Below, one piece after another: positions 1 to 64,000 of a stretch of DNA of 64,000 nucleotides. Position numbers and translations under genes: made by a program. How positions within the stretch are numbered: position 1 is the stretch's first letter; the number at the start of each line of letters is the position of its first letter. The notes under the pieces are model-generated. The model saw only the letters and a list, made by a program, of their open reading frames with translations. It had not been told where the DNA came from and did no database searches. Source of the stretch: an uncultured Kiloniellales bacterium (GTDB lineage: Bacteria > Pseudomonadota > Alphaproteobacteria > Kiloniellales > JAKSDN01); contig CAMYKD010000021.1 in assembly GCA_947258885.1 (NCBI GenBank), positions 1 through 64,000 of the forward strand, written 5' to 3'.

Positions 1-919
1 TCGACGTAGCGCTCGGCATGCAGCAGCGACAGCGGATAGCTCCAGCGCCCGCCGATCGCCTCGAGCCGGCCCAGGCTGCCGCCGAAGCGCCGCGCGATCT
101 CGGCCGCGAAGTCCTCCGGCCCGAGCGCCATCATGGCCGGCGCCAGGTCGCGGCGCTCGGTCCAGACGATCGACGAGCGGTGCGTGCCGTCCTCGGCGTC
201 GGTCATCGGCAGCATGGCGAAGGGGCCGGACGGCAGGAAATGCTCGTGCGCCACGCCGTTGTGCGGCCGCTCGTGGGCCACGGTGCAGACGATGCCCGCC
301 TGCGGGTAGCTCCAGGCCGTCGTCCTGATGCCGGCCGCCTCGCGCAGGAGCGAGGTCCGGCCCTCGGCCGCGACCGCCAGGCGCGCGCGCAGGCGCCGGC
401 CGTCGCCGAGCCGGGCCTCGACCCCGGCGGGCCCACGCTCCAGATCGATCACCTGTTGCGGCGCCAGGAGCCGCAGGTGGCCGCGCCGGGCCGCCTCGGC
501 GTGCAGCGCGCGGCGGACCGCGCGGTTCTCGACGATGCAGCCGAGCGGCGCCTCGTCCACGTCCCGATGGTCGTAGTGCAGGAACAGGGAGGAGGCGCCG
601 GCCCCGATGCGGCCGTCGGTGACGCGGATGTCCAGGATGGGCTGGGCCGAGGGCGCCATGGCGTCCCACAGCCCGGCGCCGCCGAGGGCGCCATGGCGTC
701 CCACAGCCCGGCGCCCGAGAGCGCCTGCTGCGAGCCCCGGGCGATCGCCGAGGCGCGGCCGTCGAAGGCCGCGTCTTGGACCGTGGCCGGGTCCGCGCGG
801 TCGACCACGACCGCCTCGACCCCCGCGCCGGCCAGGGTCAGGCCCAGGGTCAGCCCGACCATGCCGCCGCCGACGATCAGCACCTCGCAGTCGGCCGCTT
901 TCGAAGTCTGCATTGCCAT
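1..919 (-). pseudogene. ubiH: UbiH/UbiF-family FAD-dependent ubiquinone hydroxylase, 3' end outside the window, frame disrupted by a 35-bp tandem duplication
   Basis: N-terminus MAMQTSKAADCEVLIVGGGMVGLTLGLTLAGAGVEAVVVDR is a Rossmann GxGxxG FAD motif. After the duplication the frame shifts; deleting one copy restores ...GLWDAMAPSAQPILDIRVTDGRIGAGASSLFLHYDHRD..., typical of UbiH-like proteins. Confidence 0.8.
646..715. repeat. Exact 35-bp tandem duplication (2 copies)
   Basis: gccgagggcgccatggcgtcccacagcccggcgcc occurs at 646-680 and again at 681-715. Confidence 0.97.
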
Positions 920-1097
920 GAGTCCAGCATCGCCCCTACCCGTCCGCTTGTCCAGACACGCAAAAGTCCTTCGTAATGCACAAAAACCGGTCAACAAATC
1001 CGATATGATTAATATTTGGGCATAAAAGGCATCGAAGCTTGCCCCGCCTTCAACAGGCACCCTTGCTTTCCCCGGCTTTTCCGCCACGCGCCGCGTC

Positions 1098-1113
1098 TGG
1101 CACGGTTCTTGAT
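1098..1113 (+). promoter_or_regulatory. Sigma54 (RpoN) -24/-12 promoter upstream of amtB
   Basis: TGGCACG-gttc-TTGAT closely matches TGGCACG-N4-TTGCW; about 70 bp upstream of the amtB start, consistent with nitrogen regulation. Confidence 0.7.
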
Positions 1114-1179
1114 AGTTGGGCCGAGGTGGGCCATGCGGATCGCGGTGGCCGAGGGTTCAGCTCCGTAGGAGGTTCAAGG

Positions 1180-2541
1180 ATGCGGGTACTGACAAGATTT
1201 CTGACCCCGGTCGCGTTGGCCGGGCTCGGCGGCCTGGCGCTGAGCGCGCCGGCCCATGCCGAGGTTTCGGCCGAGGCCCAGTTTGTGTTCAACAGCTTTT
1301 CGTTCCTGGTGCACGGTTTTCTGGTCATGTTCATGGCCGCCGGCTTCGCCATGCTGGAAGCCGGCCTGGTGCGCACCAAGAACACGGCGACGATCTGCCT
1401 CAAGAACATCGTGCTCTATTCGCTGGCCGGCATTCTCTTCTACCTGATCGGCTACAGCCTGATGTACGTCGACGTGCCCGAGGGCGGCTTCTTCGGCAGC
1501 TTCAGCCTTCTCTACAACCCGAGCGAAGCGGAGCTCGCCCTGATCAACGCCGAGGAGGCGACCCCGGAGATGGTCGCCGCGGTCACCGAGGGCGGCTATT
1601 CCAGCATGTCCGACTGGTTCTTCCAGATGGTCTTCGTGGCAACCGCCGCCTCGATCGTCTCGGGCACCCTGGCCGAGCGCATCAAGGTCTGGCCCTTCAT
1701 GATCTTCGTCGTCGTGCTGACCGGCGTGCTCTATCCGATCCAGGGCTCGTGGATCTGGGGCGGCGGGTGGCTCGCCAAGATGGGCTTCTCGGACTTCGCC
1801 GGCTCGACCGTGGTGCACTCGGTGGGCGGCTGGGCGGCCCTGACCGGCGCGATCATCCTGGGCGCGCGCAAGGGCAAGTACGGCCCCGACGGCCGGGTCA
1901 ACCCGATGCCCGGCGCCAACCTGCCGCTGGCCACGCTCGGCACCTTCGTGCTGTGGTTCGGCTGGTTCGGCTTCAACGGCGGCTCCCAGCTCGCTCTCGG
2001 CTCGGCCCTCGACGTCGCCGCCATGGCGATCGTCTACGTCAACACCAACCTGGCCGCGGCCGCGGGCGTGGTCGCCGCGATGGCGCTGACCCAGATCATC
2101 TACAAGAAGATCGACCTGACCATGGCCCTGAACGGCGCGATCGGCGGCCTGGTCGCGATCACCGCCGGGCCCGACCTGCAGAACCACCTTCTCGCGATCG
2201 TCGTGGGCGGGATCGGCGGCGGCCTCGTGGTCTTCGCGGTGCCGCTCCTGGACAAGCTCAAGATCGACGACGTGGTCGGCGCCATCTCGGCCCACCTGGT
2301 CGCCGGCGTCTGGGGCACGCTGGCCGTGGGCATCTTCGGCGGCGGCGACTTCCTGGTCCAGCTGGCCGGCGTGGCCGCGGTGGGCGCCTTCATGGCGGTC
2401 ACCAGCACCTTCTTCTGGCTGATTCTCAAGATCACGGTCGGGCTTCGGGTCCACGAGGAAGACGAGGCCCTGGGCCTCGACATGACCGAGCTCGGCATGG
2501 AAGCCTATCCGGAGTTCGGCACCGGCTCGCAGAGCATCTGA
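1180..2541 (+). CDS. amtB: Ammonium transporter (Amt family)
   Basis: Signal-like N-terminus MRVLTRFLTPVALAGLGGLALSAPAHA, then Amt core (FMAAGFAMLEAGLVRTKN, VVHSVGGWAALTGAIILG, FNGGSQLALGS, SAHLVAGVWGTLAVGIFG). ATG at 1180 follows a Shine-Dalgarno-like ggagg. Confidence 0.95.
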   Translation: MRVLTRFLTPVALAGLGGLALSAPAHAEVSAEAQFVFNSFSFLVHGFLVMFMAAGFAMLEAGLVRTKNTATICLKNIVLYSLAGILFYLIGYSLMYVDVPEGGFFGSFSLLYNPSEAELALINAEEATPEMVAAVTEGGYSSMSDWFFQMVFVATAASIVSGTLAERIKVWPFMIFVVVLTGVLYPIQGSWIWGGGWLAKMGFSDFAGSTVVHSVGGWAALTGAIILGARKGKYGPDGRVNPMPGANLPLATLGTFVLWFGWFGFNGGSQLALGSALDVAAMAIVYVNTNLAAAAGVVAAMALTQIIYKKIDLTMALNGAIGGLVAITAGPDLQNHLLAIVVGGIGGGLVVFAVPLLDKLKIDDVVGAISAHLVAGVWGTLAVGIFGGGDFLVQLAGVAAVGAFMAVTSTFFWLILKITVGLRVHEEDEALGLDMTELGMEAYPEFGTGSQSI

Positions 2542-2572
2542 CCCCTTCTGCTTCGGCACCCCGAAGCATTTT

Positions 2573-2608
2573 GGCCCGGGCGGCATCGCCGTCCGGGCCC
2601 TTTTTTTC
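2573..2608 (+). terminator. Rho-independent terminator after amtB
   Basis: Stem ggcccgggcggc / gccgtccgggcc followed by a run of T. Confidence 0.85.
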
Positions 2609-2772
2609 GCCGCATTCCGCTGTCTCGGTTCGGGTCCGGAGCCGCGCCGCGTCTTGCCCGCAGTACCGGCCTTCGCTAGACTCGTCCATGTTTTGTACTG
2701 GCATATCCCTGACCGCATGCGCCCTCGCGGCCGTCCTCGGCAGCCCTCGTTGCCCCAGCCAGGTCCGGACCC

Positions 2773-3990
2773 GTGACCGACCACCCAGATCTGCAGGCCT
2801 ACTATCCTTTCTCGCGCCTCGGCCGGCTGCTCGACGGGCTGGCGCCCGGCCGCTCGCCGGCCGACGACGGCGCGCCGATCCTGCTGTCGATCGGCGAGCC
2901 GCAGCACCAACCCCCCGAATTCGTCGCCGAGGAGATCGCGCGCCACGCCGCGGGCTGGTCGCGCTACCCGCCGGCGCGCGGCACCGAGGCCTACCGGGAG
3001 GCCGCGACCGCCTGGCTCCTGCGGCGCTACGGGCTGCCGCCCGGCGCGGCGGCGGCCGGCGGCATGCTCGACCCGGCGCGGACCCTGCTGCCGGTGCCCG
3101 GGACGCGCGAGGGGCTGTTCTTCGCCGCCCTCGCCACCATCCCGAGGCCCGGCGACGGCCGGCGGCCGGCGGTCTTGATTCCCAACCCCTTCTACCACGT
3201 CTACGCCGGCGCGGCGCTTGCCGCGGGGGCCGAGCCGGTGTTCGTGCCGGCGACCCGCGAGACCGGGTTTCTGCCCGATTTCGCCGCGCTCGATCCGGCG
3301 CTCCTCGAGCGCGCCGCCTATTGCACGCTGTGCTCGCCGTCCAATCCCCAGGGCGCGGCGGCCAGCCTGGCGCAGCTCCAGGCGCTGATCGCCCTGGCCC
3401 GGAGCCACGATTTCGTGGTCGCGTTCGACGAGTGCTATACCGAGCTCTACAACGACCGGCCACCGGCAGGCGCCCTGGAGGCGGCCGCGGCCCTCGGCGG
3501 CTCGCTGGACCGGATGCTGGTGTTCCACTCGCTGTCCAAGCGCTCGAGCGCGCCGGGCCTGCGCTGCGGTTTCGTGGTCGGCGAGCCCGACCTGGTCGAC
3601 GCCTTGGGCGGCGTCCTGCAGGTCGGCGGGGCGGGCGTGCCGCTGCCGACCCTGGCCGCCGGTACCCGGCTGTGGCGGGAGCAGGATCATGTCGCGCGGA
3701 ACCGCGCGCACTACCGTGCCAACTTCGCCGTGGCCGAGCGGGTGCTCGGCAATCGTTTCGGTTTCCGCAAGCCGGACGGCGGCTTCTTCCTCTGGCTCGA
3801 GGTCGGCGACGGCGAAGCGGCGGCAGTCGAGCTCTGGCGCAGCGCCGGCATCAAGGTCCTGCCCGGCGCCTACATGTGCGCGGAAGACGAGGGGGGCGAA
3901 AACCCCGGTAATGCCTATATAAGGGTAGCGCTGGTCTATGACCGCGATGTAACGGAAGCGGCACTCGGGCGCATCGGCGAAGTCTTGTGA
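2773..3990 (+). CDS. dapC: Aminotransferase class I/II, DapC-like (succinyldiaminopimelate transaminase)
   Basis: YYPFSRLGRLLDGL...LLSIGEPQHQPPEFV...CSPSNPQG...FHSLSKRSSAPGLRCGFVVG, fold-type I aminotransferase with PLP-lysine motif. Confidence 0.75.
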   Translation: MTDHPDLQAYYPFSRLGRLLDGLAPGRSPADDGAPILLSIGEPQHQPPEFVAEEIARHAAGWSRYPPARGTEAYREAATAWLLRRYGLPPGAAAAGGMLDPARTLLPVPGTREGLFFAALATIPRPGDGRRPAVLIPNPFYHVYAGAALAAGAEPVFVPATRETGFLPDFAALDPALLERAAYCTLCSPSNPQGAAASLAQLQALIALARSHDFVVAFDECYTELYNDRPPAGALEAAAALGGSLDRMLVFHSLSKRSSAPGLRCGFVVGEPDLVDALGGVLQVGGAGVPLPTLAAGTRLWREQDHVARNRAHYRANFAVAERVLGNRFGFRKPDGGFFLWLEVGDGEAAAVELWRSAGIKVLPGAYMCAEDEGGENPGNAYIRVALVYDRDVTEAALGRIGEVL

Positions 3991-4006
3991 TGGTGGTTAG
4001 GGCCTC

Positions 4007-6340
4007 ATGGCGATACGGAACGGCACGGTGACCCGCGACCTGCCGGGCAGACAGGCGGACCTGCCGGGCGGCGGTTCGGCGCGGCGCGGCCTCGCCGTGC
4101 TGAGCGGCTTGGCGCTGGTCGGCCTGGCGGTGGCGTTGCTCGTGGCCTGCCTCGGCTACGATCCCGGCGATCCGTCGTGGAACACGGCGACCGGCGGCGC
4201 GACCAAGAACCTGCTGGGCCGGCCCGGCGCCGCGGCCGCCGACCTGTCGCTGCGGAACCTGGGCCTCGCCGCCCTTCTGCTGCCGCTGCCGCTGATGGGG
4301 TGGGGCTGGCGCCTGCTGCGCGACGGGCGCCTGTCCGGCTGGTGGCTGCGGCTGCTGTTGCTGCCGATCGCGATGCTGTCCGCCGCCGTCGCCCTCGCGC
4401 CGCTCGCCCGGCCGGCCATCTGGCCGGTCGCAACCGGTCTCGGCGGCGCCCTCGGCGAGCTGCTGCTCGGCCGGGCCGCCGCGCTCGGTCTCGAGCGGGG
4501 TCCGGCGGTGGCCGGTGCCGCCCTACTCGGCGCGCTGACCTTCCTCTATGTCCTGGCGGTGACGCGCAGCGAGTGGCGCGCGGTTGGACACGGCTTATCC
4601 CGGGTACTGGGCGCCGTCCGGCGGCAGGCCGCCGAACCGGCTTCGGCGGAAGACGAACTGGCGCCGCAAGCCCCGAAGCGGCGCAAGACCAAGTCCAGGG
4701 ATCGACGCGAGCCGAGCCTCGAAGGACACAAGGCTGATCAGCCGGGCAAGGCGCCGGTCCTGGTCGCCGACAAGGCGCGCACGGCCCAGGGCAAGCGCGG
4801 CCGCGAGGCGGCCCAGGGACGCCTCGACCTGGGGGCCACCGGAGACTACGAACTGCCGACCCTCGACCTCCTGGCCGCGCCGCGGAGCTCGCGCCGCGAG
4901 AGCGAGCTGAACCGGGACGCCCTGGAAAAGAACGCGCGGCTGCTCGAATCCGTGCTCCAGGACTTCGGTGTCAAGGGCGAGATCGTGAAGATCCGTCCGG
5001 GGCCGGTGGTGACCCGCTACGAGCTGGAGCCGGCGCCGGGAACCAAGACCAGCCGGGTCGTCGGCCTGGCCGACGACATCGCCCGCTCGATGAGCGCCGT
5101 GTCCGTGCGGGCCGCGGTCGTGCCCGGCTCTAGCTCGATCGGCATCGAGCTGCCCAACACGCAGCGCGAGACGGTCTATCTGCGCGAGCTGCTGGGCTCG
5201 GAGAGCTTCGACCGAACCGGCGGCAGGCTGCCGCTCGTCCTCGGCAAGGACATCAGCGGGGGGCCGGTGATCGTCGACCTCTCGCGCATGCCGCACCTGC
5301 TGATTGCCGGCACTACGGGCTCGGGCAAGTCGGTGTCGATCAACGTCCTGATCCTGTCGCTGCTGTACCGCCTCTCGCCGGAGCAGTGCCGGATGATCAT
5401 GATCGACCCGAAGATGTTGGAGCTCTCGGTCTACGAAGGCATACCGCACCTGCTTACGCCGGTCGTGACGGAACCGAAGAAGGCCGTCGTGGCGCTCAAG
5501 TGGACGGTGCGCGAAATGGAGGAACGCTACCGCAACATGTCGCGCCTGGGCGTGCGTAACATCGACGGCTACAACGCGCGGATCGCGCAGGCCCGGCGCA
5601 GCGGCGAGGTGCTGACCCGGCGGGTTCAGACCGGGTTCGATCCCGAAACCGGCCAGCCGGTCACCGAGGAGCAGCCCTTCGACCTCGAGCCGCTGCCCCA
5701 GATCGTCGTGGTGGTCGACGAGATGGCCGACCTGATGCTCGTTTCCGGCAAGGAGATCGAGACCGCGGTACAGCGGCTGTCCCAGATGGCCCGGGCCGCC
5801 GGCATCCACCTGATCATGGCGACCCAGCGGCCCTCGGTCGACGTCATCACGGGCACGATCAAGGCCAACTTCCCGACCCGGATCTCGTTCCACGTGACCT
5901 CGAAGATCGACAGCCGCACGATCCTCGGCGAAATGGGGGCCGAGCAACTCCTGGGCAAAGGCGACATGCTGTACATGGCCCAGGGCGGGCACGTCACCCG
6001 CGTGCACGGGCCCTGGGTGACCGACCGGGAGGTGGAGGTCGTGGTCAATCATCTGAAGCGCCAGGGCCAGCCCGCCTATGTCGAGGCCGTGACCGAGGAA
6101 GAGGAGCCGGCCTTCGAAGGCGCGGAGGGCGGCGGCACCGGCGACGAGCTTTACGACAAGGCGGTGGCGGTGGTCTGCCAGCACGGCAAGGCCTCCACCA
6201 GCTTCGTGCAGCGCCACCTCCAGATCGGCTACAACCGGGCGGCCCGGATCATCGAGAAGATGGAGGCCGAGGGCATCGTGAGCCCGGCCAATCACGTGGG
6301 CAAGCGCGAGGTCCTGGTCCAGGGACCCGGGGATATCTGA
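4007..6340 (+). CDS. ftsK: DNA translocase FtsK
   Basis: N-terminal TM segments; [15 protein letters not shown] Walker [16 protein letters not shown] Walker B; C-terminal gamma winged helix ([11 protein letters not shown]...[26 protein letters not shown]). Confidence 0.97.
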
Positions 6341-6383
6341 CCATTCCGAACCGTAGCACGGCCCATAAGGAGACCGACCGACG

Positions 6384-7028
6384 ATGCTTTACCGTCGCCT
6401 AGTTCTGGGACTGCCGCTCGTCGGCCTGTTCCTTCTTTCCGCCCTCGGCGTCGGCCGCGCCGCGCTGCAGCCGGAAGAGGTCCAGGCGGTCCTGAAGGCC
6501 GAGCTCTATCTGAACCGGATCACGAGCCTCCACGCGCGCTTCGTCCAGGTCTCGTCGAACGGCGCTTATGCCGAAGGCGAGGTTCACGTGCGGCGGCCGG
6601 GCCGGCTGCGCTTCGAATACGATGCGCCGCATCCGGTCCTGCTGATCGCCGACGGCGTCAACCTGCTGTACTACGACAAGGAGCTGAAACAGGCGACCTT
6701 TATTCCGCTGCGGGAAACGCCGTTGTGGTTCCTGATCCGCAAACAGGTCGATCTGTCCGGCACTGTTCAGGTGACCGACGTGAGCCTGGCCGCCGGAACC
6801 GTCCGGATCACCGTGCAGGAGAAGGGCGCAGATCAGACCGGGGCGGTGACTCTGGCCTTCAGCGATCAGCCCTTTGCGCTGCGCAGTTGGGAGGTCACCG
6901 ACGCCCAGGGCATCACTACGCGGGTCAGCTTGCTCAACCCGGTGTACGGCCGGAAGGCGGCCGACAAGCTGTTCGAATACGGCGACTTGGACGTCTACGG
7001 GTTCCGGGGCTCGAAAAAGGAGCGTTGA
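6384..7028 (+). CDS. lolA: Outer-membrane lipoprotein carrier LolA
   Basis: Signal peptide then LNRITSLHARFVQVSSNGAYAEGEVHVRRPGRLRFEYDAPHPVLLIADG; downstream of ftsK as in many proteobacteria. Confidence 0.92.
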   Translation: MLYRRLVLGLPLVGLFLLSALGVGRAALQPEEVQAVLKAELYLNRITSLHARFVQVSSNGAYAEGEVHVRRPGRLRFEYDAPHPVLLIADGVNLLYYDKELKQATFIPLRETPLWFLIRKQVDLSGTVQVTDVSLAAGTVRITVQEKGADQTGAVTLAFSDQPFALRSWEVTDAQGITTRVSLLNPVYGRKAADKLFEYGDLDVYGFRGSKKER

Positions 7029-7137
7029 GGCGCCCGCCGGGGCCATGAGCCTGTTTATCGACGGTTCCGCACGCCTTCGGCATGGCCGCAAAGGCCGGCA
7101 CTTGCGCGTGGCGCAAAGCTGGCTTAGCTAAGAAGCC

Positions 7138-7950
7138 ATGGACAAGACATCCGTCAGGCCCTTGATCGGCGTACCGGCCGACGTCAAGGAGGTCACCGGT
7201 CAGCCGTTCCACGCGGTCGGCGACAAATACCTGCGGGCCATTACCCTGGCGGCGGACGGCCTGCCCTTCGTCATCCCCGCCTTCGGCGAGCTCTACGATC
7301 TGCCCGACCTGGTGCACCGCCTCGACGGCATCATGCTGACCGGCAGCCCCTCCAACGTGCACCCCACGCACTACGGGATGGTGCCGACCCCCGAGGCCGA
7401 GCCGCACGACGAGGCGCGCGACGCCACCACGCTGCCCCTGATCCACGAAGCGCTGAGACAGGGAATTCCCATGCTGGCCATCTGCCGCGGCATGCAGGAA
7501 CTGAACGTCGCGCTGGGCGGCAGCCTGCACGCACGGGTTCACGAGTTGCCCGATCGTCTCGACCACCGGCGTCCGGAACACGACGACATGGATGTTCAGT
7601 ACGGACCGCGGCACGAGATCGTCCTGAGGCCCGGCGGGGCCTTTCACCGTCTGGCTGGAAGCACCGGGGTCACCGTCAATTCGCTGCACTGGCAGGCCCT
7701 CGATCGCGTCGCACCGGGCCTTCGAATAGAGGCCGAGGCCTCGGATGGGACAATCGAGGCGGTCAGCGTCGAGGATGCCAAGGATTTCGCCCTCGGCGTT
7801 CAGTGGCACCCGGAATACCGGGTCCTGGACGATGCGTTCTCGACCAAGCTCTTTGCCGCTTTCGGCGCAGCCGCGCGCCGGCGCGCCGAAGCGCGCGCCC
7901 ATGGGGATTTGGCCCTGCGCCGGGCGCCCGGCACCCAGCTTACCGCCTAG
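7138..7950 (+). CDS. Gamma-glutamyl-gamma-aminobutyrate hydrolase family (peptidase C26, PuuD-like)
   Basis: LMLTGSPSNVHPTHYG; nucleophile motif PMLAICRGMQELNVALGGSL; catalytic FALGVQWHPEY. Confidence 0.88.
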   Translation: MDKTSVRPLIGVPADVKEVTGQPFHAVGDKYLRAITLAADGLPFVIPAFGELYDLPDLVHRLDGIMLTGSPSNVHPTHYGMVPTPEAEPHDEARDATTLPLIHEALRQGIPMLAICRGMQELNVALGGSLHARVHELPDRLDHRRPEHDDMDVQYGPRHEIVLRPGGAFHRLAGSTGVTVNSLHWQALDRVAPGLRIEAEASDGTIEAVSVEDAKDFALGVQWHPEYRVLDDAFSTKLFAAFGAAARRRAEARAHGDLALRRAPGTQLTA

Positions 7951-8057
7951 CATTTTCGAGCGGAGGAATGCACTGCGCTCGGGTCTGCCATACGCATCCT
8001 GCATATGCACGGTAGAAACGAGGATTGTAACCGACGAACAAGTGACTAAATTTTATG

Positions 8058-8175
8058 GTTAAGAGCCGGCGCCGCAACGGTCGCCGGCCCTCGTGGAGAC
8101 TACGGTCCCCTGCCGTACCTCCACCTCTCCGCGGAGAAGAGGAACGCCCGGCTCCCCCCCGACCGGGCGTTCCGT
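8058..8175 (+). ncRNA. Candidate structured RNA with several consecutive hairpins
   Basis: Intergenic run of stems: GAGCCGGCG..CGCCGGC; GTGGAG-ac-TACGG-tcccctg-CCGTA-c-CTCCAC (8093-8124); TCTCCGCGGAGA; GGAACGCCCGG-N11-CCGGGCGTTCC (8141-8173). Preceded by promoter-like TTGTAA-N16-TAAATT (8025-8052). Confidence 0.4.
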
Positions 8176-8273
8176 TCTCCTGCTCCCGACGATGCGGCCG
8201 GTCGGACCGTCTTGCCAGCCGGCCCAGCGGCGGCCTAGGGTGTCGCGCGGAACGGCGCGAGGGGGATTTCGAC

Positions 8274-9063
8274 AGTGCGGCTAGCGACCTGGAACGTGAA
8301 TTCGGTCCGCCAGCGCCTGCAGCACCTCGCGCGTTTTTGCACGACGGCCGCCCCGGATGTTCTCTGCCTACAGGAAACCAAAGTGCGGGACGCGGATTTT
8401 CCGGCCCACGACTTGCGCGATCTCGGCTATGTGCATCAGGTGGTTCACGGGCAGAAGGGCTACAACGGCGTGGCGATCCTGTCTCGTATCCCTTTCGAAG
8501 GGGAGGGCACGGAGACCTGGTGCGGCCGCGACGACCGGCGGCACGCCTTCGTGCGGCTGCCTGGCGGTATCGAACTGCACAACTTCTACGTTCCCTCGGG
8601 CGGTCCCGTCCCCGACCCGGAGCGCAACGAAAAGTTCGCGCACAAGCTCCAGTTCCTCACCGAGATGGCCCGCTGGGGCCGGCGCGGGCGCACGGCCGGC
8701 CGTCGTCTGGTCCTGATGGGCGATCTCAATGTCGCGCCGCTGGAGACCGACGTTTGGAACCACAAGAAGCTGCTTCGCAGCGTCGGTCACACGCCGGTCG
8801 AATCCGAGCACCTGCAGAGGGCCCTGGGGGACTCCGGCTTGATCGACGCCGCCCGGCATTTCGTGCCACCAGGCGAACATCTCTACACCTGGTGGGGCTA
8901 CCGCTTCCCCCGATCGCTCGAGAAGAACTATGGCTGGCGCCTCGATCACGTCTGGGTCAGCGCGCCCCTGCTGCCGGCGCTCCATGGATTCCGGGTCGTC
9001 AAGGAGACGCGCAGCTGGGAGCGCCCCTCGGACCACGTTCCCGTCGTGATCGAGGTCGCCTGA
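8274..9063 (+). CDS. xthA: Exodeoxyribonuclease III
   Basis: (V/M)RLATWNVNSVRQRLQHL...DVLCLQETKVRD...GDLNVAP...YGWRLDHVWVS...SDHVPVVIE; GTG start near 8275. Confidence 0.93.
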
Positions 9064-9086
9064 CCGTCCCCGGTGTGATGGTTCCC

Positions 9087-9575
9087 TCAATTCATGCGGT
9101 ACAGGAAATAGCGTCCCGGACTGACGCCCGCCGGCACCTCGAGCGCTTCGGCCCCGGCAAGATCCAGGGCCTGGTCGGAGATCACCACGCCCCCGGCCAT
9201 CAGCAGCCGAGACAGCTGCCCCGAGATAAACGCCGCGAGTCCCGCATTCGATGCCGTATCGCCCGTGCCCATGTCGGAATGGACCATCGGCACGGTGCGC
9301 CCGAAACGGGCGACCATCCGGGGCAGGGTCTCGTGGATGTCACCCAGCAGGAGGAAGGCTGGATCCGGCACGCAGTCGGGATGGGCCGCCACTTGACGTT
9401 CGAACACGAAGATCTGGCGATCCGGGCAAAGCTGGCGCAGGTGGTCGTAGGTCCGGCCGTTGCCCAGGCCGAGCTCGCAGATCGGGCCGTTCAGGTCGCG
9501 AACAAGGGCCACGGCCCGCTCCAGGCACGCGCGTTGCGCCTCGAGGCGGCGAATGAAGCTGTCGAGGCGGCTCAC
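9087..9575 (-). CDS. Class I SAM-dependent methyltransferase-like protein
   Basis: VSRLDSFIRRLEAQRACLERAVALVRDLNGPICELGLGNGRTYDHLRQLCPDRQIFVFER: Rossmann methyltransferase motif I and acidic end of beta2. GTG start inferred at 9575. Confidence 0.7.
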   Translation of the reverse strand: MSRLDSFIRRLEAQRACLERAVALVRDLNGPICELGLGNGRTYDHLRQLCPDRQIFVFERQVAAHPDCVPDPAFLLLGDIHETLPRMVARFGRTVPMVHSDMGTGDTASNAGLAAFISGQLSRLLMAGGVVISDQALDLAGAEALEVPAGVSPGRYFLYRMN

Positions 9576-9586
9576 CGACCCACCTT

Positions 9587-10042
9587 TCAGTCCTTGGCGC
9601 CGGCGCGCGCTTCGCGGAGCTGCGCCGTCGTCTGCTCCAGGCGATGGGCAAGCACGCGCATGATCTCCACGCCCATCTCCGGGAAGTCCAGGATCAACCG
9701 GAAGAACAGGTCCTTGGTCACCTTGAGGGCCACCACCTCGGTACTCGCCGTCACCGTGGCGGTGCGCGGCACGTCGCAGAGGATGGCGATCTCGCCGACG
9801 ATGTCGTTGCGCTTCAACACCGCAACGGCCAGCGGCCCGTCGGGTGTGTCGACCGAGACCTCGGCCTCGCCGTCGACGATGATATAGGCGGCATCCCCGG
9901 GCTCGCCCTGCCGGCACAGCGTCTGGCTGGGTTTGAACGTGAGCCGTTCGCTGGCGAAGCACATGAGTTTCAGCTTCGCCGTCTCGATGTTGGCGAAAAG
10001 CGGAATATGCCGAAGGATCTCGACTTCCTGATCCAGGCTCAT
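9587..10042 (-). CDS. Stand-alone cyclic-nucleotide-binding-domain protein (no DNA-binding domain)
   Basis: MSLDQEVEILRHIPLFANIETAKLKLMCFASERLTFKPSQTLCRQGEPGDAAYIIVDGEAEV...GEIAILCDVPRTATVTA: CNB beta-roll and phosphate-binding cassette; ORF ends without an HTH. Confidence 0.9.
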   Translation of the reverse strand: MSLDQEVEILRHIPLFANIETAKLKLMCFASERLTFKPSQTLCRQGEPGDAAYIIVDGEAEVSVDTPDGPLAVAVLKRNDIVGEIAILCDVPRTATVTASTEVVALKVTKDLFFRLILDFPEMGVEIMRVLAHRLEQTTAQLREARAGAKD

Positions 10043-10067
10043 AATCGGTCCCTCCTTCTGCGGCGCC

Positions 10068-12743
10068 TCAACCGGCGGCCACGAGTTCCTGCTCGACCAG
10101 GCGCCCGGCACGCATGACCAGGACCCGGTCGAAGAATTCGGCCCACGCCGCCTTCTGCAGCGTCCAGATCACACCGCGGCCTCGACGCGCCTCGAGGAGC
10201 CTCCTTCCGATCTCCCGCTGCGTGGCGCTGTCCATGACCGCCGCGGCTTCGTTTATGATCAGAAGGTCGGGCTCCTTCAACAGCGCGCGGCCAATGGCCA
10301 GCTTCTGTCGCTGAATGCTCGTCAGCCGCCGGCCGCCGACGCCGACCTGATAGTCCAGGCCCACGGCGAGCACGATCCGCCTGAGTTCGAGGCTGTCGAG
10401 CGCCTCGGTCACGGCTTGGCCGACGATCTCTTTCGCGTGGGCCTTGCCGTAGGCGAGGCGGCCGAACAGGATATTGTCCTGCAGCGAGGCGGCGGCGTTG
10501 TAGCTGTCCGGCCGGTAGAACTCGACGGCACCGGGATCGTCCCGCTCCAGCCGTTCGGCGACCCGGCGCCGCGCCGCCAGAATCCTCCCCCCCCGGGCTT
10601 CGTCGATCAAGCCCAGGCGATGGCGGGATTCCACATATTTGAAGGGCAGTCGCCGGAGCTTCAACTGCTCGGCCTCGGGCAGGGCCTCGGGACCGATCTT
10701 CTCCGCGCGCGCCACGAGCGCGCGATATTCCGGTAGCTCGTCCTCGTCGATGAAGCCGAACTGTTCGAAGAACGGGTGGCCGGCCGGCAGGTCGCCGAGC
10801 AACTCGACCATGGTCTTGGCGATCGTCTCGCCCATCCTGAGCACGTTGCCAAGGGCCCCCTCTTCGCGCAGGAACCTCAGGACCAGGGGATTTTCCGCCA
10901 GCGCCTCGTCGGTGAACTCCGGCTTGGTCGGGGTTCCGAAGAGCAGGTTCTCAGCAAGCGTGGCATTGGGGTTGTAGCGCTCGGGGTCGAAGCGCACCAC
11001 GAGATCGCTCGCCCCTTCCTCGGCCAAGCTGTCGATCAGGGCGGCGCGCGCGCGCAGTATCCCCTCTGCGACGTCGGGGCGCGCCCGGGGATCTATCGTG
11101 CCGGTCAGGCCGAAGCGGTAGAGGTCCTCGTCCATATCCACCAGCGAGAGGGCCTCGATCATCTTCTCCTGCAGGCCCTTCGCGTCCTCGACACCCGCGG
11201 CGGCGTAATCGATCCAGTCGGCCTCCGGATCCAGTGTCGTGTTGCCGGCCCGCCGGCTTTCCGCAACCTGCCGCGCCTTGAGTTTGCGCTGGCCGGCGTC
11301 GAGGGCGGGCTCTTTGAGGGGGCGATGCTTCAGGCCGTAGAGCAGATTGTCGCCGACCGAGACCGGGAACAGATAGGCGTCCTGGCCGACATAGGAGATC
11401 CGCCGGCCGGTCACGGCCTCCGGCAGGTCGTGGAGGTCGCGCCCTCCCACCGTGATCGATCCGGCGCCCGGCCGTGCCAGATTGGCCAACAGCATGCCCA
11501 AGTGTTCCTTGCCGCTGCTGCTGTTGCCGACGATGGCCAGGTGGGCGGTCACGGGAATCGTGAAGTTGACGGAATCGACCAGCTTGGTGTTGGTTTCGTC
11601 GACGAGGCTGACCGCGGCGCAAACGATGTCGCCGCCGAGCGGCGGGCCTGGGTCGGCGGCCACGTCTTGCCGTACCGGATCGAGCATCTCCGGCGGCTGG
11701 AACTGCCCGATCACCTGATCGTACTTGATCTGCACGTCCAGGCGCCGCTGGTCCCAATCGATGAGCTCCTTGATCGGCCCGGGCAGGTCCTTGTAGGCGG
11801 CGATCACGGCGACCAGCGCACCGATGTCGAGCCGGCCCCAGTACGCGAGCATGCCGCCTACGGAATAGAAGAAGAAAGGGGTGAGCTGAGCCAGGAGGTT
11901 GTTCAGGAACTTGACGAAGAATTTCCGCTGATAGATCTCGAAGCGGATACGGAATATGTGGCCGACTCGCGAGGCGATATCGGCGCGTTCCAGATTTGAC
12001 GTGTCGTGAGCATGGATCTCCACCGCGCCATCGACCAGCTCGCCAATTCGACCGGCCAGCTGCCGGGCCGTCAGCTGACGCTCCTTGCCGAGACTGAGGA
12101 TGCGCTTGCGCAGCATGGGGATAAGGACGGCCTGCACGGCGACAATAGTGGACGCGGCCAGGCCGAGCCACAAGCTCTGCAACATGATGAAGAACATGGC
12201 GGTGAGGGCCTGGCCGCCGAGAAATACCGGGGTCACGAAGGCATCGCCGATGAAGCCGCCGAGTGGCTCGACCTCGTCCTTGATCATGGTGGCGATCTCG
12301 GCCTGCTTGACCTTGCGGGAGTAGGGGATCGGAAAGCGGAGGATCCGGTCGGTCAACTCGTACCGCAGCCGGCGCAGCATGCGTTCGCCCATACGGCCCT
12401 TCAAGGTGTTGATGACGAACTTGAACATGCCGTTGACGAGCACGAAACCGAGGAAGGCAAAGCTGAGCGCAAGCAGGTAATCGCCCTGCTCCAGCTGGAA
12501 ACCGTCGAACAACCTGGCCGGCCCAGCTGCCGTATCCCCGCCGAACGGCCGGTCGAATTCGAGGAACGGCTGGGTCGACCCCGCGCCTTCGAAGCCTTCG
12601 CCTTGGATCCCCTTGTTGACGATCGACTTGGGCAGATCGAGGGAGACGAAATAGAATGGCAGGGAGATCAGCACGAGGAACAGGATCGCCACCTGCTCGC
12701 GCTTGCTGTGCCGCCAGACGTATTTGAAGAGTTTCGGTTCCAT
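10068..12743 (-). CDS. ABC exporter-like fusion (membrane domain plus highly degenerate NBD with a large insertion)
   Basis: TM segments (VAILFLVLISLPFYFVSL, YLLALSFAFLGFVLVNGMF, LGGQALTAMFFIMLQSLWLGLAAS); NBD motifs GNSSSGKEH, SYVGQDAYLF, LTSIQRQKLAIGRALL, PDLLIINEAAAVMD. Confidence 0.85.
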   Translation of the reverse strand: MEPKLFKYVWRHSKREQVAILFLVLISLPFYFVSLDLPKSIVNKGIQGEGFEGAGSTQPFLEFDRPFGGDTAAGPARLFDGFQLEQGDYLLALSFAFLGFVLVNGMFKFVINTLKGRMGERMLRRLRYELTDRILRFPIPYSRKVKQAEIATMIKDEVEPLGGFIGDAFVTPVFLGGQALTAMFFIMLQSLWLGLAASTIVAVQAVLIPMLRKRILSLGKERQLTARQLAGRIGELVDGAVEIHAHDTSNLERADIASRVGHIFRIRFEIYQRKFFVKFLNNLLAQLTPFFFYSVGGMLAYWGRLDIGALVAVIAAYKDLPGPIKELIDWDQRRLDVQIKYDQVIGQFQPPEMLDPVRQDVAADPGPPLGGDIVCAAVSLVDETNTKLVDSVNFTIPVTAHLAIVGNSSSGKEHLGMLLANLARPGAGSITVGGRDLHDLPEAVTGRRISYVGQDAYLFPVSVGDNLLYGLKHRPLKEPALDAGQRKLKARQVAESRRAGNTTLDPEADWIDYAAAGVEDAKGLQEKMIEALSLVDMDEDLYRFGLTGTIDPRARPDVAEGILRARAALIDSLAEEGASDLVVRFDPERYNPNATLAENLLFGTPTKPEFTDEALAENPLVLRFLREEGALGNVLRMGETIAKTMVELLGDLPAGHPFFEQFGFIDEDELPEYRALVARAEKIGPEALPEAEQLKLRRLPFKYVESRHRLGLIDEARGGRILAARRRVAERLERDDPGAVEFYRPDSYNAAASLQDNILFGRLAYGKAHAKEIVGQAVTEALDSLELRRIVLAVGLDYQVGVGGRRLTSIQRQKLAIGRALLKEPDLLIINEAAAVMDSATQREIGRRLLEARRGRGVIWTLQKAAWAEFFDRVLVMRAGRLVEQELVAAG

Positions 12744-12944
12744 GGAAAACCGGATGATCGCGCCCCACTCGAGATGACCGGATCCGCCGCGGTCGAGCCA
12801 CATTAACCAATGGACCCTGGCGCGTAAACGCAGCTGCGCCGGCACCGCTCCGGGCCGATATAGACTATTTTCACATCCTGGAAACCTGTGGCATGATCCG
12901 GGCTCTTGCAGGAGAGGGTTTCCGGGAAATTCAGGGGTTTTTGC

Positions 12945-14192
12945 ATGGCCGGGGTCCGCAGGGACAAGCGGGTGCTGATATACAGCCACGACAGCTTCGG
13001 TCTCGGCCACCTGCGCCGTTGCCGCGAAATCGCGCACGCGCTGGTCGAGGCCGAGCAGGATCTCTCGGTCCTGATACTCTCGGGATCGCCGATCATCGGG
13101 AGCTTCGACTTCCGGGCCCGGGTCGACTTCGTGCGCGTGCCCGGAGTGATCAAGCTGCGAAACGGGGACTACACCTCGCTCGCCCTCCACATCGACGTAG
13201 AACATACAATGGCCATGCGGACCTCGATCATCGAGCACACGGCCAAGATCTACGACCCGGACCTGTTTCTTGTCGACAAGGAGCCGCTCGGGCTGCGCGG
13301 CGAGGCGGAAAATACCCTTGCCATGCTGAATGCGCGGGGCACGCCCTGCATCCTGGGCCTGCGCGACGTGATGGACGAGCCGGCGCGGCTGGTCCCGGAG
13401 TGGGAGCGCAAACAAGCCGTTCCGGCCCTGATGAACTATTACCACGATATCTGGGTCTATGGACTGCCGCAGGTCTACGACCCTCTCGAAGGCGTGGCCA
13501 TGGCCGATTCGGTACGCCGGAAGGTGACCTACACGGGCTACTTGCCGCGCAGCGTACCGCAGGCCGCGCCGGGGCTGACCCTCGAGAAGATCGACGAGCC
13601 CTACCTGCTGATCACCGTCGGCGGCGGCGGCGACGGCGAGCAGATCGTCGATTGGGTGCTGCGTGCCTACGAAAGCGACCCGGACATACCCTACCCGGCG
13701 CTCCTGGTGCTTGGACCCTTCATGGCCTCCGACCTCCAGAACGAGTTCCTGCAGCGGGCAAGCCAGCTGCCCCGGATCGAAGCGATTACCTTCGAGGCCC
13801 GCCTCGAAAGCCTCATGGAGCGCGCGCTGGGCGTGGTCTGCATGGGCGGCTACAACACCTTTTGCGAGATCCTGTCGTTCAACAAGCGGGCGCTGGTGGT
13901 GCCCCGCACCGAGCCGAGAATGGAGCAGTACATCCGCGCCACCCGGGCCGCACAGCTGGGTCTGGTCAGCGTTCTTCCCGACGACGGCCGCCGCGAGGCC
14001 CAGGTCATGGCGACGGCCCTGCGCACGCTGCCGCAGCAATCCCCGCCCAGCGAAACAGTCGTGCCGGGCCTGCTCGACGGCCGGGACAATGTGATCAAGC
14101 TCGCCCGGCAGTGGCTGCGCCGCCGGCGGCGCGGCCTCAGCGTGGCGAGCATGGTCGCAAACTCCCGCGCCGCTTTGCGCCTCGGGCGCTAA
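12945..14192 (+). CDS. Predicted glycosyltransferase (GT28/MurG-like, COG4671-type)
   Basis: RVLIYSHDSFGLGHLRRCREIAHAL...DLFLVDKEPLGLRGE...VCMGGYNTFCEILSFNKRALVVPRTEPRMEQYIRA. ATG at 12945. Confidence 0.85.
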   Translation: MAGVRRDKRVLIYSHDSFGLGHLRRCREIAHALVEAEQDLSVLILSGSPIIGSFDFRARVDFVRVPGVIKLRNGDYTSLALHIDVEHTMAMRTSIIEHTAKIYDPDLFLVDKEPLGLRGEAENTLAMLNARGTPCILGLRDVMDEPARLVPEWERKQAVPALMNYYHDIWVYGLPQVYDPLEGVAMADSVRRKVTYTGYLPRSVPQAAPGLTLEKIDEPYLLITVGGGGDGEQIVDWVLRAYESDPDIPYPALLVLGPFMASDLQNEFLQRASQLPRIEAITFEARLESLMERALGVVCMGGYNTFCEILSFNKRALVVPRTEPRMEQYIRATRAAQLGLVSVLPDDGRREAQVMATALRTLPQQSPPSETVVPGLLDGRDNVIKLARQWLRRRRRGLSVASMVANSRAALRLGR

Positions 14193-14256
14193 CCGCGCGA
14201 TTCTGGACCAGGCCATGAGCTTGACGGCCGGCCGGTCGGCTCTCTAACGTCGAGCC

Positions 14257-15540
14257 ATGCCTGGGATCTCTCCCGCCAAGGACCCTTGTCACATATCGCC
14301 CTGCGTCGCGGTCGTGTTGAAGGGCTATCCTCGCCTGTCGGAAACCTTCATCGCCCAGGAAATCCGGGCCCTGGAGCAGGGCGGCTTGAACCTGCGGATC
14401 TATTCGCTGCGGCACCCCACCGATCCCGCTACTCATCCTGTCCATCGCGAGATCGTTTCGCCGGTGAGCTATCTCCCGGAGTACTTGCACCAGGAGCCCC
14501 TTAGGGTGTACCGCGCCTGGCGCAGGGCCCGCCGTCTGCCCCGCTACCAGCAAGCCTTCCGGACCTGGCTCGGGGATTTGCGCCGGGATTTCACGCGCAA
14601 CCGGGTGCGGCGGTTCGGCCAGGCTTGTGTCCTGGCCGCAGAGCTGCCGGCCGACGCCACCCGGCTGCACGCGCATTTCTTGCACACGCCGGCCTCGGTC
14701 GCCCGCTATGCCGGCTTGATGACCGGTCTGCCGTGGTCCTGTTCGGCCCATGCCAAGGACATCTGGACCACGCCCGCCTGGGAGAAACGGGAAAAGCTCG
14801 CGGAACTCGACTGGCTGGTCACCTGTACCGCGGTCGGACGTGATCACCTCGCCGGGCTGGCGCCTGATCCGGGCCGGGTCCGCCTGATCTACCATGGCCT
14901 GGACTTCGACCGCTGGCCGCGGCCGCCGGAACTGCGCCCCGCCCGGGACGGGTCACTGCCGGACGATCCGGTGGTTCTGCTCTCGGTCGGCAGGGCGGTC
15001 GAGAAGAAGGGTTATGAAGACCTTCTGGCGGCTCTTGCGCTTCTGCCCGCGCCGCTTCACTGGCGCCTGATACACATCGGTGGCGGCACATTGGCTCCGC
15101 GCCTGCGCGCGCGGGCCGAGGCCCTCGGTTTGGCCCCGCGCCTGACCTGGCTCGGCGCCCAGCCGCAGGAGGCCGTGCTCCGCAACTACCGCAGCGCGGA
15201 TCTTTTCGTCCTGGCCAGCCGCGTGGCCGCGGACGGCGACCGCGACGGCCTGCCCAACGTCCTGATGGAGGCCCAGAGCCAGGGCTTGGCTTGCCTCGCC
15301 ACGCGTGTTTCGGCAATACCCGAGCTGATCGAAGACGGGGTCAACGGCGTGCTCGCCGAGGCCGGCGACCCGGTGGCGCTCGCCGCCGCCCTCGACCACT
15401 TGATCCGGAACCCGGCGGCCCGCGCAGCCTTGGGCGCGGCCGGCACGATACGGGTCCGCGAGCGCTTTTCCATGGCCGGGGGCATCGCGGTCTTGGCCGA
15501 GAGCCTCGCCTCGACCGCACCGGCCCGCGCTACGCTCTAG
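14257..15540 (+). CDS. Glycosyltransferase family 4
   Basis: VVLKGYPRLSETFIAQEIRALEQ; VVLLSVGRAVEKKGYEDLLAAL; VAADGDRDGLPNVLMEAQSQGLACLATRVSAIPELIEDGVNG: GT4 E-x7-E motif region. Confidence 0.92.
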   Translation: MPGISPAKDPCHISPCVAVVLKGYPRLSETFIAQEIRALEQGGLNLRIYSLRHPTDPATHPVHREIVSPVSYLPEYLHQEPLRVYRAWRRARRLPRYQQAFRTWLGDLRRDFTRNRVRRFGQACVLAAELPADATRLHAHFLHTPASVARYAGLMTGLPWSCSAHAKDIWTTPAWEKREKLAELDWLVTCTAVGRDHLAGLAPDPGRVRLIYHGLDFDRWPRPPELRPARDGSLPDDPVVLLSVGRAVEKKGYEDLLAALALLPAPLHWRLIHIGGGTLAPRLRARAEALGLAPRLTWLGAQPQEAVLRNYRSADLFVLASRVAADGDRDGLPNVLMEAQSQGLACLATRVSAIPELIEDGVNGVLAEAGDPVALAAALDHLIRNPAARAALGAAGTIRVRERFSMAGGIAVLAESLASTAPARATL

Positions 15541-15548
15541 GTAAGATC

Positions 15549-16685
15549 ATGCGCGTAGCCTTTTACGCACCGATGAAACCGCCCGACCATCCGGTACCCT
15601 CGGGCGACCGGCGCATGGCGGGCCTGCTGATGGAGGCGCTGTCGCTGGCCGGCCATGAGGTCGAGCTGTCCAGCCGGCTGAGAAGCCGCGACGGCACCGG
15701 TGACCTCCTGCGCCAAGCGCGCCTCGAGTCGCTAGGCGCCGCGTTGGGGCGTCGCCTCCTGCGACGCATCGAAACACGGCCGGCTAGTGAGCGCCCCGCT
15801 GCGTGGCTGACCTACCATCTCTATTACAAGGCCCCCGACTGGATCGGTCCGGCGGTCTGCGAGGCGCTCGCCATCCCCTATCTTGTGGCCGAGGCCTCGG
15901 TGGCGGCCAAACGGGCCGGCGGCCCCTGGGACCGGGGCCACCGGGCCACCCTGGACGCCCTGGAGCAGGCCGCCGCGGTCATCGCATTCAACCCCGCGGA
16001 CAGCGAATGCCTGCCGGACCCTCACCGGATCCGCGGGCTCAAGCCTTTCCTGGATCCGATACCGTACCGAACGGCGGCAACCGAAAGACACCGGCACCGC
16101 GCCGCTCTGGCGGCCCGCCTGGGCATGGACCCCGAGCAACCCTGGCTCGCGGCGGTCGCCATGATGCGGCCGGGGGACAAGCTCGCGTCCTACCGTCTGC
16201 TGGCCCGCGCGTTGAACGACCTGAGAGAGACGCCCTGGCAGTTGGTGGTCGCCGGCGACGGTCCCGCGCGCGATCAGGTGACAGCGGCTTTTGCCGCGAT
16301 CGGAGGCGACAGGGTCCGCTATGCCGGTGAAATGACCTTGCGGGCCCTGCCGCCGCTCTACGCGGCCTGCGATCTGCTGGTCTGGCCCGCGGTCAACGAG
16401 GCGTACGGCATGGCGCTGCTCGAGGCCCAGGCAAGCGGTCTTCCGGTCGTCGCCGGGGCGAGCGGCGGCGTATCGGAGATCGTGCGTCACGACGTGACGG
16501 GCCTGCTGGCCGCAGCCGGCGAAGCGGACGCTTTCGCGGCCGCCGTGCGCGGCCTTCTCGGGGATCGGGCGCGCCGGCGACGCATGGCTGCGGCGGCACT
16601 GGAGGTGGTCGGGGCGGAGCACGGACTCGCGGCCACGGCGAGGAGGCTCGACGCGATCCTTGCCGAGGCGGTGGCACCGGCATGA
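15549..16685 (+). CDS. Glycosyltransferase family 4
   Basis: MRVAFYAPMKPPDHPVPSGDRRMAGLLMEAL; VWPAVNEAYGMALLEAQASGLPVVAGASGGVSEIVRHDVTGLL. Confidence 0.9.
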   Translation: MRVAFYAPMKPPDHPVPSGDRRMAGLLMEALSLAGHEVELSSRLRSRDGTGDLLRQARLESLGAALGRRLLRRIETRPASERPAAWLTYHLYYKAPDWIGPAVCEALAIPYLVAEASVAAKRAGGPWDRGHRATLDALEQAAAVIAFNPADSECLPDPHRIRGLKPFLDPIPYRTAATERHRHRAALAARLGMDPEQPWLAAVAMMRPGDKLASYRLLARALNDLRETPWQLVVAGDGPARDQVTAAFAAIGGDRVRYAGEMTLRALPPLYAACDLLVWPAVNEAYGMALLEAQASGLPVVAGASGGVSEIVRHDVTGLLAAAGEADAFAAAVRGLLGDRARRRRMAAAALEVVGAEHGLAATARRLDAILAEAVAPA

Positions 16686-17281
16686 CATCGCGCCCCGTTC
16701 CGCTGGTCGTGCTGCGCCACGGCCCGACCGATTGGAACGCCGAGAGGCGTATTCAAGGCCGCAGCGACCGGCCGCTGAGCAAAGCCGGGCGGGCGGCGGT
16801 GCGGCGTTGGAGCCTGCCGGTCGAGTGCTCCGGCTACGACTGGATCACGAGTCCGCTGCTCCGCGCAAGAGAGACCGCGGCCCTGATGGGCCATGACGAT
16901 GCGGTGATCGAGTCGTCGCTCATCGAGACCGACTGGGGCCAGTGGGAGGGACAGACCTTGGGCGAGCTGCGCGATCGCTACGGAGTGGAAATGATCGAAA
17001 TGGAGGCCCGGGGCCTCGATTTCCGGCCACCTGGCGGGGAAAGTCCGCGCGACGTACAGGCCCGTTTGGCGCCCTGGCTCACCCGCGTCGCGGCCGGCGG
17101 GCGGCCGTGCGTGGCGGTCTGCCACAAGGGGGTGGTTCGCGCCCTCGCCGCGCTGGCCAGCGGCTGGGACATGACCGGGCCGCCGCCCGAAAAGCTGCGC
17201 GACGCCACGGCCCACCGTTTCGTGGTGGACACCGGCGGCACACCGGTCGTCGGTCGGCTGAACCTTCCTCTCGTGTCATGA
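16682..17281 (+). CDS. Histidine phosphatase family protein
   Basis: LVVLRHGPTDWNAERRIQGRSDRPLS (RHG motif), ITSPLLRARETAALM, CVAVCHKGVVRALAA. 4-nt ATGA overlap with the upstream gene. Confidence 0.92.
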   Translation: MTSRPVPLVVLRHGPTDWNAERRIQGRSDRPLSKAGRAAVRRWSLPVECSGYDWITSPLLRARETAALMGHDDAVIESSLIETDWGQWEGQTLGELRDRYGVEMIEMEARGLDFRPPGGESPRDVQARLAPWLTRVAAGGRPCVAVCHKGVVRALAALASGWDMTGPPPEKLRDATAHRFVVDTGGTPVVGRLNLPLVS

Positions 17282-18447
17282 CCCAATCCGCCGACATCCT
17301 GTTCTACGTCCAGCACCTGCTCGGCATCGGCCACCTGCGGCGTGCCGCCCTGATCGCCAAGGCCGTGGACCGGGCCGGGATGTCTGTGGTCTTTGTCTCC
17401 GGCGGCATGCCGGTACCGGGGCTGGACATCGGCGGCGCGGCCTTCGTGCAACTGCCGCCCCTGCGCTCGGCCGACCAGTATTTCTCGACCTTGGTCGACA
17501 CCGCGGGCCGCCCGATCGATAATGCGTGGCGCGACGCGCGGCGCGACCGCCTGCTAGCCCTGCTCGAGGCGGTGCGGCCCCGGCTGCTGCTCACCGAGAT
17601 GTTCCCCTTCGGCCGCCGTCAGCTGCGTTTCGAGCTGAATCCCTTGCTAGAGGCCGCGCGCGCCCGCAGGCCAAGGCCCCTGGTCGTGTCTTCGGTGCGC
17701 GATGTCATCAACCGGCCGGACAAGCCCGGCAAGGCCGCCTGGATCGTCGAAACCCTACGGCGCCAGTTCGACCGGATCCTGGTGCACGGGGACCCGTCAT
17801 TGCTGACCCTGGAGACCAGCTTTCCCGAAGCCGCGCAAATCGCTGGCATGCTCGACTACACGGGCTATGTGGTGAGCCCGCCCCCGGAGTCGACGGACGC
17901 AACCGGCGAGGGCGCCGGCGAAGTGCTGGTCTCGACCGGTGGCGGCGCGGTCGCCGAGCCCATGATCGACGCGGTGCTGGCCGCGCGGCCCCTGACCACG
18001 CTGAAGACCCGCGCATGGCGGATCCTTGCGGGTCACAACCTTCCCGAGGCGACTTTTGGCGCCTACCGAAAGCGGGCCGGGGACGGCGTGATCCTCGAGC
18101 GCGCGCGGCCCGATTTTCTCGACCTTCTGGCCCGCGCGGGGCTTTCGATCAGTCAGGCCGGCTACAACACGGTCATGGAAGTCCTGGCCGCCGGCCCGCC
18201 GGCCGTCGTGGTGCCCTTCGCGGGCGGCGCCGAGACCGAGCAGTCCCTGCGCGCCGGCCTGCTGGCGGAGCGCGGGCTGCTTACCGTGGTCGAGGAGGCG
18301 GGGCTGGACGGTCCCGCTCTGGCCGCAGGCATCGACCGGGCCCTGGCAGGGAGCGGCGCGACGCGCCCCTCGGTCGCCCTGGCAACAGACGGGGCCGCGA
18401 GGACGGCAGACATACTCGCCCGCATGCTTGCTATAGTGGCCGCGTGA
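17278..18447 (+). CDS. Predicted glycosyltransferase (GT28/MurG-like, COG4671-type), paralog of 12945-14192
   Basis: DILFYVQHLLGIGHLRRAALIAKAVDRAG...LSISQAGYNTVMEVLAAGPPAVVVPFAGGAETEQSLRAGLLAERG. Confidence 0.88.
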   Translation: MTQSADILFYVQHLLGIGHLRRAALIAKAVDRAGMSVVFVSGGMPVPGLDIGGAAFVQLPPLRSADQYFSTLVDTAGRPIDNAWRDARRDRLLALLEAVRPRLLLTEMFPFGRRQLRFELNPLLEAARARRPRPLVVSSVRDVINRPDKPGKAAWIVETLRRQFDRILVHGDPSLLTLETSFPEAAQIAGMLDYTGYVVSPPPESTDATGEGAGEVLVSTGGGAVAEPMIDAVLAARPLTTLKTRAWRILAGHNLPEATFGAYRKRAGDGVILERARPDFLDLLARAGLSISQAGYNTVMEVLAAGPPAVVVPFAGGAETEQSLRAGLLAERGLLTVVEEAGLDGPALAAGIDRALAGSGATRPSVALATDGAARTADILARMLAIVAA

Positions 18448-19253
18448 CGAGTTGGCGCGAATTCGAGCAGGAGTTGGATACCTGGGCCGAGGCCGGGTCG
18501 AGCGCGACCTTCTGGTGGCGCGACGACGACGCGGTCGAGCCCACGGCGGCCCTGGACCGTTTGCTGGCCCTTGCCGCCGCCCAAGAAGTTCCCGTCGCGG
18601 CGGCAGTCGTTCCGGGGCGCGGCTGTGCCGCTCTGGGCCGCCGCCTCGCCGCGGCGGCCGATATAGCGACCCCGCTGCAGCACGGCTATCTCCACCGCAA
18701 TTACGCGCCGGCCGGCGAGAGGAAGGTGGAGCTCGGGGGCCACCGGCCCAGCGCGCGAATCTGCGAGGAGTTGATGCGCGGCGCCGCACGGATGGCTGCG
18801 ATTTTCGGACCCGGGGCCCTGCCGGCGCTGGTGCCGCCCTGGAACCGGATCGCGCCCGAGCTGATCCCGATGCTGCCTGAACTCGGCCTGACCGGGCTGT
18901 CGACCTACGGCGCGCGCCAAGTATCCGCACCGGCCCCGGGCCTGACCCAGGCCAACACCCACGTCGACATCATGCGCTGGGATTCGCCGCGGGGCTTTCT
19001 GGGCGAATCCGAAGCGCTCGGCCTGTTCCGGGGCCATCTGGAGGCCCGGCGGCGCGCGGGCACCGGCCGCGCCGGTGCGGATCCGACGGAGCCGACCGGC
19101 CTGCTGACCCACCACCTGGCCCACGACGAGCCCACCTGGGAATTTCTCGAGCGCCTGCTGCCGTTGCTGGCCCGGCATCCCGCCGCTCGTGCGATACCAG
19201 TTTCCGACGTTTTCAACACCATGCCGAGCAGCGTCAGCGAGGGGTCGACTTGA
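18444..19253 (+). CDS. Polysaccharide deacetylase-like protein
   Basis: SSATFWWRDDDAVEPTAALDRLLALAAAQEVPVAAAVVP, QHGYLHRNYAP, LVPPWNRIAPELIPMLPELGLTGLSTYG: NodB-homology-like DD and H positions. GTG start overlapping the previous stop (GTGA). Confidence 0.78.
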   Translation: MTSWREFEQELDTWAEAGSSATFWWRDDDAVEPTAALDRLLALAAAQEVPVAAAVVPGRGCAALGRRLAAAADIATPLQHGYLHRNYAPAGERKVELGGHRPSARICEELMRGAARMAAIFGPGALPALVPPWNRIAPELIPMLPELGLTGLSTYGARQVSAPAPGLTQANTHVDIMRWDSPRGFLGESEALGLFRGHLEARRRAGTGRAGADPTEPTGLLTHHLAHDEPTWEFLERLLPLLARHPAARAIPVSDVFNTMPSSVSEGST

Positions 19254-19759
19254 GGGTCTTTCGCTATCCTGGCCGGACCCTGGCCGGCGATTACATTCGC
19301 TCCGTCGCCGGGATGTCCCTTGGCTTCGGGGTGCTGTTGTCTGTCCCTCCGACACCTGCCATCATCGTGATCTTCGGCGGCGTCGCCGGAGTTTTTTCGC
19401 TGTTCGGCTTGCGGACGGTGCAGCGCCACGTCACCAAGGTCGCGGTGACGGATTCCGAGATCTGCAACGTCGGATTCAAGACGTGCGCGCTGTGCTGGGG
19501 GGATCTGGGACAGATTAAGCTGCGCTATTATGGTACCAAGCGCCAAGAGCGCGGAGAGGGCGGGTTCATGCAGTTGACGCTGAAGGGTGGAGGACGGTCC
19601 TTGACCTACGATTCCGGTCTGGAGGGTTTCAGATACATCACTTGGCGGGCAGCCAAGGCGGCGCGCGACAACGACCTGTCCGTCGACCCAGCCTCGGCCG
19701 GCAACCTGCTCGCCCTTGGCCTCGACGCCGACGGCGAGGCCCCGCCGCCCGAGATTTAG
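19250..19759 (+). CDS. Small putative membrane protein of unknown function
   Basis: Two hydrophobic stretches (VAGMSLGFGVLLSVPPTPAIIVIFGGVAGVFSLFGL) then a soluble C-terminus; TTG start overlapping the previous stop (TTGA). Confidence 0.65.
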   Translation: MRVFRYPGRTLAGDYIRSVAGMSLGFGVLLSVPPTPAIIVIFGGVAGVFSLFGLRTVQRHVTKVAVTDSEICNVGFKTCALCWGDLGQIKLRYYGTKRQERGEGGFMQLTLKGGGRSLTYDSGLEGFRYITWRAAKAARDNDLSVDPASAGNLLALGLDADGEAPPPEI

Positions 19760-19812
19760 ACCGCGCGCCGGGCGATCTGGGGCGCGCGCCAGGCCATCTG
19801 GGGGAGGGAAGT

Positions 19813-21705
19813 TTGCCGGACTTGTTGCGGGTCAAGGATTTGAAGATCGCTTTCGATCTGCCCGAGGGCCGGCTCGAGGCCGTGCGCGACATCTCCTTCC
19901 GGGTCGCGCCCGGCGGCACGGTTGCCCTGGTCGGCGAGTCCGGCTCCGGCAAATCCGTGGTCAGCCAGGCCATTACCGGCATTCTGCCCAAGGCGGCCAC
20001 CATCGAGGGCGGAGATATTCTCTTCGCCGATCCGGCGCAGGACGGGCAGGTCACGAACATCGCCCGCCTGGACCCCAACAGCAAAGACATGCGTGCGATC
20101 CGCGGCGGCCGCATATCGATCATATTCCAGGAACCCATGACGTCGCTCTCGCCGGTCCACACCGTGGGCGACCAGATCGGCGAGGCGCTGCACCTGCATC
20201 GGCGGATCGGCAAGGCAGAGGGCCGCGAGATCACCGCGGAGATGCTTCGCCTGGTCGGCTTTCCGGACCCGGCGAGAGCGCTCGGGACGTATCCTTTCGA
20301 GCTGTCCGGCGGGTTGCGCCAGCGGGCCATGATCGCGATGGCCCTGGTCTGCCGGCCGGCCTTGTTGATCGCCGACGAGCCGACCACGGCGCTCGACGTC
20401 ACGATACAGGCCTTGATCCTCAAGCTTCTGAAGGACCTGCAGGCCGAGTTGGGCATGGCGGTCCTGATCATCACCCACGACCTCGGGGTGGTCGCGAACA
20501 CGGCCGAGGAGGTGGTCGTTATGTACCACGGCGAGGTGATGGAGCGGGGCAGCCTGGAGGACATCTTCCGGCACGCCCGGCACCCTTATCTCACGGCACT
20601 GCTGCATGCCGTCCCGCGCTTCGACATGGCGCCCGGCGAGCGCCTCAAACCGATCCGCGAAATCAAGCACGAGCGGGGGGGCCGACTGCTCGCGGCCAAG
20701 GATCCCTGGCCCGAGGGCGCCGACGCGGCAGGCCCGTTGCTGGACGTGCGGGACCTCTCCAAGAGTTTTGCGATTCGCAAGAGCGGTCTTTTTACCTCGC
20801 GGGCCGGCGGGCAGGTGCCGGCGGTCGACGACGTGGGCTTTTCGATCCAACGAGGCGAGTGCCTGGGCCTGGTCGGCGAGAGCGGCTGCGGCAAGACCAC
20901 TTTGTCCAAGATGATCATGCGCGCCCTGACGCCGGACGCCGGCAGCATTGCGTTCAACGACCACGGCACGCGCCGAGACGTTTTGACGCTGGAGGGCGAA
21001 GACCTCAGGCGGTTCCGCAGGCGCGTCCAGTTCATCTTCCAGGACCCCTTCGGCTCGCTCAATCCCCGGATGACGGTCTTGGACATCCTCAGCGAGCCGC
21101 TGGTCATTCACGGCATCGGAGATGCGCAGAGCCGCGCGGAAACGGTCAAGGAGCTGATGCGCGTGGTTGGTCTCGATATTCGCCACCTGAAACGCTATCC
21201 GCACAGTTTCTCGGGTGGTCAGCGCCAGCGTATCGGGATCGCCCGCGCGCTCGCCCTCAAGCCGGATCTCCTGATCTGCGACGAGCCGGTTTCGGCGCTG
21301 GACGTTTCGATCCAGGCCCAGATCCTGAACCTTCTCAAGGACCTCAAGGACGAGCTCGGCCTGACCTATCTCTTCGTCAGCCACAACCTTGCCGTGGTCG
21401 ACTACATCGCCGACCGAATTGCCGTGATGTGCCGGGGGCGGCTTGTCGAGGTGGCGCCGCGAGAGGCGCTCTTCAGCGAGCCGGCGCACCCCTATACCAA
21501 GGCATTGGTCTCGGCCGTGCCCGAACCCAGCCTCGACCACCGCCTCGATCTTACCGCCCTGATGGAGGGGCGCGCCTCGGACCCGGCGGCCTGGCCGGAG
21601 CCTTTCACGGTCAATGGAGCGGCCCGGCTGCAGCTGGTCGACCTGGGCGAGGGGCATTTCGTGCGCGCCGACCCGGCCGCCGGAGACCCGAGGGCGGCGT
21701 CATGA
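19813..21705 (+). CDS. yejF: ABC transporter ATP-binding protein with two NBDs (YejF-like, peptide/microcin C type)
   Basis: Two complete NBDs: GESGSGKSVVSQ...LSGGLRQRAMIAMALVCRPALLIADEPTTALD and GESGCGKTTLSK...FSGGQRQRIGIARALALKPDLLICDEPVSALD. TTG start inferred. Confidence 0.88.
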   Translation: MPDLLRVKDLKIAFDLPEGRLEAVRDISFRVAPGGTVALVGESGSGKSVVSQAITGILPKAATIEGGDILFADPAQDGQVTNIARLDPNSKDMRAIRGGRISIIFQEPMTSLSPVHTVGDQIGEALHLHRRIGKAEGREITAEMLRLVGFPDPARALGTYPFELSGGLRQRAMIAMALVCRPALLIADEPTTALDVTIQALILKLLKDLQAELGMAVLIITHDLGVVANTAEEVVVMYHGEVMERGSLEDIFRHARHPYLTALLHAVPRFDMAPGERLKPIREIKHERGGRLLAAKDPWPEGADAAGPLLDVRDLSKSFAIRKSGLFTSRAGGQVPAVDDVGFSIQRGECLGLVGESGCGKTTLSKMIMRALTPDAGSIAFNDHGTRRDVLTLEGEDLRRFRRRVQFIFQDPFGSLNPRMTVLDILSEPLVIHGIGDAQSRAETVKELMRVVGLDIRHLKRYPHSFSGGQRQRIGIARALALKPDLLICDEPVSALDVSIQAQILNLLKDLKDELGLTYLFVSHNLAVVDYIADRIAVMCRGRLVEVAPREALFSEPAHPYTKALVSAVPEPSLDHRLDLTALMEGRASDPAAWPEPFTVNGAARLQLVDLGEGHFVRADPAAGDPRAAS

Positions 21706-21745
21706 CGCCCCGCCGCGCCGGCAGCAAGGACTAGGACGGCCCGAG

Positions 21746-22744
21746 ATGTTCGCCTATACCGCCCGCCGAATCCTGATCATGGTGCCGACCCTCTTGGCGA
21801 TCAGCCTGATCATTTTCGTGATCATCCAGATGCCGCCGGGCGACTACTTGGAAACCTACATTACCGAACTGCAGAGCCAGGGCGAAGCGGTCGATCCGGA
21901 GAAGATCGAGGCGCTGCGCCGGCAGTATGGCCTCGATCGTCCGCTCTACGAGCAGTACTTCGTCTGGGTCCTGGGTCTGCTGCAGGGCGATATGGGGTAT
22001 TCCTTCGAGCACCAGCTGCCGGTCAACGAGGTCGTCGGCGACCGCCTGTGGCTGAGCTTCCTGGTCGCATTCAGCACGATCCTGTTTACCTACGCCGTGT
22101 CCTTCCCGATCGGGATCTACTCGGCCATCCGGCAATACAGCTTCGGCGATTACGCCTTCAGCCTGCTCGGGTTCCTCGGCCTTGCCACGCCGAACTTCCT
22201 GCTGGCCCTGGTCTTGCTCTACCTCGCGAACGTCTACTTCGGCACGTCGATCGGCGGCCTGATGGACGAAGCGTTCATCGACCAGCCGTGGAGCTGGGCG
22301 AAGCTCCTCTCCGTGCTCGAGCACCTCTGGGTTCCAGTCGTCGTGATCGGCACCTCCGGCACGGCGGGCATGATCCGCCGCCTGCGCGCCAACCTTCTGG
22401 ACGAGTTGCAGCGCCAGTACGTCATGACCGGGCGGGCCAAGGGCCTGCCGCCCGGGCGGCTGCTGTTCAAGTACCCCCTGCGCATGGCCCTGAATCCCTT
22501 CATCGCCGATATCGGCAGCCTGCTGCCTCAGGTGGTCTCGGGTGCGGCCATCGTGTCGATCGTTCTCAACCTGCCGACCACCGGACCGATGCTGATCGAG
22601 GCGCTGAGAAGCCAGGACATGTACCTGGCGGGCTCGTTCCTGATGTTCCTGGCCCTGCTCACCGTGGTCGGCGTATTCCTTTCCGACCTGCTGCTCGCCG
22701 TGCTCGACCCGCGCATTCGGCTCGAGGGAGGGGCGACCAAATGA
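21746..22744 (+). CDS. yejB: ABC transporter permease (YejB-like)
   Basis: MFAYTARRILIMVPTLLAISLIIFVIIQMPPGDYLETYITEL...RRQYGLDRPLYEQYFVW; DppB/YejB-type topology. Confidence 0.88.
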   Translation: MFAYTARRILIMVPTLLAISLIIFVIIQMPPGDYLETYITELQSQGEAVDPEKIEALRRQYGLDRPLYEQYFVWVLGLLQGDMGYSFEHQLPVNEVVGDRLWLSFLVAFSTILFTYAVSFPIGIYSAIRQYSFGDYAFSLLGFLGLATPNFLLALVLLYLANVYFGTSIGGLMDEAFIDQPWSWAKLLSVLEHLWVPVVVIGTSGTAGMIRRLRANLLDELQRQYVMTGRAKGLPPGRLLFKYPLRMALNPFIADIGSLLPQVVSGAAIVSIVLNLPTTGPMLIEALRSQDMYLAGSFLMFLALLTVVGVFLSDLLLAVLDPRIRLEGGATK

Positions 22745-23913
22745 ACGATCGCGCCAAGGCCGGTTCGCCGGTAGAGCATTACGTCAATCCGGCGCCCTTC
22801 GACCCCCACCGGGTCGAGCGGATGACGCCCGAGATGGAGCGCTACTACATGGCGCCGCAGTGGCGCCTGGTGTGGTGGAAGTTCCGCCGCCACAGGCTCG
22901 CGGTGGCCTCGGGCCTGGTTCTGCTCGTGATGTACGTTTCGATCCTCGTGACCGAAGTCTTGGCGCCTTACAACCTGCACAGCCGCAACATGGGTTTCAT
23001 CTACGCCCCGCCGCAAAGCCTGCACCTGTTCCACGAGGGCCGCTTCGTCGGGCCCTTCGTCTACGGCTTCGACTCCCGGCTCAACATGGAGACCCTGAAA
23101 CGCGAGTATCTCCCCAATCCGCAGCGGATCCAGCGGGTCAGGTTCTTCTGCCAGGGCGACGAGTATCGATTCTGGGGTTTCTTTACCGGGCGGTTCCATC
23201 TGATCTGTGCGGCCGAGGGCGGCACGCTCTTCCTGCTCGGCACGGATCGCCTTGGGCGCGACATGTTGAGCCGCATCCTCTATGGCGCGCGCATCTCGCT
23301 AACGGTCGGGCTGTTCGGCATCTCTATCAGCTTCCTCCTGGGCATCATGATCGGTGGCCTGGCGGGCTACTACGGCGGCTGGGTCGACAACCTTATCCAG
23401 CGCTTCATCGAGGTCGTCCGCTCGTTCCCGGAGATCCCCTTGTGGTTGGCGCTCTCGGCGATCCTGCCGGTGACCTGGAGCCCGCTCCTGGTCTACTTCG
23501 GCATCACTATCATTCTCGGCCTGCTCGATTGGCCGGGCCTGGCCCGCGCGGTCCGCTCGAAGCTGCTGGCGCTGCGCGAAGAGGACTTCACGACGGCGGC
23601 GCAGCTGATGGGCGCCTCGCCCGGCCGGATCATCGCCCGCCACCTGCTGCCGAGCTTCGCCAGCCATCTGATCGCCTCGGCGACTCTCTCCATACCGTCT
23701 ATGATCCTGGGTGAAACCGCGCTTTCGTTCCTCGGCCTGGGCCTGCGGCCGCCGATCACCTCCTGGGGCGTGCTGCTCAACGAAGCGCAGAACATCAACG
23801 TCGTCGCGATCTACCCCTGGCTGATGCTGCCGGTCCTGCCGGTGATCCTCGTCGTGCTCGCCTTCAACTTCCTGGGCGACGGCCTGCGCGACGCGGCCGA
23901 TCCTTACAAGTAG
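22741..23913 (+). CDS. yejE: ABC transporter permease (YejE-like)
   Basis: WWKFRRHRLAVASGLVLLVMYVSILVTEVLAPYNLHSRN; LLGTDRLGRDMLSRILYGARISLTVG; EDFTTAAQLMGASPGRIIARHLLPS (EAA loop). ATGA overlap with yejB. Confidence 0.9.
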   Translation: MNDRAKAGSPVEHYVNPAPFDPHRVERMTPEMERYYMAPQWRLVWWKFRRHRLAVASGLVLLVMYVSILVTEVLAPYNLHSRNMGFIYAPPQSLHLFHEGRFVGPFVYGFDSRLNMETLKREYLPNPQRIQRVRFFCQGDEYRFWGFFTGRFHLICAAEGGTLFLLGTDRLGRDMLSRILYGARISLTVGLFGISISFLLGIMIGGLAGYYGGWVDNLIQRFIEVVRSFPEIPLWLALSAILPVTWSPLLVYFGITIILGLLDWPGLARAVRSKLLALREEDFTTAAQLMGASPGRIIARHLLPSFASHLIASATLSIPSMILGETALSFLGLGLRPPITSWGVLLNEAQNINVVAIYPWLMLPVLPVILVVLAFNFLGDGLRDAADPYK

Positions 23914-23922
23914 GAACCGGAT

Positions 23923-25260
23923 TCACGGTGCCAGCACGACGAGGTCGACCGGCTCTGCGAGGCCCGCCACGGTCGCGCCCGGCAAGTTGCGCAGGACAGA
24001 CGACGGCTCATAGCCTTGCGCCAGAGCCCGTTCGTAGGTCTTGAGGTCCGTGACGGCAGCGACGCTCAGAACCTTGTTATGCTCCTCCAATTTGGCCGAG
24101 CGGTTCACCGCGTCCCCGATCACGGTGTACTCCAGGCGGGTCTCGTCGCCGACCGCGCCGAAGAGGACGGGACCGGTCGCGACCGAGCCGTTCACCCGCG
24201 GACAGGCCTGGCCTTCGGCCTCGCAGACCTCCCGCCACCGTTCGGCCGCGGCGACCGCCTCGTCGAGCGCGCGCAGGGCATCGGCGGCATAGGTGCCGGA
24301 CGGTACCGCGGCCCCGAAGGTCGCCATGATGCCGTCGCCCAGGAACTTGTCGATGCTGCCGCCGTGCTTGTGGACGATCGGCACCATGCGCGCCTGGTAC
24401 TCGGACAGCAGCCCCATCGCCTTGGCCGGGGTCGTTCCGGCCACGAAGCGGGTGAAGCCGCGCATGTCGAGGTAGAGCACCGCGGCGTCGCGCACCTCGC
24501 CCGTACCGGCGTGGATCTCCTGCTCCGAAGCCTTGATTCTGGCGGCGATCTCGGGCGCGAAGAACCGCGATAGGTCCTGGGCCGCCGTCTGCTCGGCGAC
24601 CGCACGGACCAAGAGGTTCTTGGCGCGCACGAGTGCCAGAGAAATGGCGCCTGTGACCATGAGGATCGAGAAGATCTTTTCGACCTCGGCGCCGATCAGG
24701 ACGGCGTTTGACGTCATGTAGGTGACGTAGTCGCGGGTGATCATCATGTTGTCCGGATCGCCGAAGACCACGTAGAGCACCATGAGGATCCAGCCGGCCA
24801 CCGCGACCAGCCCCGCCAAGACGACGAAGCGTGCCTCGAAACGCAGCGCCCGCAGGGCGATGAAAATGAACACCCAAAGAACCGTCGGCGCCTTCAGGTA
24901 GAACGAAGCCGGTTGCATGTACTGCAGATGAAAGCTCCAGATCAGGGCCATGAGGAGCATCATGTCGAAGACGACCGAGAGCCTCAGCGACCAGTCGGGC
25001 AGCCGGCCGCGATGGGCCCAGACAAGCCGTATCAGGGTGAGCACCAGATAGGTCGCGAGCGCCCAGGGCACGGGCGCGAACTCCGCATCCTCGCTGAATG
25101 TCTTCGGGGCGGCGAAGTAGAGGCTTCCGATCAGCACCAGAACGCCGAGCTGAAACCAGCCGATCAGCATCTCGCTGCGGTCCTGCTGATCGCGTATCGC
25201 CGAACGGACGCGCTCCGGCAATGCGCCGCCGTCCGCGCCGTGAAAGATCCATTTCAACAT
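23923..25260 (-). CDS. Membrane-anchored class III adenylate/guanylate cyclase
   Basis: About six TM segments followed by AAVLYLDMRGFTRFVAGTTPAKAMGLLSEYQARMVPIVHKHGGSIDKFLGDGIMATFGA...GDETRLEYTVIGDAVNRSAKLEE. Confidence 0.92.
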   Translation of the reverse strand: MLKWIFHGADGGALPERVRSAIRDQQDRSEMLIGWFQLGVLVLIGSLYFAAPKTFSEDAEFAPVPWALATYLVLTLIRLVWAHRGRLPDWSLRLSVVFDMMLLMALIWSFHLQYMQPASFYLKAPTVLWVFIFIALRALRFEARFVVLAGLVAVAGWILMVLYVVFGDPDNMMITRDYVTYMTSNAVLIGAEVEKIFSILMVTGAISLALVRAKNLLVRAVAEQTAAQDLSRFFAPEIAARIKASEQEIHAGTGEVRDAAVLYLDMRGFTRFVAGTTPAKAMGLLSEYQARMVPIVHKHGGSIDKFLGDGIMATFGAAVPSGTYAADALRALDEAVAAAERWREVCEAEGQACPRVNGSVATGPVLFGAVGDETRLEYTVIGDAVNRSAKLEEHNKVLSVAAVTDLKTYERALAQGYEPSSVLRNLPGATVAGLAEPVDLVVLAP

Positions 25261-25347
25261 GGTGTTACCGTCGATATCGGTCAGAGGTCGGGCGCCCATC
25301 ATAAGGCATCGTTCGGGCGGCCGTCTTCAGAATGGCGTGAGCGGCTG

Positions 25348-26214
25348 TTACCGGCTTCCCTTGACCAGCCAGAGGCTGCTCTCGAACGCCCCTTCGGGGA
25401 GCGGGAGGTCCCCAACGACGGAACGCTCCAGGTCCTGGGCCATCCGTGTCGCGACGTAGCGGCTGGCGAACCTTACTTCCCAGCCGCCGCCGAGGAGCAG
25501 CGTCAGCACTCCGAGCTGCTCGTTGTAGCCGCGCCAATCCCAGTCGGCCGGATAGTCGTCCGGCAGGAATATGTCGTGGACATGAACCCATATGCCGTCG
25601 GCAAGGGCCGGAAGGACCCGGCCCAGAACAAAATCCACGTCGCTGCCCGGCATCAGGATGTGGCTCGAGTCGATCATCAGGATGTCCCCGGACCCGAGGT
25701 CCCGGAACGGTGCCGGGCCGACGGACTGCAAGGTCTGGCGTCTCAGTTCCATGGGGAGAGCGCCCAGTTGGGCGCGGGGCGCCGGGTCGATCGCCGTGAT
25801 CCGCGTATCGAGCCCGCCATCGGCCACCGCCCGGGCCAGGAACCGCGTCGAGTGGCCGGAGCCCACCTCGACGATTCGCTTGGGTTTCAGGGTTCGCACG
25901 AAGGCGTAGGCGACCGCCGCATCGAGCCGTGGGAACCAGGTTTGGGACCAGCGCGGCGCCGGTGGCGGCTCGTCGCCGATGCGCCGAAGGTCGGGAGCGA
26001 AGGAGTCCAAGCTCGAGAGGGCCTGGGCAAACCGGCCTCGGCAAGACTCGAAAAGCGTCTCGGCGGCCGGATAGGGTTGGCGCGACCCGGGGCCGGGCAG
26101 GGTCGCCGCATAGCGGTAGGGCAGGAAAAAGCCGCGCGGCGCGAAGCCCAGCACCGTGCGCAGGCCGAGCCCGGCGCGACGGCGCCACGCCCGGCCCGGA
26201 AACCGTGCCGTCAC
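25348..26214 (-). CDS. Class I SAM-dependent methyltransferase
   Basis: AYAFVRTLKPKRIVEVGSGHSTRFLARAV...ITAIDPAPRAQLG...GDILMIDSSHILMPGSDVDFVL. GTGA overlap with the upstream MBL gene. Confidence 0.85.
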   Translation of the reverse strand: MTARFPGRAWRRRAGLGLRTVLGFAPRGFFLPYRYAATLPGPGSRQPYPAAETLFESCRGRFAQALSSLDSFAPDLRRIGDEPPPAPRWSQTWFPRLDAAVAYAFVRTLKPKRIVEVGSGHSTRFLARAVADGGLDTRITAIDPAPRAQLGALPMELRRQTLQSVGPAPFRDLGSGDILMIDSSHILMPGSDVDFVLGRVLPALADGIWVHVHDIFLPDDYPADWDWRGYNEQLGVLTLLLGGGWEVRFASRYVATRMAQDLERSVVGDLPLPEGAFESSLWLVKGSR

Positions 26215-27128
26215 GGCCGGAGAACCATGCCCTCGCGCGCGACCACGGTTCCGGGGCGCTCGCGCTCGGCCTGCTCGGCGACGCGGTCCATGAAATCGTC
26301 GTCGTGGCCCGGATCGTGATGGAAGACCACCAGCTGCTTCACGCCCGCGAGGTCGCAGAGCCGCACACCTTCCTGCCAGGTGGAGTGGCCCCAGGACACG
26401 TACCGGGGGAATTCCTCCTCGGTATAGGTTGAGTCATAGATCATCATGTCCGCCCGGTCGATCAGGCTCAATATGCTCTCGTCCGGCCGGCCCTTCGTAT
26501 GTTCCGTGTCTGTTATGTAGCAGATCGCCCGGCCCCCGTATTCCAGCCGGTAGCCTGTCGCTTTGTTCGGGTGGTTCAGGGGTGCCGTCCGGATCTTGAT
26601 GTCCGGATGCGGCTCGATGGCCTCACCGGCGGTGAAGTCGTGGAACGAGACATTGGCGGCGAATATCTGAAGCGGCACGGGGAACAGCGGCGCGGCCATG
26701 AATTTCCCCAGCGCCTCGTGCAGCGTGAGCTCCGGCAGGAGGTGGCCGGCCCAGATCTTGAGCCGGTTTTGGGGGTTGAACAGGGGAGCGAAGAAGGGCA
26801 GGCCATTGATGTGGTCGAAGTGGGTGTGGGTCAGGAAGAGGTCGCCCTTGACCTGGCCGTCCTTGGCCAGGGAGTCGCCCAGGCCGCGAAGCCCGGTCCC
26901 GGCGTCGAGGATCAGCACCTCCTCGCCACAGCGTACCTCCAAGCAGGACGTGTTGCCGCCGTAACGCTGATATTGATCCCCGGGACAGGCTATCGAGCCG
27001 CGCACCCCCCAGAACTTGACGGAAAAGTCGCTTTGATCTCCCAATCGCTTTACGGTCCACGTCGTCTCGAAAGCCCGGCTATAGATGTACGCCACCTCCA
27101 GCGTTCGCCCAAATGAAAAGTGCGACAT
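26211..27128 (-). CDS. MBL-fold metallo-hydrolase
   Basis: FSVKFWGVRGSIACPG...RYGGNTSCLEVRCGEEVLILDAGTGLRGLG...LFLTHTHFDHINGLPFF (HxHxDH). Start inferred at 27128. Confidence 0.9.
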   Translation of the reverse strand: MSHFSFGRTLEVAYIYSRAFETTWTVKRLGDQSDFSVKFWGVRGSIACPGDQYQRYGGNTSCLEVRCGEEVLILDAGTGLRGLGDSLAKDGQVKGDLFLTHTHFDHINGLPFFAPLFNPQNRLKIWAGHLLPELTLHEALGKFMAAPLFPVPLQIFAANVSFHDFTAGEAIEPHPDIKIRTAPLNHPNKATGYRLEYGGRAICYITDTEHTKGRPDESILSLIDRADMMIYDSTYTEEEFPRYVSWGHSTWQEGVRLCDLAGVKQLVVFHHDPGHDDDFMDRVAEQAERERPGTVVAREGMVLRP

Positions 27129-27218
27129 GTCGGCTGGAACGGCGCATTGCCGGGTGCTTGCCGCCCGGGGGCCGCTCGGCGAGACTGCGGAGCACGGCGC
27201 CAGGGATTCGCTAGGGGC

Positions 27219-28427
27219 ATGACGGTCGGCCACACCAACTGGACCAGGGTCGTATTCGGCCTCTGCCTGGCGTTCCTCGCGGCTTACCAGCTTTTCAAGC
27301 TGCCGCCAGTCCTTCCGGTGTTGCTGGAAACCTTCCGTTATGACCGGGTCATGGCCGGGGGGTTCATGTCGGTTTACGCGATTGCGGGACTGGGCCTTTC
27401 CGTCTTGCTTGCCCGGACTCTCGAGCGCCACGGCGCGGCGCGACCGGTCCTTTCAGCGCTGGTGCTCATGGTCGCGGGGAATATCCTGGTCCTGATCTGG
27501 CCCGGCCACGGCCTTTTGGTGTTGGGCGCCCGCGCCCTCGAGGGCGCCGCCTTCGCCGTGCTGGCCATCGCCGGTCCGACACTGGCGAACACGGGAGCGA
27601 GCCAGCGCCACCTACCTCTGGTCATAGGCTTGACCGCCACTTGGATCCCCGTGGGACAACTGAGCGCCAGCCTGATCGCCAGCCTGATCGTACCGACCAG
27701 CGCGGCCTTCGAGGCATGGCGGACGCTCTGGATCGTGGCCGTGGCGCTCTCGATCCTGATGGGCTTCTGGACGGTCCGGCTGCACAGGAGCGGCCGAGTC
27801 GATCTTGGCCCCGGATTGCCGACCGGCGCGACTCCGGCCGCGATCCGGCCATTGTCCCGCCGCGCCCGGATCGACCTCCTCCTCGCCGCCACGATATTCA
27901 TGTTCTGGTCGAGCCAGTACTTCGCCTACATGACCTGGTTGCCCCAGTATCTGGTCGAGGTGCACGGGCTGCCGGTCGCCTGGGCGCTTGCGGGTTACAT
28001 GCTCCCGGTCGCGGTTCTGATGCTCTTCAACGTGATCACCGGAGGCCTGCTCCGCGCCGGCGTTCCTCTCGGGCCGTTGATGGCGGCAGCCCTGGCCTTG
28101 CAGGCCGCCGTGTGGGGACTGCACCCGGCCCTTGGCGGCGGTTGGGTCGGATTGGCGCTGCTGGTCGTCTATGGGGTCGGGGCCGGCATCACGCCGACGT
28201 GCCTTTTCGCGCTACCCAGCGCCATAGCGGGACCGGGGCGCGCGGCCACGGCCTTCGGCGTTCTGATGACCGGCCGCAACATCGGCGTACTTATCGGCCC
28301 GGTGCTGCTGGCCCAGGCCTTCAAGCTGGCCGGTTCGTGGGAGGTCTCGGCGCCGATTTTCGGGAGCCTGACGGGCCTCGCCGTCGCGATCGGTCTGCTG
28401 CTGGCGCTGCGCCTGCCGCGGTCTTGA
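27219..28427 (+). CDS. MFS transporter
   Basis: About 12 hydrophobic segments; MTVGHTNWTRVVFGLCLAFLAAYQLFKLPPVLPVLLE...FGVLMTGRNIGVLIGPVLLAQAF. Confidence 0.88.
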   Translation: MTVGHTNWTRVVFGLCLAFLAAYQLFKLPPVLPVLLETFRYDRVMAGGFMSVYAIAGLGLSVLLARTLERHGAARPVLSALVLMVAGNILVLIWPGHGLLVLGARALEGAAFAVLAIAGPTLANTGASQRHLPLVIGLTATWIPVGQLSASLIASLIVPTSAAFEAWRTLWIVAVALSILMGFWTVRLHRSGRVDLGPGLPTGATPAAIRPLSRRARIDLLLAATIFMFWSSQYFAYMTWLPQYLVEVHGLPVAWALAGYMLPVAVLMLFNVITGGLLRAGVPLGPLMAAALALQAAVWGLHPALGGGWVGLALLVVYGVGAGITPTCLFALPSAIAGPGRAATAFGVLMTGRNIGVLIGPVLLAQAFKLAGSWEVSAPIFGSLTGLAVAIGLLLALRLPRS

Positions 28428-28439
28428 ACCGGCCGGACG

Positions 28440-29153
28440 CTAGGGTACGAGCCGGTAGCCGCCGGGTTCCGTCACCAGGATCACGGCATTTGAGGGATCG
28501 GTTTCGATCTTCTGGCGCAACCGGTAGACATGGGTTTCCAGGGTGTGGGTGGTCACCCCGGCATTGTAACCCCAGACCTCGCCCAGGAGGGTTTCGCGTC
28601 CGACCACGAGATGGCCGCTGCGGTACAGGTACTTGAGGATCGCGGTTTCCTTCTCGGTCAGGCGAACCTTCTTCTTGGTCTCGCCATGGATCAGCATCTT
28701 GGCGCTGGGTCGGAAGGTGTAGGGACCGATGGTGAAGATCGCGTCCTCGCTCTGCTCGTGCTGGCGCAGCTGGGCGCGCAACCGGGCGAGCAACACGCCC
28801 AGGCGAAACGGCTTGGTGACGTAGTCGTTGGCCCCGGCATCGAGGCCCAGAATGGTATCCGCGTCCGATTCCGCCGCCGTCAACATGATGACCGGGGACT
28901 TGACGCCGCCGCGGCGCATCAACCGGCAGACCTCGCGGCCATCCATGTCCGGCAGGCCGACATCGAGCAGAATGGCGTCGAAGTACTCCCCCTTGGCGAG
29001 ATCCAGGGCACGCCCGCCATTGTCCGCCTCGACCGTCATGAACTCCTCGTGAAGCCGGAGCTGTTCGCTCAGGGACTCGCGCAGCGCGTCGTCGTCGTCT
29101 ACCAGCAAAATCTTCTTGCCGGTCACGCCGGCCAAGGCGCGGCCGCCGCTCAT
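28440..29153 (-). CDS. OmpR/PhoB-family response regulator, no adjacent histidine kinase
   Basis: KKILLVDDDDALRESL...DAILLDVGLPDMDGREVCRLMRRGGVKSPVIMLTA...ANDYVTKPF; winged helix RLTEKETAILKYLYRSG...HTLETHVYRLRQKIE. Confidence 0.92.
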   Translation of the reverse strand: MSGGRALAGVTGKKILLVDDDDALRESLSEQLRLHEEFMTVEADNGGRALDLAKGEYFDAILLDVGLPDMDGREVCRLMRRGGVKSPVIMLTAAESDADTILGLDAGANDYVTKPFRLGVLLARLRAQLRQHEQSEDAIFTIGPYTFRPSAKMLIHGETKKKVRLTEKETAILKYLYRSGHLVVGRETLLGEVWGYNAGVTTHTLETHVYRLRQKIETDPSNAVILVTEPGGYRLVP

Positions 29154-29337
29154 ACCCTCACCTGGCCCGGAGCGCGGCGCGTCCGCGGGCCCGTGGTCCC
29201 CGGGCATCGCTCATGTTCGACACATCCTGCCAAATTCAAACCCGGGTCCTCTCGGAAGCTGGCCTGCCTCACATATTAACATTCCACCCGATCCTCAGAT
29301 AACATCGGCGGGTGGCCGGTTCAAGCGGCGGGCGCGA

Positions 29338-30222
29338 TCAGGGGTCCGTGAGCACCAAGTTCGACGCTGCCGCAAACAGGCTGTGATCTCTCTCCCCCAG
29401 GGCGTCGATCGCCGTGAAGTGGTTTCGCCCGGGCAGCTCGACGACCGTCGCCGCCAGGCCCGCGTTCCGCCAGGCCGCGAGGTATTCCGCTTGTTGGCGG
29501 TGAAATTCCTCGGTTTCCTCGGACCCGACAGCCAGAATCAAAGAGACGGCGCGGGCCGGCGGGTGGTGTAGCGGCGTCATTCGGGCAGCCGTCTCCGCAT
29601 CGAGGTCGAGGACCGCCTGGTGGTAGCTGAGCCGGATCGGCTCCATGTCGTAGACCCCCGAGACCGAGCAACCGCCCTTCACCAGGTCCCCGGGCAGACC
29701 GGGCCCGACCGCCGGATCGGCCTGCCAGTCCGTCGCCAGCGCCATGGCGGTCAGGTGCCCGCCGGCCGAATGGCCGGCCAGGTAGAGGCGCCCGGGATCG
29801 ACGCCGTAGTCCGCCGCATTCCGGTAAAGCCATGCCAGGGCGCAACGAATCTGGCGCAGAATTTCGGCGACTCCCACGTGGGGCGCCAAGTCGTAGTTGA
29901 GCGACGCGAAGGCGATGCCCTGTTCCAGATAGGGCGGCGCAAGATAGCTGAAGTCGGACTTGTCGAGGGACTGCCAGTACCCGCCATGGATAAACGCCAG
30001 CAGGGGACTGCCGGCGCGCCTTTCGGGCACGAAGAGGTCGAGCCTCTGACCGGCGCTCGTCCCATAGGCGAGGTCGATGTGGCCGCCGAGACGCCGGCGC
30101 GCAGCGGCGCTGTCCTCGGCCCAGCGGGCGAAGTATTCGGCGTGTTCCGGCCAGCGCGCGCGGAGATTGAGCTGTCGGTCCAGCTCCTCTTGGTCGTAGC
30201 CGCGGAATACCTTGTGGGTCAT
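29338..30222 (-). CDS. Alpha/beta hydrolase (esterase / kynurenine-formamidase-like)
   Basis: LLAFIHGGYWQSLDKSDFSYLAPPYLEQGIAFASLNYDLAP...LYLAGHSAGGHLTAMAL. Confidence 0.85.
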   Translation of the reverse strand: MTHKVFRGYDQEELDRQLNLRARWPEHAEYFARWAEDSAAARRRLGGHIDLAYGTSAGQRLDLFVPERRAGSPLLAFIHGGYWQSLDKSDFSYLAPPYLEQGIAFASLNYDLAPHVGVAEILRQIRCALAWLYRNAADYGVDPGRLYLAGHSAGGHLTAMALATDWQADPAVGPGLPGDLVKGGCSVSGVYDMEPIRLSYHQAVLDLDAETAARMTPLHHPPARAVSLILAVGSEETEEFHRQQAEYLAAWRNAGLAATVVELPGRNHFTAIDALGERDHSLFAAASNLVLTDP

Positions 30223-30450
30223 CGCCGGGACCTCCTCGTATTTGTCCCCGGCCCGATCGCCGGGGCGCCTCTGGCCGTCGCGCCGACTTGAAAATCCTAT
30301 GGCGGCGGCCGATTTGCAACCACCGACGCGGGCCGGCAGGCTCGAGCCTGCCCCGCCGGGCCGCAGGCCGGCGGGCGCTATCGATCAATCCCTTGACGCA
30401 GATCGCCAAAGCTGACACGAAACCGCGGAACCCTTATAATATTCAGCACG

Positions 30451-31593
30451 ATGTCCGGATCACTGGCCAACCAGACCATCCTCGACGCCGCGGTCCTGCA
30501 GGCGGTCGACCGCGCCACGGCGGAGCTTCGGCGCGGCGGCATCGTGCTGGTCCGGGGGCCGGGCCGTACGGCGGCCTTGGTCCAGGCGGCCGAGGGGGCG
30601 ACGGCCGCCAATCTGAGTGCGATCCGGGATCTGTCGCAGGGCGCGCCCCTGTTGCTGCTGACCGTGCAGCGGGCGGCCGTGCTCGGCCTCGTCAAGGCGG
30701 CGCCGGTGCAGTCGGTCGGCGGCGTCATCGCGCTCGATCTCACCGGCATTCGGGCCGAGGCCGTGGCCGAACTGGCGGACCCGACCTGCCGCCGGAGCGC
30801 GTCCCTGGCCGCCAGCCCGCGGCTGACCGACGCGCCGGCCGGCCTGGACACGGCGGCGGTCGATCTGGCGAAGCTGGCCCGGTTGCTTCCGGCGGCGCTG
30901 TTCGTGCCCCTGCGCGGCTTGGTAGACCCGGAGGGCTGGGCGGCGGAGCAGGGCCTGCTTTCGGTCAGCGCATCGGGAATATCCGAGTACCGGTTTTCGG
31001 CCGCGCGCTCGCTGCAGCCGGTCGCGGAGGCCACCGTTCCGCTGGCGGGCGCCGAGGCCACCCGGATCGTCGCCTTCCGGCCGATCGACGGCGGATTCGA
31101 GCACCTCGCCGTCATCATCGGAACACCCGCTCCCGACCAGGCCGTGCTGACCCGGGTTCACTCGGAGTGCTTTACCGGGGACCTCCTGGGCAGCCTGCGC
31201 TGCGACTGCGGCGAACAGCTGCGCGGCGCCATTTCGTCGATCGCCGAGTCCGGGGCCGGCGTGCTGCTGTATCTGGCCCAGGAGGGCCGGGGCATCGGGC
31301 TGGTCAACAAGCTGCGGGCCTACCAGCTGCAGGATCAGGGCGCCGATACCCTCGAAGCCAATCAGCAGCTCGGCTTCGATGCGGACGAGCGCATCTACCT
31401 GCCGGCCGCGGAGATCCTGCGGCAGCTAGGGTTCCGCCGGGTCCGCCTGATGACCAACAATCCCGAGAAGGTGGCCGCCCTGACCCGCTGCGGCATCGCG
31501 GTCGAGGAACGGGTACCCCTGTCCTTTCCCTCCAACGGTCACAACGACTTCTATCTGGCGACGAAAGTCCGGCGGTTCGGGCATTTCACCTGA
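30451..31593 (+). CDS. ribA: GTP cyclohydrolase II with an N-terminal extension of about 190 aa
   Basis: LTRVHSECFTGDLLGSLRCDCGEQLRGAI...LYLAQEGRGIGLVNKLRAYQLQDQGADTLEANQQLGF...LMTNNPEKVAAL. Confidence 0.92.
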   Translation: MSGSLANQTILDAAVLQAVDRATAELRRGGIVLVRGPGRTAALVQAAEGATAANLSAIRDLSQGAPLLLLTVQRAAVLGLVKAAPVQSVGGVIALDLTGIRAEAVAELADPTCRRSASLAASPRLTDAPAGLDTAAVDLAKLARLLPAALFVPLRGLVDPEGWAAEQGLLSVSASGISEYRFSAARSLQPVAEATVPLAGAEATRIVAFRPIDGGFEHLAVIIGTPAPDQAVLTRVHSECFTGDLLGSLRCDCGEQLRGAISSIAESGAGVLLYLAQEGRGIGLVNKLRAYQLQDQGADTLEANQQLGFDADERIYLPAAEILRQLGFRRVRLMTNNPEKVAALTRCGIAVEERVPLSFPSNGHNDFYLATKVRRFGHFT

Positions 31594-31673
31594 CCGGCGC
31601 ATAATGGAACCGCTGTCAGAATCGCGTTCGGACTGGATTCGTCCCCGGGTCATCTGCGCTAAATACGTTAAAT

Positions 31674-31686
31674 AGGGTCAGACCCT
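31674..31686. repeat. AGGGTCAGACCCT palindrome
   Basis: Sequence ttaaatAGGGTCAGACCCTaattt; inverted repeat around a central A. Confidence 0.6.
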
Positions 31687-31704
31687 AATTTCGATAGGGC
31701 GGCG

Positions 31705-32137
31705 ATGGACCTGATGATCGCGCGCGAGGGAGACGGCGTCACGCCGGCCGGCTGCTGGCCGCTGAGACGGGTGCTGTACCGCGCCGACCGCCCTGGCGGC
31801 GCCGGTCGTGGGCCTCGGCCTGCCGGTGGCGGAGATCGGGCCCGAGGACGGCTGGTGCGACGATCCCACGGACGCCCGGTACAACCGGCCGGTCCGGCTG
31901 CCCTATCCGGGCCGGCACGAGCGCCTGTGGCGCGACGACGGGATCTACGACGTCGTCGTGGTGCTGGGGCACAACGACGCGCCGCCCCGGCCCGGCGCCG
32001 GCAGCGCCGCGTCCCTGCACGTCGCCCGCCCCGGTTATGGGCCGACCGAGGGCTGCGTGGCGCTGGCGCTGGACCATCTTCTGATTCTGCTGCGCGAAGC
32101 GGGCCCCGAAAGCCGCGTCTGCGTCGAAGCCGATTGA
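31705..32137 (+). pseudogene. L,D-transpeptidase (YkuD family), frameshifted and apparently N-terminally truncated
   Basis: MDLMIAREGDGVTPAGCWPLRRVLYRADR in one frame continues as LGLPVAEIGPEDGWCDDPTDARYNRPVRLPYPGRHERLWRDDGIYDVVVVLGHNDAP...HVARPGYGPTEGCVALAL in another. Removing one C near 31792 joins them (YRADRLAAPVVGLGLPVAEIG). Confidence 0.75.
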
Positions 32138-32147
32138 GTTGCCGGGC

Positions 32148-32834
32148 TCAGCGCGGCGGGCGGGGGCCGAATATGGCGGTGCCGACCCGCACGTGGGTCG
32201 CGCCGAAGCGAATCGCGGTCTCGAAGTCGTCGCTCATGCCCATCGACAGCTTGGCGAGCCCGTTGCGCCGGGCGATCTCGCGCAGCAGCGCGAAATGCAG
32301 CGCCGGCTCCTCGTCGAGCGGCGGAATGCACATCAGACCCTCGACGGGCAGGGCGAGCTCGTCGCGGGCTAGGGCGATCAGGGCGTCCGCCTCGGCGGGG
32401 GCAACCCCCGCCTTCTGGGGCTCCTCGCCGGTATTCACCTGGATGAAGCAGGCCGGGCGGCGGCCGCGCGCGGCCATCTCCTTGGCGAGCGTCCGGGCCA
32501 GCTTCGGCCGGTCGAGGGTCTCGATGACGTCGAACAGGGCGACCGCGACACGCGCCTTGTTGGTCTGCAGCGGCCCGATCAGATGGAGCACCAGATCCGG
32601 ATGGCCCGCCTTCAAGGCCGGGAACTTCGCCTCGGCCTCCTGGACCCGGTTCTCGCCGAAGACCCGGTGGCCGGCGGCCAGCGCCGCCTCGACCCGCTCC
32701 GCCGGGTGGAGCTTGCCGACCGCCACCAGGGTGACCTCGCCCGGATCGCGACCCGCAGCACGCGCGGCCTCGGCGATCCTTCCTCGGACTCGGGCGAGGT
32801 TATCTGCGACGGATACCGGTTCGACCGTGGTCAT
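32148..32834 (-). CDS. YggS-family PLP homeostasis protein
   Basis: VTLVAVGKLHPAERVEAALAAGHRVFGENRVQEAEAKF...LHLIGPLQTNKARVA...LSMGMSDDFETAIRFGATHVRVGTAIFGPR. Confidence 0.94.
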   Translation of the reverse strand: MTTVEPVSVADNLARVRGRIAEAARAAGRDPGEVTLVAVGKLHPAERVEAALAAGHRVFGENRVQEAEAKFPALKAGHPDLVLHLIGPLQTNKARVAVALFDVIETLDRPKLARTLAKEMAARGRRPACFIQVNTGEEPQKAGVAPAEADALIALARDELALPVEGLMCIPPLDEEPALHFALLREIARRNGLAKLSMGMSDDFETAIRFGATHVRVGTAIFGPRPPR

Positions 32835-33106
32835 GATCCGGCTCTCTTCCCTCCTCCATGGCCGCTGGGTGTCCACCAGAAGCGAACCTACCGGGCCTGA
32901 CAGCCAACCGCAACGAAAGCCACGCCGGCGGTGAGGTTATGCGGCGTTTCGGTCATCTCGAGCCGGACGGCACGCTGTGTGACGGCTGACAGGTCGCGGT
33001 GGACTGACAAGGGCCTGGGGAAAGGATTTCGGTAGCCAAGGCGGTGCCGGCTTGGCTATCCATTAGGCCTTGCGATAGATAGACGGCCGCAAACCGGGAT
33101 ACCGCC

Positions 33107-35107
33107 ATGAGCTCCAAATCGCGCCGACGCCGAAACCCATTCGGCCAAGCAGCCCCGAGCGCCAGAGGCGCGCGGCCTCGACAGGCGGCTGGACTCTCGG
33201 CAGGGCTCCGCTGTCACAAGGCTGGTGATCTTCAAGGGGCCGAAAGGCTGTATCGGTCGGTCCTGAGCCACGACCCAAGCAACGGCGACGCTCTGAACCT
33301 GCTGGGCGTCATCGCCATGCAGACCGGACGACCCGCGGAAGCAGCCGGTTTGGTCGGCCGTGCGGTCCAGGTGGACAGCAGGAATCCGGAGTTCCACTAC
33401 AACCTGGGGATGGCGTACCTCGGCCTGGGCAGCCGTGGCGAAGCGATCAAGTGTTTTCGCCAGGCGATATCGCTGCGTCCCGATTACGCCGACGCCCTGA
33501 TCAACCTGGGGAATCTCCTCCTCAACGCGGGGGAGCTGGACGAGGCGGAAGCGTGTTATCGGAAGGCCGCCAAGTTGGTTCCCGCAAATCCAACGATACA
33601 AAACAACCTGGGAACCGTGTTGATGGCCAAAGAGGCCGCGGAGGAGGCTGAGCCCTACTTCCGGCAGGCGCTAAAGCTCAAGTCCGATTTCGCCGAAGCG
33701 CACAACGGTCTTGGCTTGGCCCTCTACATGCGGGGCCGATTCGACGAGGCACTCGAGAGCTTTCGGGCGGCGCTCCGCTGCAATCCCGATTACGCTCAGG
33801 CTTGCAACAACTTGGGTAACGCCTACTTCGACATGAATGAGCTCGAGAACGCCGAGACATACCTGCGCAAAGCGATCGATCTTAAACCGGACTATGCCCA
33901 AGCGCGGCTCAAGCTGGCGCGCGTTTTCATCGAGCTGGACGATTTCGAGCCCGCCCTGGAGATCTATGATGGCTTTCTGGCGGGCAACCCGGAGTCGGAG
34001 CAGGCCTGGGCCGGGAAGGCGAACCTTCTGGACCGAATGGGGCACACCCAGGATGCATACGACATCGTCCGCGACTTCGCCGCGGACACGCCGCCGCCCT
34101 CGAGCATGGTCCGACTCTATGCGATCATGGCAAGCAGGGAGCACCGCCAAACGGAGGTGGCATCCGAGCTCGAGGACATGCTCGTCATGTCCGGCCAGCC
34201 GGAGGAGCGGAAGCGCATGCTGCGCTTCACCCTCGGCAAGCTGTATGACGAGCTTGGCAGGTTCGACGAAGCCTTCACACATTACGAGGCCGGGAACCGG
34301 CTCCGCCCGTCGCCATTCGATCCGGAGACGTCGATGGATTACATGGATCGGATCATCGAGTTCTTCTCGGCCGAGCGGCTTGCGGAACTCCCGCGCGCCG
34401 ACAACCGCTCCGAGCTGCCCGTCTTCATCGTCGGCATGCCGCGGTCGGGAACAAGCCTGGTCGAACAGATCCTATCCTGTCATCGGGATGTCCATGCGGC
34501 CGGGGAGCTGAGGGATATCGGAAAGCTGGCCAAAGACCTTGGGCTCAGGTTTCAAAAGGAAGTCGACGGCGCGGACGGTCCGCCAGGCCTGGACAGGGAG
34601 TCCCTGAATGCCGCGGCGAGCCGGCATCTCGAGAGGCTTCACAAACAAGTCGGAAAGGCAACGCGGTTGACCGACAAGATGCCGTCGAACTTCCTGCATC
34701 TCGGACTGATCGCGCTGCTGTTTCCGCGCGCGCGGGTCATTCACTGCCTACGCGACCCGATCGACACCTGCCTGTCCTGCTATTTTCAGACGGGCCTCTA
34801 CTACCGCCGCTACGAGCGGCTTGTCGCGCACTGGAAGAAGGTGCTCGACCGGCCGATGTTGGAGGTTCGCTACGAGGAGCATGTCGCCGACCCCGAGCGG
34901 GTCTGTCGCGAAATGCTGGACTTCCTGGGGCTGGACTGGGACCCGGCCTGTCTGCGTTTTCACGAGTCGCGCCGCTTCACGAAGACGGCGAGCAAGGACC
35001 AGGTGCGAAAGCCGATCTACACCTCGTCATCGGGCCGCTGGCAAAACTATGAACGGCATCTGGCGCCCCTGATGGAAGCCCTTTCCAGGCCGGATGGGCG
35101 CAGCTAG
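33107..35107 (+). CDS. TPR-repeat sulfotransferase
   Basis: N-terminal tandem TPRs (AEAHNGLGLALYMRGRFDEALESFRAALRCNPDYAQACNNLGNAYFDMNELENAE); C-terminal VFIVGMPRSGTSLVEQILSCHRDVHAAGEL PAPS-binding motif and TRLTDKMPSNFLHLGLIALLFPRARVIHCLRDPIDTCLSCYF. Confidence 0.93.
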   Translation: MSSKSRRRRNPFGQAAPSARGARPRQAAGLSAGLRCHKAGDLQGAERLYRSVLSHDPSNGDALNLLGVIAMQTGRPAEAAGLVGRAVQVDSRNPEFHYNLGMAYLGLGSRGEAIKCFRQAISLRPDYADALINLGNLLLNAGELDEAEACYRKAAKLVPANPTIQNNLGTVLMAKEAAEEAEPYFRQALKLKSDFAEAHNGLGLALYMRGRFDEALESFRAALRCNPDYAQACNNLGNAYFDMNELENAETYLRKAIDLKPDYAQARLKLARVFIELDDFEPALEIYDGFLAGNPESEQAWAGKANLLDRMGHTQDAYDIVRDFAADTPPPSSMVRLYAIMASREHRQTEVASELEDMLVMSGQPEERKRMLRFTLGKLYDELGRFDEAFTHYEAGNRLRPSPFDPETSMDYMDRIIEFFSAERLAELPRADNRSELPVFIVGMPRSGTSLVEQILSCHRDVHAAGELRDIGKLAKDLGLRFQKEVDGADGPPGLDRESLNAAASRHLERLHKQVGKATRLTDKMPSNFLHLGLIALLFPRARVIHCLRDPIDTCLSCYFQTGLYYRRYERLVAHWKKVLDRPMLEVRYEEHVADPERVCREMLDFLGLDWDPACLRFHESRRFTKTASKDQVRKPIYTSSSGRWQNYERHLAPLMEALSRPDGRS

Positions 35108-35155
35108 ATCGGCGGATCAAGGTCCGGGGGCCGGAGACCCGTTTCATCGAGCCCC

Positions 35156-36013
35156 TCAGTAGCCTTTGGGGATGTAACCGAAGCGGCTCATCTGTTCGCG
35201 GTGCCGGTCGACGATGGCCCGGACCTGCTCGGGCGTCAGCTTGTCCTTCCATTGGTCCTTCTTGCCGGCACGGAAGAACCGGCGCGAGTTCTCGCTCCGC
35301 TCCTTGAAGCCGGCCCTGTCTTCCTGGCTTTTCAAGCTTTTGAAGGAGGAGAAGCGGATCGCCTTCGACAGCCGCGCGCGCGGCGGCTTGAGGCCGAGAA
35401 ACCTAGCCGTCCGCCCGAAGGTCTTGAACGGTGTGTCGAGCATGTCCTCGTAGCGGAGCACCAACAGCTGGGAATTGGGTTGCTGGGTCCAGCTCCTGAC
35501 GTGCATCGACCACGAGCCGATGAACTGCCTGACATGCCCTTCCGTCGGCGAGCTCAGTCCATCGTCACGCGCCATCGCCTCTAGCGCCTTGTCGACGCTC
35601 AGGCCGAAATGGTCGGCAAAGGACAGGACGACGTCCAGCGGGTTGCGCACGACATAGATCGCACCCGCCGTGCAGTCCATGGTGATGAGGGGGACGCCGC
35701 GGCTCTCGCCAAGGTAGGAGTGGGTCTTGACGAAGACCGAATCGGGATGCGCCGTCATCATCGCCCGGTGGGCCTTCGGGCGAAGCTCGGCCAAATCCTC
35801 GGGACTCAGCTGGTCCGGCGGCTTGCCGGTGAGGGGGCGATACCAGGCCGCGTGGGAATCGCCCAGGGTGAAGCTATCGATCTCGTTGATGTTCATGGGC
35901 TTGGCCGGCGCGCGCAGAAGGTTGTGCAGAAAGGCGCGCAGCCAGGTGTTGCCCGACTTCGGGTAGGAGGCCAGCCAGACGAGAGCGCCCATCGCCGTTT
36001 CCGGTACTGCCAT
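35156..36013 (-). CDS. Sulfotransferase domain protein
   Basis: LVWLASYPKSGNTWLRAFLHNLL (PAPS 5'-phosphosulfate loop), GAIYVVRNPLDVVLSFADHFG (3'-phosphate motif), FRAGKKDQWKDKLT. Confidence 0.92.
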   Translation of the reverse strand: MAVPETAMGALVWLASYPKSGNTWLRAFLHNLLRAPAKPMNINEIDSFTLGDSHAAWYRPLTGKPPDQLSPEDLAELRPKAHRAMMTAHPDSVFVKTHSYLGESRGVPLITMDCTAGAIYVVRNPLDVVLSFADHFGLSVDKALEAMARDDGLSSPTEGHVRQFIGSWSMHVRSWTQQPNSQLLVLRYEDMLDTPFKTFGRTARFLGLKPPRARLSKAIRFSSFKSLKSQEDRAGFKERSENSRRFFRAGKKDQWKDKLTPEQVRAIVDRHREQMSRFGYIPKGY

Positions 36014-36090
36014 TCTCGAGGGCCGAGGCGGTTCCCGGCCGCGCCGAAGGTATTGGAGGCCCGGACATCTGGCAATGCAGAAAACCGCGG

Positions 36091-36126
36091 CGCAGAAAAG
36101 AAGAGGGCGGGTCGATGCCCGCCCTC
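36091..36126 (-). terminator. Rho-independent-like terminator after the porin gene
   Basis: GAGGGCGGG-tcgatg-CCCGCCCTC; on the minus strand followed by a T-rich tract (tcttcttttc). Confidence 0.65.
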
Positions 36127-36165
36127 CAGGTTCGCAGATACTGCGAGGTTTGACTTGGTGCCGAC

Positions 36166-37296
36166 CTAGAACGACAGCATCGAGCCGATCGCGAAAGCCA
36201 CGCCGTCGGTGTCTTGGTCGCTCCCGGCAGCGGCGCTGGCAACCTCGTTTTCCTCGTCGAAATACTGGACGGAGCCGACCAGCTTGACGCCGGGACCCAT
36301 GGCGTAGGACATCCCGACCTCGAAGTGGTCCTCCGTGTCGTCGAAGGACCCCCACTCGGTATTGGAGTGGAGATACGTGACGCTGACGCCCCACGGGCCG
36401 GTCTCGTAGCTGGCGCCCACGTCCCACGCGTCGGTGTCGTTGTCGACATTGTCGAGCCCGTTGTTCGAAGTGTGCCAGGATCCGCCCACCGTGAACCCGG
36501 CGAAGCCGACGTTCACGCCGAAGCCAAACTCCTGGAGGTCCTCGAACTCCGTCAAGTCGGTGCCCACTGGTCCGTCTTCTTCCGACTGACCTAAGACGTA
36601 GCCGCCGGAGACCGCGATGTCGATGTTATCGATGGTCTGGACGTAGTTCACGCCGATACCGATGAAGTCGGAAAAGTCGCCGTGTTGGTCGTCGACGCTG
36701 AGCCCCGACGACTGCCGGTCGCCGCCCCGGGCGTCGATGTTCGGCGTATAGCTGACGCCAAGCTGGAAGCCCGAGAAGCGCGGCGTGAAGTAGGTGAGCT
36801 TGTTGGCGTCGCTCGTGTCCACGTCCATCACGGTGGCGGTGCCGGCACCACCCAATCCGCCAGCCGTCGTACCGCGGCTTTCGAACAGGAAGATGTTCGG
36901 GGAGTTGACGCCCAGGGACACGGAGGGCGCTGTATAGCCCATGAGATAGGGCGCCGAGTTCTCCGAGCCGATCAACGCGCGGCCGAAGCTGCCCTCAATA
37001 ATCGCGAAGGATTCGTCGATCACATCTCCCTGTGTTTTCCCCTCGAGCTGGATGTTGACGCCGAAGGTGATGCCGTTGTCCAGCGTCGTCGAGCCGGTGA
37101 AGTGGACCTCGCCCTCCTGACGGATGGCGTTCGGATGCCAGTCGACGCCCGCGGGCTCGTCCTGGTCGGTAAAGGACGCTACCGTCTGCCAGTAGCCGCT
37201 CAGGCCAAGCTTGATCTTCTCCGCGGCGGATGCCGGGGAGGCCATCAAAGCGCCGGCCGCGATCAGGGCCGTCGTGCCGTATAGTGCCTTTTTCAT
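36166..37296 (-). CDS. Gram-negative porin
   Basis: Signal peptide MKKALYGTTALIAAGALMASPASA; alternating amphipathic beta-strands; C-terminal aromatic (IGSMLSF). Confidence 0.9.
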   Translation of the reverse strand: MKKALYGTTALIAAGALMASPASAAEKIKLGLSGYWQTVASFTDQDEPAGVDWHPNAIRQEGEVHFTGSTTLDNGITFGVNIQLEGKTQGDVIDESFAIIEGSFGRALIGSENSAPYLMGYTAPSVSLGVNSPNIFLFESRGTTAGGLGGAGTATVMDVDTSDANKLTYFTPRFSGFQLGVSYTPNIDARGGDRQSSGLSVDDQHGDFSDFIGIGVNYVQTIDNIDIAVSGGYVLGQSEEDGPVGTDLTEFEDLQEFGFGVNVGFAGFTVGGSWHTSNNGLDNVDNDTDAWDVGASYETGPWGVSVTYLHSNTEWGSFDDTEDHFEVGMSYAMGPGVKLVGSVQYFDEENEVASAAAGSDQDTDGVAFAIGSMLSF

Positions 37297-37575
37297 AGCT
37301 CCTAAGCCTCTCTAGGTTAAGACTGAACCAAGGTTTCCGCGACCCGCCCTCGACCGGAAACTTCTCCCAACAAGCCCTTGGGACGACCCGACCGGCAGGT
37401 GCGCGCAAACCGCCCCCCGCAAGGAGACAGAAAGCCAAGGCATAAGGCCCGAAAAGCAGGCCGCGGGTCAAGCGAACCGGGGCCTTGTGAGTGACATTTG
37501 ATCATCACTGTGGCTGATTTATCACACCGTTTCCCCGCACAGGTTCGGCCCGGCTCGACGGCTGCGGCGCGCCGG

Positions 37576-38427
37576 TCAGCGGGCCGGTTTGCCGCTCCGG
37601 GCGAGATATCCCATCTCGACCATCACGTCGCGGTGTCTTGCGATCAGGGTCTCGGCCTGCGCCTCGGTCAGGACTTTGCGCCAGGCGCCGGTCTGTCCGG
37701 CCCGGAAGAAGGACGATTTGCCGTCGGGCCGCGATTCGACGAACCCGGTCGTCCGCTCCTGGCCGGAAAGCTCGCGGAACGAGCTGAAACCGATCGCCCG
37801 CTTCAAGCGCGCCCGGTCCTTCGGCAAGCCGAGAAACCCGATCAGGCGGCCGAAGGCCTTGTTCGGCTCGCCGAGCATATCCTCGTAGCGCAGCAGATGC
37901 GGCGCCCGGCCGGGCGCCTCGGTCCAGCTTCTGACATGATGCGACCAGGAGCTCAGGTACTGCCGGTGCAAACCGGAGGAAGACGGCAGGACGTAGTCAT
38001 CGCTGCAGAGGGAGTCCACGGCGCGGGCATAGGTCACCTGGTAGTGGTGCGCGAAGGACACCGCGACATCCAAGGGATTGCGCACGACATAGACCGCCCC
38101 CGCCGTGGCCGAGGGCGTGATCAAGGGCACGTCGTCGATGTTCCCTAACACGCTGTGGGTCTTGACGAAGACCTCTTGCGGCCGCGAGCGGGCCAACCAC
38201 TCGTGCACCCTCGGCCGCAGCCTGTTGAAATCCGCGTCGGCGAGGTCGCGCGCCGTCTTTCCCGTGAGCTGCTCGTAGTGCAGGATCAGGTTGTCGCCCA
38301 GAACATGCTCAGGCAGGTCGTTGATCGGAACCGGAGTCGCGGCATTCGTGACATAGTTCGCCAGGAACGCCCTGAGCCAGGTGTTGCCGGACTTCGGGTA
38401 GGACGCCAACCAGATGATGCCGGGCAC
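37576..38427 (-). CDS. Sulfotransferase domain protein, paralog of 35156-36013
   Basis: GIIWLASYPKSGNTWLRAFLANYV...GAVYVVRNPLDVAVSFAHHYQ...FFRAGQTGAWRKVLT; GTG start inferred. Confidence 0.9.
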   Translation of the reverse strand: MPGIIWLASYPKSGNTWLRAFLANYVTNAATPVPINDLPEHVLGDNLILHYEQLTGKTARDLADADFNRLRPRVHEWLARSRPQEVFVKTHSVLGNIDDVPLITPSATAGAVYVVRNPLDVAVSFAHHYQVTYARAVDSLCSDDYVLPSSSGLHRQYLSSWSHHVRSWTEAPGRAPHLLRYEDMLGEPNKAFGRLIGFLGLPKDRARLKRAIGFSSFRELSGQERTTGFVESRPDGKSSFFRAGQTGAWRKVLTEAQAETLIARHRDVMVEMGYLARSGKPAR

Positions 38428-38728
38428 ACGGCTGCTCCACGGTGCAACGAGGCGGGACGGCCTCGGAGCCGGGACCGTTTGTAGGCGAAGCGGCATCGCC
38501 GTGCAACCGGGGCGGTTTGCCGGCGAGGCCGAGATCGTGCGTCCGCGCAGGGCGGCGGCTCGAGGCTCGGTATGCGCTCTTCACGACGACCCGGCAAAGC
38601 GGCACCCCTCGCCGCGGCTCTTGGCACTGGAAGTCCGGCGGCGTAAGGTCTATCTTGCAAGGTGTCCCGCCTCGGTGGCGAGAGAGACACCGGTGGGGCC
38701 GTTCGCAATACACGGAGATCGAGATCAC

Positions 38729-39286
38729 ATGCCGAGCCGCGTTTCCGCCCGCCGCCGATTCCGGGTTCTGGTGGCCATGCTTATGGCCGGGCTGCTCGCC
38801 GCCTGCGGCGGCAACGATACCGTATATCCGGAAGGCGGCAAGCAGAAGGCGGGCGGCCAGAAATATTACAACGAGAGCGACAGCTCGCTTTTCGGCCCCA
38901 GCGGCCTGACCCTCGGCGGCGACGACAAGAAACCCGAGGGCGGTACCGGCGGCGGCGGCGGTGGCATCGGCGTCAACTCGTTCCTGTGGCGCGCCTCGCT
39001 CGACACCATCTCGTTCATGCCGCTGAGCTCGGCCGATCCCTTCGGTGGCGTGATCATTACCGACTGGTACACGCCGCCGGAAGTCCTGCGGGAGCGGTTC
39101 AAGGTCAACGTGTACATCCTGGGCCGCGACCTGCGGGCCGATGGCCTGCGCGCGACCGTCTTCCGCCAACGCCAGGACCTGTTCGGAAACTGGGTCGATG
39201 CGGAGGTCGACCAACAAACCCCGATAGACCTCGAAGACGTTATCCTGACCCGCGCCCGGCAGCTGCGAATCGCCGCGGTCCAGTAA
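38729..39286 (+). CDS. DUF3576-like lipoprotein
   Basis: Lipobox MLMAGLLAACGG; NSFLWRASLDTISFMPLSSADPFGGVIITDWYTPPEVLRERFKVNVYILGRDLRADGLRATVFRQ; upstream of leuS. Confidence 0.8.
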   Translation: MPSRVSARRRFRVLVAMLMAGLLAACGGNDTVYPEGGKQKAGGQKYYNESDSSLFGPSGLTLGGDDKKPEGGTGGGGGGIGVNSFLWRASLDTISFMPLSSADPFGGVIITDWYTPPEVLRERFKVNVYILGRDLRADGLRATVFRQRQDLFGNWVDAEVDQQTPIDLEDVILTRARQLRIAAVQ

Positions 39287-39410
39287 TCGGCTTCCTCGAC
39301 CCCAATGACCTGGCAAGAGCCTGGGCGGCGTGCGGAATCGTCCGAGGTCCGCGTGCAACTTGGCGTGACCGAACCGATCGATTGCTACGTCCTGGTATGA
39401 ACGGATCCCG

Positions 39411-41975
39411 ATGAGCCGCTACAACGTCAAGGAAACCGAGGCCAAGTGGCAAAAGGCCTGGGAGGAGGGGGCCTGCTTCGCCGTCTCCGAGGATTCTGCC
39501 CGGCCCAAATATTATGTTCTCGAGATGTTCCCGTACCCCTCGGGGCGCATCCACATGGGCCACGTGCGCAACTACACGATCGGCGACGTGATCGCCCGCT
39601 ACAAGCGCGCCACGGGCTTCAACGTCCTCCATCCGATGGGCTGGGACGCCTTCGGCCTGCCGGCCGAGAACGCCGCCATGGAGCGCAAGATCCATCCCGC
39701 CGAATGGACCTATTCCAACATCGCCGCGATGCGCGGACAGCTCAAGATGATGGGCCTGTCGATCGACTGGGCACGCGAGCTCGCCACCTGCCACGTCGGC
39801 TACTACCGGCATCAGCAGAGCATGTTCCTCGACTTCCTGCGGGCCGAACTGGCCTACCGCAAGGAATCCTGGGTCAACTGGGATCCGGTCGACCAGACGG
39901 TGCTGGCCAACGAGCAGGTGATCGACGGCCGGGGTTGGCGTTCCGGCGCCGTGATCGAGCGGCGCAAACTGAACCAGTGGTTTTTCCGGACCACGGCTTT
40001 CACGGACAGCCTTCTCGAGGCGCTCCAGACGCTCGATCGCTGGCCCGAGCGGGTGCGCCTCATGCAGCAGAACTGGATTGGACGCTCCGCCGGCGCGCGG
40101 GTCGATTTCAAGCTGAAGGACCGGAGCGGGCCGCTGGAGGTCTTCACGACCCGGCCGGACACGCTGTTCGGCGCGTCCTTCTGTGCGCTTTCGCCCCACC
40201 ACCCGCTGTCCGCGGAGCTGGCCGGGAACAATCCGGAGCTGGCCGCCTTCATCGCCGAGTGCGACCGCCTGGGCACCAGCGAAGAGGCGATAGAAAAGGC
40301 TGAAAAGAAAGGATTCGATACCGGCGTCAAGGCTCTGCATCCCTTCGTGGACGGTCTCGAACTGCCGGTCTATGTGGCGAATTTCGTGCTGATGGACTAT
40401 GGCACGGGGGCCATTTTCGGGTGCCCGGCGCACGACCAGCGCGACCTGGATTTCGCCCGGAAGTATCGCTTGCCGGTGCCTCCCGTGGTCCTGCCGCCGG
40501 ACGCCGATCCCGAGACCTACGAAGTCGGCGAGGAGGCCTATGTCGGCGAGGGCAAGCTGTTCAACTCCGATTTCATGAACGGTATGGCGGTGGCCGAAGC
40601 AATCGCGGCGGCCATCGAGCGCCTGGAAGACCAAGGCGGCGGCGAGGGCCGGGTGCAGTATCGCCTGCGCGACTGGGGCATCTCCCGGCAACGCTACTGG
40701 GGCTGCCCGATCCCGATCGTTCATTGTCCCGACTGCGGCATCACGCCCGTCCCGGACCGGGACTTGCCGGTCGAGCTGCCCGAGGACATTAACTTCGACC
40801 GGCCCGGCAATCCCCTGGCTCATCACCCGACCTGGAAACACGTGACCTGTCCCAACTGCGGCGCCAAGGCCGAGCGGGACACCGACACCATGGACACCTT
40901 CGTCGATTCCTCCTGGTATTTCGCGCGCTTCTGCTCGCCTCGCGCCGATCGTCCGGTCCTGAAGGAGGCGGTCGACTACTGGCTGCCCGTCGACCAGTAC
41001 ATTGGCGGTATCGAGCACGCCATCCTGCACCTCCTCTATTCGCGGTTCTTTGTCCGCGCGATGCGGCAAACCGGCCATCTCGGGATCGACGAGCCCTTCG
41101 AGGGGCTCTTCACCCAGGGCATGGTGTGTCACGAGACCTACAGGGACGAGGCCGGCAATTGGCTGTTCCCGGACCAGGTCGACCACGAGCCGGACGGCAG
41201 CGCGATACAGAGAAAGACGGGTGCGCCGGTGCGGATCGGCCGCTCGGAATCCATGAGCAAGTCCAAGCGGAACACGGTCGATCCGGCGGAGATCATCGGC
41301 ACCTATGGCGCCGATACGGCGCGGTGGTTCATGCTGTCGGACAGCCCGCCCGATAGGGACCTGGAATGGACCGACGCCGGCATCGAGGGCGCCTACCGGT
41401 TCGTGCAGCGCCTCTGGCGCTTGATACAGGATGGCTTGGCCGATTTGCCGCCGGTCGGCAGCCCGCCGCCCGAAACCTCGGGCGAGGCCGCGACGACGCT
41501 GCGCCGGACGACCCACAAGACGGTCGCGGCCTTCACCGATGACCTCGAGGCGTTTCGCTTCAACCGGGCCGTGGCACGCCTCTACGAGCTGGCCAACGAC
41601 GTGAGCGCCTTCCAGGCGCGCACCGCTGACGGCCAGTGGGCACTACGCGAGGCCTTCGAGGCCTTCGCCCGCCTCATCGGACCGATGATGCCGCACCTGG
41701 CGGAGGAGCTCTGGCAGCGGCTGGGCCACGACAATCTCCTGGTCGACGAACCTTGGCCGGTCGCGGACCCGGCCTTTACGCGGGACGACAGCGTGACCGT
41801 CGCGGTCCAGGTCAACGGCAAGCTGCGCGCCACCATCACCGTGCCGCGCGATTCCGAGGACGACTTCGTCCGGGATGCGGCCCTTGCGGAGCCGGGTGTC
41901 CGGCGGGCCATGGGGGACAAATCGGCGCGCAAGGTGATCGTTGTCAGGAACCGGATCGTCAATGTGGTGGTTTAA
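39411..41975 (+). CDS. leuS: Leucyl-tRNA synthetase
   Basis: [32 protein letters not shown] (HMGH), [12 protein letters not shown] (KMSKS-type), CP1 editing domain. Confidence 0.98.
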
Positions 41976-42516
41976 GAAGACCCGGCGTCCGACGAGTCGC
42001 TTCCTTCAGGCGACTACGGCCGCCTCGTTGCTTCTGGTGCTGGCCGGCTGCGGCTTCCAGCCGCTCCACGCCCCGACGGACCCCGCCCAGGTGACGCCGG
42101 CCGATCGCTTGGCCGCGGTCCGCATCACGCCGCTCGAAGGCCGGGTCGGCCAGCAACTGCACAATCTGCTGCGCGACCGTTTGAACACCTCCGGACAGCC
42201 GCGGGACCCCTCCTACCTGCTTGACATCGCGCTGCGCGTGACCACCAGGGAGTTGGGCATTCGCAAGGACGAGACGGCGACCCGCGCAAACCTGACGATG
42301 TCGGCAACTTTCAGGTTGCGGGACCTGGACTCCAAGGCCGTCCTGCTGGCGGGCAAGTCGGTTTCCGTTAACAGCTACAACATTTTCGACGCCTTCTATG
42401 CCACCAAGGTCGCCGAGGACGACGCGGCGCGGCGCGGACTGCGCGATCTGGCGGACGACATCGGCCTTCGTCTGGCCGTCTATTTCGCGGGTCCGCAAGC
42501 GGCCAAGACGCCATGA
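41962..42516 (+). CDS. lptE: LPS assembly lipoprotein LptE
   Basis: [16 protein letters not shown] lipobox and GFxPL motif; position between leuS and holA. Confidence 0.9.
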
Positions 42517-42589
42517 TCGCCGCCCACAGTGCCGATCCGGGCCCGCCGAAGGCATTGCAGCCATCGCGCGTGCCGGGCGGACCGCGGCG

Positions 42590-43630
42590 ATGAAGGTTTC
42601 AGCCGGCCAGGCCGAGCGTTTCGCTCGGAGCCCGGACCCAAAGATCCGAGGAATTCTGGTTTACGGTCCGGACGCCGGTCTCGCACGCGAACGGGTCGAG
42701 GCCTTGGCGCGCTCGGTCGTGGAGGATCCGATGGATCCCTTCCGGGTCGCCGACCTGACCGCCCGGCAGCTGGAGGCGGACCCGGCCCGGCTCGCCGACG
42801 AAGCGGCGGCTTTGGCCTTGACCGGCGGGCGGCGGGTGGTACGGGTCGGCGAGGCGGGCGACGCCATCTCCGGCCTCTTGAAGAGCTTCCTGGCCGACCC
42901 GGCCGGGGACGCCCTGGTCCTGCTTCAAGCCGGCGACCTGCCGACCCGGTCCAGCCTGCGCAAGGTGTTCGAATCCGCGGAGCTGGGCGCGGCCCTGGCG
43001 TGCTATCGCGACGACCAGCGCAGCCTTTCGGCGGTCGTCACCGAGATGCTGGCGGATCACGGCCTGACGACGACTCCCGAGGCCATGGCCTACCTGAGCG
43101 CAAATCTGGGCGGCGACCGGCAGCTCACCCGGCGCGAGCTGGAGAAGCTGATCCTCTATAAAGGCGGGTCGGGCGGAGCGATCGACCTGGAGGAGGCCGT
43201 GGCCTGCGTCGGGGACAGTGCGGCCCTGACGCTGGACGATCTCGCTCTCGCCGTGGCCGGCGGGGACCTGACGGGCCTCGAGCGGACGCTGCTGCGCAGC
43301 CTCGAGGCGGGCAGCAGCCCGGTCGCCATACTCCGCAGCGTGGCGCGCCATTTTCAGCGGCTCCATATCGCGGCGGGAAGCATCGCCACGGGGGTCTCTC
43401 CGGGCGATGCGGTACGGCGGCTGCGTCCGCCCGTATTCTGGAAGATGGTGGACCGGTTCACGGCCCAGTGTACCGCGTGGTCGCCCCGGCCCTTGGCCCG
43501 CGCCCTCGATCGCCTGCTACAGGCGGAGGCGGCCTGCAAGGAAACCGGTGCCCCGGCGGAGGTCATCACCGCCCGCGCGTTGCTGGAAATCGCGGCGAAT
43601 GCGCCCGTGCGCGGCACGCGGCGGACGTGA
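42590..43630 (+). CDS. holA: DNA polymerase III delta subunit
   Basis: MKVSAGQAERFARSPDPKIRGILVYGPDAGLARERVEALARSV...; downstream of lptE. Confidence 0.93.
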   Translation: MKVSAGQAERFARSPDPKIRGILVYGPDAGLARERVEALARSVVEDPMDPFRVADLTARQLEADPARLADEAAALALTGGRRVVRVGEAGDAISGLLKSFLADPAGDALVLLQAGDLPTRSSLRKVFESAELGAALACYRDDQRSLSAVVTEMLADHGLTTTPEAMAYLSANLGGDRQLTRRELEKLILYKGGSGGAIDLEEAVACVGDSAALTLDDLALAVAGGDLTGLERTLLRSLEAGSSPVAILRSVARHFQRLHIAAGSIATGVSPGDAVRRLRPPVFWKMVDRFTAQCTAWSPRPLARALDRLLQAEAACKETGAPAEVITARALLEIAANAPVRGTRRT

Positions 43631-43632
43631 TC

Positions 43633-44550
43633 TCAGGACGACCGCGTCGGGTGGTCGAGGCGGCGCAATAGGTCGTCGAGCTGCTCCAGAGTCTCGTAGT
43701 GGACCGATAGACAACCGCCGCGCCCGTGAAAATCGATCGTGACTTTCAATCCTAGCCGGGCCGACAGGTCGTTTTCCAGGTCAACGGTGTCGGGGTCCTT
43801 GCCGCCGCGTGGCGCTCCGGCGGGCGGCGCTTCCGACCGGCCCGCGGGTTCGGCCTGGGTCTCTTCCTGCTTCTGGGCCCGGGCGAGACCTTCGGTCTGC
43901 CGCACGTTGAGGCCCTGCGCCACCACCTTGCGGGCCACCGCCTCCGGGTCCCGGGCGCCTAGGACCGCGCGCGCGTGGCCGGCGCTTATTCGCTGGTCGG
44001 CCAGCATGTCCTTGACCGGGTCCGGCAGCGTGAGAAGCCGGAGCGTGTTGGCAACGTGGCTGCGGCTTTTTCCGACCGCGCGGGCGACGTCATCCTGGCT
44101 GTTGCCGAATTCCCCGATCAGGCGCTGATAGGCCTGCGCTTCCTCCAGCGGCCCCAGGTCCTGGCGCTGGACATTCTCGACCAGCGCCAGCTCGAGAGAC
44201 TGGGCATCGCTCAGGTCGCGGATGACGACGGGCACTTCATGCAGCTGGGCGAGCTGCGCCGCGCGCCAGCGGCGCTCGCCGGCGACGATCTCGAACTCGC
44301 TGGCCAGCTCCGGATGGCGCCGGACCAGGATCGGCTGTAGGACGCCCTGCGCCTTCACGGAGTCGGCGAGCTCCCGGGCCGCCGCTTCGTCGAAGCTCCG
44401 GCGGGGCTGCCTCGGATTGGGATGAAGGTGCCCGATTGGGACGTCCTTGGTGGCACGCAGCTTGTCGAGCGTTGCATAGTCTTCGCTCTCCTCGCCGAAA
44501 AGCGCCGCCAAGCCGCGCCCGAGGTTGGTCCGTTGGTGGCTATCCGACAT
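43633..44550 (-). CDS. parB: Chromosome partitioning protein ParB
   Basis: LGRGLAALFGE; PIGHLHPNPRQPRRSFDEAAARELADSVKAQGVLQPILVRR; GERRWRAAQLA; HTH VARAVGKSRSHVANTLRLLTLP. Confidence 0.97.
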   Translation of the reverse strand: MSDSHQRTNLGRGLAALFGEESEDYATLDKLRATKDVPIGHLHPNPRQPRRSFDEAAARELADSVKAQGVLQPILVRRHPELASEFEIVAGERRWRAAQLAQLHEVPVVIRDLSDAQSLELALVENVQRQDLGPLEEAQAYQRLIGEFGNSQDDVARAVGKSRSHVANTLRLLTLPDPVKDMLADQRISAGHARAVLGARDPEAVARKVVAQGLNVRQTEGLARAQKQEETQAEPAGRSEAPPAGAPRGGKDPDTVDLENDLSARLGLKVTIDFHGRGGCLSVHYETLEQLDDLLRRLDHPTRSS

Positions 44551-44574
44551 GGCAATCCCTCCGGTCTCCGCCGA

Positions 44575-45414
44575 TTACGAAACCAGGACAGGCCGCATGG
44601 GTGTCTTGCGTTCGCGCCGCAACATCTCACCGGCTAGGTGGATATAGGCCTGGGCACCGGCACAACGCACGTCGTACAGCAGGACCGGCTTGCCATGCGA
44701 CGGAGCCTCGGAGACACGGACGTTGCGGGGGATCACGGTCTCGAACACCTTGTTGCCGAGATGGGCCCGAACGTCCTTGGCCACCATTTCCGAGAGATTG
44801 TTCCGGCGGTCGACCATTGTGAGAACGATTCCCTGGATTTCGAGGGCGGGATTGAAGGCCCGCTTCACCCGCTCCACGGTTCGAAGCAGGTGGGACAACC
44901 CCTCGAGGGCGTAGAACTCGGTTTGGAGCGGTACCAGCACCGCGTCCGCGGCGACCAGGGCATTGAGCGTCAGCAGACCGAGCGCGGGTGGGCAATCGAT
45001 CAGGATGTAGTCGTACTCGTCCACGACGCCCTGCAGCGCATCGCTCAAGCGATACTCCCGCCGCGCGCCCGAAACGAGCTCAACCTCCGCGCCGACCAGC
45101 TCGACCGACGACGGTACAAGCGCCATGCCGCGGACCAGGGTCTCCATGATCATTTCGGCCAGGGGAGCGCCCTCGATGATCACGTGATAGATGCCCTTGC
45201 CCCTCTGCCGGCCGATCAACCCGAGGCCGGTGGTCGCATTTCCCTGGGGGTCCAGATCGACGATCAGCACACGCTTGCCGCAAGCGGCAAGCGCCGTCGC
45301 GAGATTGACCGCTGTCGTCGTCTTGCCGACCCCGCCTTTCTGATTGGCGATCGCCAGGATCCTCGCCTCTCGGTCGGTCAAGGCGGCGCTGTCCTCAGAA
45401 TATTGTGATTTCAC
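44575..45414 (-). CDS. parA: Chromosome partitioning ATPase ParA
   Basis: RILAIANQKGGVGKTTTAVNLATALAACGKRVLIVDLDPQGNATTGLG deviant Walker A. GTG start inferred (ORF opens at 45429). Confidence 0.97.
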   Translation of the reverse strand: MKSQYSEDSAALTDREARILAIANQKGGVGKTTTAVNLATALAACGKRVLIVDLDPQGNATTGLGLIGRQRGKGIYHVIIEGAPLAEMIMETLVRGMALVPSSVELVGAEVELVSGARREYRLSDALQGVVDEYDYILIDCPPALGLLTLNALVAADAVLVPLQTEFYALEGLSHLLRTVERVKRAFNPALEIQGIVLTMVDRRNNLSEMVAKDVRAHLGNKVFETVIPRNVRVSEAPSHGKPVLLYDVRCAGAQAYIHLAGEMLRRERKTPMRPVLVS

Positions 45415-46054
45415 GGTCCAGTAGCCCAATTCTCAAGATCGTGCCGCTGGGGTCTGAACGGCTTGGAGAAGTGTCCACCCGCATTGTCCATTGTTTCCTG
45501 GCCTCGGTCAATTCTTCATCGGCCCGTTTGCCCTTGAGGAATAGGCAACAGGGGCGCGTTCCGGGTGCCGGTCCCGGGATCTTCTGGGCGTATCCGAGCA
45601 GCTTGCGCAGAGGCGCGCAGGCCCGCGCCGTCACCACATCCGCCGCGATGGGGGGCATGTCCTCGATGCGTTGGTCATGGACCCGCGCGTCGCTCCCTGT
45701 TTCCCGCGTCACCTCGCGCAGAAACACCGCCTTGCGCCGATCCGACTCGACCAGATGCACCTCCCCGGCGCCCAGGAGGGCGAGCACCAGACCGGGGAAT
45801 CCGGCGCCGCTGCCCAAATCCACGATGACCCGCCGCCGGGCCGCGGGAACCGCCGGCAGCAACGGCAGGAGCTGGGCCGAATCCAGCATGTGGCGCCGCC
45901 AGAGGTCGCTCAGAGAGGCCCGGCTGACCAGATTTATCGCCCGGGTCCACCTGTCCAGCAGGGCCGCGTAGGTTTCCAACCGCAACATTGTTTCACGTGA
46001 AACAGCGGTCTCGCGCTGAAAGTCATCTGGGCCGAAGGGTGGCGCCAAGGTCAA
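45395..46054 (-). CDS. rsmG: 16S rRNA (guanine527-N7)-methyltransferase RsmG
   Basis: NLVSRASLSDLWRRHMLDSAQLLPLLP...VIVDLGSGAGFPGLVLALLG; between parA and mnmG. Confidence 0.95.
   Translation of the reverse strand: MTLAPPFGPDDFQRETAVSRETMLRLETYAALLDRWTRAINLVSRASLSDLWRRHMLDSAQLLPLLPAVPAARRRVIVDLGSGAGFPGLVLALLGAGEVHLVESDRRKAVFLREVTRETGSDARVHDQRIEDMPPIAADVVTARACAPLRKLLGYAQKIPGPAPGTRPCCLFLKGKRADEELTEARKQWTMRVDTSPSRSDPSGTILRIGLLDREITIF
45990..46005. promoter_or_regulatory. parS centromere site, inside rsmG
   Basis: Perfect 16-bp palindrome TGTTTCACGTGAAACA, the canonical ParB-binding parS. Confidence 0.95.
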
Positions 46055-46099
46055 GCTGGTCTCCCGAGGTTCGACGCGGCCCGCCCGCCCGCCGGCTGG

Positions 46100-48013
46100 T
46101 TAGGCGGCGTCCTTGCCGGGACCGGATAGGCCATGAAGGTCCGCCGGAGCCCGTCGCCGAGGCCCTTGCCGCTTGACGTGCCCCAGGAGAGCGACCAGCG
46201 ATGCCGGCGTGACGCCGGACAGCCGGGCCGCGGCGCCGAGGGTTTCCGGCCGCACCCGCTTCAAGATGTCCCGCACCTCCTGCGAAAGGCCGGCAATGGC
46301 GTCGTAGTCCAGGGGCTCCGGAAGCACCAGCGCCTCGTCGCGGCGAAAGGCGCGGATATCGGCTTCCTGGCGCTCCAGGTAGCCGGCGTAGCGGGCGTCG
46401 GTTTCGAGCTGGGCCACGACGTCGGATCTGAGCCGGCCGATTCCCGGCCAGAGTCGCCGCAGCACGGTCATATCGACACCGGGATAGCGCAGGAGGTCGA
46501 AGGCGCTGCGGCGCACGCCATCGCGCTTGACCGTGACATCCTGCCGGGCGAGGGCGTCGGGGGTGGCGGTCAATCCGTCGAGCAGCGCGCGCCCGGTCGC
46601 CAGTGCCAGGGCCTTGTCCCGGAATGCCTCGGCCCGCGCCCGCGAAACGCACCCCAGGCGCCCGCCCTTGGCGGTCAGCCGCTGATCCGCGTTATCGGCG
46701 CGGAGCCGCAGGCGGTATTCCGCCCGGCTTGTGAACATTCGGTAGGGTTCGCTGACGCCGCGGGTGACGAGATCGTCGATCATTACGCCGATGTAGGCCT
46801 CGGAGCGATCCACCCGGAAATCCGCCGGGCCGCCGCCGGCCAAAAGGGCCGCGTTCAGCCCCGCCATCAAGCCTTGGGCCGCGGCTTCCTCGTAGCCCGT
46901 CGTGCCGTTGATCTGCCCGGCCAGAAACAGCCCCGGGATACGCCGGGTCTGGAGTCCCGGATCGAGCTCCCGGGGATCCACGTAGTCGTACTCGATCGCG
47001 TAGCCAGGCTGCAAAACCACCGCCCGCTCGAGGCCTGGAATGGTCTTCAAGAGCGCGCCCTGGACCTCGGCCGGCAGGGACGTCGAGATCCCGTTCGGAT
47101 AGACGGTGTCGTCGTCCAGACCCTCGGGCTCGAGGAAGATCTGGTGGCGCTCCCGCTCCGCGAACCGCACGATCTTGTCCTCGATCGAGGGACAATAGCG
47201 CGGTCCGGTGCCGTCGATCTGGCCAGAATAGATAGGCGCCCGGTGCAGATTCGCCCGAATCAGCGCGTGCCCCTCCGGGCCCGTGAAGGTGATGTGGCAA
47301 TCAACCTGGGGCCTAGTGATACGCTTCGTCAGATAGGAGAAGGGTTCGGGCGTTTCGTCCCCGGGCTGGCGATCCAGGCCCGCGTAGTCGACCGTCCGGC
47401 CGTCCAGCCGCGGCGGCGTCCCGGTCTTCAGTCGTCCGAGTGAAAAGCCCAAGCGATCTAGGGTCCCGGCGAGCGCCACCGCCGGCCGTTCGCCGACGCG
47501 GCCCGCGGCGAAGGTCTCTTCGCCCATGTGAATGACGCCGCGCAAGAATGTCCCGGTGGTCAGCACCACGGCGCCGGCCCGGAGCCGCTCCCCGGACCCG
47601 GTCATGACGCCAAGACAGCGGCCCTGATCGTCCAGCAGGATGTCGTCCACCGATGCCGCGCGGATTTCCAGGCCCGGCTGCGCGGCGAGCAAGTCCTGGA
47701 CCGCTTGGCGGTAGAGCTTGCGGTCGGCCTGGGCCCGCGGGCCGCGCACCGCCGGCCCCTTGCTGCGATTGAGTACCCTGAACTGGATGCCTGCCAGATC
47801 GATGGCGCGGCCCATGATGCCGTCCAAGGCATCGACCTCGCGCACGAGGTGGCCCTTGCCCAAACCACCGATCGCCGGATTGCACGACATCACGCCGACG
47901 GTGTCGGGCTGATGGGTGACCAGCACGGTCCTCGCGCCAAGGCGCGCGGCCGCGGCCGCGGCCTCACACCCGGCGTGGCCGCCGCCCACCACGATGACGT
48001 CATACTGAGACAT
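46100..48013 (-). CDS. mnmG: tRNA uridine-5-carboxymethylaminomethyl modification enzyme MnmG (GidA)
   Basis: [65 protein letters not shown]. Confidence 0.98.
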
Positions 48014-48106
48014 GGCCGAAGAGATAGGGGGCACCGCTATCGAAGTCAAAAAAATCCGCCCCGGCCTCCCCAAGTTCAACCAACTGCAAATCCGGCCTTA
48101 ACGCAC

Positions 48107-48122
48107 TGTTTCACGTGAAACA
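48107..48122. promoter_or_regulatory. parS centromere site, intergenic mnmG-mnmE
   Basis: Perfect TGTTTCACGTGAAACA palindrome. Confidence 0.95.
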
Positions 48123-48204
48123 TGGGACGAAAGGTGTCCGGGACAACTTCGTCGGGATTGCGCTCCCGGGGAATTCCATTAGACAGCCGCCGGCCCCGAT
48201 CATC

Positions 48205-49572
48205 CTATTTACCGATGCAGAAATCCCGGAAGACCACGTCCAGCACGTCCTCGACGTCGATCCGCCCGGTGATCCGACCGAGCGCCCGGGACGCCAGCCG
48301 CAGGTCCTCCGCCGCCAACTCCGGCAACTCCGCCGCCGCAACCCGCTCCAGCGCGGCGCGGCAATCCTCCAGGGCCCTGCGATGCCGTGCGCGGGTCACC
48401 GCTGGGGCGGCACCCGCGATCCCCAGGCGCTCGACGACCCGCCGCTCGACGTCCTCGAGCAACCGATCCAGTCCCTCCCCGGTCCTTGCCGAAATCGCGA
48501 AGCACGGCCGGTCCCGAAGTGCCGCCGGTCCCAGTTTATCCGGGGGTGCGGGCCTGACGTCGATCTTGTTCAGCACCGCCAGGGTGTCCTGGTCCACCAC
48601 CGCCAGCGCCTCGGGGTCCAGCTCCGGCCAAGAGGTCACGTCGAAGACCGCCAGTTTAAGGTCCGACTCGGCCGCCCGGCTCCGAGCCCGGCGCATTCCC
48701 TCCTGTTCGACCGCATCGCCACTCCCTGCGTCGAGCGTCCGCAGTCCCGCCGTGTCCGCCAGGGTCACCGGATAGCCGCCCAGATCGAGATGAACCTCGA
48801 CCACGTCCCGGGTCGTGCCGGCCAGCTCCGACACGATGGCCACGTCGCGTCGGGCCAGCGCGTTCAAGAGGCTGGACTTGCCGCTGTTCGGCGGGCCGAC
48901 GATCGCGATCTGCAGACCATCGCGCAGCCGCTCGCCGCGCCCCTGGTCGGCGAGATGCCGGCCGATCTCGCCGCCTAGCTCGACCGCGACGGCCCGCGCT
49001 CCGTCCATAAGGGTCTCCGGCAAGTCTTCCTCCGGGAAATCGATCGCGGCCTCGAGATGGGCCAGACCGGACAGCAACCGGATGCGCCAGTCCTCGGTGA
49101 GCCGGGACAGGCCACCGGTCATCTGGCGCAGCGCCTGGCGCCGCTGGGCATCGGTCTCCGCGTCGATCAGATCGGCCAAGCCTTCGACCTCGCTCAGATC
49201 GAGTTTGCCGTTGTCGAAGGCCCGTCGGGTAAACTCACCCGGTTCGGCGGGACGCAGCCCGGGCCGGCGGGACAGCGCCCCGATCACCGCCGCCGCCACC
49301 GCCCGGCCGCCGTGCAAGTGCAGCTCGACCATGTCCTCGCCCGTGAAACTCGCCGGACCGGCGAACCACAACACCAAGGCGCGGTCGAGCGCCGCTCGGC
49401 CGTCCGGATCGGAAAGTTGGCGCAGATGCGCCACGCGTGGAGCGGGTCGAGGCGCCCCGGCCAGGGCCTCGAGCGCCATACCGGCCGCCGGCCCGGACAG
49501 CCGGACGACCCCGATCCCAGCGCGGCCGGGCGGGGTCGAAAGGGCGAAGATGGTGTCGCCGGCGCTATCCAT
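48205..49572 (-). CDS. mnmE: tRNA modification GTPase MnmE (TrmE)
   Basis: DTIFALSTPPGRAGIGVVRLSG; IVGPPNSGKSSLLNALARRDVAIVSELAGTTRDVVEVHLDLGGYPVTLADTAGLR; C-terminal FCIGK. Confidence 0.98.
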   Translation of the reverse strand: MDSAGDTIFALSTPPGRAGIGVVRLSGPAAGMALEALAGAPRPAPRVAHLRQLSDPDGRAALDRALVLWFAGPASFTGEDMVELHLHGGRAVAAAVIGALSRRPGLRPAEPGEFTRRAFDNGKLDLSEVEGLADLIDAETDAQRRQALRQMTGGLSRLTEDWRIRLLSGLAHLEAAIDFPEEDLPETLMDGARAVAVELGGEIGRHLADQGRGERLRDGLQIAIVGPPNSGKSSLLNALARRDVAIVSELAGTTRDVVEVHLDLGGYPVTLADTAGLRTLDAGSGDAVEQEGMRRARSRAAESDLKLAVFDVTSWPELDPEALAVVDQDTLAVLNKIDVRPAPPDKLGPAALRDRPCFAISARTGEGLDRLLEDVERRVVERLGIAGAAPAVTRARHRRALEDCRAALERVAAAELPELAAEDLRLASRALGRITGRIDVEDVLDVVFRDFCIGK

Positions 49573-49599
49573 GACGCCCGTCTTGCGCGGCTCCGGAAG

Positions 49600-49974
49600 T
49601 CAATCCTCCGCCGGCCCCTGGTCAGTCGGCTCAAGCATGAGGCGCTCGACCCGACCACCCTCGATCAGATGCCGCTGCAGGATCTCGTCCGCGTCCTCGG
49701 CGCTATGGTAGCTGTACCAGACGCCTTCCGGATAGATCACCATGGTCGGTCCCAGCTCGCAGCGATCGAGGCAGCCGGATGTGTTAACCCTAACGTCGGC
49801 CAGGCCCAGCTCCTTGGCCCGCGCCTTCAGATAGTTGCGCAGGCGCACCGACCCCTTTTCCTTGCAGCACCCCCGCGGATGTCCGGTCGGACGCTCGTTG
49901 GTACAGCAGAAGACGTGCCTGCGGTAGTAGAGCGGTGGATCGTCCCGCCGGTCCTCTTCGCCGCCCCGGTTCAT
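49600..49974 (-). CDS. Thioredoxin-like [2Fe-2S] ferredoxin-domain protein
   Basis: HVFCCTNERPTGHPRGCCKEKGSVRLRNYLKARAKELGLADVRVNTSGCLDRCELGPTMVIYPEGVWYS: Cys pattern of the (2Fe-2S) ferredoxin family. Confidence 0.88.
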   Translation of the reverse strand: MNRGGEEDRRDDPPLYYRRHVFCCTNERPTGHPRGCCKEKGSVRLRNYLKARAKELGLADVRVNTSGCLDRCELGPTMVIYPEGVWYSYHSAEDADEILQRHLIEGGRVERLMLEPTDQGPAED

Positions 49975-49981
49975 CGGCCGG

Positions 49982-50251
49982 TCACTCGTTGTCCGTATGG
50001 CCGGTTTCGTCGCCGGCCCGTCGACCACCGGCGAACTGCGACCAGAAGGCCTTTTGAATCTGCTCCAAGCCCTGCAAACCGGCCGGCAGCCAGGTCTCGA
50101 ACAGGGTTTCCGGATCCATGGCGGCGAGGTTAGCCATCAGACGTTCCTGGACCTTCTCCATGACAGCCGTCTGCATCGGTCCGACCTCCGGCAATCCCAG
50201 GAAGGCCCGTGCCTCTTCCGGCGTGCAGTCGATGTCGACATTGATCTTCAT
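49982..50251 (-). CDS. Small conserved protein of unknown function (DUF6489-like)
   Basis: MKINVDIDCTPEEARAFLGLPEVGPMQTAVMEKVQERLMANLAAMDPETLFETWLPAGLQGLEQIQKAFW. Confidence 0.75.
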   Translation of the reverse strand: MKINVDIDCTPEEARAFLGLPEVGPMQTAVMEKVQERLMANLAAMDPETLFETWLPAGLQGLEQIQKAFWSQFAGGRRAGDETGHTDNE

Positions 50252-50409
50252 CGTAGCCCTCCTCCTTAGCGCCAAGTCCATATCCCATTTGTGGTTGAGC
50301 CGCCGGCCCTCTCGAACGCATATAGTGGACCGACACTATCGCCCGCCCCGGCCGACGGCAACGCCCTAGCCGTCCGACCGGCCAGGATCCCAGGGAGCTG
50401 CCGCGAAAC

Positions 50410-52494
50410 ATGCCCGAAAACCACCTCGCCGAGGAGAGCAGTCCCTACCTGTTACAGCACAAGGACAATCCGGTGCGGTGGCACCCCTGGGGGTCCGGCG
50501 CCCTAGAGGCGGCCAAGCGTTCCAACAAGCCGATCCTGCTGTCGGTCGGCTATGCCGCTTGTCATTGGTGTCACGTGATGGCCCACGAATCCTTCGAGGA
50601 CGAGGCCATTGCCGCGGTGATGAACGAGTTCTTCATAAACATCAAGGTGGATCGGGAGGAACGGCCCGACCTGGACAGCATCTACCAGTCGGCCCTGGCC
50701 CTGCTCGGCGAGCACGGTGGCTGGCCCCTGACGATGTTTCTGACGCCGGACGGAAAGCCTTTCTGGGGCGGCACCTACTTTCCGCCGGAACCCCGCCACG
50801 GCCGGCCCGGTTTCGTCCAGGTGCTGCGGAGCATCGCAACGGCCTATGCCGAGCAACCGGAGAACGTGGCCAAGAACGTCGCCGCCCTCACCGAGGCCCT
50901 GCAGAACCTCTCCAAGAACCAGAGCGGCGGCCCAATTGGTCTCGCGCTGAACGATCAGGTCGCCGAGCGATTGGTGCGCGAGATCGATCCCTTCAACGGC
51001 GGAATCGGCGGCGCGCCCAAGTTCCCACAACCGGCAGTCCTCAAGCTTCTCTGGCAGGCTTGGAAGCGCACCGGGTCGGAGCCCTACCGCCACGCCGTCG
51101 ACCTGACCCTGACCCGCATGTGCCAGGGCGGCATCTACGACCACCTGGGCGGCGGCTTCGCCCGTTATGCGGTCGACAACAAGTGGCTCGTGCCGCATTT
51201 CGAAAAGATGCTCTACGACAACGCCCAGCTCATCGAGCTACTGACCTGGCTCTGGCAGGACGCCAGCAACCCGCTTTACGAGGCGCGGGTCCGAGAGACG
51301 GTCGGCTGGGTGCTGCGCGAGATGCTTGCCGATACCGGTGAGTCGGGCGGCACACCGGCAGGCGCCTTCGCCAGCTCGCTCGACGCCGACAGCGAAGGCG
51401 AGGAGGGCCGGTTCTACGTCTGGAGAGCGGCCGAAGTCGACGCGCTGCTCGGCGACCGGTCCGACGCTTTCAAGGCGGCCTACGACGTCACGCCGGGCGG
51501 CAATTGGGAGGGCTGGACGATCCTCAACCGCCTGCAGCGTCCGAACCCGGGCGATCCGGCAGAGGAGGCGGCGCTGGCCCAGGCCCGTGAGACCCTGTTC
51601 ACGGCCCGGAGCACCCGGGTTCGTCCCGGCTGGGACGACAAGGTGCTCGCGGACTGGAACGGCCTGATGATCGCCGCCCTCGCGAAGGCCGCGCCGGTGT
51701 TCAAGGAGCCGACTTGGCTCGACGCGGCGGAGGGTGCTATGCGTTTCGTCACCGAGCAGATGACCGAAAATGGCCGATTGAAGCACACCTGGCGCGGAGG
51801 CCGGCTGAATCATCCCGCGACCTTGGACGACTACGCCAACCTCTGCGAAGCCGCCCTTGCGCTTTACGAGGCCACGGCCGCCGCGGACCATCTCGCTCAG
51901 GCCGAAGCCTGGGTCCAGATCCTCGATACCCACTACTGGGATCCCGAGGGCGGCGGGTACTTTCTGACCGCCGACGACACCGAGCAGCTCATCGTCCGCA
52001 CCAAGACCGCCAACGACAACGCGGTTCCCTCCGGAAACGGCACTATGACGGGGGTCCTTGCCAAGCTCTACTACCTGACCGGCAAAGCGGTCCATCGCGA
52101 GCGGGCGGAGGCGGTCATCGCGGCTTTCTCCGGCGAGCTTCAACGCAATTTCTTTCCGCTTTCCACGCTCTTGAACGGTAGCGAACTGCTGCAGTCGGCG
52201 GTGCAGGTGGTCATCGTCGGCGAGCGGAACGCCGAAGATACGTGCGCCTTATTATACACTATATATAGTACGTATACACCATTAATTCTACTAAATCTTG
52301 TGCCACCTGGATTCGAGTTGCCGGCGGACCATCCCGCTTGCGGCAAGGGACAGACCGATGGCCGGGCCACGGTCTACATTTGCAGGGGCCAGACCTGCTC
52401 GCTGCCGATCACGGATGCGGCCGAACTCGGCCGGGCCCTCGGCGCCGCGCCCCACATTCCCGGGGAGGTGACAACTCCGGGCGGCGCGGGGTAA
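50410..52494 (+). CDS. Thioredoxin-domain / DUF255 protein (YyaL / SPATA20-like)
   Basis: NHLAEESSPYLLQHKDNPVRWHPWG...PILLSVGYAACHWCHVMAHESFEDEAIAAVMNEFFINIKVDREERPDLD. Confidence 0.95.
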   Translation: MPENHLAEESSPYLLQHKDNPVRWHPWGSGALEAAKRSNKPILLSVGYAACHWCHVMAHESFEDEAIAAVMNEFFINIKVDREERPDLDSIYQSALALLGEHGGWPLTMFLTPDGKPFWGGTYFPPEPRHGRPGFVQVLRSIATAYAEQPENVAKNVAALTEALQNLSKNQSGGPIGLALNDQVAERLVREIDPFNGGIGGAPKFPQPAVLKLLWQAWKRTGSEPYRHAVDLTLTRMCQGGIYDHLGGGFARYAVDNKWLVPHFEKMLYDNAQLIELLTWLWQDASNPLYEARVRETVGWVLREMLADTGESGGTPAGAFASSLDADSEGEEGRFYVWRAAEVDALLGDRSDAFKAAYDVTPGGNWEGWTILNRLQRPNPGDPAEEAALAQARETLFTARSTRVRPGWDDKVLADWNGLMIAALAKAAPVFKEPTWLDAAEGAMRFVTEQMTENGRLKHTWRGGRLNHPATLDDYANLCEAALALYEATAAADHLAQAEAWVQILDTHYWDPEGGGYFLTADDTEQLIVRTKTANDNAVPSGNGTMTGVLAKLYYLTGKAVHRERAEAVIAAFSGELQRNFFPLSTLLNGSELLQSAVQVVIVGERNAEDTCALLYTIYSTYTPLILLNLVPPGFELPADHPACGKGQTDGRATVYICRGQTCSLPITDAAELGRALGAAPHIPGEVTTPGGAG

Positions 52495-52568
52495 GCTCGC
52501 GACCACCAACGAGGTCCCTCAACCGCCGCGACTCAGGCCAGGACCGCCTCAAACCCTAGGGAGGCCCA

Positions 52569-53264
52569 ATGTCCGATCTCACCACTCCGGGCGCCGACGG
52601 CGAATTCGGCGCCTACATCGCCCTGCCCGCGACCACGCCGGCCCCCGGCATCGTCGTGGCCCAGGAGATCTTCGGCGTCAACCAGGTCATGCGCGACGTC
52701 TGCGACTGGCTGGCCGGCGAAGGCTATGTCGCCGCCTGTCCGGATCTGTTCTGGCGCATCGAGCCGGGCATCCAGCTGACCGACAAGACCCAAGCCGAGT
52801 GGGCCCGCGCTTTCGAGCTGTTCAACCTCTTCGACGTCGACAAGGGCGTCGAGGATATGAAGAAGACCTTGGCCCAGCTGCGCAGGCACGACGCCTGCAA
52901 CGGCCGGGTCGGTTCCGTCGGATACTGCCTGGGCGGCAAGATCGCCTACCTCATGGCGACCCGCTCGGACGCCGACAGCAACGTCGGGTACTACGGCGTC
53001 GGCCTCGACGAGTTGCTGGGCGAGGCGGAACGGATCACCAGGCCGCTTTTGATGCACATGGCCTCCAAGGACGGCTTCGTACCGCCGGAGGCGCAGGAGA
53101 AGATCAAGGCCGTCTTCGCGCCCCACAGCCGAATCACGCTCCACGTCTACGAGGGCCAGGACCACGCCTTTGCGCGCCCGGGCGGCGAGCACTACGATGA
53201 GGCGGCGGCCAAGCTCGCCAACGACCGCACCCTGGCGTTCTTCAAGGAGACTCTCGGCTCATGA
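52569..53264 (+). CDS. Dienelactone hydrolase family protein
   Basis: GIVVAQEIFGVNQVMRDVCDWLAGEGYVAACPDLF; GSVGYCLGGKIAYLMATR; YEGQDHAFAR. Confidence 0.92.
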   Translation: MSDLTTPGADGEFGAYIALPATTPAPGIVVAQEIFGVNQVMRDVCDWLAGEGYVAACPDLFWRIEPGIQLTDKTQAEWARAFELFNLFDVDKGVEDMKKTLAQLRRHDACNGRVGSVGYCLGGKIAYLMATRSDADSNVGYYGVGLDELLGEAERITRPLLMHMASKDGFVPPEAQEKIKAVFAPHSRITLHVYEGQDHAFARPGGEHYDEAAAKLANDRTLAFFKETLGS

Positions 53265-54238
53265 CCCACGCAATCCGTATTCATCAGACCGGCGGCCCCG
53301 AGGTCTTGACCTGGGAAACCGTCGAGCTCGGCACGCCGGGTCCGGGCGAGGCCCGTATCCAACAGAGCGCCGTCGGGCTCAACTACATCGACGTCTATCA
53401 CCGTAGCGGCCTCTACCCGGTGCCCGCGCTGCCGACGGCGATCGGCATGGAGGCCGCCGGCCAGGTCGAATCCGTCGGCGAGGGGGTCAACGATCTCAGG
53501 CCGGGGGACCGCGTCGCCTATGCCGCGCCGCCCGTGGGAGCCTATGCCGAAGCCCGGCTCATGCCGGCCGACCGCCTGGTGAAGCTGCCCGACGGCATCT
53601 CCGACCTGCAGGCGGCGGCGATGATGCTCCAGGGCATGACGGTCCAATATTTGATCCGCCGAACCTTCCGGGTGAGCAAGGGCGACACCGTGCTGTTCCA
53701 CGCCGCGGCCGGTGGTGTCGGCCTGATCGCCTGTCAGTGGCTGAAGCACCTCGGAGCGACGGTGATCGGCACGGTAGGCTCGGACGAGAAGGCCGAGTTG
53801 GCTCGAGCCCACGGCTGCGATCATCCGGTCAACTACCGGACGGAAAATTTCGTCGATCGGGTGCGCGAGATCACCGACGGCGCCGGGGTTCCCGTGGTCT
53901 ACGACTCGGTCGGCAAGGACACTTTCGAGGGCTCGCTCGACTGCCTGGCGCCGCTCGGCATGTTCGTGGGCTTCGGCAACGCCTCGGGGCCGGTCCCGCC
54001 CTTCAACATGGGCGTGCTCGCGCAGAAGGGCTCGCTGTTCGTCACCCGGCCGACGCTGATGACCTACACGGCCAAGCGCGCGGACCTCCTGGCCAGCGCC
54101 AACGAGCTGTTCGACGTTGTGCTCTCGGACGCTGTCAAAATAGAGATCAATCAGACCTATCCGCTCGCCGAAACGGCGCAGGCGCACCGCGATCTGGAGG
54201 CTCGCAAGACCACCGGCTCGACCGTGTTTCTGCCCTGA
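53261..54238 (+). CDS. qor: Quinone oxidoreductase (zeta-crystallin-like MDR)
   Basis: AIRIHQTGGPEVLTWETVELGTPGPGEARI; VLFHAAAGGVGLIACQWLKHLGATVIGTVGSDEKAELA. Confidence 0.92.
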   Translation: MTHAIRIHQTGGPEVLTWETVELGTPGPGEARIQQSAVGLNYIDVYHRSGLYPVPALPTAIGMEAAGQVESVGEGVNDLRPGDRVAYAAPPVGAYAEARLMPADRLVKLPDGISDLQAAAMMLQGMTVQYLIRRTFRVSKGDTVLFHAAAGGVGLIACQWLKHLGATVIGTVGSDEKAELARAHGCDHPVNYRTENFVDRVREITDGAGVPVVYDSVGKDTFEGSLDCLAPLGMFVGFGNASGPVPPFNMGVLAQKGSLFVTRPTLMTYTAKRADLLASANELFDVVLSDAVKIEINQTYPLAETAQAHRDLEARKTTGSTVFLP

Positions 54239-54256
54239 CCAGGGGCGAACTCCGGC

Positions 54257-55513
54257 CTATTGGTTCATGGCGTCGAAGAAGTCGGCGTTGCTTTTCGAGT
54301 GCTTGAGCTTGTCCAGCAGGAACTCGACCGAGTCGGTGACGCCCATCGGCATGAGGATCCGTCTGAGCACCCACATCTTTGACAAGGTCCCCTTGTCGAC
54401 CAGGAGCTCCTCCTTGCGGGTCCCCGACTTGCCGATGTCCATGGCCGGCCAGGTCCGCTTGTCGGCCAGCTTCCGGTCGAGCACGATCTCGGAGTTGCCG
54501 GTGCCCTTGAACTCCTCGAAGATTACTTCGTCCATACGGCTGCCGGTGTCGATCAGGGCCGTCGAAATGATGGTCAGGCTGCCGCCTTCCTCGATGTTAC
54601 GGGCCGCGCCGAAAAAGCGCTTGGGCCGCTGCAGGGCGTTGGCGTCCACGCCGCCGGTCAGCACCTTGCCGGAGCTCGGCACGACGGTGTTGTAGGCGCG
54701 CGCCAAGCGCGTGATGGAATCCAGCAGGATCACCACGTCCTTCTTGTGCTCGACCAGCCGCTTGGCCTTCTCGATCACCATCTCAGCGACCTGAACGTGA
54801 CGCGTGGCCGGCTCGTCGAAGGTCGAGCTGACCACCTCGCCCTTGACCGACCGGTCCATGTCGGTCACCTCCTCGGGCCGCTCGTCGATGAGCAGGACGA
54901 TGAGGTAGACCTCCGGATGATTGGCCGCAACCGAATGGGCCAGGTTCTGCAGGATCATGGTCTTGCCGGTGCGCGGCGGTGCGACGATGAGCGCGCGCTG
55001 TCCTTTGCCCAAGGGTGCGGTCAGATCGATGACCCGGGGGGTCAAATCCTTGATCGTGGGATCCTCTATCTCAAGCGTCAGCTTCTCGTCGGGGTAGAGC
55101 GGCGTCAAGTTGTCGAAGTTGATCCGATGGCGCGTGTTCTCCGGCGGGTCGAAATTGATCTTGTTGATCTTGAGCAGCGCGAAATACCGCTCGCCGTCCT
55201 TGGGCGAGCGGATCTGGCCTTCCACGGTGTCCCCGGTGCGCAGCCCGAAACGCCGCACCTGGCTCGGACTGACGTAGATGTCGTCGGGTCCCGGCAGGTA
55301 GTTCGCCTCGGGCGACCGCAGGAAGCCGAACCCGTCCTGCAACACTTCCAGCACGCCGGCGCCGAAGATCGCCACGTCGTTCTCGGCAAGCTGCTTGAGG
55401 ATCGCGAACATCATGTCCTGCTTGCGCAGGGTGCTCGCATTCTCGATTTCCAGCTCTTCGGCATATGCCAGAAGATCCGCCGGGCTCTTGGTCTTCAGTT
55501 CTTGGAGATCCAT
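54257..55513 (-). CDS. rho: Transcription termination factor Rho
   Basis: [117 protein letters not shown]. Confidence 0.98.
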
Positions 55514-55764
55514 CGATTTTGCCGCTGATGAGGTCGCTGGCCGGAACCGGCCGAGTCGGTGGGAAGGGAGGCTGTGCCGCTTGCGACGATGCTTATGAAG
55601 GGGCCGGTCGGCCGCCTGGAACGCTGGGGGAAGTCGTCGGATTGGATCGCGGTTCAAAAGCCCGCTGAATCAATGTGGGAAGCGCCGCGCCAAGTAGCAA
55701 GTGTAGACTGGCAGGATTTCGTTAGCCAACCGTTAACCAAGAGTCAAGCCGCAAGGCGACCCAC

Positions 55765-56217
55765 TCAAAACGGTTTGACCACCACCAGGAGCACGATCCC
55801 GATCATGGCAAGGCCGGGGATATCGTGCGCCCGGCGGTAGAAACGTTCTCTGCGGCGGTGCCCGTCTTCGGCGAAATGCCGCCGCCAGCGCGCAAAGGCG
55901 ACATGCGTGACCTGCATCACGGCCAACAGCGCGAGCTTGCCGTGGAACCAGGTTTCGCTCCAAGCATCCAGATGGGCCGCCAGCATGAGCCCGAAGAACC
56001 AGGACAGGAGCATGGTGGGATTGATGATGATGCCGAGCAGGCGCCGCTCCATCACCTTGAAGGTTTCCGACTGGACGGACCCGGGTTCGGCCCGACAGTG
56101 ATAGGCAAAGAGCTGCGGCAGGTAGAGCATCCCCGTCATCCAGGTCATCACCGAAATGATATGCAGTGCGCTCACCCAAGGATAACCCGCGCCAAGAAAC
56201 CCCGTCATCGCTTCCAC
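55765..56217 (-). CDS. hemJ: Protoporphyrinogen IX oxidase HemJ
   Basis: WVSALHIISVMTWMTGMLYLPQLFAYHCRAEPGSVQSETFKVMERRLLGIIINPTMLLSWFFGL; overlaps hemH. Confidence 0.93.
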   Translation of the reverse strand: MEAMTGFLGAGYPWVSALHIISVMTWMTGMLYLPQLFAYHCRAEPGSVQSETFKVMERRLLGIIINPTMLLSWFFGLMLAAHLDAWSETWFHGKLALLAVMQVTHVAFARWRRHFAEDGHRRRERFYRRAHDIPGLAMIGIVLLVVVKPF

Positions 56218-57260
56218 TGCTCCTGCGCCGCCGGCCCATAGGGGCAGTTGCGCCAGCGAGCCGGGCAGATCCGCTTTCCGGCCTGGGAACAGACTGCTCT
56301 ATCCCCGGTCAGACAGTCCCGCACGAGCCGCGCCAGACCGGTGACGAAATTCGTGCCGATGCCCACGGTCTCTACCCGAAAATAGCCCGGTATGCCATTT
56401 TTCAAAGCCAGGGCCCGATACTCGATGTCCAGTTCCACCAGGGTTTCGGAGTGCTCGGACACGAAGGCGATCGGCGCGAGGACGACGGGAACCTGGTCGC
56501 GCCCGGCGCGAACGACCTCCGCGTCGGTCGAGGGGCCGATCCACTCCATGGGTCCGACCCGGCTCTGATAGCAGACCAACCAGTCTAGATCCTCCTCGGC
56601 CAGTGCCTCGACGACGGCCGCAGCGCTCTGCTCGACCTGCCATTGATAAGGATCGCCGCGCTCGACGATCTTCTTCGGCAGGCCGTGCGCCGAGAACAGC
56701 AGGCGCGGCTTGCCCATGCCCGCCGCCTCCCGCAGGGCAGGACGTATCCGCTCGGCAACCTCCGCAACGAACCCGGGATCTTTGGGGAAACAGCAGACCG
56801 CCATCATCCTGGCCTCGAGCCCGACGGCGGCCGCACCTCGTTGCCAGGCTGCAATCGAAGATCCCGTGGTCGTCACCGAGAACTGCGGATACAGCGGCAA
56901 CAGGACGATTTGATCCGGGCCAAAGGCCGCAACCGCAGACACCGTTTCCTCCGTCATCGGGTGCCAATAGCGCATTGCAATAAACACCCGGACCTCTCCA
57001 AGGTCCCCCAGCGTCGCCTCGAGAGCATCCGCCTGGGCCCGCGTATTGGTCAGCAGCGGGGAGCTGCCGCCCAGATGGGCGTAGATCTCCCGGGCAACCG
57101 GCGCGCGGCGAGAAGAAATGAACTTAGCCAGCAGCCAGCGAATCGGTTTCGGCGCGCCGATGATCGCGGGATCATAGAAAAGGTTGAAAAGGAACGGCTG
57201 GACCGCCTCGGGCCGGTCCGGTCCTCCCAGGTTGAACAGCACCACGGCGGTCTTGCTCAT
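56205..57260 (-). CDS. hemH: Ferrochelatase
   Basis: KTAVVLFNLGGPDRPEAVQPFLFNLFYDPAII; LLFSAHGLPKKIVERGDPYQWQVEQ; VLAPIAFVSEHSETLVELDIEY. Confidence 0.96.
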   Translation of the reverse strand: MSKTAVVLFNLGGPDRPEAVQPFLFNLFYDPAIIGAPKPIRWLLAKFISSRRAPVAREIYAHLGGSSPLLTNTRAQADALEATLGDLGEVRVFIAMRYWHPMTEETVSAVAAFGPDQIVLLPLYPQFSVTTTGSSIAAWQRGAAAVGLEARMMAVCCFPKDPGFVAEVAERIRPALREAAGMGKPRLLFSAHGLPKKIVERGDPYQWQVEQSAAAVVEALAEEDLDWLVCYQSRVGPMEWIGPSTDAEVVRAGRDQVPVVLAPIAFVSEHSETLVELDIEYRALALKNGIPGYFRVETVGIGTNFVTGLARLVRDCLTGDRAVCSQAGKRICPARWRNCPYGPAAQEQWKR

Positions 57261-57296
57261 GACCGACCAGTCCTCGTCAGATTGCCCACTAAACGC

Positions 57297-58346
57297 TCAC
57301 CGGGCCGACCAGCCCTGAACAAGTTCCACCAGTTCGCCGACATGTTCCGGATCCGCTTCAGGTACAATCCCGCTGCCCAGATTGAACACAAAGGGCCCGC
57401 CGGCCAAGGTCTCGAGAATCTCGGTGGCCGACCGTCGCAGCGCCTCTCCGCCGGCGACCAGGAGAATCGGATCCAGATTTCCCTGGACGGCAACTTGGCT
57501 TTGAAGCTCGTCTCGTACCCAAGCTGGAGGCATCGTGCTATCGACGGCAACCGCGTCGGCACCGGACTCGGCCGCGATATCCCGATACATGAGCCCCGCG
57601 CCCCGGGGAAACAGAATGATCGGTATGTGCGGATGGTTCGCCTTGATTCGCCGGATAATTTCCGCGTTGGGATCGAGACACCACTGCCGCATCCCATTGG
57701 CCGTCAGGGCGCCAGCCCAGGAATCGAAAAGTTGCAGAACTTCGACGCCGGCAGCAATCTGTGATTCGAGATATTGCGTGGTGGCATCCACCAACAGCTC
57801 GATCAGCTTTCGGAACCCTTCAGGATCCCCGTAGGCCCAGGTTTTGACTTTGGCGAACTCTCTCGTGCCGCCGCCCTCGACCATATAGCTCGCGACAGTC
57901 CAAGGCGCCCCGGCGAACCCGATGAGAGCCGTTTCAGGGCCCAGCTCCGACCGGATCCCGCGAACCGTCTCATAGACCGGCGCCAGTGTCCCGTCGAAGG
58001 AATCCATCGATAACCGCGCGAGTTCCCCCGGGGCACCGACCGGATCCAGGCGAGGGCCGCGGCCTTCCTCGAACCAGACCTTTTGGCCCAGCGCATGAGG
58101 CACGACCATGATATCCGAAAACAGAATCGCGGCATCGAAGCCGAAGCGCCGAATCGGCTGCAGCGTCACTTCGATGGCAAGCTCTGGGGTATAGCAGAAG
58201 TCCAGGAAGCTCGGCGCTTTTTTCCGAGTGGCCCGGTATTCTGGAAGATATCGACCCGCCTGCCGCATCAACCAGATTGGGGGCCGTGCACAGGCCTCCC
58301 CGCGAAGCGCCCGCAACAGCAGCTTTGATTCCATGCCGCTATCCAT
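57297..58346 (-). CDS. hemE: Uroporphyrinogen decarboxylase
   Basis: PPIWLMRQAGRYLPEYRATRKKAPSFLDFCYTPELAIEVTLQPIRRFGFDAAILFSDIMVVPHALG. Confidence 0.97.
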   Translation of the reverse strand: MDSGMESKLLLRALRGEACARPPIWLMRQAGRYLPEYRATRKKAPSFLDFCYTPELAIEVTLQPIRRFGFDAAILFSDIMVVPHALGQKVWFEEGRGPRLDPVGAPGELARLSMDSFDGTLAPVYETVRGIRSELGPETALIGFAGAPWTVASYMVEGGGTREFAKVKTWAYGDPEGFRKLIELLVDATTQYLESQIAAGVEVLQLFDSWAGALTANGMRQWCLDPNAEIIRRIKANHPHIPIILFPRGAGLMYRDIAAESGADAVAVDSTMPPAWVRDELQSQVAVQGNLDPILLVAGGEALRRSATEILETLAGGPFVFNLGSGIVPEADPEHVGELVELVQGWSAR

Positions 58347-58785
58347 GGGAGACACAGGGTCTAAAGTTGGCGGCGACTGGTTCACCTCGGCTCCTTTCAA
58401 TTCAAATATCTTACTTATCAAGGTTGGTTGTGGTTGTAGTTGATCCCTGTGAATCGCGAGGATTAGCAAGAGATCCACGGCCTTTTCCGCAAGCTCTCCA
58501 GATGGCTTTGTGCTGTGCATTCCCCTGTGCAAGGGTCTTAGCACATATGACAGGAATGCCAAGAACCGGGCCGGCTTGCACTGTGCTCGGAACCGATGGA
58601 TAACGAGGATAACCTTGCTCCGGCATATCGCTGCTCCGGGTTTTCCCCGGATTTTCCTGGTCGGTTCCATGCGGCGGGAAGTTTGCGGAGGTTCGCGAGG
58701 CAAGGGTGCAAGGATTTTGTAGAGGCGTGCGAAAAGTGGCAATTATCCCCGTTATTCGTCTATCTTGGCACTGGGATGGACCGAG
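58347..58785. other. Candidate chromosomal origin (oriC), hemE-adjacent intergenic region
   Basis: 439-bp divergent intergenic region beside hemE; AT-rich patch caattcaaatatcttacttatcaa (58398-58421); DnaA-box-like GGATAACgagGATAAC pair (58598-58614), opposite-orientation TTATCCCCGTTATTC (58744-58758), and agATCCACg. Confidence 0.6.
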
Positions 58786-59601
58786 ATGACCGCCCATCAC
58801 ATGCACTTGGTTTCCGACGCCACGGGCGAAACCGTGAGTTCGGTGGCACGGGCCTGCCTCGTTCAGTTCGCGGGTGTGGAGCCGATCGAGCATGCATGGA
58901 CCTTGATTCGGACCAAGGGTCAGATGACCAAGGTTCTGAAGGGGGTCGAGACCAACCCCGGGGCCGTCCTCTTCACTATCGTCAACGATGAGCTTCGAAC
59001 CGTCCTGGTCGAGGGGTGTCGACAATTAGGCGTGCCCTGCGTTCCCGTTCTGGATCCTGTAATTCACACGCTGGCTGCATATTTCCAGGTGGAAATTCGA
59101 GGTCGGCCAGGCCTGCAGCATGCCCTCGATGCCGAGTATTACCATCGGATCGATGCGATGAACTATGTCCTCACGCATGACGACGGCCAATGCGGCGCGG
59201 AGCTGAACCAGGCCGATGTCGTGTTGGTCGGGGTATCCCGCACATCCAAGACCCCGACCTGCATCTACCTGGCCAATAGGGGCATAAAAGCGGCGAACGT
59301 ACCGATCGTCCCTGGGTGCCCGCTGCCCGACGAGCTGCTCAATCTTACCCGGCCGCTGGTCGTGGGGCTTACCAAGGAACCGGCGCGTTTGGTGCAGCTA
59401 CGGCGGAATCGGCTGCGCATGATCTCGCAGGGCGGCGAGGAAACCGACTACACGGACCTCGAGAGCGTGCGCGAGGAGGTGGCCATGGCGCGACGACTGT
59501 GCGGTAAATACGAGTGGCCCGTGATCGATGTGACGCGGCGCTCGATCGAGGAAACCGCTGCCACGATCATGAACTACTACACGCGGCACACCGAGGCATG
59601 A
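58786..59601 (+). CDS. Pyruvate,phosphate dikinase / PEP synthase regulatory protein (DUF299)
   Basis: HMHLVSDATGETVSSVARACLVQF; VLVGVSRTSKTPTCIYLANRGIKAANVPIVPG. Confidence 0.95.
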   Translation: MTAHHMHLVSDATGETVSSVARACLVQFAGVEPIEHAWTLIRTKGQMTKVLKGVETNPGAVLFTIVNDELRTVLVEGCRQLGVPCVPVLDPVIHTLAAYFQVEIRGRPGLQHALDAEYYHRIDAMNYVLTHDDGQCGAELNQADVVLVGVSRTSKTPTCIYLANRGIKAANVPIVPGCPLPDELLNLTRPLVVGLTKEPARLVQLRRNRLRMISQGGEETDYTDLESVREEVAMARRLCGKYEWPVIDVTRRSIEETAATIMNYYTRHTEA

Positions 59602-60251
59602 AGATCATGACAAAGGTTTCATACATGGAGCAGATCGGCACACCGGTTCCGAAAGCGCCGGACGTCGTATTGGCGTCGTCCAGCCCGTCCCGCCGTAGAC
59701 TTTTGGCAAACGCCGGGGTCCCGGTCACCTGCGAGGCTGCGGAAATAGACGAACAAGGCGTCAAAGCCGCGCTGGCAAGCGAGGCTGCCGATGCGGCCCA
59801 AGTGGCGGAGACTCTGGCCGAGCTGAAGGCCCAACGGATCGCGCGCCGGTTCCCCGGCGCCCTTGTCATTGGTGCCGATCAGATGCTCGAGTGCGATGGC
59901 GCCTGGTTCGACAAACCCGAATCTATGGGCCAAGCCAAGGAGCAGTTGCAGGCCCTGAGTGGCCGAACCCACAGGCTCATCTCCTCCGCCTGCGTGGTGC
60001 GCGACGTTGCCTGCCTCTGGCACCACGGAGATCACGCGCGGCTGACCATGCGACCGCTCAGCGACGATTTCATAGACGCGTATCTGGCAGTCGTCGGCAA
60101 GCGCGCCCTCGAGTCGGTCGGTGCCTACCAGCTGGAGGGCTCGGGAGCACAGCTGTTCAGCCGCGTCCAGGGCGACTACTTCACGATACTCGGTCTGCCG
60201 CTGCTCCCGCTGCTCGATTTTCTGCGAAACCACCGGGTCCTTCTCACATGA
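59598..60251 (+). CDS. maf: Maf-family nucleotide pyrophosphatase
   Basis: DVVLASSSPSRRRLLANAGVPVTCEAAEIDE; LVIGADQMLECDGAWFDKPESMGQAKEQLQALSGRTHRLISSACVV. Confidence 0.93.
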   Translation: MKIMTKVSYMEQIGTPVPKAPDVVLASSSPSRRRLLANAGVPVTCEAAEIDEQGVKAALASEAADAAQVAETLAELKAQRIARRFPGALVIGADQMLECDGAWFDKPESMGQAKEQLQALSGRTHRLISSACVVRDVACLWHHGDHARLTMRPLSDDFIDAYLAVVGKRALESVGAYQLEGSGAQLFSRVQGDYFTILGLPLLPLLDFLRNHRVLLT

Positions 60252-61084
60252 CCCTCAGCGGCAGGGCCAAGCTCGCCGGCGTCATCGGCTGGCCGGTAGC
60301 GCACTCCCGGTCGCCGCGACTCCACGGATATTGGCTGCAGTACCACCGGATCGATGGTGCCTACGTACCTTTGCCGGTTCGTGCCGAGGCGTTCGAGCGA
60401 GGACTAAGGTGCCTGGCCGACATGGGATTTCGCGGCGTCAATGTGACCGTTCCGCACAAGGAGGCCGCACTCGCCGCCTGCGACGAGATCGAGGACTCGG
60501 GTCGTCGCCTCGGCGCGGTCAACACCGTCGTGATGGACGGCGGCCGGCTGCACGGCTTCAACAGCGACGGCTTCGGTTTCATCGAGAACCTCAGGGAGGG
60601 TGCCCCGGCCTGGCAAGCCCGCAAGGCGCCGGCTGTGGTGATTGGCGCCGGTGGCGCCGCGCGGGCCGTGGTGGCCGCCTTGATCGACGCCGGGGCGCCC
60701 GAGATCCGCGTCGTCAACCGGACGCGGCCGCGCGCCGAGGCCGTGGCGAAGGAGCTGGACGGACCCGTACAGGTCTTGGAATGGCCGGAACGCAGCCGGG
60801 CTCTTTCCGAGGCCGGGCTACTGGTCAACACGACAAGTCTCGGGATGACGGGGCAGCCGCCGCTCGAACTCGATCTTGCCGGCTTGCCCGCGTCCGCGCT
60901 GGTCAACGATATCGTCTATGCGCCCCTGGAAACACCGCTGCTGGCACGGGCTCGCGCGCGAGGCAATCTTGCGGTCGATGGTCTCGGCATGCTGCTGCAC
61001 CAAGCGCGCCCTGGATTCGCGGCATGGTTCGGCGTCGAACCGGAGGTGACCTCGGAGCTGCGCCGTTTCGTGCTTGCCGAGTGA
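60248..61084 (+). CDS. aroE: Shikimate dehydrogenase
   Basis: LAGVIGWPVAHSRSPRLHGYWL; GVNVTVPHKEAALAACDE; VIGAGGAARAVVAALIDAGAPEIRVVNRT. Confidence 0.96.
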   Translation: MTLSGRAKLAGVIGWPVAHSRSPRLHGYWLQYHRIDGAYVPLPVRAEAFERGLRCLADMGFRGVNVTVPHKEAALAACDEIEDSGRRLGAVNTVVMDGGRLHGFNSDGFGFIENLREGAPAWQARKAPAVVIGAGGAARAVVAALIDAGAPEIRVVNRTRPRAEAVAKELDGPVQVLEWPERSRALSEAGLLVNTTSLGMTGQPPLELDLAGLPASALVNDIVYAPLETPLLARARARGNLAVDGLGMLLHQARPGFAAWFGVEPEVTSELRRFVLAE

Positions 61085-61100
61085 TGCGGGGTCGGCCGAC

Positions 61101-61772
61101 GTGGTGATCCTTGGTCTGACCGGCTCCATCGGCATGGGCAAATCGACCGCGGCGCACATGTTCCGCCTGCTCGGGATCCCTGTCCATGATGCGGATGCGG
61201 CCGTTCATCGGCTGCTTGGCCGGGGGGGGGCCGCGGTCGCCGCTGTCGAGTCGGCGTTCCCCGGCGTTGCCCGGGGCGGCGCGGTCGACCGGCAACGCCT
61301 TGCGGAGCGCGTCTTCGACGACCCCGCCGCGCTCGCCCGGCTGGAAGCGATCCTTCACCCCAAGGTACGCCTTGCGACTCTCGACTTCCTGAAGCGTCAG
61401 GCACGAACACGCAGCGCCGTCGTGGTACTGGACATACCGCTGATGTTCGAGACCGGTGGCCAGCAGATGTGCGACGCCGTCGTCGTCGTCAGCGCCCCCC
61501 CCGCGGTCCAGGCGTCGCGTGTCTTGGCGCGCAAGGGGATGACGCCGGAGCGCTACAAGGCCATCTTGGCAAAGCAGGTAACTGACCGGGAAAAGCGTCG
61601 CCGGGCGGACTTTGTCGTCCCAACCGGCGGCAGCAAGCGCGACACCTTGCGCCGACTCGCAGCGATCGTCAGACTGATGCGCGGGCGGGCCGGGCGCCAT
61701 TGGCCGCCGTTTGGCCGGCGGCCGTTGCCGGGGGAACGCATTATCCAGCCACGAGGGAAGCGCCATGCGTGA
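61101..61772 (+). CDS. coaE: Dephospho-CoA kinase
   Basis: VVILGLTGSIGMGKSTAAHMFRLLGIPVHDADAAVHRLL; VVVLDIPLMFETGGQQMCDAVVVV; GTG start. Confidence 0.95.
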   Translation: MVILGLTGSIGMGKSTAAHMFRLLGIPVHDADAAVHRLLGRGGAAVAAVESAFPGVARGGAVDRQRLAERVFDDPAALARLEAILHPKVRLATLDFLKRQARTRSAVVVLDIPLMFETGGQQMCDAVVVVSAPPAVQASRVLARKGMTPERYKAILAKQVTDREKRRRADFVVPTGGSKRDTLRRLAAIVRLMRGRAGRHWPPFGRRPLPGERIIQPRGKRHA

Positions 61773-62436
61773 AATCGTTTTGGACACGGAAACCACCGGC
61801 CTCGACCCGGCCGCCGGCCACCGGATCGTCGAGATCGCGTGCCTCGAGCTGCTCAACGGCGTAGCGACCGGCGGCCAGTTTCAGCGCTACGTGAATCCTG
61901 AGCGGGACATGCCGGAAGAAGCCTTCAAGGTGCATGGTCTGAGCGCGGATTTTCTCGCCCGGCATCCGGTTTTCGCGGAAATCGCCGGCGAATTTCTCGA
62001 GTTCATCGACTCCGCGCCCTTGGTCATTCACAACGCCGAGTTCGACCTGCGTTTCATCAACGCGGAGCTGGCCCTGCTCGAGCGCCCGGCGCTCGATCCG
62101 GGACGGGCGATTGATACGCTGCCCCTGGCGCGCCGCCGCTTTCCCGGCGCCCAGGTCAACCTCGATGCCCTGTGCCGGCGGTTCGGGATCGACAACTCGG
62201 CCCGGTCTCTGCACGGCGCGCTGCTCGACTGCGAGCTCTTGGCCGAGGTCTATCTGGAGCTGAACGGGGGCCGCCAGCCCGATCTGGGCTTGGCCCAGAA
62301 CCGAGTGACCAGCGTCGTATCGTCCAGCGGAGAGCGTCCGCGGCGGCCCGCGCGCGTGCACGAAGCGAGCCCCGAAGAACTCGAAGCCCACAAGGCGCTG
62401 GTCGAGAAGCTGCGCGATCCGATCTGGCGAACTTGA
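61765..62436 (+). CDS. dnaQ: DNA polymerase III epsilon subunit
   Basis: MREIVLDTETTGLDPAAGHRIVEIACLELLNG; VIHNAEFDLRFINAEL; LHGALLDCELLAEVYLEL: ExoI/II/III motifs. Confidence 0.97.
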   Translation: MREIVLDTETTGLDPAAGHRIVEIACLELLNGVATGGQFQRYVNPERDMPEEAFKVHGLSADFLARHPVFAEIAGEFLEFIDSAPLVIHNAEFDLRFINAELALLERPALDPGRAIDTLPLARRRFPGAQVNLDALCRRFGIDNSARSLHGALLDCELLAEVYLELNGGRQPDLGLAQNRVTSVVSSSGERPRRPARVHEASPEELEAHKALVEKLRDPIWRT

Positions 62437-62470
62437 TGCCGGCGGCTCTTAGCAAGCAGCCGGGCTCGGG

Positions 62471-62998
62471 CTAAGCGGTCTCCGCCTGGACCTGCTGCGC
62501 ACCTCTCTCTTTGCGGCTTCTATAGAGCTCTTCGAAGTCGATCGGGTTGATCAACAAGGGCGGGAACCCGCCGTCGCGCGTGACGTCGCTGATCACGGCG
62601 CGCGCGAAGGGGAAGAGAAACCGCGGCACTTCGACCAGCATCAGACGCTCGATCTGGTTCTTGGGGACGTCTTGACCCACCGTGGCCAATCCGCCGAAGT
62701 CCAGTTCGACAAGGAAAGCAACCTTCTCCTGGATACTGGCCTTGACCCGCGTCGCCAGGAGAACTTCGTAGAGCCGCTCTTTCAGGTTACGGACCTGGAC
62801 GTCGATGTTGACGTCGAGTTCCGGCCCCTTCTGCACTTCCGCATAGATGAGCGGCGCGTTGGGGTTTTCGAACGACAGGTCCTTTACGTAGTGGGTGTTC
62901 AGCAAGAGCTGTGCATCGGCCTGCTGCCCCGCGGACCCGCGCTTGTCTGCCTCGTCGGCTCCGTTGGGCGAATTCTCCTGCTCGAGATCGTCGGCCAT
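62471..62998 (-). CDS. secB: Protein-export chaperone SecB
   Basis: LLLNTHYVKDLSFENPNAPLIYAEVQKGPELDVNIDVQVRNL...LMLVEVPRFLFPFARAVISDVTRDGGFPPLLINPIDFEELYRSR. Confidence 0.97.
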   Translation of the reverse strand: MADDLEQENSPNGADEADKRGSAGQQADAQLLLNTHYVKDLSFENPNAPLIYAEVQKGPELDVNIDVQVRNLKERLYEVLLATRVKASIQEKVAFLVELDFGGLATVGQDVPKNQIERLMLVEVPRFLFPFARAVISDVTRDGGFPPLLINPIDFEELYRSRKERGAQQVQAETA

Positions 62999-63080
62999 GG
63001 TGCTCTCCTGGTCGTTGGGGCACAGTGGCTAACACGGATCATGCCTTGGCACAACCACAGGCCCTCGCCATTCCGGGCGC

Positions 63081-63605
63081 CTATCCGGCTGTCGGATCGT
63101 AGGGTACGACGGCGGCGTTCGTCACCTCCTGGCCGGTCAGGCCCCGAATGAATCCCCAATGGGTCACGACCAGCATGTGGCGCCAGTCCTCGAGCACCGA
63201 CGTGGCCGCACGAAACCGGCCGCAGCGTTCGAAAAGCTCGGTTTCCGTCTCGATGTCGGGCCACCAGCGCTCGGCCATATCGCCGAACTCGAAGTCGGGC
63301 CAACGCGTGGTGAGATGCGAGCGTGGCGAACCGACATCGCAGGTGAAGAAGGCCCGTTCCCGCACCATAGGATCCACCGTGACCGGCAAGCGGAGCTGAT
63401 CGGCGATGAGCTCCGCGGTCTCCAGGGTGCGGGAATAGGGGCTGGCGAGTATCCGGCGGATGTCGTAGCCGAGCAGCGTCCGGCCAGCGTTGCGGGCCTG
63501 GGCGATACCTTCCTCGGTCAGGCCCGGGTCCACGAACCCCGGATCCTCGCGGGTCGCGCCGAAATGCACGTTGAAATGCGACTGGCCGTGACGCACCAGG
63601 ATCAT
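63081..63605 (-). CDS. Histidine phosphatase family protein
   Basis: MILVRHGQSHFNVHFG...LASPYSRTLETAELIADQL...MLVVTHWGFIRGLTG. Confidence 0.92.
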   Translation of the reverse strand: MILVRHGQSHFNVHFGATREDPGFVDPGLTEEGIAQARNAGRTLLGYDIRRILASPYSRTLETAELIADQLRLPVTVDPMVRERAFFTCDVGSPRSHLTTRWPDFEFGDMAERWWPDIETETELFERCGRFRAATSVLEDWRHMLVVTHWGFIRGLTGQEVTNAAVVPYDPTAG

Positions 63606-64000
63606 CGAGGCAGCCTCCGTGAGGGGTCTCGATCGGGCCCGGGCCGGTCCGTCAGATCGTCGTACTCCCCGTCGATCGTGCGGCCGCCCGGACGCTGCCG
63701 ATGGACCTCTCGGCCGTCAACGAACACGCGGGTTTCGGCCCTGGCGGCGAGATATCGGCCGATCGCCCGGCGCAGGCCGTCGCGCAGCGACGGAACGAAC
63801 AGCAGCGCACCAAGGAAGTCGGTCACAAATCCCGGAGTGAGAAGGAGCGCCCCGGCGACCAGTAGACAAAGGCCGTCGAAAAGCTCGCGCGTCGGTAGTT
63901 CACCTCGCTCCATCTGGCTCCGGGCACGGGACAGGATCGCCAGGCCCTGCGCGCGCAAAAGCCAGGTGCCCAGGACCGCGGTCAGGGCGATCAGTGCCAA
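63602..64000 (-). CDS. fxsA: FxsA family membrane protein (5' end possibly outside the window)
   Basis: ALTAVLGTWLLRAQGLAILSRARSQMERGELPTRELFDGLCLLVAGALLLTPGFVTDFLGALLFVPSLRDGLRRAIGRYL. Confidence 0.88.
   Translation of the reverse strand: MALIALTAVLGTWLLRAQGLAILSRARSQMERGELPTRELFDGLCLLVAGALLLTPGFVTDFLGALLFVPSLRDGLRRAIGRYLAARAETRVFVDGREVHRQRPGGRTIDGEYDDLTDRPGPDRDPSRRLPR

Follow-up and report, generated by a model that had tools for sequence, protein, structure and literature searches.

What can an ABC exporter still do when nearly every motif of its ATPase has degenerated? By definition, an ABC exporter counts as ATP-driven, and the degenerate examples described so far retain, to our knowledge, one site that works. 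The question is raised by a gene in a 64,000-nucleotide stretch of DNA from an uncultured Kiloniellales bacterium (GCA_947258885.1, contig CAMYKD010000021.1; the whole stretch is referred to as the window). The gene encodes P0001, an 891-residue half-transporter with the fold of an exporter and with a degenerate Walker A, signature, Walker B Asp, and H-loop. Here, we describe P0001, its family in Pseudomonadota, the genes that accompany it, and a model for its function.

P0001 has the architecture of a type IV exporter

The gene starts with an ATG at position 12743 on the minus strand and runs without an internal stop, in agreement with the uninterrupted frame of 891 codons given in a preliminary description of the locus. 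In Pfam searches, P0001 matches ABC_membrane (E 2.9e-10) and ABC_tran (E 5.9e-14), the latter split into two pieces. Pfam, AlphaFold2, and Foldseek support the architecture of a type IV (ABCB/MsbA-like) ABC exporter, in which a six-helix membrane domain bearing coupling helices precedes the NBD. Among solved structures, the closest ones belong to ordinary exporters of this type. The exporter-type membrane domain, which had been proposed earlier, is borne out by the Pfam match and by the helices in the AlphaFold2 model of the whole protein (mean pLDDT 86.2); in alignments, it is the best-conserved part across the family. No NCBIfam equivalog was reached; the best match, to MsbA (TIGR02203), scores 171 bits, whereas its cut-off is 602.

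The translation contains all four motif changes of the preliminary description, i.e., those in Walker A, the signature, Walker B, and the H-loop (Table 1). P0001 keeps the Walker A Lys (Lys412), the Glu in the catalytic position (Glu832), and an intact Gln454 in the Q-loop. The order of the NBD elements is retained as in MsbA-type exporters, as had been stated; however, the insertion of ~320 residues that splits the NBD had gone unmentioned. Compared with the gene of a 92%-identical relative (L003), that of P0001 lacks 42 nt by an in-frame deletion at its 3' end (window 10068-10110).

Table 1. Features of the P0001 locus (window coordinates) and loci of NBD-less relatives (coordinates within each locus)
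Feature	Position	Strand	Evidence
Degenerate ABC exporter half-transporter, family member P0001, 891 aa	10068..12743	-	translation, Pfam, alignment, AlphaFold2
Type IV exporter membrane domain, res 1-348	11700..12743	-	Pfam ABC_membrane; AlphaFold2 helices; conservation
Degenerate Walker A GNSSSGKEH, res 406-414, Glu replacing Ser/Thr after Lys	11502..11528	-	translation
Q-loop block A YVGQDAYLFPVSVGDNLLYG, res 451-470	11334..11393	-	alignment
Insertion of ~320 aa, Q-loop to signature, res ~476-795 (approximate boundaries)	10359..11318	-	AlphaFold2
Q-loop-like block B VRFDPERYNPNATLAENLLFGTP, res 583-605	10929..10997	-	hhalign, alignment
Q-loop-like block C VEFYRPDSYNAAASLQDNILFGRL, res 740-763	10455..10526	-	hhalign, alignment
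Degenerate signature LTSIQ, res 807-811	10311..10325	-	translation, family alignment
Walker B/D-loop LLIINEAAAVMD, res 827-838, Asp to Asn831, Glu832 kept	10230..10265	-	translation, alignment
H-loop position, Gln863	10155..10157	-	translation, alignment
Stand-alone cyclic-nucleotide-binding (CNB) protein, 151 aa, no HTH	9587..10042	-	PF00027 E 4.8e-21
CNB phosphate-binding cassette GEIAILCDVPRTAT, canonical Glu and Arg	9755..9796	-	alignment
SAM methyltransferase of the Methyltransf_17 family (PF12692), gene 3 of the tight cluster	9087..9575	-	PF12692 E 1.2e-55
Divergent glycosyltransferase (Glyco_tran_28_C)	12906..14192	+	Pfam
NBD-less relatives	L120:3589-4959, L121:3837-5207, L122:4043-5317, L123:1-1146; also L148, L149, L150, L151, L152, L153

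Loss of the ATPase motifs is shared by the family

When one genome per species was scanned, at least 565 relatives were confirmed, 80 of which were fetched; the survey covered Pseudomonadota, and its counts are of loci, not of independent events. Motifs were counted in 111 family sequences (81 close, 20 divergent, and 10 further ones), i.e., in 119 entries minus eight unrelated long frames, one of which accounted for the sole signature match. Homologs with canonical motifs were sought among these 111 sequences and none was found: a canonical Walker A (GxxGxGK[ST]) and an LSGGQ-type signature each occur in 0 of 111, and hhhDE in at most two. Column statistics, based on 44 representatives with <80% identity, give the same picture. 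The Walker A Lys is present in 19 of the 44; the position after it is Glu or Asp in 32, Ser in five, and Thr in none. The Walker B Asp is found in 12, the Glu in the catalytic position in 16, the H-loop His in four, and the Gln corresponding to Gln454 in nine. Divergent members, e.g., L093 with AIEVPTQSERTAL at this position, have lost Walker A altogether. Because the degeneration recurs in every homolog examined, it is not a matter of chance, and the initial assignment as a candidate pseudo-ATPase holds for the family as a whole.

The family is widespread and maintained. It is carried by 79 of 240 sampled alphaproteobacterial genomes (about one-third of the species sampled), nearly all frames being open, and by betaproteobacterial genomes as well. 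Between close pairs, dN/dS is ~0.08-0.20 over the whole gene and low in each segment, substantiating the earlier suggestion that the ORF is under selection. Altogether, P0001 very probably runs no canonical ABC ATPase cycle, and the conclusion that it is without an ATP-driven pump cycle is well supported. Because P0001 has both the Walker A Lys and the Glu in the catalytic position, each of which is also present in part of the representatives, ATP binding or very slow hydrolysis may persist.

The NBD contains a large insertion with Q-loop-like blocks

AlphaFold2 models the insertion with a pLDDT of mostly 85-97, and a slice of residues 440-812 modelled separately reached 90.5. A Foldseek search of this slice against the PDB gave no match at E <= 0.001, and a profile search with the insertion gave weak matches to the first Q-loop block only. 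Blocks B and C resemble the Q-loop/NI(L)xYG segment, and the regions around them match each other with an hhalign E of 1.4e-12; block A matches B and C only weakly, over a short helical stretch. Thus, a triplication has good support where B and C are concerned and, where A is concerned, is no more than plausible. Residues N599, L601, F602, G603, D756, N757, L759, and G761 are identical in all 44 representatives, while the catalytic positions drift. Invariant blocks next to drifting catalytic sites are the pattern that would be expected of an NBD with a structural or coupling role and without catalysis.

A CNB protein is encoded next to the exporter or fused to it

The CNB gene starts 25 nt past the stop codon of the ABC gene, with the Shine-Dalgarno-like AAGGAGGG ahead of it. 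Its product scores above the PF00027 cut-off and contains the cassette G-E-x-A...R-[TS]-A. The C-terminal HTH of a Crp/Fnr transcription factor was not found in its 151 residues, which match PF00027 only; the label "Crp/Fnr family transcriptional regulator" that a relative bears in CP130053 is, therefore, doubtful. The linkage to the exporter is tight. In all 80 fetched close homologs, a CNB gene lies directly downstream of the ABC gene (median gap ~24 nt). Among the 20 divergent loci, it is adjacent in nine and fused in frame to the C terminus of the ABC protein in ten; for the 10 further loci, these numbers are two and three. Thus, fusions, such as those of L107 and L128, are found at 13 loci, among divergent members, and CNB is fused or adjacent at 104 of 110 full-length loci (not dereplicated). 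Parsimony on a 51-taxon tree requires at least three changes between the adjacent and the fused state, i.e., by fusion or fission. When neighboring genes have fused repeatedly, this is classically taken as evidence that their products form a physical complex. The adjacent CNBs have kept the cassette Arg, preceded by Glu or a conservative Asp. Six full-length loci are without a fused or adjacent CNB, namely L102 and the five of lineage f71 (L124-L127 and L133). At L126, an ORF with a CNB lies ~0.9 kb from the ABC gene. In all five f71 proteins, the membrane domain lies beyond the family profile, and the degenerate NBD and the insertion are still recognizable.

With respect to possible ligands, the source genome has 14 matches to class III cyclases. 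CNB domains can take other ligands, as HetC binds ppGpp and not cAMP (PMC10986499). In Mesorhizobium and relatives and on pSymB of S. meliloti, the ABC and CNB genes have a gene for an adenylate/guanylate cyclase in their vicinity, at a distance of up to several kb (L077, L078, L081, L082; L114:1-94); such nearby genes may hint at a local supply of the signal.

Other neighboring genes are lineage-specific

The methyltransferase gene is present at 52 of 80 loci. Glycosyltransferase neighbors, found at ~55 of 80, are common and not universal, and many betaproteobacterial loci adjoin an oligopeptide-type ABC transporter. All three were considered as clues to function and set aside as lineage-specific. 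In the window, the divergent cluster at 12906-19253 encodes glycosyltransferases together with phosphoglycerate-mutase-like and polysaccharide-deacetylase-like proteins, and it is kept with the exporter in many Alphaproteobacteria. A survey of 101 loci found no canonical partner half-exporter in the conserved neighborhood.

Relatives without an NBD lie next to copper genes

The family profile also matches proteins of ~380-457 residues that consist of the membrane domain alone (L120-L123). Their annotation reads either "ABC transporter transmembrane domain-containing protein" or "ABC transporter ATP-binding protein," the second of which is wrong. Copper genes, i.e., multicopper oxidase CopA or copper oxidase plus CopB and/or a cupredoxin, lie beside the NBD-less gene at eight of nine readable loci (L120, L121, L122, L148, L149, L150, L152, and L153; not L151); among the full-length loci examined, none has such neighbors. 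An example of an NBD-less gene in a copper operon is SPO_RS21695 of Ruegeria pomeroyi DSS-3. From this context of copper-resistance operons, the NBD-less proteins may represent a new copper permease or sensor. Because they exist, the membrane-domain lineage is evidently useful without any NBD, and this weakens explanations that need ATP hydrolysis by the full-length protein.

Discussion

Several lines of evidence favor a composite model for P0001, i.e., a pseudo-ATPase type IV exporter with a regulatory and structural NBD that acts in an obligate complex with CNB as a cyclic-nucleotide-gated permease, channel, or sensor. They comprise the loss of the motifs, purifying selection, the linkage and repeated fusion of CNB, the NBD-less relatives, the retained CNB cassette, the cyclase matches of the source genome, and the invariance of the extra Q-loop-like blocks. 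Judged from these sequence-level data, we give the composite model an even chance of being correct. We suggest that the exporter and CNB would form one complex, with CNB as a separate protein at the P0001 locus and as a fused C-terminal domain in other lineages. Binding of cAMP or cGMP to CNB would be relayed by the remodelled NBD, with its additional coupling-type blocks, to the membrane domain, which would then shift its conformation without ATP hydrolysis and would function either as a permease or channel under ligand gating or as a sensor in the membrane. The preliminary description had proposed a fold repurposed for regulation or passive transport; this proposal gains firmer ground from the CNB, which is obligate or fused, and from the NBD-less relatives. 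A broader proposal is more tentative and, in our estimate, possible at best: that there is an ABC-fold class without ATP hydrolysis, which would comprise permeases or channels gated directly by cyclic nucleotides and an NBD-less sister group moving or sensing copper, and would be a prokaryotic parallel to the CFTR-type conversion, in which an ABC pump became a gated pathway.

Two alternatives compete most seriously with the CNB-gated model: heterodimer formation with a canonical half encoded far away, and a role purely as a membrane receptor. Bacterial exporter pairs with one degenerate site are common (PMC7756269), P0001 has their fold, and ~100 ABC_tran matches are present in the source genome; P0001 could, therefore, be the degenerate half of a pair in which the canonical half is encoded elsewhere, ATP is hydrolyzed at one site, and CNB regulates. 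However, no such half is found in the conserved neighborhood, and NBD-less relatives exist. Moreover, in known heterodimers, the half without catalytic residues generally keeps a usable signature. The P0001 family has lost the signature along with Walker A, the Walker B Asp, and the H-loop, so that both composite sites would be impaired. With the signature gone and no partner linked, we consider a heterodimer unlikely. A non-transporting receptor or regulator with a SUR-like role, which would sense a ligand or lipid and signal via the NBD insertion and CNB, e.g., to the methyltransferase or the glycosyltransferases, is compatible with the CNB partner, the degenerate NBD, and the frequency of these two neighbors. 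Nevertheless, neither neighbor is universal, many betaproteobacterial loci adjoin the oligopeptide-type transporter, and the NBD-less relatives in copper operons suggest that the membrane domain itself handles something; we regard a pure receptor as rather unlikely.

Two further explanations carry less weight. The adjoining glycosyltransferases and the match to MsbA, far under its cut-off as it is, could indicate an ATP-dependent flippase for a glycolipid or polysaccharide with a cryptic but active ATPase. Many members, such as L093, have lost the motifs completely, and the glycosyltransferase context is lineage-specific, making a flippase improbable. The loss of catalytic motifs in a window from a draft assembly of 236 contigs might also suggest a decaying pseudogene or an assembly artefact. 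Yet, motif loss is family-wide, full-length frames are open in nearly all species examined, dN/dS is low, and noncatalytic residues are invariant; strain-specific decay is thereby ruled out, and the likelihood of a pseudogene or artefact is negligible.

With both half-sites lost, strong purifying selection, and linkage to a CNB protein, the family would make a clean natural experiment on whether the membrane domain of an ABC protein can function without ATP, and it could point to a direct target of the alphaproteobacterial class III cyclases, which are many. In current annotations, the exporter gene figures as "ABC transporter ATP-binding protein" and its partner as "Crp/Fnr family transcriptional regulator"; both labels are probably misleading.

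Our search of open-access full text turned up no paper that describes this family or any ABC exporter combining two degenerate sites with a CNB. In the eukaryotic ABCC proteins CFTR and SUR, an ABC fold serves as a gated channel or a regulator that is under cyclic-nucleotide or nucleotide control. Their likeness to the P0001 family is one of concept; CFTR and SUR retain ATP binding and one consensus site, and cAMP reaches CFTR via PKA and not via a direct CNB domain. Homodimeric type IV exporters of the MsbA type (TIGR02203, PDB 3b5w and others) resemble P0001 in the fold of the membrane domain, the order of the NBD elements, and the half-transporter architecture; by contrast, P0001 has degenerate ATPase motifs throughout, the NBD insertion, and a CNB partner. 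The heterodimers TM287/288, TmrAB, BmrCD, TAP, and MsRv1273c/72c share a degenerate NBD with P0001; however, heterodimeric exporters retain one consensus site per dimer (PMC7756269), whereas the P0001 family has lost both motif halves and has no linked partner gene. HetC of Nostoc, a PCAT exporter, is likewise an ABC exporter coupled to a cNMP-type domain, which is N-terminal, essential in vivo, and bound ppGpp rather than cAMP (PMC10986499). Unlike P0001, HetC has an essential catalytic Glu and a C39 peptidase in addition to the N-terminal position of its cNMP domain, and an insertion like that of P0001 is not reported for it (PMC10986499).

MsbA2 of S. meliloti (SMb21191) is a rhizobial exporter encoded near glycosyltransferase genes, as are members of the P0001 family. 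The S. meliloti family member is not MsbA2: it lies at 842-844 kb of pSymB, whereas the msbA2 operon lies near 938 kb (PMC3687685). The CNB gene of this family member adjoins it, and a gene for an adenylate/guanylate cyclase is found ~12 kb away.
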